A stretch of 64,000 nt of DNA from Selenomonas ruminantium AC2024 (GTDB taxonomy: Bacteria > Bacillota > Negativicutes > Selenomonadales > Selenomonadaceae): positions 868,001-932,000 of the forward strand of contig NZ_JIAC01000001.1 in assembly GCF_000687995.1 (NCBI RefSeq), written 5' to 3'. Below the pieces are notes generated by a model, which saw only the letters and a program-made list of their open reading frames with translations, was not told the origin of the DNA and ran no database searches. Both the position numbers and the translations under genes were made by a program. Shown piece by piece: positions 1 through 64,000 of this stretch. How positions within the stretch are numbered: the stretch's first letter is position 1; each line of letters begins with the position of its first letter.

Positions 1-959
1 TCAAGCCGTGCTTTTTGTTCGTCGGTGACAGCGGGAGAGAAGTCGCAAAGTTCCACAAAGCCAGCTTCCATGCCCACCCATTGCTTATCCATGTAGTTTA
101 GTTCGCCCTTGAGATAGCGGCGGATGATGTCCTCGTAGTAGCGGTCCCAGTTGCAGACCACGGATGTCAGGGCATGGCTGGAGCGCCAGCTGTGTTTGCC
201 TAAATCTTCGTAATAACCAATGTAATCGATGCCGAGCTTTTCGGCCACATCAGCAGCTGCGGGTTCGTCCTGATGGTAGGTGAGGATGTCGGCACCAGCT
301 TCCGTAATCAGGCGGCGTGCTTCCTGTGCTTCCTTTTCCTCATCCTGCCAGCTGCCGGTCCACATGACGACGACCCGGGCGGCAGGATTTGTCTGCTGCA
401 CACCCAGAGTGAAGGCGTTGATGCCGCGGTTGACTTCGGAGTTTTCCATGGCAGCCACGTAGCCAATTACATTGCTCTTGGTGCGCATGCCGGCCAGTGC
501 GCCAGCCAGATAACGGCCCTGATACATGCGCACGAAATAGGAGGTCATATTGCGGGCATGACATTCAGCGGAGTTGGTGCCGAAGGCAATTTGAGGATAT
601 TCGCGGACGAGTTTTTTGGCTTCCTGGGAGTAGGAGTAGCTGGCCAGGAAAATCATGCCGGCACCTTCGCTGGCGAGTTCTTGAACGGCCTGGGTGCAGG
701 CACCGTCACCGATAATGCGTTCCTTGGTGATGAGTCCTATGCCCATGGCAGCACAGGCCTTGCGGATGCCGCGGTACTGAGGTGCGTTCCAGCCCTCTTC
801 GTCAATGCCACCCAGCAGGACAATGCCGGCTTTTGGCTGGGGCTGGTCGAAGGTGCTGCTGGAAAAAATCCAACAGGCGGCAGCCAATACGATTAAGATA
901 AAACTGACAATGAGCCGGGTAGCCCATTGGGATAAATTGTGATGCAGCCAGAAATTCAT
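1..959 (-). CDS. Bmp/PnrA-type periplasmic-binding-domain protein, C-terminus off the window
   Basis: The reading frame opens at an ATG that overlaps the stop of the upstream HD-GYP gene (ATGA), and it stays open to the window edge (319 residues seen). Residues 15-35 form one hydrophobic segment ending in AAAC, which could be a membrane anchor or a poor lipobox. After it comes a Bmp-like solute-binding fold (GIVLLGGIDEEGWN, then a repeated alpha/beta pattern with a FGTNSAE stretch). Bmp proteins usually bind nucleosides for ABC import. No permease or ATPase gene is visible, and the gene is translationally coupled to a response regulator. I therefore infer that the domain may be the sensor of a signalling protein whose output domain lies beyond position 1. 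Family call fairly sure, role unsure. Confidence 0.7.
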   Translation of the reverse strand, partial: MNFWLHHNLSQWATRLIVSFILIVLAAACWIFSSSTFDQPQPKAGIVLLGGIDEEGWNAPQYRGIRKACAAMGIGLITKERIIGDGACTQAVQELASEGAGMIFLASYSYSQEAKKLVREYPQIAFGTNSAECHARNMTSYFVRMYQGRYLAGALAGMRTKSNVIGYVAAMENSEVNRGINAFTLGVQQTNPAARVVVMWTGSWQDEEKEAQEARRLITEAGADILTYHQDEPAAADVAEKLGIDYIGYYEDLGKHSWRSSHALTSVVCNWDRYYEDIIRRYLKGELNYMDKQWVGMEAGFVELCDFSPAVTDEQKARL

Positions 960-2002
960 ACCGTTCCCTCCCGAAGCTGATAGTCGCTGTCCTCATCAAT
1001 CATCTGCAGCATGATATCGGTAAAATAGGGATCAAGCTGCTTTCCACGGGCTTTGAGCATTTCCTGACGGACTTCTGCCTGGGGCAGACCGTCCCGGTAG
1101 CTGCGCTTGGAGGTCATGGCGTCGTAGACATCAGCCACAGCAATGATGCGTACCTTTTCCAGTATGGCCGTGCCAGAAAGACCGTCAGGGTAGCCGGTGC
1201 CATCATAGCGTTCGTGATGATGGCGGGAGGCACATAAAAGTTCTGGCATTTCCTTCACATGGGCGAGAATATCGCCGCCAATAATGGTGTGCTGCTGCAT
1301 GGCGGCGTATTCCTCGTCGGTCAGCCGGCCCTTTTTGTTGATGAGGCTGGAGGGGATACCAATCTTACCGATATCATGGAGCCGGGCCATATAGTAAACG
1401 GCGTTTTGGTATGCTTCTGATTTGCCTGCCCGACGGGCAATTTCCCGGGCGTAATCCGCTACGCGGCGGGAATGGCCGTTGGTGTACTTGTCTTTGGCAT
1501 CGATGGTGTCTGCCAGAGTTTCTACCATCTGCCGGAAGAGGCGCCGGGTAGAGGCCAGCTGTTCCTTGGCGATGGCGGTCTGTTGGTCGATTTCCTGCTG
1601 CATGTGGTGCTGCAGGGACTTGAGCTCCAGGGTGCGCTCGATGCGGCGCAGGATAAGAGTGGGAATGAAGGGTTTATGGACGAAGTCAAAGGCCCCGGCC
1701 TGAATGCCCTGCACCTCGGTTTCCTGGTCCGAGTCCCCCGTAAGTATGATGACGGGAATGTCCTTGGTGGCCTCATTTGCTTGCAGGGCCGCCAGTACCT
1801 CAAAACCATTCATTTCCGGCATATTGATATCCAGGAGTATGAGGTCTACAGATTGGTTGGGAAGCTGGGCCAGGGCTTCAGGTCCGCTGGACACAGCGGT
1901 GAAGTCGTAATTGACGCTGAGGATAGCTTCCAGCGTCATCTGATTGATGATATCGTCATCTACAGCCATTATGCTGCGGCGTTTTTTCGGTAGAAAATCC
2001 AT
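956..2002 (-). CDS. Response regulator with HD-GYP c-di-GMP phosphodiesterase output
   Basis: The protein has 348 residues. An N-terminal receiver domain (about 10-130) carries the acidic pocket VDDD and the probable phospho-acceptor Asp58 in LLDINMPEMNG. A helical linker (140-165) leads to an HD-GYP domain (about 165-340) with HDIGKIGIP, the HHHERYDGTGYP signature and the downstream ADVYDAM motif. HD-GYP proteins hydrolyse c-di-GMP to pGpG or GMP, so phosphorylation probably controls c-di-GMP breakdown. The start is preceded by AAGGGGGGAAA at suitable distance; an internal Met at residue 12 is a weaker alternative. It is first in a two-gene operon with the Bmp-domain gene and divergent from a GHKL kinase, which may be its partner. 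Confidence 0.9.
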   Translation of the reverse strand: MDFLPKKRRSIMAVDDDIINQMTLEAILSVNYDFTAVSSGPEALAQLPNQSVDLILLDINMPEMNGFEVLAALQANEATKDIPVIILTGDSDQETEVQGIQAGAFDFVHKPFIPTLILRRIERTLELKSLQHHMQQEIDQQTAIAKEQLASTRRLFRQMVETLADTIDAKDKYTNGHSRRVADYAREIARRAGKSEAYQNAVYYMARLHDIGKIGIPSSLINKKGRLTDEEYAAMQQHTIIGGDILAHVKEMPELLCASRHHHERYDGTGYPDGLSGTAILEKVRIIAVADVYDAMTSKRSYRDGLPQAEVRQEMLKARGKQLDPYFTDIMLQMIDEDSDYQLREGTV

Positions 2003-2135
2003 AGTGAGGTTTCCCCCCTTTGTCGAATAAATTAGTGAAAATTTAATCTAATTATAATTTTAGCAAAAAGGTAGCGAGAAATCTATACTTAGGTTAAAAT
2101 ATAAATGCAGGGAATTGCAGCTCGGAAGGCGAGGG

Positions 2136-3461
2136 ATGAGAATGGAGTATTTTTTGGCGTTAATGATTGTGCTTCTGCAGTTTTCCGGTGTCTGGCTTCG
2201 CTATCTGCCTTTTGCGAAAACAGTTACCGTTGTTCAGCGGCGCAAATTGGTGCAGCTGGCAGTAAGCTGGGGCATTTTGGCGTTTGCTATCTATGCAGCC
2301 ATTATGAGCATGGACGACGGAGAAGTTCTGCGCTTCAAGCTGTTGGTAGCTTTCGGCTGGGTGCCGTTCTTCCTGATTTCTTATTACTGCATTCCGCGGG
2401 ACTTTGTGCAGCATTTGTACGTGCTCGGCATGCAGAGTTTGTTTGCGGTACTCCTGCATACCATCAGCGGTTTTGTCGTGGGGGCGGTACTCTCGGCTGA
2501 TTATGGAGAACGCATGCATATGCTGGCCATAATCAGTTGTTATCTCGTGCTGTTTACGCTGCTGATTCCATTGGAACGCCGTTGGTTCAGCACGCTGGTA
2601 CTGGCGCAGCGATTTTTCCAATTCCGGCATCTGGGCCTCTACATTGCCCTGATGCCGCTGATGGTTCTGTTCGCTTATGCCCTGCCCTGGCTGGATGGGC
2701 AGCTTTATCATAGCGTGCCCGAGCGGGTCGGGCGGCTGGCCCTGCCGATATTTTTCTTCCTGATTTTCCGGCTGGTGTTCAAAGCTGCCCATCAGATGTC
2801 TGAGCATATGATGGAAATCGGCCGCAACAATATGTTGGCCCAGCAGCTTTATTCCTTGAGAGAGTACACGCGCCTGACAGAGGAACGTCGTCAGACCTTG
2901 CGGGTTCTGCGTCACGATATGCGTCATTATACCCGCCTGCTCAGTGCACTGCTGGACAGTGGGCGCATCCGTGAAGCAAAGGAATTGGTGGAAAAGCAGG
3001 CGGCGGAGCTTGAACGCACGACGATTCGGGAATTTTGTGCCAATGACCTCATCAATGCGACACTGTCGATTTATCATTATCATCTGGGCAATCTGGAAAT
3101 CCCACTGCAGCAGAAAATCAGTCTGCCAAAGGAGATGTCCGGCATGGATACGGATGTGGCCATCGTGCTGTCGAACCTGTTGGAAAATGCCTTGCATGCC
3201 AGCATGAAGCAGCCGGTCATAAATCGTGAGGTTAAGGTATCGGCTCAATATGAGGGGGGACGGTTTGTACTGTCGGTGGCCAATCGTTTCGAGGAGCCGC
3301 TGCTCCTGGACCGTGACGGACTGCCCTACAACGAAGAACCGGGACAAGGTGTGGGGATGATATCACTGCGGGCCTTTATCCGCAAGTACAAGGCGCAATG
3401 CAATTTTTGCCAGCAGGATGGCTGGGTTACGGTGACACTTAATTGGCATGGGGAAGATTAG
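2136..3461 (+). CDS. Membrane sensor histidine kinase, GHKL/AgrC type
   Basis: The protein has 441 residues. About six to seven hydrophobic segments fill residues 1-215. A coiled linker follows, then a phospho-acceptor region with LRHDMRHY (His260 is the likely phosphorylated residue). The ATPase part has an N box (SNLLENALHA) and a G box (GQGVGMISLRAF). This layout matches quorum- or peptide-sensing kinases of the AgrC/HATPase_c_5 group. I chose the ATG at 2136 because GGAAGG lies 6 bases upstream; ATG 2142 and TTG 2115 are alternatives. No LytTR regulator is adjacent, and the divergent HD-GYP response regulator is the only nearby candidate partner. A strong hairpin ends the transcript at 3473-3512. 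Confidence 0.85.
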   Translation: MRMEYFLALMIVLLQFSGVWLRYLPFAKTVTVVQRRKLVQLAVSWGILAFAIYAAIMSMDDGEVLRFKLLVAFGWVPFFLISYYCIPRDFVQHLYVLGMQSLFAVLLHTISGFVVGAVLSADYGERMHMLAIISCYLVLFTLLIPLERRWFSTLVLAQRFFQFRHLGLYIALMPLMVLFAYALPWLDGQLYHSVPERVGRLALPIFFFLIFRLVFKAAHQMSEHMMEIGRNNMLAQQLYSLREYTRLTEERRQTLRVLRHDMRHYTRLLSALLDSGRIREAKELVEKQAAELERTTIREFCANDLINATLSIYHYHLGNLEIPLQQKISLPKEMSGMDTDVAIVLSNLLENALHASMKQPVINREVKVSAQYEGGRFVLSVANRFEEPLLLDRDGLPYNEEPGQGVGMISLRAFIRKYKAQCNFCQQDGWVTVTLNWHGED

Positions 3462-3472
3462 TCCGGAGAAGG

Positions 3473-3512
3473 CAAGAAGAGAGGCGCTATCATGGCAGCG
3501 CCTCTCTTCTTG
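3473..3512. terminator. Bidirectional terminator hairpin
   Basis: A perfect 16-bp inverted repeat (CAAGAAGAGAGGCGCT and its complement) encloses an 8-base loop. It lies between the convergent kinase and glnB genes and can end transcripts from both sides, although the T-tract is short. Confidence 0.85.
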
Positions 3513-3537
3513 TTGGTCTTATGTATGAGCACAGGCT

Positions 3538-3918
3538 TTAGGCACTGATGCTTCCGGTTGTTTCTCCGGGAATATCCCGGATGGCATCATCACCGTGCTG
3601 ACCGGTGCGGATGCGGACGGCGTCCTTGAGCTCGGTGACGAAAATCTTGCCGTCACCGAACTGGCCGGTGCGCAGTACCCGTTCGCAGGTGTCGAGCACC
3701 TTGTCCACGGGAATTTCGGAAACCACGGTTTCCACTTTGATTTTGGGCACCAGCTTTACATCGTATTTTTTCCCGCGGTAAACTTCCTGATGACCTTTGG
3801 ACAGGCCACAGCCGAAAACCTGACTTACGGTGATGCCCATGACCCCGATTTTGTTCAGGGCGCGGAGCAGGTCATCGAGTTTGGTGGAACGGGTGATGAT
3901 TTCGATTTTTGTCAGCAT
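3538..3918 (-). CDS. glnB: PII nitrogen regulatory protein
   Basis: This is a 126-residue PII signal protein, the usual size. It has the N-terminal strand MLTKIEIITRSTKLDDLLRAL and a T-loop with GHQEVYRGKKYDVKLVPK, which includes the tyrosine equivalent to the uridylylation site. The C-terminal part has DGKIFV and a TG(E)-type ending. PII trimers sense 2-oxoglutarate and ATP/ADP and block AmtB when nitrogen is plentiful. The ATG at 3918 has AAAGG 9 bases upstream; the in-frame ATG at 3927 would sit on the ribosome site itself. It follows amtB by five bases, so the pair is cotranscribed. Being linked to amtB, it is functionally GlnK-like. Confidence 0.95.
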   Translation of the reverse strand: MLTKIEIITRSTKLDDLLRALNKIGVMGITVSQVFGCGLSKGHQEVYRGKKYDVKLVPKIKVETVVSEIPVDKVLDTCERVLRTGQFGDGKIFVTELKDAVRIRTGQHGDDAIRDIPGETTGSISA

Positions 3919-3923
3919 GGCAA

Positions 3924-5234
3924 TCATCCTTTCTCCATATTCATCTGCATTACCGTGTTGGCCAGCATTTCGCTGGAAGTCTCAAAGGAACCGAGGAGCG
4001 GGCTGGAGGTCAGCACGCCGCGGGTGTAACCGCGCTCGCCATGTTCGATGATATCGAGGCCCGTAAGTTCCTCCGCTTCGTCAGCGCGGGTTTCCATAAA
4101 GGCATGGACCAGCTGATAGAGCACGAAGGAACCGGCAACGGCCAAAGCGTAAGCCACTACGATGGAGATGAGCTGAGCGACGAACAGATGGGTGTCACCG
4201 TAGAAGAGGCCGTTGGCACCATCGGGGTTGACTTCCGTGGTGGCCCAGAGGCCGGTAGCGATAGCACCCCAGGTGCCGCCGATGCCATGAACGCCGAAGG
4301 CATCAAGAGAGTCATCATAACCAAGTTTTTCCTTGAGGACAGCTACGGCGAAGTAGCAGACCACGCCGCCGATGAGACCGATGATTACCGCAGGCATGGG
4401 AGCCACGAAGCCGGCAGCCGGAGTGATGGCTACAAGGCCGGCGATGGAGCCGGAGACGGCACCCAGAATGGTGGGCTTGCCATTGTGTTTCCATTCCACC
4501 AGCACCCAGGAAACAGCGGCAGCAGCTGCTGCTGCCTGGCTGGTGATGAAGGCGTTGGCGGCCAGAGCGTTGGCGCCAAGGGCGCTGCCAGCGTTAAAAC
4601 CGAACCAGCCGAACCAGAGGAGAGTTGCACCAAGAACCGTCATGGGAAGATTATGAGGGAGCATAGCCGTGTGCTGATAGCCGTGACGTTTGCCCAACAG
4701 CAGGCAGATGGTCAGGCCGGACACACCGGAGAGAATATGGATAACGAGGCCGCCGGCAAAGTCCAGGGCACCCAGCTCAGCCAGGAAGCCACCGCCCCAT
4801 ACCCAATGAGCCATGGGGTTATAGATGAAGATAGCCCAGAGGAGGATAAAGACGGTAAAAGCAGCAAATTTCATGCGTTCGGCAAAAGCTCCGGTGATAA
4901 GAGCCGGTGTCAGAGCCGCAAACATGCACTGGAAGGCTACGAAGGCCAGTTCCGGGATGGTGCTGCCTTCCAACACCTGCAGGCCCACACCTGCAAGACC
5001 TAATTTATCCAGGCTGCCGATAAAGCCGTTGACATCCGGACCAAAGGCCATGGTGTAACCGACAACAATAAACTCTACCGAAATAAGAGCCAAAACAAAG
5101 AAACTCTGCATAATGGTGGTTAAAACATTTTTGCTCCGCACCATGCCGCCGTAGAAGAACGCAAGGCCGGGTGTCATTATGAAGACCAGGGCGGCGCTGA
5201 TGAGTACCCAGGCCGTATTGCCAGTATCAATCAT
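3924..5234 (-). CDS. amtB: Ammonium transporter
   Basis: The protein has 436 residues and the Amt/MEP/Rh pattern of eleven membrane helices. Visible marks are TPGLAFFYGGMVRSKNVL near the N-terminus, the conserved pore segment with HMLSG-like HILSGVSG, GWFGFNAGSAL, and the late GVHGIGGTWGAIATG carrying the second pore histidine. It carries NH3/NH4+ across the cytoplasmic membrane. The start at 5234 is preferred because GGAAAGG lies 9 bases upstream, the same spacing as in glnB; the ATG at 5252 overlaps that site. Transcription starts from a consensus promoter at 5412-5440 and passes through a structured leader (5274-5401). Confidence 0.95.
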   Translation of the reverse strand: MIDTGNTAWVLISAALVFIMTPGLAFFYGGMVRSKNVLTTIMQSFFVLALISVEFIVVGYTMAFGPDVNGFIGSLDKLGLAGVGLQVLEGSTIPELAFVAFQCMFAALTPALITGAFAERMKFAAFTVFILLWAIFIYNPMAHWVWGGGFLAELGALDFAGGLVIHILSGVSGLTICLLLGKRHGYQHTAMLPHNLPMTVLGATLLWFGWFGFNAGSALGANALAANAFITSQAAAAAAAVSWVLVEWKHNGKPTILGAVSGSIAGLVAITPAAGFVAPMPAVIIGLIGGVVCYFAVAVLKEKLGYDDSLDAFGVHGIGGTWGAIATGLWATTEVNPDGANGLFYGDTHLFVAQLISIVVAYALAVAGSFVLYQLVHAFMETRADEAEELTGLDIIEHGERGYTRGVLTSSPLLGSFETSSEMLANTVMQMNMEKG

Positions 5235-5273
5235 CACAATCATCCTTTCCATGGTAATGAATCAATAAGTCCC

Positions 5274-5401
5274 GCAAACAGGAAAAGCGCCCATAGCGCA
5301 GAAATCTTGCACTACGGACGCCTTTGTCCCCAAACGCAATGAACGCAAAAATCCCCAAGTGTCCGGTACCTGACACTTGGGGACGTCGTTGTCCTGTTTG
5401 C
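5274..5401 (-). ncRNA. Structured 5' leader of amtB-glnB (candidate riboregulator)
   Basis: Read on the minus strand, the leader is closed by a 10-bp stem (GCAAACAGGA at 5401-5392 with TCCTGTTTGC at 5283-5274). Inside are two hairpins. P2 (5382-5353) is an 11-bp stem with an 8-base loop, followed by ATTTTT, and looks like an intrinsic terminator. P3 (5321-5287) is about 14 bp including G-U pairs. The unpaired GTCCCCAA (5384-5377) of P2 is also perfectly complementary to TTGGGGAC at 5333-5326, so P2 can be replaced by an alternative pairing. I do not recognise it as a named riboswitch class. Confidence 0.65.
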
Positions 5402-5411
5402 TTATGAGGTC

Positions 5412-5440
5412 ATTATAAAATGGAAAATTTGACATGTCAA
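5412..5440 (-). promoter_or_regulatory. Consensus promoter of amtB-glnB with palindromic -35
   Basis: On the minus strand, TTGACA (5440-5435) and TATAAT (5417-5412) are separated by exactly 17 bases, a full sigma-70 consensus. The -35 lies within the 12-bp palindrome TTGACATGTCAA (5429-5440), which could be an operator. Predicted start is near 5405, right at the first base of the structured leader. Confidence 0.8.
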
Positions 5441-5502
5441 GGTGTAAAGTTATGTATACAAGAATGTAATAAAAATCACAAGCATGATTTCCTAAAATAG
5501 TG

Positions 5503-5508
5503 TATAAT
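5503..5508 (+). promoter_or_regulatory. -10 element of the Moco operon
   Basis: TATAAT preceded by TG fits a -10; the -35 is poor. It would start RNA near 5515, upstream of the riboswitch-like leader. Confidence 0.5.
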
Positions 5509-5547
5509 ATCCAATAAGAGCAAACGAATATAACTCCGAGCAAAAAT

Positions 5548-5651
5548 ATCTAAGGCCTGTGGCTATGATATTGCGCCGGGGCCCTGTTGGAAACGGCAGG
5601 ACCTTCCATTTTGAAAAGGGGTATCCATTTTAGTATCTGGCATTAGGCGAG
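5548..5651 (+). ncRNA. Moco-riboswitch-like aptamer
   Basis: The leader of the molybdenum cofactor operon holds a compact set of pairings: CCTG/CAGG around GTTGGAAACG, a GGACCTTCC segment, and the run GGCATTAGGCGAGG. These resemble, from memory, the conserved core of the Moco RNA motif (a Mo/W-cofactor-sensing leader). It is followed directly by an intrinsic terminator, so control would be by premature termination. The assignment rests on motif likeness and gene context and was not tested with a covariance model. Confidence 0.6.
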
Positions 5652-5687
5652 GACTATCCTTTTCGTATGGAGAGGATAGTCTTTTTT
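5652..5687 (+). terminator. Attenuator terminator of the Moco operon leader
   Basis: GACTATCC and GGATAGTC form a hairpin followed by six T, located between the aptamer and the first start codon at 5710. This is the likely expression platform of the riboswitch. Confidence 0.85.
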
Positions 5688-5709
5688 GTGTGATGGGAGA
5701 GCGTAAACG

Positions 5710-6741
5710 ATGAAGGAAATGCGTACCGAGGATGCGGTGGGGCAGATTCTCTGCCATGATTTGACCCAGATTATCAAGGGCGTGACGAAAGACGCCCGCT
5801 TCCGCAAGGGCCATGTGATAAGAGCAGAGGATGTGCCAGTGCTGCTGTCCATGGGCAAGGACCATATCTTTGTCTGGGAAAATGACGAAACCATGCTGCA
5901 TGAAAATGATGCGGCGGAAATTCTACGGCAGCTTTGTCAGAACGAATATATGACAGCTTCTGAACCCAAAGAGGGCAAGATTGAACTGACGGCTCAGGTG
6001 GATGGCGTCTTTCAGGTGGATGAATCAAGATTTGATGAAGTCAATGAGCTGGATGATGTGACCATCGCCACGCTGCCCCAGAATATGCCGGTGAAGGCCG
6101 GGCAGAAGCTAGCGGGCATGCGGGTGATTCCGCTGGTCATCAAGAAGGACAAAATGGAGCAGGTTAAGAAGGTAGCAGGCAGTGAGCCGCTTTTGCGCCT
6201 GCGCCCTTACCGGCAAAATCTCAAAGTCGGCGTGGTCACCACTGGCACGGAAGTTTTCCTGGGGCGCATTGAAGATACCTTCACGCCGGTGATTGCGAGC
6301 AAATTAAAAGCCTTTGGCCTGACCATCGATGAGCACCGTCTGTCCGATGATGTGGCAGAGCACACGCAGAAACATATCGAAGACCTCATTGACTTGGGCA
6401 TGGATATGGTCATCTGCACCGGCGGCATGAGCGTTGACCCGGACGACCGCACGCCTGCCGCCATTCGGGATGCGGGCGCGGAGATTGTAACTTATGGAGC
6501 ACCGACTTTGCCCGGCGCCATGTTTCTGTTGGGCTATGTGCAAAAGGATGGCCGCGAGATTCCCGTCATGGGCTTGCCGGGCTGTGTCATGTACGCAGGC
6601 CGCACGATTTTTGATTTGATTCTGCCCCGCGTGATTACCGGGGAAAAAATAACGCGCAGGGAAATCCGCCATTTCGGCATTGGGGGACTTTGCATGAACT
6701 GCAAAGTCTGCCATTATCCCGTCTGCGGATTCCAGCATTAA
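5710..6741 (+). CDS. Molybdopterin-binding protein with Cys-rich tail
   Basis: The protein has 343 residues and is the first gene after the Moco-type leader. Residues about 170-315 form a MoCF/MogA-like molybdopterin-binding domain (VGVVTTGTEVF, VICTGGMSVDPDDRTP, MGLPGCVMYAG). The first 160 residues are a separate conserved N-terminal region. The C-terminus ends in CMNCKVCHYPVC, four cysteines that could hold a metal or an Fe-S cluster. The family is known only as molybdopterin-binding, and the domain suggests it handles the pterin or metal step beside MoeA. It precedes moeA by 12 bases. Exact reaction unknown. Confidence 0.75.
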   Translation: MKEMRTEDAVGQILCHDLTQIIKGVTKDARFRKGHVIRAEDVPVLLSMGKDHIFVWENDETMLHENDAAEILRQLCQNEYMTASEPKEGKIELTAQVDGVFQVDESRFDEVNELDDVTIATLPQNMPVKAGQKLAGMRVIPLVIKKDKMEQVKKVAGSEPLLRLRPYRQNLKVGVVTTGTEVFLGRIEDTFTPVIASKLKAFGLTIDEHRLSDDVAEHTQKHIEDLIDLGMDMVICTGGMSVDPDDRTPAAIRDAGAEIVTYGAPTLPGAMFLLGYVQKDGREIPVMGLPGCVMYAGRTIFDLILPRVITGEKITRREIRHFGIGGLCMNCKVCHYPVCGFQH

Positions 6742-6753
6742 GGGGGAATACAG

Positions 6754-7965
6754 ATGCAGGATTTATCGTTGGAAAAAGCCGTGGCAATACTGAAAGAACA
6801 TTGCCATAGGGTATCGGCGGTGGAAGAAGTGCCTTTGCTGCAGGCGTTGGGACGGATTCTGGCAGAGGATTATGAGGCATCGTTTGACAATCCGCCGTTT
6901 GACCGTTCCCCGTTGGATGGCTATACCTTTGCGGCGGAGAGCACGGCAGGGCATAGCGCGGATAATCCCGCGGTCTTTAAGATTATCGGCGAGGAATGTG
7001 CGGGAGATTTCTTTGACAAGGCGGTGCCAGAAGGTTCCGCCCTGCGCATTATGACTGGCGGGGCCATCCCCAAGGGCTGTAACTGTGTGGTGCGGCAGGA
7101 GGATGTGACCGCTGCGGGGGATAAACTCACTGTACCGTTCAGCATTGCGCCATATACCAACTACTGCCATGCCGGGGAAGACATCCGCAAGGGCACGAAG
7201 CTGGCGAAAAAGGGCACGAAGCTGACGGCGGCCCATATTGGCGTACTGGCAAGTATGGGCTTTGCCACGGTGAAGGTGCTGGGGAATGTGCGTATTGCCA
7301 TTGCCAGCACCGGTGACGAACTCTTGCAGCCTGGTCAGCCCCTCGCCCCCGGCAAGATTTATAACAGCAATCTGTATCTCTTGGCCAGCCGCCTGCAGGA
7401 ACTGGGCTTTTCCCCGGAGATTGTGGGCATTTTGCCAGATGATGTGGAAGAAGCGGCCAAGGTTATCGCCGGGTACAAGGACAGAGTGGATGTGTTCCTG
7501 ACCACTGGCGGCGTTTCCGTGGGCAAAAAGGACATTATGCACGGCGTGGTGGAAAAAGTGGGCCAGCGCTTGTTCTGGCGTGTGTCCATGAAGCCCGGCG
7601 GGCCGGCGCTTGCTTATACCATGGGCGATACGTTGGGTATTGCCCTGTCGGGAAATCCCTTTGCGGCTTATGCCACCTTTGAACTCATTGCGGTGCCGGT
7701 GCTTTCCAAAATCAGCGGCAATGAAAAGATTTTGCCGGAACGCGCCCAAGCGGTGCTTACGGATGAATTCCCCAAGGCAAGCAAGGGGCGGCGCTTTATC
7801 CGTGCTTATTACGAAAACGGCAAGGTGCGTCTGCCGGAACAGCACGCGTCCGGCAGTCTCTTTTCTGCGGTGGGTTGCAATGCCTTTGTGGACATTCCCG
7901 CCGGTACGGGGAAACTGGCTAAGGAGACGGAAGTGGATATCGTCCGCTTGTATCGCGTGAAATAA
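6754..7965 (+). CDS. moeA: Molybdopterin molybdenumtransferase
   Basis: The protein has 403 residues, normal for MoeA. It inserts molybdate (or tungstate) into adenylylated molybdopterin. Domain order is as in the family: N-terminal part with PPFDRSPLDGYTF, domain II with RIMTGGAIPKGCNCVVRQED, the MPT-binding domain III with ASTGDELL and TTGGVSVGKKD, then SMKPGGPALAY and LSGNPFAAYATF, and a small C-terminal beta domain. The start is preceded by AGGGGG. It lies between the other MPT-binding gene and moaA in one tight operon. Confidence 0.95.
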   Translation: MQDLSLEKAVAILKEHCHRVSAVEEVPLLQALGRILAEDYEASFDNPPFDRSPLDGYTFAAESTAGHSADNPAVFKIIGEECAGDFFDKAVPEGSALRIMTGGAIPKGCNCVVRQEDVTAAGDKLTVPFSIAPYTNYCHAGEDIRKGTKLAKKGTKLTAAHIGVLASMGFATVKVLGNVRIAIASTGDELLQPGQPLAPGKIYNSNLYLLASRLQELGFSPEIVGILPDDVEEAAKVIAGYKDRVDVFLTTGGVSVGKKDIMHGVVEKVGQRLFWRVSMKPGGPALAYTMGDTLGIALSGNPFAAYATFELIAVPVLSKISGNEKILPERAQAVLTDEFPKASKGRRFIRAYYENGKVRLPEQHASGSLFSAVGCNAFVDIPAGTGKLAKETEVDIVRLYRVK

Positions 7966-7978
7966 AGGATTGGATTTT

Positions 7979-8968
7979 ATGCAAGACCAATACGAGAGAA
8001 AAATTGAATACGTGCGCATTTCGCTGACCGACCGCTGCAATCTGCGCTGCCGTTACTGTATGCCGGAAGCAGGCGTGAGCAAGATGCGGCACGAGGATAT
8101 TCTGACCTTTGCGGAAATCCTGCGCATTGTGCGGGGACTTTCCGCATTGGGCGTAAAAAAGGTGCGCCTGACCGGCGGGGAGCCTTTGGTGCGGCGTAAT
8201 ATCACGGAACTGATTCATGAAATCCGGCAGGTGCCCGGCATTGAGCAGGTGGTGCTGACCACCAACGGTGTACTGCTGTCGGAACTGGGACAAGACTTGA
8301 TAAAGGCAGGACTTACCGGGTTGAATATCAGTCTGGATACTTTGAATCCGGACACCTTTGCAGAGATTACCCGCCGTCCCCTCTTTGCGCGGGTTCAGGC
8401 TGGCTTGGAAAAGGTAATGTCTTTGGGACTCACGAATGTCAAGTTTAACTGCGTGCCTATCTATGAAGTCAATGATGCGGAAATTCCCGCATTGGCGGCA
8501 CTGGCGCGGGATTATCCTGTGAAGGTGCGCTTTATTGAGCTCATGCCCATTGGTTGTGCTTACGAAGTCGGTTATCGCGGTGTGCCCATGGATGAGGTGC
8601 GGGAGCGGCTGGAAAAAGCCTATGGCCCTTTGCGCCCTGTGGGGAAAAAAACTGACCGTTTGCAGGGGCCTGCGGAATACTATAAGGTCGCAGGCTTTGC
8701 CGGGCAGGTGGGCTTTATCGATGCCATGGAGCATAAGTTCTGCAGCAGCTGCAATCGGGTGCGGCTCACCGCCGAGGGCTTTTTGAAGCTCTGTTTGAAT
8801 CAGAAAAACGGTCTGGACCTGCGGCAGCTTCTTCGAAGCGGCATCAGTGATGAGAACTTGAAGCTGGCTTTGCGGCAGGCCATCTACCGCAAACCGGCAG
8901 AACATTTATTTACGGATCATTTCAATACCGCGCGGGACAGCCGCGCCATGTATCAAGTGGGAGGCTAA
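7979..8968 (+). CDS. moaA: GTP 3',8-cyclase (radical SAM)
   Basis: The protein has 329 residues. It converts GTP to 3',8-cyclo-GTP, the first step of molybdopterin synthesis. The N-terminal cluster motif CNLRCRYC binds the SAM-linked [4Fe-4S]; LTGGEPLVR and NISLDTL follow. The second cluster is held by FCSSCNRVR and a later Cys in LKLCL. The GG dipeptide at the C-terminus (YQVGG) matches the catalytic tail of MoaA. ATG 7979 follows AAAGGA; an in-frame TTG at 7970 lies too near the ribosome site. The partner MoaC is not in this window. Confidence 0.95.
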   Translation: MQDQYERKIEYVRISLTDRCNLRCRYCMPEAGVSKMRHEDILTFAEILRIVRGLSALGVKKVRLTGGEPLVRRNITELIHEIRQVPGIEQVVLTTNGVLLSELGQDLIKAGLTGLNISLDTLNPDTFAEITRRPLFARVQAGLEKVMSLGLTNVKFNCVPIYEVNDAEIPALAALARDYPVKVRFIELMPIGCAYEVGYRGVPMDEVRERLEKAYGPLRPVGKKTDRLQGPAEYYKVAGFAGQVGFIDAMEHKFCSSCNRVRLTAEGFLKLCLNQKNGLDLRQLLRSGISDENLKLALRQAIYRKPAEHLFTDHFNTARDSRAMYQVGG

Positions 8969-8971
8969 TTG

Positions 8972-9919
8972 ATGGGTAAGATTCATGCACTGTGTACCAG
9001 CGAAAAAAAAGGAACACTCAAGACGCAGGTGGATAAAGTTGTCTTTGAAACGGAATGGGGCATTAAAGGCGATGCCCATGCGGGAAAATGGCACCGTCAG
9101 GTCAGTTTCCTCGGTCTGCAGGAGATAGAGGATTTCCGCAAGTTAGGCGTCAAGGTGGAGTTCGGCGCCTTTGGGGAAAATATCGTGGCTGAAGGTTTCC
9201 GCTTCAAGGAACTGCCCGTTGGTACCCGCCTCAGAGCCGGGGACGTCTGGTTTGAAATCACCCAGATTGGCAAAGAATGCCACAAGGGCTGTGCCATCCG
9301 CCAGCAGGTAGGAGATTGCATTATGCCCCGTGAGGGAATCTTTGGCCGGGTGCTCCATGGCGGTGAAGTCAAAGTGGGGGACGAGTTGGAACTGGTACAG
9401 CCCGGGGAGAAAATGCCCTTGGAAGCGGCTGTCATCACGGCCAGCGACAAGGGCAGCCGCGGTGAACGTGTGGATGAAAGCGGCGCGAAGGTGGCAGAAA
9501 TTCTAACGGCTAACGGCTATACGGTGGTCGAAAAAGTAATCCTCCCCGACGAGCAGGAGCAGCTGGAACGTAAAATGCGGGAACTAGCGGCCAAAGGTAT
9601 AGCGCTTATCGCCACCACTGGCGGTACGGGCTTTTCGCCCAGAGATATTACCCCCGAGGCTACGCTCGTTGTGTGCGAGCGTCTGGCTCCCGGTATTCCC
9701 GAAGCCATGCGCGCCCTGTCGCTGAAGATAACGGACCGGGCCATGCTCAGCCGAGCGCAGGCCGGCATCTGCCGCCGCAGTTTAATCGTCAACCTCCCCG
9801 GCAGCAAAAAAGCCGTGGAAGAATGCCTGGACTTTATCCTGCCACCGCTCAAACACGGCATCGACATACTGCGGGGAGAAGATAGCGAGTGCGCAAGACA
9901 CGAGCATAAACATCAATAA
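8972..9919 (+). CDS. MOSC domain-MogA fusion
   Basis: The protein has 315 residues in two parts. Residues 1-145 are a MOSC domain (GIKGDAHAGKWHRQVS, GAFGENI, GKECHKGCAIR, MPREGIFGRVL), a fold that binds or transfers the Mo cofactor sulfur. Residues 150-300 are a MogA/MoaB domain (AVITASDKGSRGERVDESG, IATTGGTGFSPRDITPEAT, NLPGSKKAV), which adenylylates molybdopterin. The fusion joins a downstream cofactor-handling activity to the step just before MoeA. GGGAGG lies 7 bases before the ATG, and moaA ends four bases upstream. The last residues are His-rich (CARHEHKHQ). Confidence 0.92.
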   Translation: MGKIHALCTSEKKGTLKTQVDKVVFETEWGIKGDAHAGKWHRQVSFLGLQEIEDFRKLGVKVEFGAFGENIVAEGFRFKELPVGTRLRAGDVWFEITQIGKECHKGCAIRQQVGDCIMPREGIFGRVLHGGEVKVGDELELVQPGEKMPLEAAVITASDKGSRGERVDESGAKVAEILTANGYTVVEKVILPDEQEQLERKMRELAAKGIALIATTGGTGFSPRDITPEATLVVCERLAPGIPEAMRALSLKITDRAMLSRAQAGICRRSLIVNLPGSKKAVEECLDFILPPLKHGIDILRGEDSECARHEHKHQ

Positions 9920-9935
9920 GGCGGCAGGTAACAAT

Positions 9936-11021
9936 ATGGATTTTGCAGATATTGGCGTAATGATTATTGCCGGGGGCAAAAGTTCCCGCATGGGGAAGGA
10001 TAAGCGATTTCTCACGGTGGATAACTGCTCTTTGTTGGAATTGACTTTGCAAAAAACGGCGCAGCTGTCTTTTGCGGAAGCGTATCTGTGCGGAGAATGT
10101 CATCAGGCAGAAGGACTATTCGAGCTGGCAAAGTGGTATGGACTTACGCTGGTGGCTGATAAACGGCAGGGGGCAGGGCCGTTGGAAGGCCTGCGTGCGG
10201 GGCTGGCGCATTTGCAAGCGGAGTATGCACTGGCCTTGTCCTGCGATATGCCGCTGTTTCGCTATGAGGTTATCAGGCCGCTGCTCGCAGAAGCCCGAGG
10301 AGAAATGGCCATTATCCCGGTGGTGAACGGCAGACGGCAGCCTTTGGCGGGACTTTATCATCGGGATTTGCTACCCACAGTGGAGGCGGCATTGCAGGGT
10401 GGCGATTATAAAATCGGTCAGGTCATTGATAGCGTGCCGCATAAGCTGGTGGAATTAGGGGACGATGATGCGTTTTTCAATGTGAACAGGCCGTCAGATT
10501 TTCGGCTGGTGCAGGGGCGGCTGGTCAATGACAAGCGGCAGGTTCCCTTGGTGACGGTTTCAGCGCCTAAGTCCAATACCGGCAAGACCACTTTTATCGA
10601 GCGCCTTATCCCTAAGCTCAAGGCACGTGGCCTGCGGGTGGGCGTGGTGAAGGGGGACTGCCACGGCTATGATGTGGACGAGGAAGGCAAGGACAGTTAC
10701 CGCTTCAAGCAGGCAGGAGCTGATGGTGTGGCGGTGGTTTCGCCGGAAGGTTATTTTATCCAGCAAAAAACGGAGCAGCGGGCCAGTCTTATGGAGATTG
10801 CCGGGCGGCTGACGGATGTGGATTTGGTCATTATCGAGAGCCGCAATCATGGAACCATCCCCAAGATTTCCCTATGGCGAGGGCTTGGCGAGGTCATTGC
10901 GGATGAAGATACTGTGGCCATTTTCAGCAGCGGCGAGCATGAGGCGACTTCTCTGCGCCAGTATGATATTGATGATGCCGAGGGCGCAGCGCAGTTGGTA
11001 TGTTTTTTGTGCGGCCTGTAA
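9936..11021 (+). CDS. mobAB: MobA-MobB fusion for molybdopterin guanine dinucleotide
   Basis: The protein has 361 residues. The N-terminal half (1-195) is MobA, the GTP:molybdopterin guanylyltransferase, with MIIAGGKSSRMGKDK and LSCDMPL. The C-terminal half (about 205-361) is MobB, a P-loop GTP-binding adaptor with SAPKSNTGKTTFIERL and VVKGDCHGYD. The product, MGD, is used by the DMSO-reductase family, so at least one such enzyme probably exists elsewhere. The usual bacterial arrangement is two genes. GGCAGG precedes the ATG. It is the last gene of the Moco operon. Confidence 0.93.
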   Translation: MDFADIGVMIIAGGKSSRMGKDKRFLTVDNCSLLELTLQKTAQLSFAEAYLCGECHQAEGLFELAKWYGLTLVADKRQGAGPLEGLRAGLAHLQAEYALALSCDMPLFRYEVIRPLLAEARGEMAIIPVVNGRRQPLAGLYHRDLLPTVEAALQGGDYKIGQVIDSVPHKLVELGDDDAFFNVNRPSDFRLVQGRLVNDKRQVPLVTVSAPKSNTGKTTFIERLIPKLKARGLRVGVVKGDCHGYDVDEEGKDSYRFKQAGADGVAVVSPEGYFIQQKTEQRASLMEIAGRLTDVDLVIIESRNHGTIPKISLWRGLGEVIADEDTVAIFSSGEHEATSLRQYDIDDAEGAAQLVCFLCGL

Positions 11022-11098
11022 GCAAAATGTATTGAAGGAAATAGCGCTTTTCGGTAGAATAATATAGTTAACGAAAAAGGAAAGCGCAGGGAGTTTTA

Positions 11099-11764
11099 AT
11101 GAAGTACGTTGTCATAGATTTGGAAATGAATCCCGTAGACCGGGAGTTCCGTGAAGTCAAGCGGCAGATGAAAGAGGAGGTTATCGAGTTCGGCGCAGTA
11201 CGGCTGGATGAGAATTTCCAACAGGAAGCCGAGTTCCAGTGTTATGTGGAGCCGGAGTATGGCAAGATAAAGAAGCATATCACGAATCTCACGGGTATCA
11301 AGCAGGAAATGGTGGAGGGCAAAGCTCATTATGCCGAGGCGTTTCAGCGGTTTGTGGATTGGATTGGCGAGGAGGAAACGCAGATTTACTCCTGGAGCAT
11401 GTCCGATATCAAACAGCTCAAAAAGGAATGCCGCTTCAAACTGCCGGATTTTGATGTGAAGTGGCTGGACAGCCGCTGGGTGGACTTGCAGCAGGTGTTT
11501 GATGACCGGCTGGGGCTTCATAATAATCTGGCGCTGAAACATGCTTTGGGGGCCATGGATCATCAATTCGAAGGTACTCAGCACACGGCGCTTGCAGATG
11601 CCATCAATACCAGTGCGATATTGGTGCTCATGCAGGATGATGAAAAATTCCGCAAGACCATGCAGCCGGTGCTTGATATTTTGCAGCCGAAGGATGATTT
11701 GGCTAGTTCCATTGGGGATTTGTGTCCGGACTTATTAAAGTTAAAGAATGATTTGGAAGAATAA
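11099..11764 (+). CDS. DnaQ-like 3'-5' exonuclease (DEDDh)
   Basis: The protein has 221 residues. The exonuclease I motif VIDLEMNP supplies the first Asp and Glu, and the last motif (HTALADA) supplies His and Asp; the LGLHNNLALKHAL stretch lies between. This places it in the RNase T/DnaQ family, which degrades DNA or RNA from the 3' end. Stand-alone proteins of this type vary in substrate, so no specific role is given. A 78-base gap separates it from mobAB. It is followed by a large nested palindrome whose inner hairpin ends in six T. Confidence 0.85.
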   Translation: MKYVVIDLEMNPVDREFREVKRQMKEEVIEFGAVRLDENFQQEAEFQCYVEPEYGKIKKHITNLTGIKQEMVEGKAHYAEAFQRFVDWIGEEETQIYSWSMSDIKQLKKECRFKLPDFDVKWLDSRWVDLQQVFDDRLGLHNNLALKHALGAMDHQFEGTQHTALADAINTSAILVLMQDDEKFRKTMQPVLDILQPKDDLASSIGDLCPDLLKLKNDLEE

Positions 11765-11784
11765 TTCGGTTCGATGTGATTGGC

Positions 11785-11972
11785 GGAGGTTGGCGGCTGT
11801 TGCGCCATTGCTTCGCTCTGCGGCTGAAATCATTTTTTCCTTTTAGGCAGCTAAAAAAGTCAAAACTCGCTGTGCTCAGACAGTTGACTTTTTTAGCTGC
11901 TTTTTTGGTGAGGAAAAAATGATTTCTTTACGCCGCGGCGCTGACGCATTGTCGCAACAGCCGCCAACCTCC
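11785..11972. repeat. Nested palindromic element A (conserved apical loop)
   Basis: Three concentric perfect stems are seen: outer 20 bp (11785-11804 with 11953-11972), middle 15 bp (11826-11840 with 11912-11926) and inner 17 bp (11847-11863 with 11884-11900). The 20-base loop is AACTCGCTGTGCTCAGACAG. Six T follow the inner stem, so on the plus strand it can terminate the exonuclease transcript. Related elements lie near 20.4, 23.2 and 63.75 kb. No gene is present between 11765 and 12124. Confidence 0.85.
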
Positions 11973-12062
11973 TCAGGCTATATGCTTAATATCAATATTG
12001 TTGTTGTATTTAGCATTAATGTTTGCTTGTGATGCACTCACTGTAACTTTTTATGGAAATAC

Positions 12063-12091
12063 TTGTTAATTTATTCCTATTATGCTATGAT
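12063..12091 (+). promoter_or_regulatory. Promoter of pheA-aroF
   Basis: TTGTTA and TATGAT are separated by 17 bases, and the predicted start is about 27 bases before the pheA ATG. No T-box or leader peptide fits in so short a leader. Confidence 0.6.
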
Positions 12092-12124
12092 GTTGTCAAT
12101 TGTTGAGATTCTGGAGGCGTATTT

Positions 12125-12961
12125 ATGGCGATGAGTTTGGGCGTGCTGGGGCCGGCGGGAACCCATAGTGAGGCGGCGGCGGTGTATTTGAAGCGTCAGA
12201 CGGGTGAGGATTATAAATTGGTGCTGTTTGCCGATATTTTTGACTGCCTGCAGGCTGTGGAAAATGGCGAGGTGGATTCGGCGCTGGTGCCGGTGGAAAA
12301 TTCTTTGGAGGGTGCCATCAATATCACGCTGGATACGTTGGCTCGCAGTGAGGGGCTGACGGTTTGGCGGGAACTTATCTGGCCCGTCCATAACCAGCTG
12401 TTAGCGCGGCGTCGGGGTGAGATTAAGCGGATTTATTCTCACGCCCAGCCCATTTCCCAGTGCCGGGACTTTCTGCTGCAGCATTACCCGCAGGCCGAAC
12501 TTATCAAAGTGGCCAGCACTGCGCGGGCGGCGGAGATTGTGGCCGAAGCTCCCGCCGATTCCGGCAGTGCCGCCATTGCCACGGCCAGAGCAGGAGAACT
12601 TTTGGGGCTTGTGCCCATTGCCACGGAGATTCAGGATAGTGCCGCCAACTGCACCCGCTTTTTCCAGGTGGGGCGGCAGGCTTTGAGCTTTTTGCCCAAG
12701 GAAAAATTATTGGTCATCTGTCAGATTGACGGTCAGAAGGCCGGTGCACTCTTTGAGGTCTTGAAGGAATTTGCCCAGCGGGGCATCAATATGACCCGTA
12801 TCGAGTCGCGCCCTGCCAGAACGGAACTTGGCGCGTATATATTCTTTTTCGATTTGGAGTACAGCGATTCTCCGCAGCTTGAAGAGGCGCTCTCTGCGGT
12901 GGAGAAGAAAAGTATTTGGCTGCGGAATTTGGGGACTTTCCCCGTGCTTACGGTTAATTAA
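12125..12961 (+). CDS. pheA: Prephenate dehydratase
   Basis: The protein has 278 residues. It converts prephenate to phenylpyruvate in phenylalanine synthesis. The catalytic part (1-185) starts LGVLGPAGTHSE and has PVENSLEGAIN and the active-site segment NCTRFF. The C-terminal ACT domain (about 195-275) has RGINMTRIESRPAR, the usual phenylalanine-binding site for feedback inhibition. There is no chorismate mutase fusion. GGAGG lies 7 bases before the ATG. It is followed 27 bases later by aroF, so the first and a late step of the pathway are made together. Confidence 0.95.
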   Translation: MAMSLGVLGPAGTHSEAAAVYLKRQTGEDYKLVLFADIFDCLQAVENGEVDSALVPVENSLEGAINITLDTLARSEGLTVWRELIWPVHNQLLARRRGEIKRIYSHAQPISQCRDFLLQHYPQAELIKVASTARAAEIVAEAPADSGSAAIATARAGELLGLVPIATEIQDSAANCTRFFQVGRQALSFLPKEKLLVICQIDGQKAGALFEVLKEFAQRGINMTRIESRPARTELGAYIFFFDLEYSDSPQLEEALSAVEKKSIWLRNLGTFPVLTVN

Positions 12962-12988
12962 TCATTTATTATAGAAGGGGATGGAATT

Positions 12989-14020
12989 ATGGTTATTATT
13001 ATGAATGTGGATGCTACGGCGGAAGACATCAAGGAAGTCATTGCAGTTATTGAGGGGGCCGGTCTGCAGGCCAAGGTAATGGAAGGCAGCCAGCAGAAGA
13101 TTGTCGGCGTTATCGGCGATAAGACGCGGCTGGCTTCGGTGCCCATTGACGCTTTGGACGGTGTAGAAAAGAGCGTGGAGATTTCCAAGAGCTACAAGCT
13201 GGCCAGCCGTGAATTTCATCCCCAGAACAGTGTCATCGATGTTGCTGGCGTAAAAATCGGTGACGGTACGCCGGTAGTTATGGCAGGACCCTGCGCAGTG
13301 GAATCAAAGGAACAGCTCTTTGAAGCAGCAGAAATCGTGAAAAAGGCTGGCGCTCAATTCCTGCGCGGCGGTGCCTATAAGCCGCGTACTTCCCCTTATG
13401 CGTTCCAAGGTCTAGAAGTGGAAGGTCTGAAGTATCTGGCCGAAGCTCGCGAGCGTACGGGCCTGCGTGTGGTGACGGAAGTTACCACGGTCGAAGCCAT
13501 TGAGCGGGTCGTGGAGTATGCGGATATGCTGCAGATTGGCGCGCGCAATATGCAGAACTTTGGCCTGCTCAAGGAAGTGGGCAAGTGCGGCAAGCCGGTA
13601 CTCTTAAAGCGCGGTCTGGCGGCAACGATTGACGAATGGCTCAATGCTGCCGAATACATTATGAACGCAGGCAATCCCAATGTGGTGCTCTGCGAACGCG
13701 GTATTCGCACATACGAAACTTATACGCGCAATACACTCGACCTGAGTGCGGTGGCAGCGGTGAAGCACCTGTCCCACTTGCCGATTATCGTTGACCCCAG
13801 CCATGGCACAGGCAAATGGAGAATGGTAAAGCCCATGGCCTTTGCCGCTATCGCCGCCGGTGCTGACGGTTTGATGATGGAAGTCCATCCGAACCCGGCC
13901 AAGGCCCTGTCTGACGGCCCGCAGTCTTTGACACCGGAGAACTATAACGAGGTCATGCGCGGCGTACAAAAAATCTCCGCTTTTATGAAAGCGGAGAAGA
14001 TTACTTCGATGGATATTTAA
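12989..14020 (+). CDS. aroF: 3-deoxy-7-phosphoheptulonate synthase (type I-beta)
   Basis: The protein has 343 residues. It condenses phosphoenolpyruvate and erythrose 4-phosphate, the entry step of the shikimate pathway. An N-terminal ferredoxin-like regulatory domain (1-70) precedes the barrel (90-335) with VMAGPCAVES, RGGAYKPRTSPYAFQG, LQIGARNMQNF, LLKRGLAATI, ILCERGIRT-like VLCERGIRTYE and VDPSHGTGKW. This domain layout is the Thermotoga/Bacillus class, where the N-terminal domain mediates feedback inhibition. It shares an operon with pheA and ends at a terminator shared with the convergent clpX-like gene. Confidence 0.95.
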   Translation: MVIIMNVDATAEDIKEVIAVIEGAGLQAKVMEGSQQKIVGVIGDKTRLASVPIDALDGVEKSVEISKSYKLASREFHPQNSVIDVAGVKIGDGTPVVMAGPCAVESKEQLFEAAEIVKKAGAQFLRGGAYKPRTSPYAFQGLEVEGLKYLAEARERTGLRVVTEVTTVEAIERVVEYADMLQIGARNMQNFGLLKEVGKCGKPVLLKRGLAATIDEWLNAAEYIMNAGNPNVVLCERGIRTYETYTRNTLDLSAVAAVKHLSHLPIIVDPSHGTGKWRMVKPMAFAAIAAGADGLMMEVHPNPAKALSDGPQSLTPENYNEVMRGVQKISAFMKAEKITSMDI

Positions 14021-14030
14021 GCCTAGATAA

Positions 14031-14062
14031 AAAGCCCGTTCGTCAAATGGCGAGCGGGCTTT
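14031..14062. terminator. Terminator between convergent aroF and clpX-like gene
   Basis: AAAGCCCGTTCG pairs with CGAGCGGGCTTT (one G-U) around a short loop. A and T runs on both sides allow use from either strand. Confidence 0.85.
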
Positions 14063-14067
14063 CATGT

Positions 14068-15345
14068 TTATTTCTTCACCACTTCTGGTGCGGCACCTTC
14101 TTCGATGCAGGCTTTGGTGATGATGACTTTGCGTGGTTCGTTGGATTTGGGGATATCGAACATGACATCGAGCATGATGTCTTCGATAATGCCTTTGAGC
14201 GAACGGGCGCCGGTCTTGCGCTCGATGGCTTTGCGGGCTACGGCACGCAGGGCATCTTCCTGGAACTCCAAGTCCACGTTATCCATGGCCAGGAGTTTTT
14301 CGTACTGCTTGACCGGGGCGTTCTTGGGTTCGGTGAGGATGCGCAAGAGCGCATCTTCGTCGAGGGTTTCGAGGGTGCAGATTACGGGCAGGCGGCCGAT
14401 GATTTCGGGGATGATGCCGTACTGCATGAGGTCCTCGGGGCGAACCTTGTGGATGAGCTCATCGAATTTGGGCTTGTCATCCTTGCCCTGAATCTCTGCG
14501 CCAAAGCCGATGGAGCTGGTCTTGGAGAGGCGCTTGGCAATCACATCGTCAATGCCGACGAAGGCACCGCCAACGATAAAGAGGATGTTTTTCGTATCCA
14601 CTTTGATGGTGGGAGCTTCGGGATGCTTGCGCTGGCCGCGGGAGGTGAATTCCACCACGCTGCCTTCGAGCATCTTTAAGAGGGCCTGCTGTACGCCTTC
14701 ATGGCCGGGGTCAGCGGTGATGGAGTTGTTGGCGCCGGACTTGCGGGCAATCTTGTCGAATTCGTCGAGGTAGATGATGCCGTGTTCGGCTTTTTCTACG
14801 TCCTTGTCGGCGGCGTAGTAGAGATTGCGCACGGCGACTTCTACGTCAGCGCCAACGAAGCCGGCTTCGGTGAGGCTGGAAGCGTCCGTTACGGCAAAGG
14901 GAATGTCCAGCAGCTTGGACAGGTGAGAAAGAAGCGCCGTCTTGCCGCAGCCGGAGGGCCCGAGCATGATGACGTTGGACTTTTCGATTTCTGTGCCGTC
15001 ATCATTTTGATAACCGTACTTCATGCGTTTGTAATGGTTGTAAACGGCCACGGAGAGAATCTTCTTGGCGCGGTCCTGATTGATGATGTATTCATCGAGG
15101 TACTGTTTGATGATATGGGGCTTGTTCTTATTGAGGATATCGTCCAGTTCGCCGGCGAATACCTGCTTTTCATCCTGTACCTGAGCGGCATCATGTTCTT
15201 CCAAAAAATGGTTGACTTCCTTGATGCAGTTGCGGCAGATGGCAAAGCCGGTGTTGGGGTCATAAATCGGCAGGTCATACTGGTCGCGGACGTTGATAAT
15301 CCGTTTGCAGAAGCTGCACTGATGCTGCATAGTTTGATTAGCCAT
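14068..15345 (-). CDS. clpX: Divergent ClpX-type AAA+ unfoldase
   Basis: The protein has 425 residues. An N-terminal zinc-binding domain has two CxxC pairs (CSFC, CRNC). The AAA+ core has Walker A GPSGCGKT (family norm GPTGSGKT), Walker B IIYLDEFDK, pore loop GFVG (norm GYVG) and the second pore loop SRGQRKHP. SSIGFGAEI is the ClpP-docking IGF loop, so it can probably feed ClpP. ClpX unfolds tagged proteins for degradation. Here it stands alone, away from tig, clpP and lon, and several usually invariant positions differ. It may be a second, specialised ClpX rather than the housekeeping copy. Confidence 0.85.
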   Translation of the reverse strand: MANQTMQHQCSFCKRIINVRDQYDLPIYDPNTGFAICRNCIKEVNHFLEEHDAAQVQDEKQVFAGELDDILNKNKPHIIKQYLDEYIINQDRAKKILSVAVYNHYKRMKYGYQNDDGTEIEKSNVIMLGPSGCGKTALLSHLSKLLDIPFAVTDASSLTEAGFVGADVEVAVRNLYYAADKDVEKAEHGIIYLDEFDKIARKSGANNSITADPGHEGVQQALLKMLEGSVVEFTSRGQRKHPEAPTIKVDTKNILFIVGGAFVGIDDVIAKRLSKTSSIGFGAEIQGKDDKPKFDELIHKVRPEDLMQYGIIPEIIGRLPVICTLETLDEDALLRILTEPKNAPVKQYEKLLAMDNVDLEFQEDALRAVARKAIERKTGARSLKGIIEDIMLDVMFDIPKSNEPRKVIITKACIEEGAAPEVVKK

Positions 15346-15453
15346 GATAAAATGCTTTCCTTTCTCTATATGAACTCGTAATAAACAAATTGTGTCATTA
15401 CTTCATTATCTTATAAGAAGGAAATTTTTTCAAGAAAAATATTGCTTCATTCC

Positions 15454-15482
15454 TTGCATCGTAAGATTTCCTGTGCTATACT
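15454..15482 (+). promoter_or_regulatory. Promoter of the rpmE-prfA cluster
   Basis: TTGCAT and TATACT are separated by 17 bases, with an extended TG one base before the -10. The start near 15489 gives a leader of about 140 bases. Confidence 0.7.
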
Positions 15483-15488
15483 GTTTTG

Positions 15489-15629
15489 GTACTGGACGTA
15501 CTGACGTCTGGTTCCAAGTCATTTTGACTGGCTTTGCCCCAAAAGGTAAGCTAGGTCTAAACCAAGCTCGCGCATAGCTTGCTTGTATCAATTCCCAGTT
15601 TTAGTTGGGGTGAAAGCGAGGTGTAATTT
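15489..15629 (+). ncRNA. Structured rpmE leader (possible L31 autoregulatory RNA)
   Basis: About 140 untranslated bases carry several short hairpins: GACGT/ACGTC (15495-15508), AGTCA-TTT-TGACT (about 15515-15528), AAGCTA/TAGCTT and CCCAG/TTGGG just before the ribosome site GCGAGGTG. Leaders before r-protein genes often serve feedback control, and L31 leaders are known in Firmicutes. I cannot confirm it belongs to that class. Confidence 0.4.
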
Positions 15630-15830
15630 ATGAAACAGGGTATTCATCCGGAATACTTCGAAGCAAAGGTAACCTGCGGTTGCGGTAACACGTTCACCAC
15701 TGGTTCCACGCAGCAGGAACTGCGCGTCGATGTTTGCTCCAAGTGCCATCCGTTCTTCACGGGTCGTCAGCGTGACGTACAGGCAGGCGGTCGTATCGAA
15801 AAGTTCAACAAGCGTTACGCCAAGAAGTAA
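15630..15830 (+). CDS. rpmE: 50S ribosomal protein L31
   Basis: The protein has 66 residues, typical of L31. It is the zinc-binding (C+) form: CGCG near residue 16 and CSKCHPF near residue 36 supply the cysteines. [16 protein letters not shown] and [13 protein letters not shown] mark the ends. The C+ form is the zinc-replete version, often replaced by a C- paralogue when zinc is scarce. It begins the conserved cluster with DUF1385, prfA, prmC and ywlC. Confidence 0.97.
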
Positions 15831-15931
15831 GACACGTTATGGTAAAGCAGAGCATATTGCTCTGCTTTATTTTGTATAAGGATAAATCAAGAATATTCGG
15901 TGTTTCCAAGTGTACGTTAGGAGGAAAGACC

Positions 15932-16894
15932 TTGAGTGATAAAAAAGATAAATTGATGGTAGGCGGTCAGGCCGTGATTGAAGGGGTTATGATGCGCGGG
16001 CCGAAACTTACGGCAACGGCTGTGCGCGACCCGCAAGGGTGTATCCAGGTCGAGACCAAGCCTGTAAATTCCATTAGCGATAGATTTCCCATTTTGAAAA
16101 AGCCTTTTCTGCGGGGCACGGTGTCTTTGATTGAGTCACTGGTCATTGGCATGAAATCCCTGTCCTATTCGGCCAAGATGGCCGGGGAAGAGGACGAGCA
16201 ACTTTCCGACAAGGAAATGGCAGGCACCATTGTCTTTGCGCTGGTGCTGGCAAGTGTGCTCTTTATTGCCATCCCCACGGGAGCGGCCAAGCTCATTCAT
16301 GGTGCCACGGAGGACCCGGTGGTGCTGAACCTGTTGGAAGGTGTCTTGCGGCTGGTGATTTTCCTCATTTATATTTGGGGCATTTCGCGGCTGAAGGATA
16401 TTCGCCGGGTGTTCCAGTATCATGGGGCGGAGCACAAGACGATTTTTTGTTATGAAGCGGGGCTGCCGCTGACGGTGGAAAACGTACAGAAATTCCCCCG
16501 GCTTCATCCCCGCTGCGGCACCAACTTTTTGCTGATTGTGATGCTGGTGTCCATCTTTGTATTTGCTTTCTTAGGCTGGCCCTCTCTTTGGGAGCGCATT
16601 TTAAGCCGCATCCTGCTGCTGCCGGTGGTGGCGGGGATTTCCTATGAGATTATCCGTTTGGCCGGGCGCAGTAAGAACAGCTTCATCCAGACGGCCATCC
16701 GTCCGGGGCTTTGGCTTCAGTATCTCACGACCCGTCCCCCTGAGGACGATATGGTGGAAGTGGCCATTGAGTCCTTGAAAGCGGTTTTGCCGGAGGAGGA
16801 AATCCTGGAAGGGACGCCGGATTATATTCACAAGGAAAGCAGCGAAGCAGTGGTTGAGGAGAGTGTTCCCACAGCTGCCGCCGTTACAGAATGA
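15932..16894 (+). CDS. DUF1385 (YqhQ-like) membrane protein
   Basis: The protein has 320 residues. The N-terminal motif VGGQAVIEGVMMRGP and YHGAEHKTIFCYE with HPRCGTNFLLIV are the family signature. About four hydrophobic helices lie between residues 100 and 245. Its function is unknown, but it is widely found between rpmE and prfA in Firmicutes, as here. I chose the TTG at 15932 because AGGAGG lies 7 bases upstream; the frame is open further upstream without a ribosome site. The C-terminal 40 residues are acidic. Confidence 0.9.
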   Translation: MSDKKDKLMVGGQAVIEGVMMRGPKLTATAVRDPQGCIQVETKPVNSISDRFPILKKPFLRGTVSLIESLVIGMKSLSYSAKMAGEEDEQLSDKEMAGTIVFALVLASVLFIAIPTGAAKLIHGATEDPVVLNLLEGVLRLVIFLIYIWGISRLKDIRRVFQYHGAEHKTIFCYEAGLPLTVENVQKFPRLHPRCGTNFLLIVMLVSIFVFAFLGWPSLWERILSRILLLPVVAGISYEIIRLAGRSKNSFIQTAIRPGLWLQYLTTRPPEDDMVEVAIESLKAVLPEEEILEGTPDYIHKESSEAVVEESVPTAAAVTE

Positions 16895-16910
16895 TTTTGA
16901 GGTGAAATAA

Positions 16911-17978
16911 GTGCTGGAAAAACTCCAAGCCGTTGAAGATAAATTTTTGGAACTGGAATCGCTAATCAGCGACCCGGATGTGATTGCAGATATGAGCCGC
17001 TGGCAGAAGTACAGCAAGGAACATGCCAGCCTGACCCCCATCGTGGAAAAATTCCGGGAGTACAAGGATGTGGTCAAGGGCATCGAAGATGCCAAGGCCA
17101 TGTTTGCTGAATCGCTGGATGATGAGATGCGCAAGTTTGTGGAAGAGGAACTTGCAGAATTGAAGGGGCAGAAGGAAGCGCTCGACGCAGAACTGCCCAT
17201 CTTGCTGTTGCCCAAAGACCCCAATGACGACAAGAACGTCATCGTGGAAATCCGCGGCGGTGTCGGCGGTGAGGAAGCGGCGCTCTTTGCCGGTGACCTG
17301 TTCCGCATGTATGGCCGTTATGTGGAAAAGCAGGGCTGGAAGATGGAAATCATCGATGCCAGCCCCACGGAGCTCGGTGGCTATAAGGAAATTTCCTTCA
17401 TGGTCACGGGTTTCGGTGCTTACAGCAAGCTCAAATACGAAAGCGGCACCCATCGTGTACAGCGTGTGCCAGCGACTGAATCCGGCGGGCGCATTCATAC
17501 CTCGGCAGTCACCGTCGCGGTACTGCCGGAAGCAGAAGATGTGGATGTGGCTATTGACCCCAAGGATTTGCATATCGACCTTTACTGCGCGTCCGGTGCG
17601 GGCGGCCAGCACGTCAACCGCACGGAAAGTGCCATCCGCATTACCCATATTCCCACGGGAATTGTGGTGCAGTGTCAGGATGAGCGCTCTCAGCTCAAGA
17701 ACAAGGACAAGGCCATGAAGGTGCTGCGGGCAAGACTTCTCGACAAGGCCCAGCAGGAGCAGATGGATAACATTTCTGCTGACCGCAAGAATCAGGTGGG
17801 CAGCGGCGATAGAAGTGAGCGCATCCGCACCTATAACTTCCCGCAGGGGCGGGTGACCGACCATCGCATCGGCCTGACTTTGCACCGTATCGATGCTGTG
17901 CTTGCCGGTGACCTTGACGAAATCTTAAATGCCCTGATTACCGCTGACCAGGCGGAACGGCTGAAACAGGTGAAGTAA
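16911..17978 (+). CDS. prfA: Peptide chain release factor 1
   Basis: The protein has 355 residues and reads UAA and UAG stop codons. The GGQ motif is in [15 protein letters not shown], and the codon-recognition segment is [18 protein letters not shown], with PAT, the RF1-type tripeptide. It starts with GTG behind GAGGTGAAATAA. The next gene, prmC, begins inside the stop codon (TAATG), so the modifying enzyme is translated together with its substrate. Confidence 0.97.
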
Positions 17979-18853
17979 TGGCAGGAAATGAAATATGGAC
18001 AATCGGCCGCATTCTCAAATGGACGGAAGATTACTTTGCCCAGAAGGGCATTGAAAATCCCCGTCTGGACGCAGAGGTGCTGCTCGGTCATGTGCTTCAT
18101 AAACAGCGCATTTACCTCTATGTGCACTTTGATGAACCCCTGCAGGCGCACGAACTCACTGCCTTTCGGGAGATGATTAAGCAGCGCGTAAACCATGTGC
18201 CCGTGGCCTATATCTTAGGAGAAAAGGAATTCATGGGGCTGACCTTTAAGGTCACCAAGGATACGCTTGTACCCCGTCCTGATACGGAAATTCTCGTGCA
18301 GGGGGCTGTGGAACGCTTGCGTCAGCTGGGGGGGGATAATCCCCGCATTGCCGACATCGGCACTGGTACCGGGGCGGTGGGCCTTAGCGTCCTGCATTTT
18401 GTAAAAGATGCGGAACTTGATACCGTGGATATTTCCCCGCAAGCCAGAGCAGTGGCGGAGGAGAATGCGGCCAGCCTCGAGCTTATGGACAGGGCGCATT
18501 TCTTCACCGGGGATTTGCTCGCACCGTTGCAGGGAAAAACTTATACGGCAATTCTCTCCAATCCGCCCTATATTCCCAAAGCCGATATTGCCGGCTTGTC
18601 GGAGGATGTGCAGCTCAGTGAGCCGCATACGGCCCTGGACGGCGGTGAAGACGGCTTGGATTTTTACCGGCGGCTCTGCAGCGAGGCTCCGGCCATGCTG
18701 ATGGCTGGAGGTTTTATAGCCTTTGAAGTGGGGATTAACCAGGCGAAGGATGTGGCGGAACTTGCGCAGGCCAATCCCTTGATTACCCGCACGGAGATAC
18801 TGAAGGACTACGCCGGTATTGAGCGGGTTGTGATAGCTTGGAAAGAGGCGTAA
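17978..18853 (+). CDS. prmC: Release factor glutamine methyltransferase
   Basis: The protein has 291 residues. It N5-methylates the glutamine of the GGQ motif in release factors. An N-terminal helical domain is followed by the Rossmann methyltransferase: VPRPDTEILV, ADIGTGTGAVGLS (SAM binding), and the catalytic NPPYIP. Its ATG overlaps the prfA stop. Length and motifs are normal for the family. Confidence 0.96.
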   Translation: MAGNEIWTIGRILKWTEDYFAQKGIENPRLDAEVLLGHVLHKQRIYLYVHFDEPLQAHELTAFREMIKQRVNHVPVAYILGEKEFMGLTFKVTKDTLVPRPDTEILVQGAVERLRQLGGDNPRIADIGTGTGAVGLSVLHFVKDAELDTVDISPQARAVAEENAASLELMDRAHFFTGDLLAPLQGKTYTAILSNPPYIPKADIAGLSEDVQLSEPHTALDGGEDGLDFYRRLCSEAPAMLMAGGFIAFEVGINQAKDVAELAQANPLITRTEILKDYAGIERVVIAWKEA

Positions 18854-18864
18854 GAAGTAAGAAC

Positions 18865-19926
18865 ATGCAGACGAAATGTATTCAGATAGATAATGTCAAA
18901 GCCCGGAAGGAAGCTCTCCATGAAGCAGGAGAGCTTATCCGCCGTGGCGAAGTGGTGGCGTTCCCCACGGAAACGGTGTACGGTCTGGGGGCCAATGGCC
19001 TTGATGCAGATGCCTGCGCCAAAATTTATCAGGCCAAGGGGCGCCCATCGGATAATCCGCTGATTCTCCATGTGGCCAATCGTTCCATGATTGACCAGAT
19101 TGCCACACGGATTCCCGAAAAGGCGGAAAAACTTATCGCTGCGTTCTGTCCCGGCCCCATCACCTTGATTCTGCCCCGCAAGGCAATCGTGCCTGACAGG
19201 ATTACCGGAGGTTTGGCGACTGTCGGTGTAAGGATGCCGGAACATGATGTGGCAAGGGCTTTAATTGCCGCCGCAGGTGTGCCCATTGCGGCGCCATCGG
19301 CCAATATCTCTGGCCGTCCCAGTCCGACCACAGCAGAGTCGGTATTGGTGGACATGGAGGGAAAGATTCCCATGGTTCTCGATGGCGGTGCCTGTGATTT
19401 CGGTGTAGAGTCCACCATTGTAGATGCCACGGGGGACAAGGCCATCATCCTGCGTCCCGGTGCCATTACGAAAGAAATGCTCGAAGAAGTTTTGGGCGAA
19501 GGCAGTGTCATCATTGACCCCGCACTCGTGGGTGCGGATTCTGTGCCCAAGGCACCGGGGATGAAGTACACCCATTATGCACCAAAAGCTCCGTTGACAC
19601 TGATTGAAGGTATGCCCACCCGCATGGCACGGGCGTTCCAGCAGGAAGTCAAACGCCTGCAGAGTGAAGGTCATATCGTGGGCGTCATGGCCAGCCATGA
19701 AGTGCTAAAAGAACTGAAGGAGGTTTTGCCTCAGGAGCTGATGGCAGATTACGGCCATCAGGGGAACCTGCCTGCCATTGCGGCCAATATCTATGAGGCT
19801 CTGCGCAGCTTTGATGAAAAAGAAGCCGATATTCTGCTGGGAGAGGGGACGACCTCGGAAGGATTGGGGCTGGCGATTATGAATCGGCTGCATAAGGCTA
19901 GTGGGTTTCGGACGATAAACGCTTGA
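18865..19926 (+). CDS. ywlC: L-threonylcarbamoyladenylate synthase (Sua5/YwlC type)
   Basis: The protein has 353 residues. It makes threonylcarbamoyl-AMP for the t6A37 modification of ANN-decoding tRNAs. The TsaC/YrdC domain (about 10-210) has PTETVYGLGANGLD, KGRPSDNPL, GPITLIL and APSANISGRPSPT; a C-terminal Sua5 domain (about 245-350) follows, with KYTHYAPKAPL in the linker. The ATG at 18865 is 11 bases after prmC; an in-frame TTG at 18838 inside prmC lacks a ribosome site. Its position after prmC is conserved in Firmicutes. Confidence 0.95.
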   Translation: MQTKCIQIDNVKARKEALHEAGELIRRGEVVAFPTETVYGLGANGLDADACAKIYQAKGRPSDNPLILHVANRSMIDQIATRIPEKAEKLIAAFCPGPITLILPRKAIVPDRITGGLATVGVRMPEHDVARALIAAAGVPIAAPSANISGRPSPTTAESVLVDMEGKIPMVLDGGACDFGVESTIVDATGDKAIILRPGAITKEMLEEVLGEGSVIIDPALVGADSVPKAPGMKYTHYAPKAPLTLIEGMPTRMARAFQQEVKRLQSEGHIVGVMASHEVLKELKEVLPQELMADYGHQGNLPAIAANIYEALRSFDEKEADILLGEGTTSEGLGLAIMNRLHKASGFRTINA

Positions 19927-19988
19927 TTTTTGCATAATGAGTGCTGGCGCAGGTGCTTACTTTTTGGCCGGCGCCCTAAATACAGGCA

Positions 19989-20159
19989 GGCACAAGTGCT
20001 TACTTTTGGGCTTCCGCGCAAATGGCTCCTTCGGTAATGCCGTTTATTTAGTTACCTGCTCCGGTTACCACGTCGCGGCTTTCAGCGTTGTGTTTAGTTT
20101 TTTCTTTGGGGAGCCAGCCTGCGGCAGTGCGCTCCACCCCAAAAGCAAGCACGTGTGCC
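19989..20159. repeat. Large imperfect palindrome E
   Basis: The segment 19989-20029 is a near inverse complement of 20110-20159: GGCACAAGTGCTTACTTTTGGG against CCCCAAAAGCAAGCACGTGTGCC, and GGCTCC against GGAGCC. A partial direct copy of the left arm (GGTGCTTACTTTTTGG) lies at 19952-19967. Inside, GGTAA and TTACC form a smaller stem. It lacks the conserved loop of elements A-D. No credible gene occurs between 19927 and 20634. Confidence 0.65.
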
Positions 20160-20218
20160 AAGCTCATGGGGATACTGTAGATTTTCAGCGCTTGCTGCTA
20201 CGATTTATATAAAATATG

Positions 20219-20259
20219 AAGTTCCTTGCAAGAGGGTAATCTCGTGCAGGGAACTTTTT
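20219..20259 (+). terminator. Intrinsic terminator after palindrome E
   Basis: AAGTTCCTTGCA and TGCAGGGAACTT pair (one G-U) around a 14-base loop, followed by T. It could end the ywlC transcript or an untranslated RNA from the 20.0-20.2 kb region. Confidence 0.7.
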
Positions 20260-20305
20260 CGTATATTCAGGAGAGAAAAACTGAAGAAAAGCAATGCGAC
20301 AGCGA

Positions 20306-20500
20306 GCGGCGGGTGGGGAATGTCTGGCTGGAGCGTAAGGCATAGAGCGTTAAGAAATATTTTTTGCCATACCGCTGTTTTAGCTGGGAAAGTCTATTGT
20401 TTGAGCGGAGCGAGTTTTGACTTTCCCAGCTAATGGATTAAGGGCAAAAAATATTTTAGCTCTAGGCATTAGCGGAAGACAGATATTCCCCGCCCGCCGC
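20306..20500. repeat. Nested palindromic element B (inverted orientation)
   Basis: Three concentric stems: outer 21 bp with two G-U positions (20306-20326 with 20480-20500), middle 14 bp AAATATTTTTTGCC (20355-20368 with 20443-20456), inner 15 bp (20380-20394 with 20419-20433). The 24-base loop read on the minus strand contains AACTCGCTCCGCTCAAACA, the same core as elements A and C. The middle stem is identical in sequence to that of element D. Confidence 0.85.
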
Positions 20501-20634
20501 GCCTTGCACCTCGAATCAAGAATATTGTATCTCAAAAGAAAACTTTACCTACAGGCAGGAAACCGCCTTTGCGAGTAGAATTATTCCTATAAAACGCAAT
20601 ATTCGCATAAAAAGATTCTAAGGAGGGAGAATTT

Positions 20635-22431
20635 ATGTTTTTTATGAAGTCAGTAAAAGGCAAACTGACAGCGCTGTTCGTGGCGGTCAGTGTCTTTGCA
20701 ACGATGGCAGTGGGATGTTATTTTTTATACGTCACCATCACAGACAACGACAAATTAGTGGAGGAGTACCACAAGGAATTGGCTGACCACTACGATAGGG
20801 AGCTGCGCTTGCAGACAGAAGGTGTGGTTTCCTCGCTGAACGGCATTTATGCCCGCCAGCAGTCCGGAGAATTCACCGAGGCGCAGGCTAAGGAACTTTG
20901 CCTCGATGTTCTGCGCTCCGTGCGCTATGACGAAGGCAAGGGCTATTTCTTTGCCGATGAAAAGACTACTGGTATCTGCGTGGCTCATGCCGGCAACCGC
21001 AGTGCTGAAGGCAAAATGCGCCGCGGCGAAAAAGACCCCAATGGCGTGCCCTACATGGAAAACATGCTGAAAGAAGGCCAGAAGGATGGCGGCGGTTTTG
21101 TCAACTTCTCTTACCCGAAACCGGGCGAAAGCCAGCCCCTGCCGAAACGCAACTACGTTATGGAATTCAAGCCCTATGGCTGGATTGTTGGTACCGGCTC
21201 CTGGATTGACTACATTGACGCAGAATCTGCCAAATACATGAAAGAAAATCAGGAAGCCCTCTATAAGAAAATCGTGATTTCGGCAATTATCATTGTGATT
21301 GTGTCGGCAATCATGGCTGCATTGGGCGTAAAGATTGCCCAGAGTTTCGGCGACCCCATCAGCTTCGTGACGGGCAGACTGCAGAAATTTGCCCATGGGG
21401 ATTACCGGGCAGAACCCGTTAAGCCGGAGTATACGGCCCGGGAGGACGAAATCGGCCAGATGGTGGAAATCCTCAAGGTTCTGGGCGGTAATATGCGTCA
21501 TCTTATGGGCTCCATCAAAGAGTCGGCTGACCAGGTGGCTAGCGACGCAGCGCAGCTCAATGAAATGACCACCCAGTCTGCAGCTGCCAGCCAGCAGGTG
21601 GCAGAATCCATCACGGACGTGGCTGGGGCAACCAACAAACAGCTGGCCGCTATCGATGATGCTTCGCAGTCCATGGATACCTTGATGGAACGCATTGGCG
21701 GCATGGCCCACAATGCCCGCCGGGCCGCTGTGGAAACCCAGCAGGCCACGGAAAAAGCCCAGAACGGTAATCAAGTGGTTACCCGCACCGTTAAGGATAT
21801 GGCCCGCCTCTCGGAAGTTGTAGGCGAATCGGCTCGCGTAGTCAACAGTCTGGGTGAGCGTTCCGATACCATCGGACGCATTACCGATACCATTTCCGGC
21901 ATTGCTGAGCAGACGAATTTGCTGGCCCTCAATGCGGCTATTGAAGCAGCCCGTGCCGGTGATGCAGGTCGCGGCTTTGCTGTAGTCGCTGATGAAATCC
22001 GCAAGCTGGCTGCCCAGTCCGAAGAAGCTGCCAGTCAGATTGCCAGCCTCATTGGCCAGATTCAGAATGAAACGCAGCAGGCCGTCAATAGCATGAACGA
22101 AGGTACGGAAAATCTGGCTACGGCCAAAGACAGTGTCGAGGAAACCGGCCGGGAATTCTCTGCTATTGTGGAACTGGTGGAAAAAATCGCCAGCCGTTCC
22201 CAGCAGATTGCCAGCGCCTCCAAGGAAGCTACGGACAGTGCTGACAGCTGTCAGTCGGCCATCCATGACATTGAGGAAATGAGCCGCAGCGTGGTTTCTA
22301 ATTCCGAAACCGTATCGGCGGCCACCGAGCAGCAGTCCGCATCCGTTCATGAAATGAATACCAACAGCGAACAGCTGGCGAAGATGGCCAGCATGCTGCA
22401 GGATGAAGTGCAGAAATTCAAAGTAGAATGA
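20635..22431 (+). CDS. Methyl-accepting chemotaxis protein with Cache sensor
   Basis: The protein has 598 residues. Helix 1 (about 10-32) and helix 2 (about 211-235) flank an extracellular sCache_2-like domain with [21 protein letters not shown] and [14 protein letters not shown], a fold that often binds small carboxylates. A HAMP domain (235-290) and the signalling hairpin follow; its tip is [19 protein letters not shown]. It would signal to CheA/CheW. AGGAGGG lies 7 bases before the ATG. The gene is monocistronic and no che genes are near. It ends in a hairpin at 22447-22475. Confidence 0.95.
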
Positions 22432-22446
22432 TGATTCCAATTAAAA

Positions 22447-22475
22447 CCAGCCGTCCCATTTACAGGGGCGGCTGG
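22447..22475 (+). terminator. Hairpin after the chemoreceptor gene
   Basis: CCAGCCGTCCC pairs with GGGGCGGCTGG (one G-U). The T-tract is weak. Confidence 0.55.
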
Positions 22476-22526
22476 CTTATGGTAAAATATTAGCGTGTAG
22501 ACAATTATATTTTAGGAGGTAGTAAT

Positions 22527-23066
22527 ATGAGTAAATACGCTGGAACCCAAACCGAGAAGAATTTGGAAGCTGCTTTTGCAGGAGAGAGCCAGGCACGTAA
22601 CAAGTACACTTACTATGCTTCAAAAGCCAAGAAGGAAGGCTTTGAGCAGATTGCTGCCCTATTCTTAAAAACAGCTGACAATGAAAAAGAACATGCCAAG
22701 ATGTGGTTCAAGGAACTCCATGATGGCATGCCCGATACGACGGTAAACTTAAAAGATGCCGCTGATGGCGAAAACTACGAATGGACGGATATGTACGCCG
22801 GATTTGCGAAGACCGCCGAGGAAGAAGGCTTCCCGGAACTGGCTGCCAAGTTCCGTCTCGTGGCCGATATTGAAAAGCACCATGAGGAACGCTATCGTGC
22901 GCTGTTGAAGAATGTCGAAGCACAGGAAGTATTCCAGAAGAGCGAAGTAAAAGTTTGGGAATGCCGCAACTGCGGACATATCGTGGTGGGCACCAAGGCG
23001 CCGCAGATTTGCCCGGCTTGCGCTCATCCGCAGAGTTACTTCGAGATTCATGCGGAAAACTATTAA
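22527..23066 (+). CDS. rbr: Rubrerythrin
   Basis: The protein has 179 residues. It reduces hydrogen peroxide in anaerobes. The four-helix diiron domain (1-140) has [27 protein letters not shown] and [10 protein letters not shown] supplying Glu and His ligands. The rubredoxin-like tail has CRNCG and CPACAHP, four cysteines for one iron. TAGGAGGT precedes the ATG. It appears monocistronic and is followed by the short palindromic element C. Confidence 0.96.
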
Positions 23067-23141
23067 TTGGCGGCAGGGAAAGTTGCCCGGCGTGGCCGTG
23101 CTGCTTTGCCAGTCTGCGCATAGACCGTAAGCTAAAACAAA

Positions 23142-23232
23142 TTTTGACCTTTTAATGAAATAGCTCTAAAAGCCATAAACTCGCTTTGCTCAGACAAATG
23201 GCTTTTAGAGCTATTTTTTCGTATGGTCAAAA
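23142..23232. repeat. Palindromic element C (short form, terminator-like)
   Basis: An inner 19-bp stem (23158-23176 with 23198-23216) has the 21-base loop, positions 23177-23197, whose core is AACTCGCTTTGCTCAGACAA. Six T follow (23214-23219). A short outer stem TTTTGACC/GGTCAAAA (23142-23149 with 23225-23232) encloses it. The loop matches element A almost base for base while the stem sequence is unrelated. It likely ends rubrerythrin transcription. Confidence 0.85.
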
Positions 23233-23241
23233 AAGTGCCTT

Positions 23242-23273
23242 CCCCTTTGGGGAAGGTGCCCCGCAGGGGCGGA
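23242..23273. repeat. Double-hairpin REP-like sequence
   Basis: Two adjacent hairpins, CCTTCCCC-TTT-GGGGAAGG and GCCCC-GCA-GGGGC, are followed by GGATGAGG. I recognise this double hairpin as an intergenic repeat type common in Firmicutes genomes. A partial relative lies at 55355-55374. Confidence 0.6.
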
Positions 23274-23315
23274 TGAGGTTAGGATGTTACACAAGTATTC
23301 CCAACATGGTATAGA

Positions 23316-24380
23316 TTAGCGCTGCAGGATTTCCAAGATGGCATTGCCGATTTCGTTGGTTTTGGCCGTGCCTCCTAAGTCGGGGGTGAGTGTCTTTTTC
23401 TCCTGCAGCAGGGTTTCGATGGCATCGATGACCTTCTTGCCCCATTCTTCCTGTTCGAAGAAGTCAAGCATCTGACTGACGCTCCAGATGGCGGCGAGGG
23501 GATTGGCAAGACCTTTGCCCGCGATATCCGGGGCGCTGCCGTGGATGGGTTCAAACATGCTGGGGAATTTCTTTTCCGGGTTGAGGTTGGCACCGGCGGC
23601 AAGACCCATGCCGCCGGCGATGGCGGCGCCTAAATCCGTCAGGATATCGCCGAAGAGATTGCTGGTTACGACAATCTGGAAGCGGGCAGGATTTTTGACG
23701 AAGAACATGCTGGCGGCATCGACCATAAGGCTGGAGGTTTCGACTTCGGGATATTCCTTGCCGACTTCGGCAAAGATTTCATTCCAGAACACCATGGAGT
23801 AACCAAGGGCATTGGCCTTGCTGACATTGGTCAGGGTCTTGCCCTCTTTTTTCGCCAGCTCATAGGCATAGCGGATAACACGCTCACAGCCCTTGCGCGA
23901 GAAGACGCCGGTCTGCAAAGCGATTTCCTGCTCCGTGCCGGGATAGAGGCGGCTGCCCACATTGGCGTACTCGCCTTCGCTGTTTTCCCGCACGACAATC
24001 ATGTCGATGTCTTCTTCTTTCACATATTTGAGGGGGCAGGGAGCACCTTTTAAGAGTTTCACCGGCCGCAGGTTGATGTACTCGTCAAAGCCCTTGCGGA
24101 TTTTTAAGAGCAGGCCCTGCAGGGAAACATCATCGGGCACGCCGGGATAGCCCACGGCGCCAAGGTAAATGGCGTCAAAATCTTTGAGGATGGAGAGTCC
24201 GTCCTCGGGCATCATTTTCCCTTCCCGCAGATAATATTCACAGCCCCAGGGAAAATCCGTAAATTCAACCTTGAAGCTGCCGTCCATTTCCGCAATGCCG
24301 GCGAGGACTTTTTTACCTTCGTCAATAACGTCCGGGCCAATGCCATCTCCGGCAATCACGGCGATTTTATAAGTTTGCAT
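23316..24380 (-). CDS. Tartrate/D-malate-type decarboxylating dehydrogenase
   Basis: The protein has 354 residues, in the isocitrate/isopropylmalate dehydrogenase family. IAGDGIGPDVIDEG opens the NAD-binding fold; MIVVRENSEGEY, the metal-binding VDAASM and SNLFGDILTDLGA, and PIHGSAPDIAG are family motifs. The substrate helix LLLKIRKGFDEYINLRPVKL matches tartrate/D-malate dehydrogenases better than LeuB. It would oxidise D-malate or tartrate with NAD. AAAGAAGG lies 7 bases before the ATG at 24380; the ATG at 24413 has no site. It stands alone, with no leu genes near. Confidence 0.85.
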   Translation of the reverse strand: MQTYKIAVIAGDGIGPDVIDEGKKVLAGIAEMDGSFKVEFTDFPWGCEYYLREGKMMPEDGLSILKDFDAIYLGAVGYPGVPDDVSLQGLLLKIRKGFDEYINLRPVKLLKGAPCPLKYVKEEDIDMIVVRENSEGEYANVGSRLYPGTEQEIALQTGVFSRKGCERVIRYAYELAKKEGKTLTNVSKANALGYSMVFWNEIFAEVGKEYPEVETSSLMVDAASMFFVKNPARFQIVVTSNLFGDILTDLGAAIAGGMGLAAGANLNPEKKFPSMFEPIHGSAPDIAGKGLANPLAAIWSVSQMLDFFEQEEWGKKVIDAIETLLQEKKTLTPDLGGTAKTNEIGNAILEILQR

Positions 24381-24536
24381 CGTAAAACCTTCTTTCTGCA
24401 TAGAACAACACATTTTTATATATTCGTCATAAGGGAGAGAAAAACCTTGTGAGTATTAGTTTTATCATGGGTGATTGGCATTTTCCTAGTGGGAGGAGTA
24501 TAATTTGAGCAGAAGAAAGAATAGGTGAGGTGCTTT

Positions 24537-24983
24537 ATGAGTCAGGAACTTACGGAATTGCAACAGCAGATTGTGCGCTTTTATCATCATAATCCCTTTG
24601 TGGAATATCTTCATATTCAGGTACAGCCGCTTCCTAGTGGTGAAGTGCGGCTCGAACTGCCCATTGACGAGGTACATACCAACCTATACGGCATTGCCCA
24701 TGGTGGTGTGCTCATGACGATGGCTGATACAGCTATGGGGGCGGTCTGCCTGGCCTGCAATAAAAAAGTAGTTACCATCAGTCTTACGACGGACTTCCTC
24801 CATGCGGTGCCGCTTACGGCTAAAGTGGTCACCACGGCGAAAGTCCTCCATGATGGGCGCCATACGATGACCTGCGAATGCGAGCTCAAAAGCGAAGAGG
24901 GCAAGATTTTTGCCAAGGCTCACGGCAATTTCTACGTGCTGGGAAAATTTGTGGAAGCTGAGGAAGGGAGCGAGGAGTCGTGA
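24537..24983 (+). CDS. PaaI-type hotdog thioesterase
   Basis: The protein has 148 residues. The single hotdog domain has NLYGIAHGGVLMTMADTAMG, the helix signature of the PaaI/YbaW group with its catalytic acid. These enzymes hydrolyse acyl- or aryl-CoA esters. The ATG at 24537 follows GGTGAGG. The M18 peptidase starts with a GTG overlapping its stop, so the two are co-translated, although their functions are not obviously linked. Confidence 0.85.
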   Translation: MSQELTELQQQIVRFYHHNPFVEYLHIQVQPLPSGEVRLELPIDEVHTNLYGIAHGGVLMTMADTAMGAVCLACNKKVVTISLTTDFLHAVPLTAKVVTTAKVLHDGRHTMTCECELKSEEGKIFAKAHGNFYVLGKFVEAEEGSEES

Positions 24984-26260
24984 AGAAAGAAATCAAGGAA
25001 CTGCTGAACTTTATCAAGGCGGCGCCCACTCCTTATCATACGGTGCTGACAGCGGCACAGAAATTGCAGAAGGCAGGCTTTACGGAATTGAAGCTCGGCG
25101 AAGTCTGGCAGCTGCAGAAAGGTGGACGGTATTATGTCAAAGCCTTTGATTCCACATTGCTGGCTTTTGCGCTGGGGAAGGAAGCCGGGCCTTTGCGCCT
25201 GGCGGCGGCCCATACGGATTTTCCCTGTTTCCGTCTGAAACCGCAGCCGGAAATTACGAAGGAGGGCTACGGCGTTCTCAATGTGGAAAAATATGGCGGC
25301 ATGATGTTGCGCACCTGGCTGGACAGACCTTTGGCGCTGGCAGGCAAAGTAGCTTTGCGGACGAAAAATCCATTTCAGCCGGAAGTGCGGCTGGTGAATT
25401 TCCCGCGACCGCTCATGACTATTCCGAGCCTGGCCATTCATATGGACCGGGAGGTAAATGACGAGGGCAAGCTCAACGCGCAGAAGGATATGCTGCCTTT
25501 GACCACGGTGGGCGGCGAGGAACTGACGGCAGAATTCTTCCATGAATGGTTGGCGGCAGAGCTGAAAGTTGACATGTCAAATATCCTCTCCTATGAGCTG
25601 TCGGCTTATCCCTGCGAAGAAGGCACGCTTTGCGGCCTGCAGGAAGAATTCATTTCCTCGCCCCGTTTGGATAATCTGACATCAGTTCTAGCCTGTCTGG
25701 AAGGGATGACGGGACTGGATGCAGATAAACTGGCAGGCCTGCGGCTCATTGCCCTCTTTGACAATGAAGAAGTGGGCAGTCAGACCAAGCAGGGGGCTGG
25801 TTCGGCAGTCCTGCTGCAGGTATTGGAACGGATTTATCTGGCGCTGGGCAAGGAGCGGGCAGAAATGCTCGCGGACATTGCCGCAGGCTTTATGCTGTCC
25901 GTGGATGTGGCCCATGCCCTGCATCCGAACTACATGGATAAATGCGACCCCAGCCACAAGCCAGTATTGGGCGGCGGTGTGGTGCTGAAACAGGCAGCCT
26001 CCCAGTCTTATGCCGGGGATACAGAAGCGGTGGCTGTGGTGCGGGGCCTTTGCGAAGCCCATAAGATTTCCTGGCAGCATTTCGTCAACCGCAGCGACAG
26101 CCGAGGCGGCTCCACGTTAGGTTCTATTGCCTCAGCCCTTGTGCCTCTGCGCACGATGGATATCGGTGTGCCCATGCTGGCCATGCATTCGGCCCGGGAA
26201 ACGATGCACAGCGCTGACCAGATATCCTTGATGGATTTGCTGAAAAAATTTCTTCGCTGA
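24980..26260 (+). CDS. apeB: M18 family aminopeptidase
   Basis: The protein has 426 residues. It is a dinuclear zinc aminopeptidase of the aspartyl aminopeptidase family. AAAHTDFPCFRLKP and SPRLDNL give metal ligands, FDNEEVGS the catalytic Glu, LSVDVAHALHPNY and a late MHSARE the rest. It would trim N-terminal acidic residues from peptides in the cytoplasm. GTG start overlaps the thioesterase stop (GTGA). Confidence 0.93.
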   Translation: MKKEIKELLNFIKAAPTPYHTVLTAAQKLQKAGFTELKLGEVWQLQKGGRYYVKAFDSTLLAFALGKEAGPLRLAAAHTDFPCFRLKPQPEITKEGYGVLNVEKYGGMMLRTWLDRPLALAGKVALRTKNPFQPEVRLVNFPRPLMTIPSLAIHMDREVNDEGKLNAQKDMLPLTTVGGEELTAEFFHEWLAAELKVDMSNILSYELSAYPCEEGTLCGLQEEFISSPRLDNLTSVLACLEGMTGLDADKLAGLRLIALFDNEEVGSQTKQGAGSAVLLQVLERIYLALGKERAEMLADIAAGFMLSVDVAHALHPNYMDKCDPSHKPVLGGGVVLKQAASQSYAGDTEAVAVVRGLCEAHKISWQHFVNRSDSRGGSTLGSIASALVPLRTMDIGVPMLAMHSARETMHSADQISLMDLLKKFLR

Positions 26261-26402
26261 CCATACAATAAATATAATTTGAAAACCATCCAAATCGTCT
26301 AAAAATTCCTTGCTTTTTCCTAGATTTTAACCGATAATGTAATTAGGAGAAATCTTTGTTTGAACTGATTTTGGAGTTCAGAGATAAAGGAGGAAGATGA
26401 AC

Positions 26403-27062
26403 ATGGATGTCAACATGATTTCTTCTTTGTCGCAAACTTCGGCAGCGGTGAAGGCTAGTTATACGAAGAACACCAGCACTACTACCAATGAAGCGACGAA
26501 GGAAACTACTACAACCACGAGCGAGGCGTTCTCGGTAGATATTTCTGCCGAAGCCAAGAAGGCCTCTACGGCGCTAGGCAAGCTCACCAGTGAGCAGGTA
26601 GATGCACTGCAGGATGGCATCAACAAGAGTTATCAGCTGATGATTAAGACCCTCACCGAGCAGAATGCGAAACTGCAGGGCTATCTCGATGAAGGTATTG
26701 GCCAGCTGAACTTTGACGGTATCCTGTTCGGCACGGACAAATTTGCTCTGCCGCCAGTAGGAACCACGCCGGAAGAAGCTGCTGAAGCTGTGGGCGAAGG
26801 CGGAGCGTATTCCGTTGACAGCGTAGCTACCCGCATCATGGATATGGCTACGGCGATTGCGGGCGGTGACCCTGAAAAACTCCAGCAGATGCAGGCGGCT
26901 GTGGAAGAAGGCTTCAAACAGGCCGGTCTCGTCTGGAAGGATGCTATGGGACAGGATGAAATGCCTCAGATTACCAAAGACACGCAGGCTGAGATTACGA
27001 ATCGCTTCAACAAGCTCTATGAGCAGATGGGCGTGAATCAGACAGCCAAAATGGAAGAATAA
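26403..27062 (+). CDS. Unknown protein, low-complexity N-terminus, DUF5610-like core
   Basis: The protein has 219 residues and no signal peptide or membrane helix. Residues 20-45 are a Thr-rich low-complexity stretch (tandem TTTT runs). Residues 60-110 are helical (LTSEQVDALQDGINKSYQ). The rest (VATRIMDMATAI, EGFKQAGLVW, QITKDTQAEITNRFN) looks like the DUF5610 pattern, which I recall in motile proteobacteria; this is a weak match. CCGATAA at 26331-26337 resembles a sigma-28 -10, so a link to motility is possible. AAAGGAGG fits the ATG at 26403 (9 bases) better than 26397 (3 bases). Confidence 0.55.
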   Translation: MDVNMISSLSQTSAAVKASYTKNTSTTTNEATKETTTTTSEAFSVDISAEAKKASTALGKLTSEQVDALQDGINKSYQLMIKTLTEQNAKLQGYLDEGIGQLNFDGILFGTDKFALPPVGTTPEEAAEAVGEGGAYSVDSVATRIMDMATAIAGGDPEKLQQMQAAVEEGFKQAGLVWKDAMGQDEMPQITKDTQAEITNRFNKLYEQMGVNQTAKMEE

Positions 27063-27072
27063 ATAATTTGTG

Positions 27073-27108
27073 GCGGCCGCTACGGGGAAATAGCGGCCGC
27101 CTTTTTTA
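27073..27108 (+). terminator. Intrinsic terminator
   Basis: A perfect 10-bp GC-rich stem GGCGGCCGCT/AGCGGCCGCC with a short loop, followed by six T. Confidence 0.95.
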
Positions 27109-27138
27109 GTGTCAAAGTAAAATTGTGACTTGACAGGG

Positions 27139-27233
27139 TTATCCACAGATAGCTTGTGCATAACCCTGTGGATTCTGTGGATAACCTGTGATGAAAAGCT
27201 GATGTTATCCACAGGTAGAAGCAGATTTCCACA
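27139..27233. promoter_or_regulatory. Cluster of DnaA boxes
   Basis: Three perfect TTATCCACA boxes (27139-27147 plus; 27176-27184 minus; 27205-27213 plus) and one TTATGCACA (27155-27163 minus) lie within 75 bases. Two weaker boxes are at 27167-27175 and 27225-27233. The area is between a terminator and the asparaginase promoter. There is no dnaA, dnaN or rpmH here and no clear AT-rich unwinding element beside it. Confidence 0.8.
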
Positions 27234-27274
27234 GAGTTAGTAACATTTGGAAGAAGCCAGCCTGCGCTGCTGAT

Positions 27275-27303
27275 TTGCGTGACCTCCTTATTATCCGTAT
27301 AAT
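27275..27303 (+). promoter_or_regulatory. Promoter of asparaginase gene
   Basis: TTGCGT and TATAAT are separated by 17 bases, 32 bases before the ATG. The DnaA boxes lie 40-140 bases upstream. Confidence 0.65.
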
Positions 27304-27335
27304 GAAGCTATACGAATCATAAGGGGGCTATTTTT

Positions 27336-28328
27336 ATGGGCAAGAGAATACATATACTGGCTATGGGCGGTACCATTGCCGGCAAGGCTGGGGACAGCAC
27401 GGCAACCACCGGTTATCAGGCTGGCGCAGTAGGTGTGGAAGATTTACTGGCGGCTGTGCCGGGACTGCAGGAAGTGGCACAGGTCACCGGTGAACAGCTG
27501 GCAGCCATTGACAGCAAGGATATTACCACAGAGTGCCAGTTGCGTTTGGTCAAGCGGATGCGGGAACTGCTGTTGAGTGCCGATGTGGATGGCATTGTCA
27601 TCACCCATGGCACGGACACGCTGGAGGAAAGTGCCTATCTTTTGGATTTGGTGCATTTTGCCGACAAGCCCGTGGTAATCACAGGCGCCATGCGCCCCGC
27701 CACGGCGTTGAGTGCTGACGGCCCCTTGAATATTTTGGATGCCGTGCGGGTGGCAGCTGCGGATAATGCCCGGGATAGAGGCGTGCTTGTGGTGCTCAAC
27801 AATGAAATTCATAGCGCTCGTTTGGTGACGAAAATGTCCACGACTGCCGTGGAAACGTTTCAGTCGCCTGTGGGAGGAGCCATCGGTGCGATAAACGATG
27901 GTGTGGTGGTGTTCTATCATGGTGCGGAACTTCATCACCTGCCGAATACTTTAAGTGTCAGCGAAAAATTGACAAGTCAAAAGGAATTGCCGTATGTGCC
28001 TGTGCTCTACGGTCATAGTGATGATGATGGCCGCCTGGTGAAGCTGGTAGCTGATGAGGGAGCAAAAGGCATTGTCTATGCCGGTATGGGCAATGGCAGC
28101 ATTCCTGCGCGGGTAGAAGCGAAACTTGCCGTCGCCGTGGAGCAGGGGATTGTTGTCATCCGTGCCAGCAGCAGTATCTCTGGCATGGTGACGAAGGCCG
28201 AAGCGTCTTATGAGGAAGCGGGCTTTATTGCCAGCGGCCTGCTGAATCCCCGCAAGGCACGACTGCTTTTGCAGGTCGCATTGGTCTGCGGTAAATCTGC
28301 GGCGGATTTACGGAAATTTCTTGCCTGA
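27336..28328 (+). CDS. ansA: L-asparaginase (type II sequence family)
   Basis: The protein has 330 residues. It hydrolyses asparagine to aspartate and ammonia. LAMGGTIAGKAGDS supplies the first catalytic Thr and ITHGTDTLEESAYLL the second with Asp; GAMRP follows. It lacks a signal peptide, so it should act in the cytoplasm even though the sequence resembles periplasmic type II enzymes. AAGGGGG precedes the ATG. It is monocistronic. Confidence 0.92.
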   Translation: MGKRIHILAMGGTIAGKAGDSTATTGYQAGAVGVEDLLAAVPGLQEVAQVTGEQLAAIDSKDITTECQLRLVKRMRELLLSADVDGIVITHGTDTLEESAYLLDLVHFADKPVVITGAMRPATALSADGPLNILDAVRVAAADNARDRGVLVVLNNEIHSARLVTKMSTTAVETFQSPVGGAIGAINDGVVVFYHGAELHHLPNTLSVSEKLTSQKELPYVPVLYGHSDDDGRLVKLVADEGAKGIVYAGMGNGSIPARVEAKLAVAVEQGIVVIRASSSISGMVTKAEASYEEAGFIASGLLNPRKARLLLQVALVCGKSAADLRKFLA

Positions 28329-28397
28329 CATAAAGGAAAAATTTTTCTCCATGGCGAATAGTACAAACAAATAATGTTCGTAACTCAGCGAAGTATT

Positions 28398-28431
28398 AAA
28401 ATCCCTTGCGTTTCTCCGTAAGGGATTTTTT
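28398..28431 (+). terminator. Intrinsic terminator after asparaginase
   Basis: AAAATCCCTT and AAGGGATTTT with a 12-base loop and a T-run. It ends 20 bases before the FIST gene, so it could also act as an attenuator for it. Confidence 0.85.
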
Positions 28432-28451
28432 CGCCATAAGGAGGATGTGCG

Positions 28452-30755
28452 ATGATACAGTACAATTACATGCTGAATTGGAGCGAGGGAGACCAGGGAT
28501 TTTGGGATAAGCTGGAAAAGGTCATGCAGACACTCGTCATGCGTCCTGCCAGCAAACAGGCCAATGCGATTTTTATTCAGTTGTCCTTCAGTCAGATGCC
28601 CAAGGATGAGGCGGTGAAGGTGCGGGAGAAAATTCGCAGCTTCCTGCCTCGGGCTGTGGTGGCTGGTATTACGGAGACGTTGTTCTCGCCGCAGTTGGGA
28701 AGCTATGTGCAGCTCAACTGTACATTTTTCCAGAATTCTAAGCTGCGCCTGATGGAATATGCGGGGATTCCCGAAGATTTTGCCCGCCTGGGGGTGGAGT
28801 TCGGCCAGAAGGTGGCCGCCATGCCAGATGCGCGGGCGGCAATGGTGCTCGGGACTACGGATGGCAATTTTGACAAGTTCTTGGAAGGCTTTGTCTGCGG
28901 CAATGAGAATGTCGTGGTTTTTGGTGCCATGACCGGTACGGTGAAGGATATTGGCACAGGCAGTTCCATTATCACCGGTGCTCTGCTGGGGGAGAGCAAT
29001 GACAAATATTATCTCATGGGCAGCGACCTGATGCCCCGGGGCATTGTAGTGGTGGTGTTTTGTGGCGAAAGTCTTGGTGTCCGGGCGGATTATGTGCTGG
29101 GCTGGAAGCCAATCGGCAAGGAAATGGTCATCACGGAAACCATGGGGCCCAATGTCATCAGCACGTTGGATGACATGCCGGCGGTGGATATTTACCGCCA
29201 TTATCTGAAGGTCAAACCGGATGAGAATTTCGTCTATAATATCGCAGAATTTCCCTTGACCATTGAGCGTGAGGGCTGTCTTATCGCTCGTGTGCCGCCG
29301 GGATTTGACGAGGAAGGCCGCATCTTCTTCAACGGGAATGTGAATGTGGGAGAAAGAGTGCGCCTGACCTATGCGGTGCGGGAGGATTTTCTCCACGAGA
29401 CGGAGCTGGCCAGCGAGAAGATGAGCCAGTTTGCTCCGGACGGCCTGTTTATTGTGGCCTGTGGTACTCGTTCCCTGTTCCTGCAGGGCGAGGAACATTG
29501 GGAGACGCGCTATTATCAGCGTTTTGCCAATCAGTTGAGCAGCTGCAGCGGCACAGGGGAGATTTATTGCTATCAGGGGCAGGGCGGACTGCTTAACTGT
29601 GCGCTGATTGCCGTGGGCTTCCGCGAGGGCGGCAATAAATCTGCGCTGAGCTTCTACGACGAGCCGGAGACAGAGCCGGAAAATACCCGCATGCTTTTGT
29701 CCACTCGTATGGCGGCTTTCCTGGATGTCATTACGCAGGAACTGGAGCAGAGCAATCGCGAATTGCGGGAACTGGCCGTGAAAAATGAGGAAGCCAGCAT
29801 TGCCAAGTACAAATTCCTGGCCAATGTGCGCCGGGAAATTGCCGCGCCGTTGAAGACGGTAATTCGTCTGGAACGAAAAATCCGTAAGGAAAGCACGGAG
29901 GATAAAATCAAGGAATATTCCCGTGAGTGTTATTTGGCCGGAGAAAAGGTCTATGGCATTTTGGGACGTATTTTTGACTTCCTGGAGATGGAGGCAGGAG
30001 ACTTAGGCGCGAATGAGGCGGAGTATCGGGTCAGCACACTCTTGCAGGATTTGCATAACGAAATCATGGACGAAGTGATAGAAAAAGGTTTGGAGATGGT
30101 GACGGAGCTGCCGCCGGACATCCCCAGCGTCCTCTACGGTGATGAACTGCGCATCCGCCAGATTCTCGTCAATATCCTGAACAATGCGGTACGCTTTACG
30201 GAAAAGGGCAGCATCCATCTTAAGGTTACGATGGAAAAGATTGGTCCTGCCGATGTACTGCTTCATTTCTCGGTGAAAGATACCGGTGTGGGTATTACAC
30301 CGGAAAACTTTGCGGAGGTGCAGAGGGTTTTGTCGCTTAGTGACGACCGTCCGCAAAATATGCTCAACGAAATGGGACTCGGGCTCAATGTCACCCAACG
30401 GCTCTTAAAACTCTTTGGCAGTGAGCTGCATATGGAAACGGAGCTGGGGAAGGGCACCACCTGTTCCTTTGACCTGCGGCAGCGCGTGCTGAACTGGTTC
30501 CCCATGAAGCAGAAAAATGCACCTGCCCTGCGGGATGATGCGGACAGAAAGCCGCCTATCACGGAAGAAGAATTGGCTGAAACCTGGGAAGCTCTGCGTG
30601 AAATTGCTGCAGGCCAGGATATGGACAGTCTGGATTATATGCTGGAAACCCTCGATGATTACAGACTGCCTGAACGGGAAGCGGCGCTGCTATTGGAACT
30701 GCAGACGGCTGCCAAGGAAAATAATTGGGAGCTGATTGCAAAACTCGTACAGTGA
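28452..30755 (+). CDS. FIST-domain protein with histidine-kinase-like ATPase, phospho-His missing
   Basis: The protein has 767 residues and no membrane segment. Residues 1-390 are FIST N and C domains (GTTDGNFDKFLEGF, GTGSSIITGALLG, VGERVRLTYA), a predicted small-ligand sensor, often for amino acids. A helical H-box-like region follows, but the usual FLANVSHEIRTPL reads FLANVRREIAAPL, so the phospho-acceptor His is Arg461. The ATPase domain keeps the N box (NILNNAVRF), DTGVGI and GLGLNV. A 70-residue helical tail ends it. AAGGAGGA precedes the ATG. It probably binds ATP but cannot autophosphorylate at the normal site. Confidence 0.85.
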   Translation: MIQYNYMLNWSEGDQGFWDKLEKVMQTLVMRPASKQANAIFIQLSFSQMPKDEAVKVREKIRSFLPRAVVAGITETLFSPQLGSYVQLNCTFFQNSKLRLMEYAGIPEDFARLGVEFGQKVAAMPDARAAMVLGTTDGNFDKFLEGFVCGNENVVVFGAMTGTVKDIGTGSSIITGALLGESNDKYYLMGSDLMPRGIVVVVFCGESLGVRADYVLGWKPIGKEMVITETMGPNVISTLDDMPAVDIYRHYLKVKPDENFVYNIAEFPLTIEREGCLIARVPPGFDEEGRIFFNGNVNVGERVRLTYAVREDFLHETELASEKMSQFAPDGLFIVACGTRSLFLQGEEHWETRYYQRFANQLSSCSGTGEIYCYQGQGGLLNCALIAVGFREGGNKSALSFYDEPETEPENTRMLLSTRMAAFLDVITQELEQSNRELRELAVKNEEASIAKYKFLANVRREIAAPLKTVIRLERKIRKESTEDKIKEYSRECYLAGEKVYGILGRIFDFLEMEAGDLGANEAEYRVSTLLQDLHNEIMDEVIEKGLEMVTELPPDIPSVLYGDELRIRQILVNILNNAVRFTEKGSIHLKVTMEKIGPADVLLHFSVKDTGVGITPENFAEVQRVLSLSDDRPQNMLNEMGLGLNVTQRLLKLFGSELHMETELGKGTTCSFDLRQRVLNWFPMKQKNAPALRDDADRKPPITEEELAETWEALREIAAGQDMDSLDYMLETLDDYRLPEREAALLLELQTAAKENNWELIAKLVQ

Positions 30756-30781
30756 CAGCCGAAAAAAAGATAAATTTTATC

Positions 30782-30820
30782 TTTTTGACCTATTGACTTT
30801 TTGACTATTTGAGCTATAAT
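30782..30820 (+). promoter_or_regulatory. hsp20 promoter with 8-bp tandem repeats
   Basis: TTGACT (30793-30798) and TATAAT (30815-30820) are 16 bases apart. The -35 is embedded in four degenerate 8-bp repeats of TNTTTGAC type (30782-30813), TTGAC recurring exactly every 8 bases. This may be an operator. No CIRCE element is present. Confidence 0.6.
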
Positions 30821-30936
30821 AAAATTGTAATCAGGAAGAAGGAAAGCAAAGAACCTGGTTACAGAAATGTTAACAGATAGTCAGGAGCGCACAGCAAACT
30901 CTTGACCGGTATAAATTTAGAAAGGGGTTGCTGATT

Positions 30937-31398
30937 ATGTTTGGTTTGGTTCCGTTTGGCAGTCGTAAAGATTTGGCAGCAGGCGATGCTCCGCGCAGCA
31001 TCTGGGATGTGTTCAATGAACCATTTTTCCATGATGATTTCTTCCCCACCATGTCGGGCTTCAATGCCAATGGCGGTATGCGGGTCGATGTGAAGGATAA
31101 CGGTGACAGCTATGAGCTGACGGCAGACTTGCCGGGCATGAAGAAAGAGGATGTAAAGCTCAGCTATCAGAACGGTTATCTCACCATAGCTGCTCAGCAG
31201 CAGAGTGAATCCGGTGATAAGGACGACAAGGGCAATTACATCCGCAGGGAGCGCCGCATGGGCTCTGTAAGCCGTTCCTTCTACATCGACAATATCGATG
31301 AGTCCCGCATTGATGCGGAGTTCAAAGATGGCGTCCTGCATGTGAATATGCCGAAAGCGGCAGAAGTGCAGCATAGTACGACAATTAACATCCGGTAA
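30937..31398 (+). CDS. Small heat-shock protein Hsp20
   Basis: The protein has 153 residues. It is an ATP-independent holdase. The alpha-crystallin domain (about 48-140) has the VDVKDNGDSYELTADLPGM strand pair, YIRRERRMGSVSRSFYI, and DAEFKDGVLHVNMPKA; the C-terminal TTINIR resembles the IxI anchor that docks oligomers. The ATG at 30937 follows AAAGGGG by 9 bases. It is monocistronic and ends at a hairpin with T-run. Confidence 0.95.
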   Translation: MFGLVPFGSRKDLAAGDAPRSIWDVFNEPFFHDDFFPTMSGFNANGGMRVDVKDNGDSYELTADLPGMKKEDVKLSYQNGYLTIAAQQQSESGDKDDKGNYIRRERRMGSVSRSFYIDNIDESRIDAEFKDGVLHVNMPKAAEVQHSTTINIR

Positions 31399-31404
31399 AC
31401 GAGA

Positions 31405-31437
31405 AAGGTCTTCCTCATCCAGAGGGAGGCCTTTTTT
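31405..31437 (+). terminator. Intrinsic terminator of hsp20
   Basis: AAGGTCTTCCTC pairs with GAGGGAGGCCTT (two G-U) and six T follow. Confidence 0.85.
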
Positions 31438-31765
31438 GTGGTTTTTTATGCAATAATAAATATAAATTATTAAAATAAATAAATCTAATCGCATTTTTAA
31501 TTATTTCTTGCCTTTTAACAATAATTTGCCTATAATAGTCATTGCGACCAAATGGGATAAAGTTGGAATATTGATTTATCGTAGTATAAATACCAATAAT
31601 TCAATCGTAAAATCCCATAAATGTTCCTTGGAAAATAAGCAAAAAAAGCCAAAAAAACTCATAAATATTCATTTAAAAAAAGGATATTTTATGTTTATGT
31701 TGAATTGTATAAGATGGGCAATAGCCTAATATTCAACTTACAGGCTTTTTTGCCGGAGGAGGAAT
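31438..31765 (+). promoter_or_regulatory. AT-rich upstream region and promoter of the atp operon
   Basis: About 290 bases here are strikingly AT-rich compared with flanking genes and hold no credible gene. A promoter is seen: TTGCCT (31508-31513), 17 bases, TATAAT (31531-31536). The 220-base leader ends in a weak hairpin AGCCT/AGGCT with six T at about 31727-31752, just before the atpI ribosome site GGAGGAGG, which could attenuate the operon. Confidence 0.6.
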
Positions 31766-32137
31766 ATGAAAGAAGTTTTGCCGATATTCATGAAAAGGCT
31801 TATAATGGGACTGGGGGTTATCACCTTGGCGGTAGGCAGTATGCTCGTGGCAAACGGGCAGACAGAGCTTATCGGGGCGTTAATCATTGGTTTTATGACG
31901 GGCCTGGTATTTTTGGGAAACATGTCCCTGCGGCTGTGGAAAGCTGCGTCACTACCTGTTGGCGGTGCAAAAAGACAAATGTTATGGGGACTGGTTTTGC
32001 GCTTGATGGTATTATTTATTGTCTTGTTGGCGGCCGTCCGGATTTCCACGCAGGTGTTCAGCATAGTGGCGTTGGGATTTCTTCTCTGTTATGCCTGGGC
32101 TATGGTTCTCATGATCCGCATGAATAGCGCGAAATAG
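31766..32137 (+). CDS. atpI: ATP synthase subunit I (AtpI-like)
   Basis: The protein has 123 residues and four hydrophobic helices (about 10-28, 35-52, 70-88, 95-115). Sequence conservation of AtpI is low; the call rests on size, topology and position as first gene of the operon. AtpI assists c-ring assembly and possibly Mg2+ supply. GGAGGAGG lies just before the ATG. Confidence 0.8.
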   Translation: MKEVLPIFMKRLIMGLGVITLAVGSMLVANGQTELIGALIIGFMTGLVFLGNMSLRLWKAASLPVGGAKRQMLWGLVLRLMVLFIVLLAAVRISTQVFSIVALGFLLCYAWAMVLMIRMNSAK

Positions 32138-32171
32138 TAACTCAGGAATTCCTGGGAGGAGGTTGAGGTAT

Positions 32172-32846
32172 ATGCATGAAATCGGTGTTCGCGAAGTAGT
32201 GCAGTTTGCCGGCTTTACCTTCAATTGGGAGACTCTGGTTATGACCTGGATTACGATGGCCATCGTACTGCTCATTGCAGTGTTGGCAACCCGCAATCTG
32301 CAGATGGTGCCGCAAGGCTGGCAGAATGTGGTGGAGGCAATCGTGGTCTGGCTTCATGAACAGATTGATGCGACCATGGGCAAGAATGGACGCTTTTTGG
32401 CGCCCTTTGTCGTGTCGCTCTTTATGTTCCTGCTGGTTTCCAACTGGCTGGGACTTATCCCAAAGATGGCATCGCCGACAAATGACTTGAACACCACTTT
32501 AGGCCTTGCACTCTTGGTCATTGTGATGGTGCACGGACTGGGGCTTTACATGAAGGGCGGTCATTACATCGCGCATTTCTTCCAGCCCACGCCGGTCTTT
32601 GTCATCATCAACGCCATAGAGGAAGTTGCTAAGCCAATTACGCTGGCCTTCCGTCTATTCGGCAACATTCTGGCAGGTGAAATCTTAATCATCATCCTGC
32701 TGCAGCTCATGCCAATCTGGATGCCGATACCGTCAGTTATCTGGCTGGCTTTCAGTATCTTTATCGGCGGGGTACAGGCATTCATCTTCACCATGCTGTC
32801 CATGGCATATCTTGCCAATGCAGTAAAGAGTGAGGAAGAAGGCTAA
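32172..32846 (+). CDS. atpB: ATP synthase F0 subunit a
   Basis: The protein has 224 residues and five to six helices. It forms the ion half-channels of F0. The essential Arg lies in KPITLAFRLFGNILAGEI; PTNDLNTTLGLAL and the C-terminal QAFIFTMLSMAYLANA are typical. The ATG at 32172 follows GGAGGAGG; the in-frame TTG at 32163 sits on that site. Confidence 0.95.
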   Translation: MHEIGVREVVQFAGFTFNWETLVMTWITMAIVLLIAVLATRNLQMVPQGWQNVVEAIVVWLHEQIDATMGKNGRFLAPFVVSLFMFLLVSNWLGLIPKMASPTNDLNTTLGLALLVIVMVHGLGLYMKGGHYIAHFFQPTPVFVIINAIEEVAKPITLAFRLFGNILAGEILIIILLQLMPIWMPIPSVIWLAFSIFIGGVQAFIFTMLSMAYLANAVKSEEEG

Positions 32847-32893
32847 GACGAACTGGGAATTTTTTAGTTAAAGGTTTTAAGGAGGATTTTTTC

Positions 32894-33145
32894 ATGGAAA
32901 ACGCAATTATGGTAGCCGCTGCTCTCGTTGGCGCAGGTATTACGATGGGTCTGGCCGCAATCGGCGCTGGTATCGGTGATGGTCTTGTAACGAGCCGTTT
33001 CATCGAAGGTATCACCCGTCAGCCGGAAGCAAAGAGCACGCTCTTCACCAACACCCTTATCTCCGTTGGTCTGATCGAGTCCATGGCTATCATCGCAACC
33101 GTTGTTGCCCTCATCATGCTCTATGCAAACCCGCTCATCAAATAA
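32894..33145 (+). CDS. atpE: ATP synthase F0 subunit c
   Basis: The protein has 83 residues and two helices joined by the RQPEA polar loop (residues 42-46). The ion-carrying Glu62 is in GLIESMAII. Helix 1 has GAGIGDG with Asp29 where sodium-type rings carry Gln, and Ser63 follows Glu62 as in sodium-type rings. Ion specificity is therefore not obvious. AAGGAGG precedes the ATG. Confidence 0.97.
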   Translation: MENAIMVAAALVGAGITMGLAAIGAGIGDGLVTSRFIEGITRQPEAKSTLFTNTLISVGLIESMAIIATVVALIMLYANPLIK

Positions 33146-33184
33146 TTTTCTTTGATGAATTGCTTAATAAAGGGGGCATAGGAA

Positions 33185-33688
33185 TTGATCGAGTTAAATG
33201 GGACGTTTATTGCGCAGATTATTAACTTCCTGATTTTGGTTGTATTACTCCGCGCATTTGCGTATAAACCCGTAGTCAACATGCTCAAAGCCCGTCAGGA
33301 TAAGATTCAGGAAAGCCTTGACAAAGCCGATGCCGATGCGGCAGAAGCAGACAAGCTGCTGGCGCAGTACAAGGCGAAACTGGCTGCCGCAACCGCAAAA
33401 GCTGAAGAAATTCAGAAGAATGCTGAAAAGCGTGCCGCTGAGTTCCGCGAGGCAGAGGAGCAGAAGGTTAAAGCCGATATTGAGCAGATGAAGAAATCCG
33501 CTCAGGCCGATATTGAGCGTGACCGTGCAAAAGCCGTTGAAAAATTGCGCACCGAAATGGTGGCTCTTTCCATGGCTGCTGCCGGCAAAATCATCGCCAA
33601 GAATATGGATTCGGCTGAAAATGAAGCGCTTATCGCGGAATTTGTGGATAAGCTGGACAAAGATAAGATTGGTGATTTGCCATGCTAA
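33185..33688 (+). CDS. atpF: ATP synthase F0 subunit b
   Basis: The protein has 167 residues. One N-terminal membrane helix (FIAQIINFLILVVLLRAF) leads to a long charged coiled coil rich in Ala, Lys and Glu. It forms the peripheral stalk with delta. The start is TTG behind AAAGGGGG. The last seven bases overlap atpH. Confidence 0.95.
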   Translation: MIELNGTFIAQIINFLILVVLLRAFAYKPVVNMLKARQDKIQESLDKADADAAEADKLLAQYKAKLAAATAKAEEIQKNAEKRAAEFREAEEQKVKADIEQMKKSAQADIERDRAKAVEKLRTEMVALSMAAAGKIIAKNMDSAENEALIAEFVDKLDKDKIGDLPC

Positions 33689-34224
33689 ACTTACAGCTTG
33701 CACATAAATATTCCCGGGCGATTTTTGAACTGGCGCAGGAAGAAGGCAAATTAGCCCAGTACGGCAAGGAGCTTCTGCAGGTCAAAAAAGACCTCGAAGC
33801 AGTACCGGCTGCGGTATCCTTCTTTGCCAACCCGCAGGTGGAGCGCAAAGCCAAAAAGGAACTGGTCAAGAAGATGTATGAAGGGGAACTTTCCCAGAGC
33901 ATTTACCACTTCCTGCTCCTTCTGGTGGACAAGCGCCGTTTTGCCCTGCTGTCCGTTATTGCGGAACAGTATCGGGAAATGGCCAATGCCGCCCAAGGCA
34001 TTGTCATTGCTGATGTGACCACGGCTCAGCCGGCAACGGAAGCACAGCAGAAAAAAATCGCCGCTAAACTTGAAGCAGTTACGGGGAAAAAGGTGGAACT
34101 CCGCCTCCACGAAAACAAGGCCCTTTTGGGCGGTGTCGTGGTCAAAATCGGCGACCGCCGTATCGACGGCAGTGTGGCCGGACGCCTCCAGGCGCTGCAA
34201 AAAGAATTACTGACGAGCAAGTGA
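33682..34224 (+). CDS. atpH: ATP synthase F1 subunit delta
   Basis: The protein has 180 residues. It links F1 to the b subunit. YSRAIFELAQEEGKL at the N-terminus and the C-terminal GGVVVKIGDRRIDGSVAGRL are family marks. Its ATG overlaps the end of atpF, suggesting coupled translation. Confidence 0.95.
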   Translation: MLNLQLAHKYSRAIFELAQEEGKLAQYGKELLQVKKDLEAVPAAVSFFANPQVERKAKKELVKKMYEGELSQSIYHFLLLLVDKRRFALLSVIAEQYREMANAAQGIVIADVTTAQPATEAQQKKIAAKLEAVTGKKVELRLHENKALLGGVVVKIGDRRIDGSVAGRLQALQKELLTSK

Positions 34225-34247
34225 GAAACTGGGGTGACAGCTAAGTT

Positions 34248-35765
34248 ATGAAAATGAATCCGGAAGAAATAACGGCCATCATCAAAGACCAAATCAAGAA
34301 CTACGAAGTAGACTTGAACGTCGATGAGGTTGGCACGGTTATCGAAATCGGTGACGGTATCGCCCATATTCATGGCCTCGAAAAAGCCATGGCCGGTGAG
34401 CTGTTGGATTTTGGTAATGATATATTTGGTTTGGTCCTGAACCTTGAACAGGACAATGTCGGCGCCGTTATCCTGGGCGGTGAAACCCAGATTAAGGAAG
34501 GCGCACAGGTAAAGCGTACGGGCAAAATCATGCAGGTTCCCGTAGGCGAAGCGATGATTGGCCGCGTTGTTGACGCTATCGGCCGTCCTATCGATGGCAA
34601 GGGCGACATCAAAGCCGACACGTTCCGTCCGGTTGAGTACCGCGCACCGGGTATTGCTGACCGCAAACCGGTTAAAGAACCGCTGCAGACTGGTCTGAAG
34701 GCAATCGATGCCCTCGTACCTATCGGCCGTGGCCAGCGCGAACTCATCATCGGTGACCGTGGTATCGGTAAAACGGCTATCGCGGTTGACACCATCCTCA
34801 ACCAGCATGACCAGAACTGTATCTGCGTCTATGTAGCTATCGGTCAGAAGGCTTCCACCGTTGCCCGCGTGGTTAAGACCCTCGAAGAAGCCGGCGCTAT
34901 GAAGTACACCATCGTCGTAGCTGCTACGGCTGCTGACAGCGCTCCGCTGCAGTACCTGGCTCCGTATGCTGGTGTTGCCATGGCTGAACACTTCATGTAT
35001 CAGGGCAAGGCCTGCCTCTGCGTATACGACGATTTGACGAAGCATGCAGCTGCATACCGTGCAATGTCCCTGCTGCTCAGAAGACCGCCCGGACGTGAAG
35101 CATATCCTGGTGATGTATTCTACTTACATTCCCGTCTTTTGGAACGTGCCGCAAAACTCAGTGACGAACTGGGCGGCGGTTCCATCACGGCTCTGCCGAT
35201 TATCGAAACGCAGGCCGGTGACGTTTCCGCGTACATTCCGACCAACGTTATCTCCATCACCGATGGTCAGATCATGTTGGAATCCGATGCTTTCTACTCT
35301 GGTATCCGTCCGGCTATCAACGTCGGTCTGTCCGTATCCCGTGTAGGCGGCTCGGCACAGATTAAGGCCATGAAACAGGTTGCCGGTACCATGCGTCTTG
35401 ACCTCGCACAGTACCGCGAACTGGCAGCATTTGCCCAGTTTGCTTCCGACCTCGATAAAGCCACCAAGGCACAGCTCGACCGCGGTGCCCGCATGGTTGA
35501 AACGCTGAAACAGGCACAGTACAGCCCGCTCCTCGTACAGGAACAGGTTATGGTGATTTTCACCGCTGTCCGCGGTTTCCTGGCCGATATTCCGGTAGAG
35601 CGTGTGGTTGAGTTCCACAATGACTTCTTGAAGTTCATGCGTGCGCAGCATCCGGATATCGGGGCTAAGATTGCCGAACAGAAGAAACTTGATGATGCCA
35701 TTGAGGCAGATCTTTCGAAAGCTATCGAAGAATTCAAGGAAACTGTAACATACAAAATGGCATAA
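34248..35765 (+). CDS. atpA: ATP synthase F1 subunit alpha
   Basis: The protein has 505 residues. It holds the non-catalytic nucleotide sites of F1. [20 protein letters not shown] is the P-loop region; the usual GDRQTGKT is changed to GDRGIGKT, keeping the Lys-Thr. [21 protein letters not shown] and the alpha arginine-finger region ([12 protein letters not shown]) are present. A second ATG lies two codons downstream. Confidence 0.97.
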
Positions 35766-35785
35766 GGTTAGCGAGGTGATTCTTT

Positions 35786-36637
35786 TTGGCTAGTTTACAG
35801 GACATCCGCCATCGCATTAAGAGCGTAAAGAGTACCAAGCAGATAACCAGTGCCATGAACATGGTGGCGACCTCGCGTCTCCGTCATGCCAAAGAGGCAG
35901 CACTTGCCAATAAGCCTTATGCAGAAAAGGTCGTGCAGGTGGTACAGCAGATTGCTGCTACCGCAGGAAATGATTTTTCTCATCCCCTGCTCGAAAAGCA
36001 TGAGGACGGCAAAAAGCTCATTTTGCTTGTCACCAGTGACAAGGGCCTGGCCGGTGCTTATTCCGCCAATGCCTGCAAGGCAGCGGAAGCATTGGTCGAG
36101 GACAAGAAAAATACCCCGCTGGTCATTGTCGGCCGCAAGGGTACCAGCCACTTCAAGAATCGTGGTTATGATGTGGTAAAGAGCGTTATCGGCGTCAGCG
36201 AACGCCCCAGCTTTGACCTGGCTAAGAAACTGGCCGACGATTTGGTGGAACGCTTCAAGACCGGAGAAATCCGGGAAGTGCAGATGGTTTATACGAAGTT
36301 TATTTCGGCGATTAACTGTGAGCCGCAGGTGTTAAAGCTCCTGCCCTTTGAGGCAGAAGAAGGCACGGAAGGTCCGGTTACCGAATACATCTATGAACCG
36401 GATGCTGCCACGGTACTCGGAAGTTTGCTTCCGCAGTATCTTTACACCACCATCTATGCAGCGCTCCTGCAGTCTGCGGCAAGCGAACTTAGCTCCCGCA
36501 TGAACGCCATGAGCAATGCAACGGACAACGCAGAAGAGCTTATCAGCAAACTGGACCTCTACTACAACAAGGTACGTCAGGCAGGTATCACCAACGAAAT
36601 CACCGAGATTGTTGGCGGTGCCGAAGCTCTGAAATAA
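35786..36637 (+). CDS. atpG: ATP synthase F1 subunit gamma
   Basis: The protein has 283 residues. It is the central rotating stalk. The N-terminal helix SVKSTKQITSAMNMVATSRL and the C-terminal SRMNAMSNATDNAEELI with YNKVRQAGITNEITEIVGG form the coiled coil. It starts with TTG behind GAGGTG. Confidence 0.97.
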   Translation: MASLQDIRHRIKSVKSTKQITSAMNMVATSRLRHAKEAALANKPYAEKVVQVVQQIAATAGNDFSHPLLEKHEDGKKLILLVTSDKGLAGAYSANACKAAEALVEDKKNTPLVIVGRKGTSHFKNRGYDVVKSVIGVSERPSFDLAKKLADDLVERFKTGEIREVQMVYTKFISAINCEPQVLKLLPFEAEEGTEGPVTEYIYEPDAATVLGSLLPQYLYTTIYAALLQSAASELSSRMNAMSNATDNAEELISKLDLYYNKVRQAGITNEITEIVGGAEALK

Positions 36638-36648
36638 GGGCATCGTAA

Positions 36649-38073
<1,425 letters not shown>

Positions 38074-38076
38074 TCT

Positions 38077-38520
38077 ATGGCTACGATCCAGCTAGAGATT
38101 GTCTCCCCGGATAAAGTGGTTTATGCCGAGGACATCAGCATGCTTATCGTCCGTTCCACGGGTGGTGAGCTGGGTATCCTCCCCAAACACGCTCCTCTGG
38201 TAACGGGGCTTTTGCCTCATGCCATGCGCGTGCGTCTCAATGGTTCCGACAGGGACGAACAGCTTATCGCTGTGTCCGGCGGCTTCATGGAAGTCACTCC
38301 GGAAAAAATTACGGTGCTGGCTACGGCAGCTGAACAGCCGATTGATATCGATATCAATCGTGCCCAGCGTGCCATGGACCGCGCCAAAGAGCGTATCGCT
38401 GCTTTCCATCAGGGAGGCGACGAGGCCAGAAATATCGATATCGAACGTGCCCAGCTGGCCCTGCGGCGTGCACTCGCCCGCCTGCGTGCTACGGGAGCGG
38501 AAATCGAGAATCTGAAATAA
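38077..38520 (+). CDS. atpC: ATP synthase F1 subunit epsilon
   Basis: The protein has 147 residues. The beta sandwich (GELGILPKHAPLVTGL) and a two-helix C-terminal domain (RAKERIAAF, ERAQLALRRALARL) are present, so the inhibitory tail is intact. It starts three bases after atpD and is the last gene of the operon. Confidence 0.96.
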   Translation: MATIQLEIVSPDKVVYAEDISMLIVRSTGGELGILPKHAPLVTGLLPHAMRVRLNGSDRDEQLIAVSGGFMEVTPEKITVLATAAEQPIDIDINRAQRAMDRAKERIAAFHQGGDEARNIDIERAQLALRRALARLRATGAEIENLK

Positions 38521-38525
38521 GAAGT

Positions 38526-38561
38526 GAAAACGGCTTGCAGAGAAATCTGCAAGCCGTTTTC
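38526..38561. terminator. Terminator of the atp operon
   Basis: A perfect 16-bp stem with GAAA loop (38526-38541 with 38546-38561), between convergent atpC and the symporter gene. Confidence 0.9.
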
Positions 38562-38576
38562 AGGTATATAGGAAAG

Positions 38577-40133
38577 TTAACTTTGGGCATCCTTTATTAC
38601 GTGGAAAGCTGATGAAGCGGTACATTCATCCCAAACCGGTACAGGCGTACCGAATGTTTCGGAATTGAATTCTTCATTGTTGTCTTCGAAATTCGCGAAG
38701 GCCTTTTTTACTTGGCCAAAGCCCAGATAGAGCAGCGGCAGGTTGCAGCAGACCATGACGATGTTGGCAAAGTCGCTGAGGTTCCAGAGGGCGCTGAGGT
38801 CAAAGCCGGCAATGTTGGTGACCATGCCGAAGGCCAGTACCGTCAAATTTACCAGACGGACGGAGGCAATGAACATCTTGTTATGGGAAATTTGCCGGGC
38901 GCAGATTTCGGAGAAGGACAGGAAGCCCAGCAGGCAGGTGAAGGCGAAAATGCCAAAGCAAATGCTGATGACGAGTGTAGCCAGACCATAACCGGTACCG
39001 CTGCCGAGCAGCTGCGCGCAGGAGGCGAGAAATTTTTCCAGACGGCCCAGTTCCATCCAGGCCGCAGAGCCATTGCCCATCCAGGCCTGTCCCATGATGA
39101 GGACGAAACCCGTCAGCGTGCAGATGACCATGGTGTCGAGGAAGACGCCGATGGCCTGAATGATGCCCTGATCGCAGGGATGTTTGGCATGGGAGACTGC
39201 AGCGGGCATGGACAGCGTGCCCTGTCCGGCCTCGTTGCTCATGAGGCCGCGTTTGATACCCTGTGAGAGGGCAATACCCAAAGCACCGCCGAAAATTGGC
39301 TCGGGATGGAAGGCTTCGGTTACAACCACATAGAAGAACCAGGGCAGGCGGTCAAGGTTCAGAGCGACCATAATCATAACGGCGGCCACATAGATAACGG
39401 CCATGATGGGGACGAGTACATCGGTGATTTTGGTAATGCGGCGCAGTCCGCCGAAGATGGAGAACGTGGTCACCCCCATCAGCAGCAGGAAGAAAATCCA
39501 GACAAGCGTGCTGTCAGCAGCCAGCTCCATGCCCGTTATATTCTGCGTGATGGCTGTCATGGCCGATATGGTATTGAAGCCCTGAGCCGGAATGCAGAGC
39601 AGGGCATAGACAATGTACAGCAGGCTCAAAGTCCCGCCGATGATGGCTGCACCACCCAAAAGTTTCCGTCCATAGCAGGGCAGACCGCCGACATATTCAT
39701 CCCCCTGCTTGACCTTGTAAATCTGCGAGAGCGTGGATTCGACAAAAGCCGTGGCCATGCCGAAGAAGGCGGAGAACCACATCCAGAACAAGGCGCCGGG
39801 GCCGCCGGTGGAAACTGCGCCCGTCACGCCCAAAATATTTCCGGGCCCCACGCGCATAGCTGTAGAGAGAAGGAACGAGGCCAGAGGGCTGATGCCCTGC
39901 TCCGTCTTTTGGCTGTGTATCAGGGTGTTCAGGCCATAACGGAAATATTTGACCTGCACAAAGCCCAGCTGCAAGGTGAAATAAATGCCAGTCCCCACCA
40001 AGAGGATGATGACCAACGGCAATTCGCCGATAATGGGGAGCTGGGCGTACCATTCTATATTGGTGGGGAACCCCCAGACCAAATCGGCAAGATTTTGGAA
40101 GACAGCACATATACTGCTGATTAATTCATACAT
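38577..40133 (-). CDS. Sodium:alanine symporter (AGCS family)
   Basis: The protein has 518 residues and about eleven membrane helices. The AGCS signature is seen in FFGMATAFVESTLSQIYKVK and the preceding GPGNILGVTGAVSTGGPGA; SNEAGQGTLSMPAAVSH is another family block. It imports alanine or glycine with sodium. The ATG at 40133 follows AGGAGGTC; the track further upstream has no site. It is monocistronic. Confidence 0.93.
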   Translation of the reverse strand: MYELISSICAVFQNLADLVWGFPTNIEWYAQLPIIGELPLVIILLVGTGIYFTLQLGFVQVKYFRYGLNTLIHSQKTEQGISPLASFLLSTAMRVGPGNILGVTGAVSTGGPGALFWMWFSAFFGMATAFVESTLSQIYKVKQGDEYVGGLPCYGRKLLGGAAIIGGTLSLLYIVYALLCIPAQGFNTISAMTAITQNITGMELAADSTLVWIFFLLLMGVTTFSIFGGLRRITKITDVLVPIMAVIYVAAVMIMVALNLDRLPWFFYVVVTEAFHPEPIFGGALGIALSQGIKRGLMSNEAGQGTLSMPAAVSHAKHPCDQGIIQAIGVFLDTMVICTLTGFVLIMGQAWMGNGSAAWMELGRLEKFLASCAQLLGSGTGYGLATLVISICFGIFAFTCLLGFLSFSEICARQISHNKMFIASVRLVNLTVLAFGMVTNIAGFDLSALWNLSDFANIVMVCCNLPLLYLGFGQVKKAFANFEDNNEEFNSETFGTPVPVWDECTASSAFHVIKDAQS

Positions 40134-40352
40134 AAATAAAGACCTCCTGTGACACATTTAGATGAGCAGCCGGATGACTGCTGGTGCTGCTATCTAAATT
40201 GTAGCATACCCAATATAATATGGGTATTGGTGTTCGTGCTAGGTATTTTGTAGTCTGTGCGCATAGTATGCAAGTTTACGCACATTTTCTTTGCGGATAT
40301 GATATAATTATATTCAGTAAATGCTAAATTATCCTGAAAGGGACGATAGCGA

Positions 40353-42167
40353 ATGGAGCGTAGCGGAATTACAGCCTTGGTAAATCGGATAATCCGAGAA
40401 TATTATGAATTTGGCAATACGACAGACATGCGTGACTTGCTGACGGATGATGTAATCGCCTTTGGCGTGATTTCTCAATACTATGTTCAGGGACGGGAGC
40501 CGGTGCTGAACTTTTTGGCGGACAGCTACAGGAAAGTGGAAGGCGTCCATGTAAAAAAGATGGCCTGCAACGAGATTGAAACCGACCAGGGAATCACGGT
40601 ACGGGCGGCCGTGGAACTTACGTCCCGTAATCGCAGGCACAGTACCCATCGTCTTATGATTATGTTCCGCAAGGAGGCGGACACTTACCGGATTTGCGGT
40701 ATCAATGTGCAGCGGGGCTTTGCCAGCTTTCTCTACAATCTGAATTACGACAGGCTGACCAATTTGTACAATAAAAAGGCTTTTTGCCGGCGGGTAAATG
40801 AAGTGTTGGCGCAGTATCCCGACACGGAATTTGAAATCATGCGCTTTAACATTGCCCGTTTCAAAGTGATAAATGACCTGTTCGGTGAGGAAACAGGGGA
40901 CAAGCTGCTGCGGTATGTTTCCCAGTTTCTGACCAGCATTCAGCTGGAGCCCTGCGTCTATGGCAGGCTATATGCGGACAATTTCCTGCTGTGCTATCCG
41001 ACGGCGGGAAATCTGCGGGAGCATCTCATTCATTCCCTGCAGATGCTGGCCGTGTCCTTTGCCCTTGATTACCGTATCGATTTCTACTTTGGGGTTTATA
41101 CGGTGAAGGAACGGGATTTGTCTGTTACCACCATGTTGGACCGGGCGGCCATGGGGCTGTTCAAGGCTTCGCGCAATGGCATTATTGTCTGCGGTGAGTA
41201 TGATGATGACATGCGGGAGAACATGGTCAGTGAGCAGGTCATTGTGAATAATATGAACGGCAGTTTGGAGCGGGACGAATTTATCGTCTACCTGCAGCCA
41301 AAGTACAATTTGAACACGGAGAAAGTGGTGGGGGCAGAAGCTCTGGTGCGTTGGATTCATCCCCAGCTCGGTTTCGTTTCTCCGGCCAAGTTCGTGCCCA
41401 TCTTTGAACAGAACGGTTTTATCTATCAGCTGGATAAATATGTCTGGGAGAAAACCTGTCAGATGCTGCGGGAGGATATTGATGCGGGGCGGCCGGTTAT
41501 GCCGGTGTCCATCAATGTGTCCCGGGTGGATTTTTACAGTCCGAATCTCGTGCAGGTCTTTGAGGATTTGACGGCAAAGTATAATCTTGACCCGCGGCTG
41601 TTGGAACTGGAATTGACCGAGAGCGCCTATGTGGAAAATCCCCAGCAGATTATTGAGATAACGAGCCAGCTACAGGCCAAAGGTTTTGTCATTCTGATGG
41701 ATGATTTTGGCAGCGGTTATTCCTCGCTGAATATGCTGAAGGATTTGCCTGTGGATATCCTGAAAATCGACCTGCGGTTCCTGTCGGATTCTCAGGGCGT
41801 GGAAAATGGCCGGGCTGACAATATCCTAAATTCGGTGGTGCGCATGGCCAAGCGGCTGGATGTACCGGTCATTGCCGAGGGAGTGGAAACCCAGAAGCAG
41901 GTGGATTTCCTGCGAACCATCGGTTGCGAGTATGCCCAGGGGTATTTCTTCGCAGAGCCGGTGCCGCTCGATGAATACCGGAATCTTATTCAGGGCGATT
42001 TGGTGGTGGAACAGAAGGTACCCAGGTACGCGGAGAAAAATACCGAGGCGGTGCTGACCCTGTCCAGCCAGCTGCATAAGCTGATGGAAGAATTGCGTCA
42101 GGTAGCGCCGGATAAAATAGCTGCCATTGAAAAAAAGATGAAAGAAGAAGCCGCTGCTCTTTGGTGA
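40353..42167 (+). CDS. SnoaL-like/degenerate GGDEF/EAL phosphodiesterase
   Basis: The protein has 604 residues and no membrane helix. Residues 1-125 resemble an NTF2/SnoaL-like domain. The GGDEF domain (about 130-290) has YADNF in place of GGDEF, so it should not make c-di-GMP but may bind GTP. The EAL domain (about 300-565) keeps GAEALVRW, INVSRVDF, ELTESAY, MDDFGSGYSSL, KIDLRF and AEGVETQ, so it is predicted to be an active c-di-GMP phosphodiesterase. A short coiled tail ends it. The terminator hairpin overlaps its stop codon. Confidence 0.9.
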   Translation: MERSGITALVNRIIREYYEFGNTTDMRDLLTDDVIAFGVISQYYVQGREPVLNFLADSYRKVEGVHVKKMACNEIETDQGITVRAAVELTSRNRRHSTHRLMIMFRKEADTYRICGINVQRGFASFLYNLNYDRLTNLYNKKAFCRRVNEVLAQYPDTEFEIMRFNIARFKVINDLFGEETGDKLLRYVSQFLTSIQLEPCVYGRLYADNFLLCYPTAGNLREHLIHSLQMLAVSFALDYRIDFYFGVYTVKERDLSVTTMLDRAAMGLFKASRNGIIVCGEYDDDMRENMVSEQVIVNNMNGSLERDEFIVYLQPKYNLNTEKVVGAEALVRWIHPQLGFVSPAKFVPIFEQNGFIYQLDKYVWEKTCQMLREDIDAGRPVMPVSINVSRVDFYSPNLVQVFEDLTAKYNLDPRLLELELTESAYVENPQQIIEITSQLQAKGFVILMDDFGSGYSSLNMLKDLPVDILKIDLRFLSDSQGVENGRADNILNSVVRMAKRLDVPVIAEGVETQKQVDFLRTIGCEYAQGYFFAEPVPLDEYRNLIQGDLVVEQKVPRYAEKNTEAVLTLSSQLHKLMEELRQVAPDKIAAIEKKMKEEAAALW

Positions 42168-42180
42168 GCAGCGGCTTTTT
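42148..42180. terminator. Terminator overlapping the EAL gene end
   Basis: AAGCCGCTGCTC pairs with GAGCAGCGGCTT, then T5. The stop codon TGA lies at the loop/stem junction. The convergent hydrogenase gene ends 13 bases beyond. Confidence 0.85.
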
Positions 42181-42192
42181 GGTGTCGAAAAT

Positions 42193-43950
42193 TTAGTTGA
42201 AGGTGTACGGCTTATCCACCTGATGATAGTGGGTATGCAGCAGTTCGTGGGCTTTTTCACCTAAGGGCTCGCCCAGGAAATTCTGGTAAAGGGTCTGGAT
42301 ATCTGGGTTTTCGTGGGATTTGCGGATGGGCAGGGCCTTGTCGATTTCGTAAAGGGCGGCCATGCGCTTCTTGCGAATGGCGTTGGTGGTACCGATGGGC
42401 TGGCCGCCACCGCCGATGCAGCCGCCAGGGCAGGCCATGATTTCGATAAAGTCGTAAGGGCTTGTACCTTTCTTGACCTGTTCCATGATGAGACGGGCAT
42501 TTTTGAGCGTATGAGCAACGGCAATGTGCACATCCCGGCCGGGGAGGTGTACCGTGGCTTCTTTGATGCCTTCAAAGCCGCGCACATCCATGAATTCAAG
42601 TTTTTCGAGGGTCTTGCCCGTAACTTTTTCGTAGACGGTTCTAAGGGCTGCTTCCATTACGCCGCCGGTGGCGCCGAAGATGGCCCCTGCACCGGTAGAC
42701 AGGCCTAAGGGGCTGTCGAAATCATTTTCCGGCAGCTGGCCGATGGACAGGCCCACGTATTTGATGAGTTTGATAAGCTCGCGGGTGGTGAGCACCACAT
42801 CCACATCCCGATAGCCGTCGCGTCCCATTTCCGGGCGGGAGGCTTCAAATTTTTTCGCCGTGCAGGGCATGATGGATACGGTGACGATTTCCTGCGGCTT
42901 GAGTCCAGCCTGCTTGGCGTAATAGGTTTTGGCAATGGCGCCGAACATGCTCATGGGGGACTTGGCCGAGGACAGGTGGTTGATGCAGGTGGGGAAGTGT
43001 TTTTCCATGTAGTTGACCCAGCCCGGGCTGCAGGAGGTCATCATAGGCAGCACGCCACCGTTATTGAGGCGGTGCAGGAACTCATGGCCCTCCTCCATAA
43101 TGGTGAGGTCGGCGCCGAAGTTGGTGTCAAAGACCTTGTCAAAGCCTAAGAGCTTCAAGGCCGTAACCATCTGTCCCGTGACGATGGCGCCTGGTTCCAG
43201 GCCAAAGGCATCGCCAAGAGCTACGCGCACGGAAGGAGCAACCTGTACGATAACGTGCTTGGTATTATCCTGCAAAGCGTCCAGCACCTTCTGGGTATCG
43301 TCCTTTTCCACGATGGCGCCGGTGGGACAGACGAGGCTGCACTGGCCGCAGAGGATGCAGTCGGTTTCTTCCATGGGCTTGTTGAAGGCCGTGGTCACCA
43401 CGATATCGCTGCTGCGTCCGGCGTAGGTGAGTGCGGCAATTCCCTGCACGTCCTTGCAGGCCCGGATGCAGCGGCCGCAGCGGATGCATTTGGACGGGTC
43501 ACGGACGATGGACGGATTGGTTTCAATGCGGGGCACTTCCTTTACCACGCTGGGCAGATTGGATTTCAAAATGTTGAAGCGGCTGCAAAGGCGCTGCAAA
43601 TCGCAGTTCTGGTTGCGGGGGCAGCTCAGGCAGTCTTTGTGATGGTTAGCCAGCATGAGCTGGAGGATGGACACCTGCGTGTCACGGACAATCTGCGTGT
43701 CCGTATGGACATCCATACCCTCCCAGACTTCGGTGGAGCAGGCGGCCAGCAGGCGCTTTTTGCCGGTGACTTCCACGGAGCACAGGCGGCAGTGCGCCTT
43801 GATGCGCTGGTCCTCATGGTAGCAGAGGTGTGGAATGTCAATGCCGAGAACTTTCGCAGCCTGCATGATTTTGGTGCCCTTGGGCACTTCGATGGGAATA
43901 TTGTTAATGGTGAGTTTTACCATTTCCTGGCTTTCGTTCATATTGCTCAT
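42193..43950 (-). CDS. hydA: [FeFe] hydrogenase catalytic subunit
   Basis: The protein has 585 residues. It reduces protons to H2. An N-terminal [2Fe-2S] domain (CYHEDQRIKAHCRLC, later CS), a His-Cys3 [4Fe-4S] segment (HHKDCLSCPRNQNC) and two [4Fe-4S] motifs (CIRCGRCIRAC, CILCGQCSLVCP) lead to the H-cluster domain. Its signatures are TSCSPGW, IMPCTAKKFE and MACPGGCIGGGGQP. In clostridial CpI the first reads TSCCPGW, and that second Cys is a proton-relay residue; here it is Ser. The ATG overlaps the hydB stop. Last gene of hydCBA. Confidence 0.95.
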   Translation of the reverse strand: MSNMNESQEMVKLTINNIPIEVPKGTKIMQAAKVLGIDIPHLCYHEDQRIKAHCRLCSVEVTGKKRLLAACSTEVWEGMDVHTDTQIVRDTQVSILQLMLANHHKDCLSCPRNQNCDLQRLCSRFNILKSNLPSVVKEVPRIETNPSIVRDPSKCIRCGRCIRACKDVQGIAALTYAGRSSDIVVTTAFNKPMEETDCILCGQCSLVCPTGAIVEKDDTQKVLDALQDNTKHVIVQVAPSVRVALGDAFGLEPGAIVTGQMVTALKLLGFDKVFDTNFGADLTIMEEGHEFLHRLNNGGVLPMMTSCSPGWVNYMEKHFPTCINHLSSAKSPMSMFGAIAKTYYAKQAGLKPQEIVTVSIMPCTAKKFEASRPEMGRDGYRDVDVVLTTRELIKLIKYVGLSIGQLPENDFDSPLGLSTGAGAIFGATGGVMEAALRTVYEKVTGKTLEKLEFMDVRGFEGIKEATVHLPGRDVHIAVAHTLKNARLIMEQVKKGTSPYDFIEIMACPGGCIGGGGQPIGTTNAIRKKRMAALYEIDKALPIRKSHENPDIQTLYQNFLGEPLGEKAHELLHTHYHQVDKPYTFN

Positions 43951-45197
43951 GCGCGGGCACCTCCAAGGTCAAAAACTTGCGGGAATTTCTTCATGGCGGA
44001 CAACAGGCTGTTCTGGGCGGTTTCCCCAAGCCCGCAAAGGGAAGACATGCTCATGACCTTGGCAATGGTGGTCATGGTCTTGATATCCTGTTCGTTGGCT
44101 TCGCCTTTGGCCAGCTTGTCGAGAATAATCTTGATATGGAGATTACCCTCCCGGCAGGGCGTACACTGTCCGCAGCTCTCCTCGGAGAAGAATTCCTGAT
44201 TCATGCGCAAAAAGTCAATGACACTGGTGCGCTCGTCGATGACCAGAATGCCGCCGGAACCGACCATGACGCCAGCGGCCCGCAAATCGTCATAGGTATA
44301 GGGCGTGTCCAGAATCGAAGCATCCGTGACTTTGCCGGATGCGCCGCCGAACTGAATGAGCTGGATGTTCCGGTCGTGCTGAATGCCGCCGGCCAGATTG
44401 TAGATGATTTCCCGCACCGTGGTGCCGAAGGGAATCTCAAAGACGCCCGGCTTGTTGACATTTCCTGCCACGCTGATGAGCTTGGTGCCGATGGATTCTC
44501 CTGTGCCGCAGTTCATGTAGGTGGTCTTGTCCTGAAGCAGATGAGGAACAAGAGACAGGCTCTCTACATTGTTCAAGCAGGTAGGACGAGCAAACAAACC
44601 GCTGACTTTGATAAAGGGCGGTTTCATGCGGGGACGGCCCGCCTTGCCCTCGATGGAGCGGATGAGCGCCGTGCCTTCGCCGCAGACATAGGCACCGCCG
44701 CCGGAATAGAGATGAATATTGAAATCAAAGCCTTTTCCTAAGATGTTTTCGCCCAGGAAACCGTAGTTTCTGGCTTGGCGGATGGCATTGAGAAGCAGGG
44801 GGCGGTGGCAGGCATATTCGCCCCGCATATAGATGAAGCCGTCGGTGGCACCGCAGACAAAGCCGGCAATACTCATGGCTTCAATGAGATTGAAAGGGTC
44901 GTTCTTGATGAGTTCACGGTCTTTGAACGTGGTAGTCTCTCCTTCGTCCGCGTTGCAGATGACTACCTTGTTCTCACCACGCACAGCCCGAGCCTGGCTC
45001 CACTTGCGCCCCAGCGGATATTCTGCGCCGCCGCGGCCACGGATTTTTGCCTCTGTGAGCATGGTACAGATATCTTCCGGATTCATATTCACGGCTTTGC
45101 GCAGAGCTTCAAAACCGCCAATATTCATATAGGAACCGATGGAGGAGGTGTCGTATTGGCCAAAATTTTTGGTCAGGAATTTAACTTGTGTGCTCAT
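43947..45197 (-). CDS. hydB: NuoF-like hydrogenase subunit (NADH/FMN)
   Basis: The protein has 416 residues. The NuoF core is present with a [4Fe-4S] site (SCGQCTPCREG). It lacks both the N-terminal thioredoxin-like [2Fe-2S] domain and the C-terminal two-cluster domain of bifurcating HydB proteins. The flavin/NADH pocket is unusual: GRGGAEYPLGRKW (norm GRGGAGFPTGLKW), NADEGETTTFKD (norm NADEGEPGTFKD) and GEGTAL (norm GEETAL). It passes electrons between a nicotinamide and HydA. The short form suggests a non-bifurcating NADH-dependent enzyme, but this is inference. GGAGGGG precedes the ATG. Confidence 0.9.
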   Translation of the reverse strand: MSTQVKFLTKNFGQYDTSSIGSYMNIGGFEALRKAVNMNPEDICTMLTEAKIRGRGGAEYPLGRKWSQARAVRGENKVVICNADEGETTTFKDRELIKNDPFNLIEAMSIAGFVCGATDGFIYMRGEYACHRPLLLNAIRQARNYGFLGENILGKGFDFNIHLYSGGGAYVCGEGTALIRSIEGKAGRPRMKPPFIKVSGLFARPTCLNNVESLSLVPHLLQDKTTYMNCGTGESIGTKLISVAGNVNKPGVFEIPFGTTVREIIYNLAGGIQHDRNIQLIQFGGASGKVTDASILDTPYTYDDLRAAGVMVGSGGILVIDERTSVIDFLRMNQEFFSEESCGQCTPCREGNLHIKIILDKLAKGEANEQDIKTMTTIAKVMSMSSLCGLGETAQNSLLSAMKKFPQVFDLGGARA

Positions 45198-45210
45198 ACA
45201 TTTCCCCTCC

Positions 45211-45717
45211 TTATTTCAGCGAACGGAGCAGCGCTTCGATTTTTTCGATGCTGTCCAGATGGTCGTAGACATGGCCGTTGATGCGCACAGCGGGGGCCCG
45301 GTCGCAGGCACCGTAGCAGGTGGTGCGCTCCAAGGTGAAGCGGCCGTCATAGGTGATTTCCCCAATTTTGATATCGAGCAAATCCTGCAGCGTGGATAAG
45401 AGGCGCTCCGTATCGATACGGTTTACCCGGCAGGCCGGCGAGGAGCAGACCTGTATGGGATATTTTGCTCGGGGCTTTGCGGAAAGTTCGCTGTAAAAAT
45501 TCAGGCAGTCGAACACGTTGGTGACAGGAATGGCGAGCCGGTCTGCTAGATAGTAGGCTGTGGCTTCCGGCACATAATGACGTTCGTTTAAGTCCTGCAC
45601 TTCCAGCAGAATCCCCACAATCTGAGTCGGGTCGTTGTCGTGGGATTCCAGAACCAAATCGATTTTGGCCTGTAAATCTGCTGGCAGCGGATACTCTTTA
45701 ATTTGAGTAGTAAGCAT
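45211..45717 (-). CDS. hydC: NuoE-like [2Fe-2S] hydrogenase subunit
   Basis: The protein has 168 residues. The thioredoxin-like [2Fe-2S] fold has CSSPAC and, about 40 residues later, CYGACDRAPAV, giving the four cysteines. N-terminal helices match NuoE. It delivers electrons within the trimer. The ATG at 45717 has AGGAGG 7 bases upstream; the ATG at 45750 lacks a site. It is the first gene of the hydrogenase operon, 13 bases before hydB. Confidence 0.93.
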   Translation of the reverse strand: MLTTQIKEYPLPADLQAKIDLVLESHDNDPTQIVGILLEVQDLNERHYVPEATAYYLADRLAIPVTNVFDCLNFYSELSAKPRAKYPIQVCSSPACRVNRIDTERLLSTLQDLLDIKIGEITYDGRFTLERTTCYGACDRAPAVRINGHVYDHLDSIEKIEALLRSLK

Positions 45718-45759
45718 CGCAAAACCTCCTAAACAAATAGATATACACACGATACTTAC

Positions 45760-45788
45760 ATTATAAGAAAAAATTTATCCATTTACAA
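45760..45788 (-). promoter_or_regulatory. Promoter of the hydrogenase operon
   Basis: On the minus strand, TTGTAA (45788-45783) and TATAAT (45765-45760) are 17 bases apart. The -35 is part of the perfect palindrome TTTACAAGAATTGTAAA (45782-45798). Confidence 0.7.
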
Positions 45789-45791
45789 GAA

Positions 45792-45809
45792 TTGTAAAAA
45801 AATTAACAA
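45792..45809. promoter_or_regulatory. Probable Rex (NADH/NAD sensor) operator
   Basis: TTGTAAAAAAATTAACAA differs from the clostridial Rex consensus TTGTTAANNNNTTAACAA at a single base. It adjoins the -35 of the hydrogenase promoter, where a repressor would block RNA polymerase. Rex leaves DNA when NADH is high, which suits an NADH-consuming hydrogenase. No rex gene is in the window. Confidence 0.7.
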
Positions 45810-45815
45810 AAGATG

Positions 45816-45844
45816 TGTACAACTTTACAAAAATATGCTACAAT
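45816..45844 (+). promoter_or_regulatory. Promoter of the small excisionase-like gene
   Basis: TGTACA and TACAAT are 17 bases apart, about 60 bases before the ATG and divergent from the hydrogenase promoter. Confidence 0.5.
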
Positions 45845-45905
45845 ATAGGTGCAACGCAGAGAGCATGTAAATATACTTCATAGGGGATTATGGGGGGTTG
45901 TTTAT

Positions 45906-46145
45906 ATGGCTATCAAGAACATAGAGATGGACCGTCGTGACAGCGCGATTTTTCGCAAACAATTAAAACGAGGAGGTTTCCTTTCTGCGAGTTACTTGTC
46001 TGTTAATGGTTTCGATGTAACGAAGTTGCGCAAACTGGCACTGGCTGGGGAGCTGGATGCTATTCGTTGCGCCATTGGCAAATCCATCCGCTGGTATTAC
46101 AGGGAAAGACAAGCGGAGAACGCTCACCTGCGAGGCTTGGCATAA
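45906..46145 (+). CDS. Small basic protein, excisionase/MerR-like DNA-binding pattern
   Basis: The protein has 79 residues. I do not recognise a named family. The part VTKLRKLALAGELDAIRCAIGKSIRWYYRERQAE resembles, in halves, the helix and wing of HTH_17/excisionase proteins, where a Gly-x-Leu/Ile turn precedes a wing with an aromatic Trp-Tyr pair. It is therefore a candidate DNA-binding protein. GGGGGGTTG precedes the ATG. It shares its upstream region with the Rex-type operator and may be controlled with the hydrogenase or act on it. It ends in a hairpin with a long T-run. Confidence 0.55.
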   Translation: MAIKNIEMDRRDSAIFRKQLKRGGFLSASYLSVNGFDVTKLRKLALAGELDAIRCAIGKSIRWYYRERQAENAHLRGLA

Positions 46146-46216
46146 TACATTTGATGTAAGTTTTTTTACGAAGTTTAACGAAAATTTTATTATGCTCTTA
46201 TAAGATTGCACATTTG

Positions 46217-46245
46217 GAATCGGCGTGGCCGGTTCTCTTTTTTTT
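46217..46245 (+). terminator. Intrinsic terminator
   Basis: GAATCGGC-GTG-GCCGGTTC stem (one G-U) followed by T-rich TCTTTTTTTT. Confidence 0.85.
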
Positions 46246-46260
46246 CGCTGGAGGTATTTT

Positions 46261-47190
46261 GTGTTCTGGGCGATATTTTTTTTAGTTGCGGCTATTGTAT
46301 TTTTTTTCATCCCTGCGCTGTTGACACGGTTTATTTACCGGAAAATTCCTGTGGATAAGAACAAACGCAGATTTTTGAAGGGCGCGGCTCTTTATCCGGC
46401 AGCCATGCTGGGGGGCGGTTCCTATGGCTATTATTATGAGCGGAAGCAGCAGGTGAAGCGCCATTATGATGTAAAATATCCGGCTGGCCTCGGACTGGCC
46501 GGCTTGACTGTGGCGCAAATTAGTGATGTGCATTTGGGCAGATTCTTCTCGCTGGAGGATTTGCGGCAGCTTTTGCAGCTGGCGGCTGCGGATTCGCCGG
46601 ATATTCTAGTGGTGACCGGCGATTTATTCGATGACTTGCAAAAGAATCCTGCCGCGGTGCATATATTGGATGAAGCGGTGGATTTATTCCCGAAGGGGAT
46701 TTACTTCTGTCTGGGCAATCATGAAGTTTACCGGGACTGGGGACGCACGAAGAAGCTCTTGGAAAAGACCCGGGTACACATGCTCATTGGCCGGGCAGAA
46801 AAGGTGCCGGGGACAGAACTTTGGCTGGCTGGTGCCGAATATTCGTTTGCCCGGGATGAGGAAAGTTTTCGCACCGAGAAGGCGGAGATGGTGCAAAGGG
46901 CCTTGCAAGATATTCCCAAGGAGGAATGGGGGCAGACCATTTTGTTGGCCCACCATCCGGAATTTATTGATGACGGAGCGGAGATGGGCGTGCCTCTGAT
47001 ACTTACCGGCCATACGCATGGCGGTCAGTTCGGAGTCTTTGGGATTCCCCTGATGGCGGCCTTTAAGTACAACCGAGGACTGGTAAAGGTGAAGGACAGT
47101 CTGGGGTATGTTCACTGCGGCAATGGCAGCTGGCTGCCGATACGCATTGGCTGTCCGCCGGAGATTGCCTATTTCAGATTGACTGAGTAA
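46261..47190 (+). CDS. Membrane-anchored metallophosphoesterase (YkuE-like)
   Basis: The protein has 309 residues. An N-terminal helix (2-22) is followed by NKRRFLKGAALYPAAMLGGG, which looks like a twin-arginine motif plus hydrophobic stretch. The calcineurin-like domain has ISDVHLGR, VTGDLFDD, LGNHEVY, AHHPEF and GHTHGGQFG, a complete two-metal site. It acts outside the membrane or at its outer face; YkuE of Bacillus is a Tat substrate. The substrate is unknown. GTG at 46261 has GGAGGT 5 bases before it; an upstream ATG at 46225 lies in the preceding terminator. Confidence 0.88.
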   Translation: MFWAIFFLVAAIVFFFIPALLTRFIYRKIPVDKNKRRFLKGAALYPAAMLGGGSYGYYYERKQQVKRHYDVKYPAGLGLAGLTVAQISDVHLGRFFSLEDLRQLLQLAAADSPDILVVTGDLFDDLQKNPAAVHILDEAVDLFPKGIYFCLGNHEVYRDWGRTKKLLEKTRVHMLIGRAEKVPGTELWLAGAEYSFARDEESFRTEKAEMVQRALQDIPKEEWGQTILLAHHPEFIDDGAEMGVPLILTGHTHGGQFGVFGIPLMAAFKYNRGLVKVKDSLGYVHCGNGSWLPIRIGCPPEIAYFRLTE

Positions 47191-47208
47191 TGGGGACGAG
47201 GTGAGCGC

Positions 47209-48657
47209 ATGGAGAGCTGGTGGCAGGAGATTGTGAACCTGTTGCAACGGGGCAGAACCCAACTGGCCCGGGAAAAACTGGATGATTTGCGGGGAAGCGT
47301 ACCCCAGGATGAGGAATGGCGCTTCCATGAACTATATGGCGCCGTGTTCCATGATTTGGCGGATGGAGAAGGTGCGGCCGCCGCTTATAGCAACGCAGCC
47401 CAATGCGACAAATATCTGCGCAGCCAGCGGGAGCATTTCTCCAGCTATCTTTTTGCCCTGCATTATCTGCCGGGATTAGGTGCCGCTGATTTATGGCAGC
47501 AGCATAGCTACTATCAGGAACTGTACCGCGAGGAGGAATGGCTGCCTCCGCGTCAGATTGCGCCCCATAGCCGCCTGCGTGTGGGCTTTATCGCCCATGA
47601 TTTCTGTGACAGTGCTGCGGCAAGATTTTATGAAGCATTGGTGACCGGACTGGATGTGCGTTATGCCAGCACGTATCTCTACGCTCTGCAGGATGAGGAG
47701 GATGCCTTTACCCATTCCCTACAGGGCTGTGGTCTTATCTATCGCTGCCTGGCCGGGAAAAATCTCGTGGAGATGGCTGAGGCCATCCGTTGGGATGAAA
47801 TCGATATATTGGTGGATTTGTCGGGCCATACGGAAGGCGGCCTGACCTTGATGGTGCTGGCGAAAAAGCCTGCGCCGGTACAGCTCAGCGCCATTGGCTA
47901 CTTCGATACGACGGGACTGGGGGCTGTGGACGGACTGCTGACGGATAAAATTCTTGACCCGTCAGAAATTGACATGTCATTTTTTCGGGAAGAACTGGTA
48001 CCCCTTCCTCATGCGTTCTGCTTTACGCCTACGGAGGCCATGCAAAAATGCCGGCGTCAGCCACGAAATAAAAGCATGCCCCTGACCTTTGGCTGCTTCC
48101 AGAATGGTATGAAACTGAATCGGGAGGTGCTGGCGCTTTGGCGGGAGATTCTGGAACTTTGTCCGAAGGCACGTCTTATTGTGCAGGATACCACGCGCCT
48201 GCCGGAGCGGCGTCAGGCTTTGGAAAAGCGCTTGGAAAAAGCGGGCCTGCCGATGGAACGGACGGAAGTACGACTGGGCACCGATAATTACCTGCAGGAT
48301 TATCAGGAAATTGACATCATGCTCGACACCTTTCCCTATAACGGCGGTGCTATGACGGCTACGGCGCTCTATATGGGGGTGCCGGTGGTGACTCTGCGGG
48401 GGAATCATCATAGTGCCCGCTTTGGGGCAAGCCTTTTGACAGCGGCAGGTTATGAGGAATGGATAGCAGACAGCAGAGAAGACTATTTGAAATATGCCTT
48501 GCAGCTTGCTTCTGACTTGTCATTTTTAGCGGCTGTGCAGGAAAATCTGCGGGCGGAGGTGGAAAATTCGCCCCTCTGCGACAAGGCAAGGTATGCAGGT
48601 GCGTTTTGGCAGGTATGTATCGACCTGTGGGCCAGAAAGGGGGACTTTGCCTTATGA
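47209..48657 (+). CDS. GT41 O-GlcNAc-transferase-like glycosyltransferase
   Basis: The protein has 482 residues. After a short helical N-terminus (about 1-110, TPR-like but short), the catalytic lobes of the SPINDLY/OGT family are seen: RVGFIAHDF, DILVDLSGHTEGG, KPAPVQLSAIGYFDTTGL, and TFPYNGGAMTATALYMGVP with GNHHSARFGASLLTAAG. It should move a sugar from a nucleotide donor to Ser/Thr of a protein; in motile bacteria flagellin is a common target. The following gene starts in its stop codon (ATGA). Confidence 0.87.
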   Translation: MESWWQEIVNLLQRGRTQLAREKLDDLRGSVPQDEEWRFHELYGAVFHDLADGEGAAAAYSNAAQCDKYLRSQREHFSSYLFALHYLPGLGAADLWQQHSYYQELYREEEWLPPRQIAPHSRLRVGFIAHDFCDSAAARFYEALVTGLDVRYASTYLYALQDEEDAFTHSLQGCGLIYRCLAGKNLVEMAEAIRWDEIDILVDLSGHTEGGLTLMVLAKKPAPVQLSAIGYFDTTGLGAVDGLLTDKILDPSEIDMSFFREELVPLPHAFCFTPTEAMQKCRRQPRNKSMPLTFGCFQNGMKLNREVLALWREILELCPKARLIVQDTTRLPERRQALEKRLEKAGLPMERTEVRLGTDNYLQDYQEIDIMLDTFPYNGGAMTATALYMGVPVVTLRGNHHSARFGASLLTAAGYEEWIADSREDYLKYALQLASDLSFLAAVQENLRAEVENSPLCDKARYAGAFWQVCIDLWARKGDFAL

Positions 48658-49469
48658 AGCAGGACTTAACCGCTTTTCTGCCCGGTGGGCCGGCGCCTTT
48701 ACGCTGGCTGATTCTGGAAAGTCTGACTTATGTAGAAAAGATTGCGGCACTCTATCCCCATGCTCAATTGACGGTGGTAACGGAAATTGAGGAAGTCGCC
48801 AGCTTGCACGAGTTTGCTGGGCTGAATATCCAATGGGTATTTCAGGACATCCGTCAGGAAAAACTGCCCTTTCCCAATGGCAGCTTCGATGCGGTATTAG
48901 CGGAAAATCTGCTGTCCAGGGCTTATGAGCCTTATGAACTGCTGCTGGATATCAGCCGCAAGCTTACGGATGTGGGCGCATTCTATGGTGATTTTCTGAA
49001 TATACGTTACACCGGCGTATTGGAAGCTTTGAAGCAGGGGCAGTTTCCTGTACGGGAAAAACATCTTTATGCTAAAAGCGAAATGGTTCGCCTGCTGGAT
49101 GATACACTTTTTAAGGAAATTGACTTTGTGCCTGGGGATAGAGATGAGGATAATAGCGCCGAAGAAGAGTGGGAGGCGGCAGGCTACGCTAATATCAATC
49201 ACGAGCTTTCCATCAGCCGGTATCTCTTCCGAGCTGCCGTCAGCACCGCCAAAGTGGCCAACCTCAAAGGATTATACAGCCCAGATGCGCGCAAGGAGTT
49301 ATCCCGCATCCTGCATCGTATTGAGTATGACGTTGCGCGGACGGAAAATCTGGAACATCTGCAGCAGCTTTGTCAGCAGGAGGGAATCTTCCCGGAATAT
49401 CTGCACGATTTTGTTGAGGAAACATGCTATCATCGGGACAAAGTTTTAGCTTTGTTGGAGCAGAAATGA
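48654..49469 (+). CDS. SAM-methyltransferase-like protein coupled to GT41
   Basis: The protein has 271 residues. The stretch LPFPNGSFDAVLAENLLSRA with the following acidic helix matches the post-II part of class I methyltransferases, but the Gly-rich SAM loop is poorly conserved (ILESLTYVEK). The C-terminal 80 residues are helical and unlike common methyltransferases. The ATG overlaps the GT41 stop, so the two act together, probably in making or capping a protein-linked glycan. It may be catalytically weak. Confidence 0.65.
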   Translation: MKQDLTAFLPGGPAPLRWLILESLTYVEKIAALYPHAQLTVVTEIEEVASLHEFAGLNIQWVFQDIRQEKLPFPNGSFDAVLAENLLSRAYEPYELLLDISRKLTDVGAFYGDFLNIRYTGVLEALKQGQFPVREKHLYAKSEMVRLLDDTLFKEIDFVPGDRDEDNSAEEEWEAAGYANINHELSISRYLFRAAVSTAKVANLKGLYSPDARKELSRILHRIEYDVARTENLEHLQQLCQQEGIFPEYLHDFVEETCYHRDKVLALLEQK

Positions 49470-49519
49470 TTAGAAGTGGCGGCATCTAGCAGTTTTTCAT
49501 GTTTTTTTCAAAAAAGGTG

Positions 49520-49551
49520 TTGACAGGAGCTTCTGACTCGTGTAATATAAT
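49520..49551 (+). promoter_or_regulatory. rRNA promoter P1
   Basis: TTGACA is followed by TAATAT at 17 bases, overlapping TATAAT at 20 bases. No gene lies between 49470 and the 16S start; the leader holds two promoters. Confidence 0.7.
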
Positions 49552-49651
49552 ACAAGTCGCTGACAGACACGGCAACGAAACAGTTCAGCAAGCCTTGATT
49601 GGCAGGCCACTGTGAGGAACCGAAAAGCTTCGAAAAACTTCAAAAAAGTTC

Positions 49652-49680
49652 TTGACAAGCTAAGCTGAATGCGATAAGAT
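49652..49680 (+). promoter_or_regulatory. rRNA promoter P2 and leader
   Basis: TTGACA, 17 bases, TAAGAT. Downstream at 49743-49758 the TGTTCTTTGAAAACT stretch resembles the boxA antitermination region of rRNA leaders. Confidence 0.75.
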
Positions 49681-49904
49681 AAATGAGTCGCTTGAAGCGA
49701 GTACCCGAAAGGGCACAGGCGCCGATAACGACAAAACAGATTGTTCTTTGAAAACTAAACAATGCAAATAATCATGCAACATGATTAAAGCCAGATGTTT
49801 GAGAAGTGAAAACTTCTTATTAAAACATCGATTGGTATGAATAACATAGCAATCGGCAATTTCTTTAATAGATAATTGAGAGCTTGATTAAGTTCTTCAT
49901 AAAT

Positions 49905-51473
<1,569 letters not shown>

Positions 51474-51571
51474 ATTACAAAATCTTAGGTCGGAGCATCT
51501 GCTTTGCTAGAAATAGCGTTTGCATTGTCTAGTTTTGAGAGAATAATCTCTCTAAAATTAAATACCATAAT

Positions 51572-51647
51572 GGGGGCGTAGCTCAGCTGGGAGAGCACCT
51601 GCCTTGCAAGCAGGGGGTCAGGAGTTCGATTCTCCTCGTCTCCACCA
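51572..51647 (+). tRNA. tRNA-Ala (TGC)
   Basis: A 76-base cloverleaf with loop CTTGCAA (anticodon TGC) and encoded CCA, in the 16S-23S spacer. Confidence 0.97.
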
Positions 51648-51651
51648 TTAT

Positions 51652-51728
<77 letters not shown>

Positions 51729-51893
51729 TTAAAAACGAATGGTATATGTACACTGAAAACTACACAGAAGAAATTAAAATGTATCAATTTTAACCAAAGG
51801 TCTACACGACAGTGTAAACAGAGGTTGAACGAACATTTTAGGATTCAAAAGCATAGACATCATAAACAATATGATACTTTATGGCAAAACGAA

Positions 51894-54810
<2,917 letters not shown>

Positions 54811-54882
54811 CAGAGCTAAAATGTTCAATACAAACGATTTCTTCTGTATAGTTTTGAGTGTTCATAGAACACCAAATAAATA

Positions 54883-54999
54883 TCTGGTGACGATAGCTGA
54901 GTGGTTCCACCTGTTCCCATACCGAACACAGTAGTTAAGCACTCATACGCCGAAAGTACTTGTCTGGAGACGGACTGGGAGGATAGGGCGTTGCCAGTT
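54883..54999 (+). rRNA. rrf: 5S ribosomal RNA
   Basis: Terminal stem CTGGTGAC/GTTGCCAG, loop CCCATACCGAACACAG, about 117 bases. A weak TCCC/GGGA hairpin with T-run follows at 55001-55021. Confidence 0.95.
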
Positions 55000-55025
55000 T
55001 TTCCCTATATGGGATTTTTTATCAT

Positions 55026-55102
55026 GGCGGCTTTGGTGAAGCGGTTAACACACTGGATTGTGGCTCCAGCATGCATGGGTTCGATCCCCATAAGTCGCCC
55101 CA
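55026..55102 (+). tRNA. tRNA-His (GTG)
   Basis: Anticodon GTG in loop TTGTGGC. The acceptor has the eighth pair G(-1):C73, typical of tRNA-His, and CCA is encoded. Confidence 0.95.
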
Positions 55103-55115
55103 TTTTTTAATATGT

Positions 55116-55191
<76 letters not shown>

Positions 55192-55198
55192 TATATAC

Positions 55199-55289
55199 GG
55201 AGTGGTACTCAAGAGGCTGAAGAGGACGGTTTGCTAAATCGTTAGGCTGGGTAACCGGTGCGGAGGTTCGAATCCTCTCCACTCCGCCA
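55199..55289 (+). tRNA. tRNA-Ser (GCT)
   Basis: A 91-base type II tRNA with a long variable arm, loop TTGCTAA (anticodon GCT), discriminator G and encoded CCA. Confidence 0.95.
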
Positions 55290-55300
55290 CTTGAAATTAA

Positions 55301-55327
55301 AGTCATTGCTGAGGCAATGGCTTTTTG
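55301..55327 (+). terminator. Terminator of the rRNA-tRNA operon
   Basis: AGTCATTGC pairs with GCAATGGCT (one G-U), followed by T5, 12 bases after tRNA-Ser. Confidence 0.85.
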
Positions 55328-55345
55328 TCGTCTCTAAAATTGTGC

Positions 55346-55374
55346 AAAAAAAATCCTTCCCCAAAAAGGGAAGG
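55346..55374 (-). terminator. Terminator of the NlpC/P60 gene
   Basis: On the minus strand CCTTCCC and GGGAAGG form a hairpin followed by a run of T. It is a partial relative of the repeat at 23242. Confidence 0.75.
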
Positions 55375-55384
55375 TGTTTGCTAT

Positions 55385-56143
55385 TCATTTTACGATATGT
55401 TTACCGCCTAAGTAGCGCGGTGCCCAGTAGGTATCGGAGAGGGCATCCACCCGGACACCTTTGCTGGAGCTGGCATGGATGAATTCGCCGTCGCCCAGAT
55501 AGATGCCGCAGTGGGAGGCGCCAGGTTCGTAGGTGGTAAAGAAAACCAAATCTCCGGGAACCAGTTGTTTGCTGCTGTTGGTGCGCAGCCCCAGCTTGTA
55601 TTGTTCATCGGCAGTACGAGGGATGTTGATGCCGTTCTTGGCAAAGACGTATTGGAGATAGCCGGAGCAGTCAAAGGCCTTGGGCGTTGTTCCACCAAAC
55701 GCATAAGGCACTCCAATATAAGAGCGGGCAGTTTTCAGCAGGGCTCCGACCTTACCTTTGGCAAGGATGGGCGCATTGTTGGGAGCCAGCGGCCCTTTGG
55801 AAGCGAGCGTACCACTTTCTTTGGCGGCAGGTTTGGGGACGTCCACGCCCCATTTAACCTTTTTAGCCTTTTGCAGAGCCCGCCAGGTGGCGTTATTGAC
55901 GATACCGGTGATGCGGATTTTGTTATCCCGCTGAAATTCTGCAACAGCCCGTTCGGTTTCACTGCCGTACACGCCGTCTACGCTGGTTATCTTATAGCCG
56001 ACAGCCTGTAATTTTTTTTGCAGGAGCAGCACATCATGGCCATGGGATCCTTCCTGCAGAGTAGGGGAAGCCAGTGTGACCGCGCTCGACATGAAGAGCG
56101 CCAGTCCCAGGGTTAAGCCTGTTTTGAGCAACTGCTTGTTCAT
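55385..56143 (-). CDS. Secreted NlpC/P60 peptidoglycan hydrolase with PG-binding domain
   Basis: The protein has 252 residues. A signal peptide (1-25, TGLTLGLALFMSSAVTLA) is followed by a PG_binding_1 domain (about 28-92, QEGSHGHDVLLLQKKLQAVG, VDGVYGSETERAVAEFQ). A linker leads to the NlpC/P60 domain (about 130-250) with catalytic Cys in FDCSGYLQY and His in SHCGIYLGDGEFIHA. It cuts stem peptides of peptidoglycan. The ATG at 56143 has AAAGG 9 bases upstream; ATG 56149 is possible. It is downstream of an ArsR regulator. Confidence 0.94.
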   Translation of the reverse strand: MNKQLLKTGLTLGLALFMSSAVTLASPTLQEGSHGHDVLLLQKKLQAVGYKITSVDGVYGSETERAVAEFQRDNKIRITGIVNNATWRALQKAKKVKWGVDVPKPAAKESGTLASKGPLAPNNAPILAKGKVGALLKTARSYIGVPYAFGGTTPKAFDCSGYLQYVFAKNGINIPRTADEQYKLGLRTNSSKQLVPGDLVFFTTYEPGASHCGIYLGDGEFIHASSSKGVRVDALSDTYWAPRYLGGKHIVK

Positions 56144-56177
56144 CGGCATCGTCCTTTCGTCAATGTTTGACAGGGAA

Positions 56178-56546
56178 TCAATGTTCCTGTACGTGATCAA
56201 GTCCCATGTGCATGAGAATGAGCACATGGTCATCATCGAGGCTGTAGAAGGCCTCTTTGCCTGATTTGCGGAATTTTACCAGCCGGGCAGCCCGCAGGAC
56301 ACGTAGCTGGTGCGAAATGGCTGACTGGCCCATCTGCAGGCTTTCGGCAATATCGCAGACGCAGAGTTCATCCTCTGCGGCCAGCAGGGAGAGCAGTTTA
56401 ATGCGGGTTTTATCGCCCAGCACCTTGAATAAATCTGCCAGTTCCAAACTGGTTTCATCGTCCAGCTTACGCATGGCGCAGGTTTTTAATTTATCGGGAT
56501 GTATGTGATGAATCTCGCACATATCCGTAGTCAATGTATCAGACAT
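56178..56546 (-). CDS. ArsR/SmtB-family metal-sensing repressor
   Basis: The protein has 122 residues. The winged helix is seen in LFKVLGDKTRIKLLSLL, ELCVCDIAESLQMGQSAISH and KSGKEAFYSL. ELCVC is the alpha-3 cysteine site of ArsR/CadC-type sensors, and DDDHVLILMHMGLDHVQEH has the Asp/His spacing of the alpha-5 zinc site. It probably dissociates from DNA on binding zinc, cadmium or a similar metal. No metal exporter is adjacent; neighbours are a cell-wall hydrolase and MupG. Confidence 0.88.
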   Translation of the reverse strand: MSDTLTTDMCEIHHIHPDKLKTCAMRKLDDETSLELADLFKVLGDKTRIKLLSLLAAEDELCVCDIAESLQMGQSAISHQLRVLRAARLVKFRKSGKEAFYSLDDDHVLILMHMGLDHVQEH

Positions 56547-56594
56547 AAAAATGTTTCCTTCCTCGTTCGACTTATTCTTTTATTATAACACAAA

Positions 56595-57677
56595 TCATTC
56601 GTGGAAGATGAAGGAAAATTTCCGGCCAGGGCTGATGTACTCAATGAGATTGAGCTCACGGGAATCAATCTGAGCAGCTACATTTACCCCCGTATCTGCC
56701 GGCAGGTTGCTGCGGCAAATCTGCACTTCTCCCATATAGGGAAGGTTCCGTTCATTGTCAATGGTGATAGCTCCTAAGGGACGGGAAACAGCGTTTTCCG
56801 GCGCAATCTGCAGCTCCGTGTCCTGCCAGAAATCCTGGCTGTCACCAGCCCGTACAGCGTTTTGCGCCACATCCTGACGCGCCGTGAACACATGCTGTAA
56901 ATGTTGCCGTAATTGGGGATTTGGTGTCAGCCACTTGGCCTGCAGGGTTACTGCTTTATCCGAGAGCTGGCTGATGGCTTGCAGCTCCTCGGGCAGCGGC
57001 GGCAGGTCACCGAGGAAGATGGCATCAATACCCAAAGCTACAAGATGACGGGCCGCCAGAGAGGCAGTTTCTTCCCGATGATTTTCCAGCGTAGGACAGC
57101 CCGCTTTGCAGAAATTATGCTGGCGGTTAGCGCCGGGAACAAAGGCTCCTACTCGGATGCCGGCTTTGTGCAGCAACATGGTCTTGCGTACAAGCAGGTC
57201 CTCGCTTAGCCCGGTAAAGGGGCGTGGATAAAAGCTGTGCAGGGCTTCGATTTGCCGGAAGTTGGCCTTTAGCTCGACCAGCGCGGCAATAATCCTGCTG
57301 GTGACAGTGGAGGCATTCAGGGCAATGCGTATGCCCTGCCGATTCTGGGAGAGGGTGGCAATCTCTGCGGGGGAAAATCCCTCTGCCAGCCGCAGGGTCT
57401 TGATGCCCCAGATGCGGAACAGGGAGGGACTTAGTTCTGGAAGTTCCAGCCTTTCCTGCGTTTGCGGCGTGACGTTAGCGACAACTTCCATATCATTTTG
57501 CCGGGCCGCCTTCAAAATGGCCGACAATTCTCCTTTTATATCACCCAAATCGGTGGGATATTCAGGCAAAGCAAGAAAGAGCCGCCGCAGACCACAGGCA
57601 GCTGCTTCCTCGATGATGGCCAGGCTCTGCTCCACGGGCGTTCCCTGGCCGGGATATAGTGAAATACCATTTTCCAT
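56595..57677 (-). CDS. mupG: MupG-family 6-phospho-MurNAc glycosidase-like protein (DUF871)
   Basis: The protein has 360 residues. It has an N-terminal TIM barrel (about 1-235, GISLYPGQGTPVEQSLAII, HSFYPRPFTGLS) and a C-terminal beta domain (about 245-360, starting AKWLTPNP). DUF871 includes MupG, which splits MurNAc-6-P-GlcNAc during cell-wall recycling in Gram-positives. No murQ or PTS gene is near, so the role is inferred from the family. It leads the minus-strand set mupG-arsR-nlpC. Confidence 0.82.
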   Translation of the reverse strand: MENGISLYPGQGTPVEQSLAIIEEAAACGLRRLFLALPEYPTDLGDIKGELSAILKAARQNDMEVVANVTPQTQERLELPELSPSLFRIWGIKTLRLAEGFSPAEIATLSQNRQGIRIALNASTVTSRIIAALVELKANFRQIEALHSFYPRPFTGLSEDLLVRKTMLLHKAGIRVGAFVPGANRQHNFCKAGCPTLENHREETASLAARHLVALGIDAIFLGDLPPLPEELQAISQLSDKAVTLQAKWLTPNPQLRQHLQHVFTARQDVAQNAVRAGDSQDFWQDTELQIAPENAVSRPLGAITIDNERNLPYMGEVQICRSNLPADTGVNVAAQIDSRELNLIEYISPGRKFSFIFHE

Positions 57678-57912
57678 AGCAATTCCTTCCTTAGTTCATA
57701 TATCCTCGTGCCTTTTCGGTAACGGTCAATCTTTATGTATTTATTCGGTTTACAAGGGCGAGAATCCTTTTGATAATCTTATGAAAATTTTTTCGAAAGA
57801 AAAGAAGGTTTTTAGAGTCGTATGTGGAATTAAAGAAGAGCAAGGCATTATAGGAAAATCTAAATGGGGCGTTGACTATTGATGTGAATTATTAAGATGG
57901 GGAGGAATATAA

Positions 57913-58446
57913 ATGGCAGAGGATATCAAAAACAGGGAAGAGATTAATGCACGGCTGTCTTCGGCGATTGAGGAAATCGCCACTTCAACCCAGACGGTTT
58001 ATGAAGCAGTCGAGCAGGTAGCCAAAAGTGCCAGTGCGCTGGCCAAAGCAGGTCAGGAGTCTGTAGAACAGGCTAAGCTCCTGCAGGAAAAAAATGCGGA
58101 TACCATCAAGGTCATCGATTTCATCACCAATATCGCCGGCCAGACGAACTTACTGGGCCTCAACGCCGCCATTGAAGCAGCCCGTGCCGGTGAACAGGGA
58201 CGTGGCTTTGCCGTCGTAGCTGAAGAAGTGCGTAAGCTGGCGGAACAGTCCCGTGAAGCAACGGAAAAGATTCAGTCCACGCTGAACGAAATGAACAAGG
58301 CCGTTGAGGGCATTTCCAAGACGATTGAAACCACTGGCTCCATCAGTGAGGAGCAGGCCGCTTCCACCGAGGAAATCACGGCGAATCTGTCCCGTGTGAC
58401 GAAAGCTGCGGAAGACTTGAAGAAGTTTGTGGAAGCCTTGAACTAA
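57913..58446 (+). CDS. Receptor-less soluble MCP signalling domain
   Basis: The protein has 177 residues made only of the cytoplasmic coiled coil of a chemoreceptor. The tip reads [19 protein letters not shown], followed by [17 protein letters not shown]. There is no membrane helix, HAMP, PAS or haem domain. It could join receptor arrays through CheA/CheW or form a cytoplasmic cluster. GGGGAGG precedes the ATG. The frame upstream shows no lost sensor part, so it does not look like a recent truncation. Confidence 0.85.
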
Positions 58447-58501
58447 ATGGTGAAAAAATAACCTTTCTGCTGTGAAAGGTTATTTTTTTGCGAAAAAGCT
58501 A

Positions 58502-58530
58502 TTGACAACGAGGGCTTTTATCCGTATAAT
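58502..58530 (+). promoter_or_regulatory. Consensus promoter of tRNA-Asp/Phe
   Basis: TTGACA, 17 bases, TATAAT: a full consensus, 28 bases before tRNA-Asp. Confidence 0.85.
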
Positions 58531-58557
58531 TATGTCCTGTGAGTGACACATTCACAT

Positions 58558-58634
58558 GGCCCGGTAGTTTAGTTGGTTAGAATGCCGCCCTGTCACGGCG
58601 GAGGTCAGGGGTTCAAGTCCCCTTCGGGTCGCCA
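58558..58634 (+). tRNA. tRNA-Asp (GTC)
   Basis: A 77-base cloverleaf with loop CTGTCAC and encoded CCA. Confidence 0.97.
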
Positions 58635-58638
58635 TTTT

Positions 58639-58714
58639 GCCTTTGTAGCTCAGTTGGTAGAGCAGGGGACTGAAAATCCCCGTGTCAGTGGTTCGATTCC
58701 GCTCGAAGGCACCA
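58639..58714 (+). tRNA. tRNA-Phe (GAA)
   Basis: A 76-base cloverleaf with loop CTGAAAA and encoded CCA, four bases after tRNA-Asp. Confidence 0.97.
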
Positions 58715-58725
58715 CTTAACAAATC

Positions 58726-58764
58726 AAGCCCTTGTCATGGCACTTAGCTTTGACAAGGGCTTTT
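58726..58764. terminator. Terminator of the tRNA pair
   Basis: A perfect 12-bp stem AAGCCCTTGTCA/TGACAAGGGCTT with T-run; it also faces the small minus-strand gene. Confidence 0.9.
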
Positions 58765-58778
58765 CGTTTTATCAGGTA

Positions 58779-58997
58779 CTAGCGGGCGCGGAAGTCGATA
58801 TAGAGGATTTCCGCCACGGAAAAAATAAGCAGTCCCTTTTTGGTGAAGAAGGAGAAGGAATCAATTCCCTGAAACTGAAAGGAACTTAAATCATTGCTTT
58901 GCAGGAATTTAGGGCCGTCTTTGTCGGTATAACGGATGGTCAAAATATCGTCGATGGAGACGGATGAACCGCCTTTCCAATGTACAATCGCTCTCAT
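58779..58997 (-). CDS. Small protein of unknown function
   Basis: The protein has 72 residues, mostly predicted beta strands (AIVHWKGGSSVSIDDILTIRY, GIDSFSFFTKKGLLIFSVAEILYIDF). There is no signal peptide or metal motif. The last strand pattern looks like a small Sm/LSm- or PH-like barrel, but this is only an impression. A GGGGGTG-type ribosome site precedes the ATG, supporting that it is translated. Family not recognised. Confidence 0.55.
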   Translation of the reverse strand: MRAIVHWKGGSSVSIDDILTIRYTDKDGPKFLQSNDLSSFQFQGIDSFSFFTKKGLLIFSVAEILYIDFRAR

Positions 58998-59114
58998 GGT
59001 TTCACCCCCAGCACTTAAAAAAATTCGACGGCTGAGAGGATTTTCCTGCTTTTTTCGAGAGCACCTGTGTTATATTGTGTATATCATATTTGCAACAGTT
59101 TAGGAGTGGAATGG

Positions 59115-59681
59115 ATGGAAGCATTTTGGGCATCTTTCTTGTTGATTTTTTTCGCTGAGATGGGGGACAAGACCCAGTTCCTCGTGATGGCACTGGCAGG
59201 CCGTTATGACAGCCGCCGGGTGTTTGTGGGGATGACCCTGGGGATAATCGTGGTACATGCCATGGCGGTGCTCTTGGGTGCCACCATCGGCAGTCTGCTG
59301 CCAGCGGAAAAAATGGCTATTGCCGCCTCAATCCTCTTTATTTGCTTTGGCCTTTGGTCCTTGAAGGGGGAGGAAGATGCGGAAGAAGAGGAATGCAAGG
59401 CCAGCCGATTCGGGCCGGTGATGACCGTAGCATTGACCTTTATCGTCGGCGAAATGGGCGATAAGACGCAGCTGGCAGCTGTGGCGCTGGCTTCGGAAAT
59501 GAATAGCTGGCTGATGGTCTTTATCGGGGCCGTGGCCGGCATGATTATCGCCGACGGCATGGGGCTGGTGGCAGGCAACTACCTCCAGAAAAAAATATCG
59601 CCCCCGACCATGCAAAAAGTGTCGGCGGCGATATTCATCGTGTTCGGTGTGGCAGGGTTGGTGCAGTGCTTGATTCTATAA
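59115..59681 (+). CDS. GDT1/UPF0016 cation transporter (Mn2+ exporter family)
   Basis: The protein has 188 residues and six helices in two repeats. Each repeat carries the family motif: FFAEMGDKTQ (residues about 12-21) and IVGEMGDKTQ (about 116-125). An acidic loop (EEDAEEEE) separates them. Bacterial members export manganese. The ATG at 59115 follows AGGAG. No yybP-ykoY manganese riboswitch is evident upstream. Confidence 0.92.
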   Translation: MEAFWASFLLIFFAEMGDKTQFLVMALAGRYDSRRVFVGMTLGIIVVHAMAVLLGATIGSLLPAEKMAIAASILFICFGLWSLKGEEDAEEEECKASRFGPVMTVALTFIVGEMGDKTQLAAVALASEMNSWLMVFIGAVAGMIIADGMGLVAGNYLQKKISPPTMQKVSAAIFIVFGVAGLVQCLIL

Positions 59682-59841
59682 AAATATCATAGGCTTTTTT
59701 GGAGTAATTATCAGGATAAACGACGCGGTTGCTTGTCTAATTCTTGTAGTTTGCCCAATAAATTTGGGGCAAAGTCTTTGTATTCAGGTAGCGTTGTATC
59801 AGACTGTAAAAGTTTGAGGAAACGCGGGGGTTATTCTCTTG

Positions 59842-59884
59842 CATTCTCTTTCTATCTCTTTTATAATGAGAAAGAAAGAGAATG
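59842..59884 (+). promoter_or_regulatory. Palindromic operator enclosing the -10 of the AlbA_2 gene
   Basis: CATTCTCTTTCT (59842-59853) and AGAAAGAGAATG (59873-59884) form a perfect 12-bp inverted repeat with a 19-base spacer. TATAAT (59862-59867) is inside the spacer. A protein bound here would block the promoter, suggesting autoregulation by the C-terminal winged helix of the next gene. Confidence 0.65.
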
Positions 59885-59900
59885 AGAGAGGAACAACGTG

Positions 59901-61223
59901 ATGACCAATAGAGAAAATGTAGATATTGAATACAAGCGTGTATATGTTCAAGAGCTTCGCAAAGATATTGTAGCTTTTGCCAATACAGAAGGTGGCACTC
60001 TTTATATAGGCATAAACGATGATGGCTCGGTGGCAGGTGTAGAAGATTCAGATGATACCATGTTGCGACTGGCGGGAAGTCTGAAAGATGGCATCGCACC
60101 AGACATTATGCCTTTTGTGCAGATTCGAGCTTTCGAACAAGAAAATAAGGTCGTGATTGCAGTAGAAGTGTCCATTGGTTCTGCCAGACCGTATTATTTG
60201 AAGGACAAGGGCTTGAAGCCGACTGGAGTGTATGTACGCCGGGGAACCTCATCGCAACCCCTCAGTGAAGCAGGGATAAGAGATATGATTGTGGAGTCAT
60301 ATGGCAAATCCTATGAAACATGTCGCAGCCTTAACCAAGAGCTTACCTTCGAGGCTTTTCAGAAAGAAATGGCCGTGAGGGAAATGGAATGCGGGGCCGT
60401 GCAGATGCGTACATTGAACATGATTGGTGAAGATGGTCTCTTCACCAATCTTGCCCTGCTGTTGTCTGACCAGTGTGAACATACGCTAAAAGTGGCCGTA
60501 TTCCAAGGCACAGATGATGTCGTATTCCGCAATCATCAGGAGTTTAGTGGCTCGTTGCTGTCACAGTTGGAAGAAGGGTATGCTTTTCTGGATAAAAATA
60601 TAGCAGTCAAATCAACTATTGAAGGCCTGCGACGCAAGGAGCAGAGAGACTATCCTATAGCGGCCGTCAGGGAAGCATTGCTCAATGCCATTATCCATCG
60701 TGATTACAGTTTCAATGGCAGTACGTTGGTAAACATATATGATGACAGAATAGAATTCGTGTCCCTTGGTGGCTTGGTAGCGGGGCTTTCCATGGAGGCT
60801 GTGCTGATGGGGGTATCTCAGTCACGCAATGCCTGTCTGGCAAATGTATTTTACAGGCTGAAACTGGTAGAAAGCTACGGTACCGGTATAAAGCGTATTA
60901 AAGCTCTGTATAAAAATAGTCAGCGTCAGGCTGTTTTCGAGTCAGCACCAGGGGCGTTCAAGACCACGCTGTTTAATCTAAACATTATTGAAGAGCCAGA
61001 AATAGTAACGCCATACCAGCCAGAGGCAGAAAAAGAAGCCGTGATGAAGTTGGCAGCCAACAAGGGGATGGTTACCCGCAGGGATGTTGAGGAGGCACTG
61101 TCCGTGGGGGCAAGCAAAGCATATTCTATATTGACAAATATGTGCAACGATGGAGTCTTGATAATGCAGAAGGCTGGAAAAAGGACACAGTATGTTCCTG
61201 TGCGGCGGGATGGGCGTAACTGA
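59901..61223 (+). CDS. AlbA_2 / HATPase_c_4 / winged-helix transcriptional regulator
   Basis: The protein has 440 residues. Residues 1-120 are an AlbA_2 domain (ENVDIEYKRVY, DIVAFANTEGGTLYIGINDDG, YVRRGTSSQPLS). Residues about 235-360 are a GHKL-like ATPase part (AVREALLNAIIHRDY, GTGIKRI). The last 70 residues are a winged helix (MVTRRDVEEALSVGASKAYS). Such proteins are often accessory regulators linked to stress or mobile DNA. A GTG at 59898 is an alternative start. It stands alone between terminator regions. Confidence 0.85.
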   Translation: MTNRENVDIEYKRVYVQELRKDIVAFANTEGGTLYIGINDDGSVAGVEDSDDTMLRLAGSLKDGIAPDIMPFVQIRAFEQENKVVIAVEVSIGSARPYYLKDKGLKPTGVYVRRGTSSQPLSEAGIRDMIVESYGKSYETCRSLNQELTFEAFQKEMAVREMECGAVQMRTLNMIGEDGLFTNLALLLSDQCEHTLKVAVFQGTDDVVFRNHQEFSGSLLSQLEEGYAFLDKNIAVKSTIEGLRRKEQRDYPIAAVREALLNAIIHRDYSFNGSTLVNIYDDRIEFVSLGGLVAGLSMEAVLMGVSQSRNACLANVFYRLKLVESYGTGIKRIKALYKNSQRQAVFESAPGAFKTTLFNLNIIEEPEIVTPYQPEAEKEAVMKLAANKGMVTRRDVEEALSVGASKAYSILTNMCNDGVLIMQKAGKRTQYVPVRRDGRN

Positions 61224-61274
61224 TCAGCGTGGCAAAGGATTAATGTTATTGTCCTTCTAAAATATAAGTGCAAA

Positions 61275-61310
61275 CAAAAAAGCTCTTGGTGAGAAGCCGA
61301 GAGCTTTTTT
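61275..61310. terminator. Bidirectional terminator
   Basis: AAAAAAGCTCTT and GAGAGCTTTTTT pair, giving A- and T-runs on both sides, between convergent genes. Confidence 0.9.
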
Positions 61311-61330
61311 CTGCATAGCGGGGGTTGTCA

Positions 61331-62581
61331 TCAGTAAATCCGTTCCAGCTCATACCCGTTATCATGCAGGGCTTTGGTGATACGCTGGATGTGTTCTTCG
61401 TTGTTGGTTTCGCAGGTGACTTCGAGAATTACCTTTTTGAAACTGTCGGTCACTTTGGACTGGTTGTGGTTGAGTTCGATGACGTTGGCATTTTCTTCGG
61501 CGAGGATGCGGGCGACGTTGAGGAGCTGGCCGGGTTTATCAGGCAGGAGTACGCCGAAGCAGAAGACGCGGCCACGGGCTATTTTTGCTTTTTCGATAAG
61601 GGCCGAAATCGTGGAAATATCGATATTGCCGCCGCTGACGATGGCAGCTACTTTTTTGCCCTTGAAGGGGAGCTTGGAGAGGGCGGCAAGGGACAGCACG
61701 CCTGCGCCTTCGGCGATGAGTTTGTGCTTTTCAATGAGCGATAATAAAGCGCCCATAATTTCCATTTCGGAAACGGTGATGATATCGTCGAGGTATTTCT
61801 TGCAGAATTCGTAGGTGAGTGTGCCTGCCGTCTTTACGGCGCAGCCGTCGGCTACAGTGTCGGCGGATTTTAGGGTCGTGATTTTTCCTTTTGCAAGAGC
61901 CGCTTTCATGCAGGCGGCGTTTTCCGGCTCTACGCCGATAACTTTGATGTTGGGGTTGACGAGTTTGGTAGCCAGGGCTACGCCGGAGGCAAAGCCGCCG
62001 CCGCCGATGGGCACGAGGATGGCGTCAATGTCCTTGCAGGCGTCGATGATTTCGAGTGCCGTGGTGCCCTGCCCTAAAAGCACCTGCAAATCGTTGAAGG
62101 GGTGGATGTAGACATAGCCGTGCTGTTTTTGCAGTTCGAGGCTGTAGGCGTAGGCATCGTCAAAACCGTCACCGTGGAGCACAACTTCGGCGCCGAGGGC
62201 TTTGGTACCTTCGACTTTTAAGATTGGGGTGGTGGCGGGCATACAAATAACGGCCTTGACGCCGAGTTTTTGTGCGGCAAAGGCTACGCCCTGTGCATGG
62301 TTGCCAGCGGATGAGGTAATAACGCCTTTGGCACGCTCTTCGGGGGTGAGCTGGCTGATTTTATTATACGCGCCGCGCAGCTTGAAGGCGCCGGTGTGCT
62401 GGAGGTTTTCGGGTTTTAGGTAGACTTTGTTGCCGGACAGTTCGGAGAAAAAGTCACTTTCAATGAGGCGGGTTTTGCGGACAATGCCCTCTAAATTGCG
62501 GGCGGCTTGATAGACTCCTGCGATGGTAGTCTGGGCGACAATTTCGGCATTGTTTGGTTTGCTGGCTTTTTCTTTTGACAT
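61331..62581 (-). CDS. ilvA: Threonine ammonia-lyase with ACT domain
   Basis: The protein has 416 residues. It deaminates threonine to 2-oxobutyrate. The PLP lysine is in HTGAFKLRGA, with SSAGNHAQGVA, the phosphate loop VPIGGGGFASG and VSGGNID. A single ACT domain (about 340-410, LPDKPGQLLNVARIL) follows. This length and single ACT fit the TdcB-like/short IlvA group rather than the two-ACT biosynthetic enzyme. CGAGGAGG precedes the ATG. It is monocistronic, with no ilv genes near. Confidence 0.93.
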   Translation of the reverse strand: MSKEKASKPNNAEIVAQTTIAGVYQAARNLEGIVRKTRLIESDFFSELSGNKVYLKPENLQHTGAFKLRGAYNKISQLTPEERAKGVITSSAGNHAQGVAFAAQKLGVKAVICMPATTPILKVEGTKALGAEVVLHGDGFDDAYAYSLELQKQHGYVYIHPFNDLQVLLGQGTTALEIIDACKDIDAILVPIGGGGFASGVALATKLVNPNIKVIGVEPENAACMKAALAKGKITTLKSADTVADGCAVKTAGTLTYEFCKKYLDDIITVSEMEIMGALLSLIEKHKLIAEGAGVLSLAALSKLPFKGKKVAAIVSGGNIDISTISALIEKAKIARGRVFCFGVLLPDKPGQLLNVARILAEENANVIELNHNQSKVTDSFKKVILEVTCETNNEEHIQRITKALHDNGYELERIY

Positions 62582-62658
62582 GATATGGCCTCCTCGTTGT
62601 ATGGCGGTTTACATAATTGTTATTTTTATCTAGTATAATCATCTAAAATGTTCTATTT

Positions 62659-62699
62659 AGTGTAGCATTATCCGTGAGAAAATGTCAATGTATTTTCTC
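62659..62699 (-). promoter_or_regulatory. ilvA promoter with palindrome over the -35
   Basis: On the minus strand TTGACA (62688-62683) and TACACT (62664-62659) are 18 bases apart. GAGAAAAT (62676-62683) and ATTTTCTC (62692-62699) form an inverted repeat around the -35, a candidate operator. Confidence 0.5.
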
Positions 62700-62773
62700 G
62701 TTGTCAGGGCAGGATTTTGCAGGCGGCGGCGCGAAGTATAAAGACAAAGAGTATTACGGGGAGGTATGTTCAG

Positions 62774-63202
62774 ATGAAGTTATCCCGTATTTTAGTGCCG
62801 GTGGACGCGTCCGATACATCGAAGCGGGCTCTGAAGTTTGCAGCAAATCTGGCTGATGAGATGGGAGCCAAGCTGGATGTGCTCCATGTGACTTATTTTA
62901 CCAGTGAAACGGATGCGCAGGAGGAAAGCTGGCTGCCGGATGATATTGCCGGGGATGTGCGCAGTGATGAAGCAGCAACTCAGACCATGGTCAAGGGTTG
63001 TATGCCGGATGATGTTGATTATGCGTATCATACTCGCACGGGGATGCCGGTGGAGGAGATTTTGCAGTTTGCTGAGGAAAGCCTGCCGGATTTAATCGTG
63101 ACCGGTGGCCGGGGGCTGGGAGTCGTGGAAGGCTTCTTTGCAGGCAGTGTCAGCCAGGAATTGGTTGAGCGGGCGCAAACGGCAGTGATGGTGGTTAAAT
63201 GA
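62774..63202 (+). CDS. Universal stress protein UspA family
   Basis: The protein has 142 residues. RILVPVDASDTSKRALKFA opens the fold and TGGRGLGVVEGFFAGSVSQE is the ATP-binding loop (G-x2-G-x9-G-S), so it is the nucleotide-binding type. GGGAGG precedes the ATG. It is paired with a second UspA gene 19 bases downstream. Confidence 0.92.
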   Translation: MKLSRILVPVDASDTSKRALKFAANLADEMGAKLDVLHVTYFTSETDAQEESWLPDDIAGDVRSDEAATQTMVKGCMPDDVDYAYHTRTGMPVEEILQFAEESLPDLIVTGGRGLGVVEGFFAGSVSQELVERAQTAVMVVK

Positions 63203-63221
63203 CCTTGAGGGGGTAATCATT

Positions 63222-63638
63222 ATGATGAAAAATATTCTTGTACCGGTGGATGGTTCGGAAGGTTCGGATCGTGCCGTGGCAGAGGCTATCGCTATGGCCG
63301 AGGTCTGTGAGGCAAAGCTCAACTTTCTCTATGTGGCCAACATCAATCAGCTGGCGATTAATGCCTGCCTGTCGGATGCTATTTTGGAAGCGGTAACGAA
63401 GGCCGGAAATGTTATTCTGGACAGAGCGATGGAAATGGTGCCCTCGGGGATTGAAAAGGAAGCCTTTTCGGAAACGGGGTCGCCGGCCGTGGTGATTCTG
63501 GATTTTGCTTCGTCTAATGATATTGATTTGATTATTATGGGCAGCCGCGGGCTCGGTATTGTCAAAGGGGTACTGTTGGGCAGTGTCAGCCAGTATATTG
63601 TGGAACAGGCGAAATGCCCGGTGCTTGTTGTTAAGTAG
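63222..63638 (+). CDS. Universal stress protein UspA family (second copy)
   Basis: The protein has 138 residues. NILVPVDGSEGSDRAVAEA and MGSRGLGIVKGVLLGSVSQY match UspA with an intact ATP loop. It is clearly different in sequence from its neighbour, so the pair is not a recent duplication. GAGGGGG precedes the two adjacent ATG codons; either may be used. Confidence 0.92.
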   Translation: MMKNILVPVDGSEGSDRAVAEAIAMAEVCEAKLNFLYVANINQLAINACLSDAILEAVTKAGNVILDRAMEMVPSGIEKEAFSETGSPAVVILDFASSNDIDLIIMGSRGLGIVKGVLLGSVSQYIVEQAKCPVLVVK

Positions 63639-63658
63639 TTCTTGGTTGGCTAGTGGCT

Positions 63659-63858
63659 GGCGGGGCGGCTGGCTGTTGTCCACGCTGTGCTATGGCATTT
63701 TGCTAAAAATATTTTTTGCCAATTATAAAAAGCAAAGCATCTAAACTCACTGCGTTCAAACAGTAGATGCTTTGCTTTTTTTAGGTGGTGGGCAAAAAAT
63801 ATTTTCTTAACGCGAAATGTCATACGCGCCGCTTAGGACAACAGCCAGCCACCCCGCC
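63659..63858. repeat. Nested palindromic element D (conserved apical loop)
   Basis: Outer stem 22 bp with one mismatch (63659-63680 with 63837-63858), middle stem 15 bp AAAATATTTTTTGCC (63706-63720 with 63791-63805), inner stem 17 bp (63727-63743 with 63764-63780) and loop AACTCACTGCGTTCAAACAG. T-run after the inner stem makes it a terminator for the usp genes. From 63859 to the window end I see no gene. Confidence 0.85.
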
Positions 63859-64000
63859 AAAGATACTATCTAGCCATTATTATGCAACTATATCGCTGGT
63901 TGGGACAAAAACTCGCCGAAAAGTTAGCAGCAGCCGCATGGCTGAGCAAAAGCGATAGCCTCGCAACTAGCCGCCAGCGGCCATACTTGCCTAAGCGAAG

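Follow-up and report, generated by a model that had tools for sequence, protein, structure and literature searches.

The two hairpins in the amtB-glnB leader of Selenomonas ruminantium AC2024 suggest that this RNA is very probably controlled by an ANTAR-domain antitermination protein acting on two attenuators in series. This reading is based on hexaloop hairpins that overlap terminators, their conservation in relatives, a three-way pairing between hexaloop and terminator strands, an ANTAR gene in the genome, the joint absence of gene and hairpins in a related genus, and the occurrence of similar modules at other nitrogen-related operons. The leader lies on the minus strand of the 64,000-nucleotide stretch of contig NZ_JIAC01000001.1 that was analysed (the window), and all positions refer to it (Table 1). 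The original prediction from the sequence had described an unclassified RNA at a nitrogen operon, built like a riboswitch or an attenuator under protein control. The leader can be classified through its ANTAR-type hexaloops, and comparison with relatives supports the protein-controlled attenuator well but not the metabolite riboswitch.

Table 1. Features of the amtB-glnB leader region, all on the minus strand
Feature	Positions in the window	Remarks
Promoter TTGACA-17-TATAAT	5412..5440 (-)	12/12 consensus match
Closing stem, 5' strand GCAAACAGGA	5392..5401 (-)	Overlaps 5' strand of hexaloop 1
Hexaloop hairpin 1, GGAC-AACGAC-GUCC (A1, G4)	5381..5394 (-)	Candidate antiterminator for T1
Intrinsic terminator T1 and U run	5347..5384 (-)	GUCC common to T1 and hexaloop 1
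Hexaloop hairpin 2, GGAC-AAAGGC-GUCC (A1, G4)	5316..5329 (-)	Candidate antiterminator for T2
Intrinsic terminator T2 and UUUU	5283..5323 (-)	5' arm overlaps hexaloop 2
Closing stem, 3' strand UCCUGUUUGC (TCCTGTTTGC)	5274..5283 (-)	Pairs with 5392..5401
amtB, ammonium transporter	3924..5252 (-)	PF00909, E 2.3e-128; TIGR00836 over cut-off
glnB, PII nitrogen regulatory protein	3538..3927 (-)	PF00543, E 3.1e-26

Most of the structural elements named in the original prediction are present in the leader. The consensus promoter is a perfect match, and with TTGACA at 5440 and TATAAT ending at 5412 the RNA is predicted to start near 5405 (-). The same 12/12 match is found in 31 of the 45 leaders scored (relatives and this one), and the remainder have 9-11 matches. 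The 10-bp closing stem exists as described, as does the terminator-like hairpin (5384-5351, minus strand), which has a T run after it. The second long hairpin, given as 14 bp, has 15 bp in the fold, at about 5322-5286, and ends in TTTT. What had been missed is that both hairpins are terminators and that each overlaps an A1/G4 hexaloop mini-hairpin, whose six-base loop with A first and G fourth is the element that ANTAR antitermination proteins recognise. The minus strand of the leader folds at -69.2 kcal/mol, whereas shuffled sequences average -43.0 (z -6.5) and none of 200 was as low. The start of amtB may be at 5234, where by eye the relatives start.

An Rfam scan gave no family at gathering threshold on the leader, riboswitch families included; the described class that it matches, the ANTAR hexaloops, lies outside the Rfam library. 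The only nearby cis-regulatory match, at 64.7 bits, is to the molybdenum cofactor riboswitch family RF01055 and lies on the opposite strand at 5522-5637 (+), with a terminator-like hairpin beyond it at 5649-5684 and then, by eye, moeA/moaA-type genes. A GHKL-type sensor kinase gene (PF14501, 2115-3461, plus strand) converges on glnB. The palindrome TGTATACA (5453-5460, minus strand) precedes the -35 box by about 20 nt and is found in 28 of 45 amtB leaders scored, and a GTATACA site also precedes glnA. This is perhaps a transcription-factor site; a genome search for a shared set of GTATACA promoters gave 11 sites (3 in the control) and no clear regulon. The loop of T1 contains the self-complementary six-mer GGUACC (region 5362-5371, minus strand), and within the family 26 of 29 leaders have it.

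Long, near-perfect inverted repeats are also a property of mobile or repeated palindromes of the REP or MITE type, which would have no regulatory role. No dispersed repeat was found: apart from the leader and its self-match as a palindrome, matches elsewhere in the genome are no longer than 19-26 bases. The single copy, together with the same structure type before amtB across the class, rules this explanation out, and its probability is negligible.

The strand 3' of each loop can pair either with the strand before the loop or with the 3' arm of the terminator. Among modules with a scored terminator, the three shared letters beside the loop pair both ways in 36 of 42 cases for hexaloop 1 and 24 of 27 for hexaloop 2, as well as in 18 of 19 modules before glnA and 18 of 18 before genes for Na_Ala_symp symporters. 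At the second pair of the hexaloop 1 stem the three partners vary jointly, being A-U-A in 11 of 42 and G-C-G in 30 of 42. Two-sided changes in 54 distinct hexaloop windows fill 58 cells, compared with 28.0 in shuffles (0/500 reached this value) and no more than 13 with the partner shifted along the alignment; two of the five pair-count measures, pairs with a double change (399/500) and further pair types (491/500), are not above shuffles. Each hexaloop alone is worth -4.0 kcal/mol, while T1 has -21.9 and T2 -25.1, and forcing both hexaloops costs about 16 kcal/mol. With hexaloops so weak next to the terminators, the switch is expected to be off by default, and a further factor would be needed to keep the hexaloops folded.

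A different switch had been proposed originally, in which an 8-base alternative pairing would break the terminator-like hairpin. The pairing of GTCCCCAA with TTGGGGAC is present, but among the 40 leaders with two hexaloops it is found only in this one and its nearest relative (G000 and G156). Nine of the others share just GUCC/GGAC at the site, one shares three bases, and 28 share one base. It was therefore rejected as an antiterminator.

The hexaloops and their terminators are conserved upstream of amtB in relatives. Loss of the paired segments in relatives, which had been named as grounds for abandoning the original prediction, was tested for, and the structures proved to be present. An amtB-like gene (E 1e-60) is found in 54 of 60 relatives. 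From the best-matching amtB genes 49 were taken (29 loci and 20 stretches, with more distant Amt paralogues left out), and they gave 48 leaders after one cut by a contig end (G155) was dropped. The script counted as a module any A1/G4 hexaloop hairpin that has a stem of 3 bp or longer, including at least two GC pairs, and whose 3' side begins a terminator. Two or more modules were found in 33 of the 48 leaders, at least one of which (G169) was counted through a spurious second hairpin, while 13 leaders have one and 2 have none. One of the zeros (G197a) arose because its modules lie outside the 300-nt stretch used, and a separate pattern gives both of its hexaloops. Among 960 dinucleotide shuffles none had two modules, 34 had one and 926 had none, a comparison that overstates significance because the 48 leaders are related and are not independent trials.

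The separate pattern was applied to 47 leaders, excluding G155 and the ANTAR-less G092, and found two hexaloops in 40 and one in 7. By design this pattern accepts only loops closed by a C-G pair that have G4 and either A or G in the first position; among the loops it finds, A1 is present in 44 of 45 for hexaloop 1 and 41 of 42 for hexaloop 2. In some leaders (for example G161, G023 and G211) no terminator was scored on one of the two hexaloops. The hexaloops are 53 nt apart in this leader and 32-121 nt apart in relatives, and between the predicted start and hexaloop 1 no other A1/G4 hairpin was found in any of the 47 leaders. The preferred loops differ, being AAUGAA/C for hexaloop 1 and AAAGGC/AAUGGC for hexaloop 2.

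Across the class the common part is the two hexaloops with their terminators, while the arm sequences, the spacer and the closing stem vary. In the clade of S. ruminantium AC2024 the helix after T2 has a single invariant core (GCAAACAG/CTGTTTGC), so the closing stem shows no covariation there. In other lineages, differing sequences pair with the stretch after T1. Closing helices with a score of at least 8 are found after T1 in 9 of 40 leaders (control 1.65) and after T2 in 11 of 40 (control 0.85). One guess is that the closing stem draws the hexaloops together.

The conserved part also bears on the idea of a new class of metabolite riboswitch, sensing glutamine, ammonium, 2-oxoglutarate or a nucleotide. 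A long structured leader with a closing stem before amtB-glnB, and the lack of an Rfam match, would suit such an RNA. However, what is conserved is hexaloops and terminators rather than the more variable elements around them, and the modules are absent from a genus with no ANTAR gene over the cut-off, making a riboswitch very improbable. That genus (g11) belongs to the same family. None of its 66 genomes has an ANTAR gene over the Pfam cut-off (there are five weak partial matches), 34 of the 66 have amtB at E 1e-150, and no modules were found in the 30 amtB leaders fetched. One of its members (G092) retains the TTGACA-17-TATAAT promoter with a short leader.

The genome of S. ruminantium AC2024 encodes a single ANTAR protein, a response regulator of 199 amino acids with receiver and ANTAR domains (REC-ANTAR). 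Its gene directly follows that of a 494-amino acid kinase with GAF_PdtaS, HisKA_2 and HATPase domains. The regulator aligns with Rv1626 (1s8n, E 4.8e-58) and EutV (6wsh, E 1.9e-46). It keeps the EutV phosphorylation site D54 and, among the RNA-contact residues of EutV as PMC8934654 names them, R142, K143, Y164 and M172; K147 is replaced by R. An ANTAR gene was found in 57 of 60 relatives, over the cut-off in 56. One genome (G206), which is 87% complete, has both hexaloops and no ANTAR match.

Similar modules are found at other operons of the same genome, forming a candidate regulon. Pattern searches and terminator checks left four operons: amtB-glnB, with two modules; an SSF symporter gene preceded by one for a 149-amino acid protein that matches no Pfam family, also with two; the gene for a Na_Ala_symp (Na+/alanine-type) symporter, with one; and the glutamine synthetase gene glnA, with one. 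The first pattern, RGRCAANGRNGYCY, gave 29 matches (12 in the reversed control), six of them with a scored overlapping terminator. Two of these (L117 and L128) were judged by eye to be coding sequence and discarded, so that two sites at amtB and one each at the SSF operon and the Na_Ala_symp gene remained. A relaxed pattern, GGCAANGRNGCC, gave 62 matches (control 23), with terminators checked by script in 57 and the other five already covered. Its new finds were the glutamine synthetase leader and the first of the SSF modules, and four of its candidates (L215, L218, L222 and L226) were likewise set aside by eye as coding sequence.

Throughout the genus, the glnA and Na_Ala_symp genes have a single hexaloop before a single terminator. 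The hexaloop is present in all 20 glnA leaders fetched, 19 of which have a scored terminator, and in 18 of 21 Na_Ala_symp leaders; the script added a weak second one in a single glnA leader (G145). An extra A1/G4 hairpin precedes the first hexaloop in 5 of 20 glnA leaders and 2 of 18 Na_Ala_symp leaders, with three pairs and no GC pair; the promoter call failed for one glnA leader (G157) in this count.

The spaced arrangement extends beyond the genus. A pattern for two spaced hexaloops gave 38 matches in 36 of 380 genomes of the class Negativicutes (4 in the reversed control), which is an undercount since it does not match this genome or genus. From these matches 30 loci were fetched, of which 24 have two scored terminators, 2 have one and 4 have none. 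A scan of a species-level genome collection, run without a shuffled control, gave 70 stretches; two modules were scored in 28 of them, a single one in 19 and none in 23. The 28 include Pelosinus, Sporomusa, three Treponema records and seven Nitrospira-type records, in which the first terminator is doubtful by eye. The following gene assignments were also made by eye. Three Treponema loci (L260, L264 and L296) have two hexaloop-terminator modules before a glutamine-synthetase-like gene, which in L296 is followed by an Amt-like gene. Spaced A1/G4 hexaloops precede a FocA/NirC-like transporter gene in three Nitrospira-type loci (L273, L298 and L309), and they precede amt in two Omnitrophota loci (L280 and L302), with glnB as well in L280.

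The leader resembles known ANTAR targets in its parts but not in its layout. The E. faecalis eut leaders with EutV, K. oxytoca nasF with NasR and P. aeruginosa amiE with AmiR are dual-hexaloop antiterminators (Ramesh 2012, PMC3369931). Like them, the amtB leader has mini-hairpins with stems of at least 3 bp and A1 and G4 in a six-base loop, whose 3' strand is common to an intrinsic terminator; it has a REC-ANTAR regulator and kinase in the same genome, and it precedes nitrogen genes. The glnA hexaloop, GGCAAUGGAGCC, resembles the 13-nt eut motif AGCAANGRRGCUY (PMC3369931). In the eut leaders, however, two A1/G4 hairpins are joined by a linker of 5-12 nt, only the second overlaps the one terminator, and both are needed in cells (PMC3369931), while in the amtB leader each hexaloop has its own terminator. 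The working therefore appears ANTAR-like, but the strict dual-hexaloop definition, with a short linker and one terminator, does not apply. The original prediction missed two conserved hexaloops in finding no ANTAR match, although it was right that the closely spaced layout does not fit. Published predictions place ANTAR sites upstream of genes for PII and ammonium transporters, and give Desulfotomaculum acetoxidans a regulon of 13 sites (PMC3369931). Those sites share target gene types with the amtB leader, as well as several attenuators per transcription unit, but unlike it they came from a dual-hairpin model. No paper describing Negativicutes amtB leaders was found in the literature searched, which took in few subscription journals. 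The main text of Ramesh 2012 does not mention Veillonella or Selenomonas, and its supplementary tables may list such leaders.

The leader could also be an ordinary dual-hexaloop site, where hexaloop 1 recruits the protein and passes it to hexaloop 2, T1 is an insertion, and the closing stem draws both hexaloops together. The different preferred loops, as if for distinct roles, and the excess of closing helices over control agree with this, as do some Nitrospira and Omnitrophota leaders in which by eye the first of two spaced hexaloops seemingly lacks a good terminator. Against it are the terminator overlapped by each hexaloop, a spacing far from the 5-12 nt of eut and from the 2-25 nt allowed in a survey of actinobacteria (PMC8164766), and the single-hexaloop, single-terminator leaders of glnA and Na_Ala_symp genes. 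We consider a dual site unlikely, though the most serious of the alternatives. With a separate hexaloop at every terminator, a single one is probably sufficient for each terminator in this group.

A mechanism can be proposed for control by two ANTAR attenuators in series. By default T1 would fold and stop transcription, and polymerases that escape would meet T2. The partner kinase would phosphorylate the sole ANTAR response regulator, presumably when good nitrogen sources are short. The activated regulator would bind hexaloop 1 as it emerges from the polymerase and hold the GGAC-GUCC pairing, so that the lowest part of the 5' arm would be missing from T1, and the T1 hairpin would no longer abut the U run. 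The same step at hexaloop 2 and T2 would allow transcription of amtB-glnB and turn on ammonium uptake. We infer from the sequences that the protein binds the hexaloops and that termination occurs in cells, and two gates in series would be expected to lower leakage.

These leaders bear on how many hexaloops an ANTAR protein needs. According to published work EutV requires two close hexaloops: lengthening the linker by 20 nt abolished antitermination, and the assay needed a hexaloop pair at short spacing. The same work found that its dimer engages only one hexaloop at once and that P1 or P2 is bound in isolation (Walshe 2022, PMC8934654; PMC3369931). For EutV a single hexaloop is the minimal motif while antitermination still needs the pair; terminators with a single hexaloop seem to be the usual arrangement in the genomes analysed here. 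The eut requirement for both hexaloops and a short linker does not predict the amtB layout (PMC3369931, PMC8934654). Walshe 2022 asks how widely single-hexaloop sites are used (PMC8934654), and the question becomes directly testable with leaders in which each terminator has its own hexaloop, kept at glnA in the genus and placed in series at amtB in the class. On balance we favour the view that ANTAR acts here through a single hexaloop per terminator, that amtB stacks two such units for tighter control, that the eut dual rule is a special case, and that the serial design is found in more than one phylum, including that of Treponema. Overall the results suggest that in Negativicutes one regulator controls a small nitrogen regulon of ammonium uptake, PII, glutamine synthetase and two symporters.
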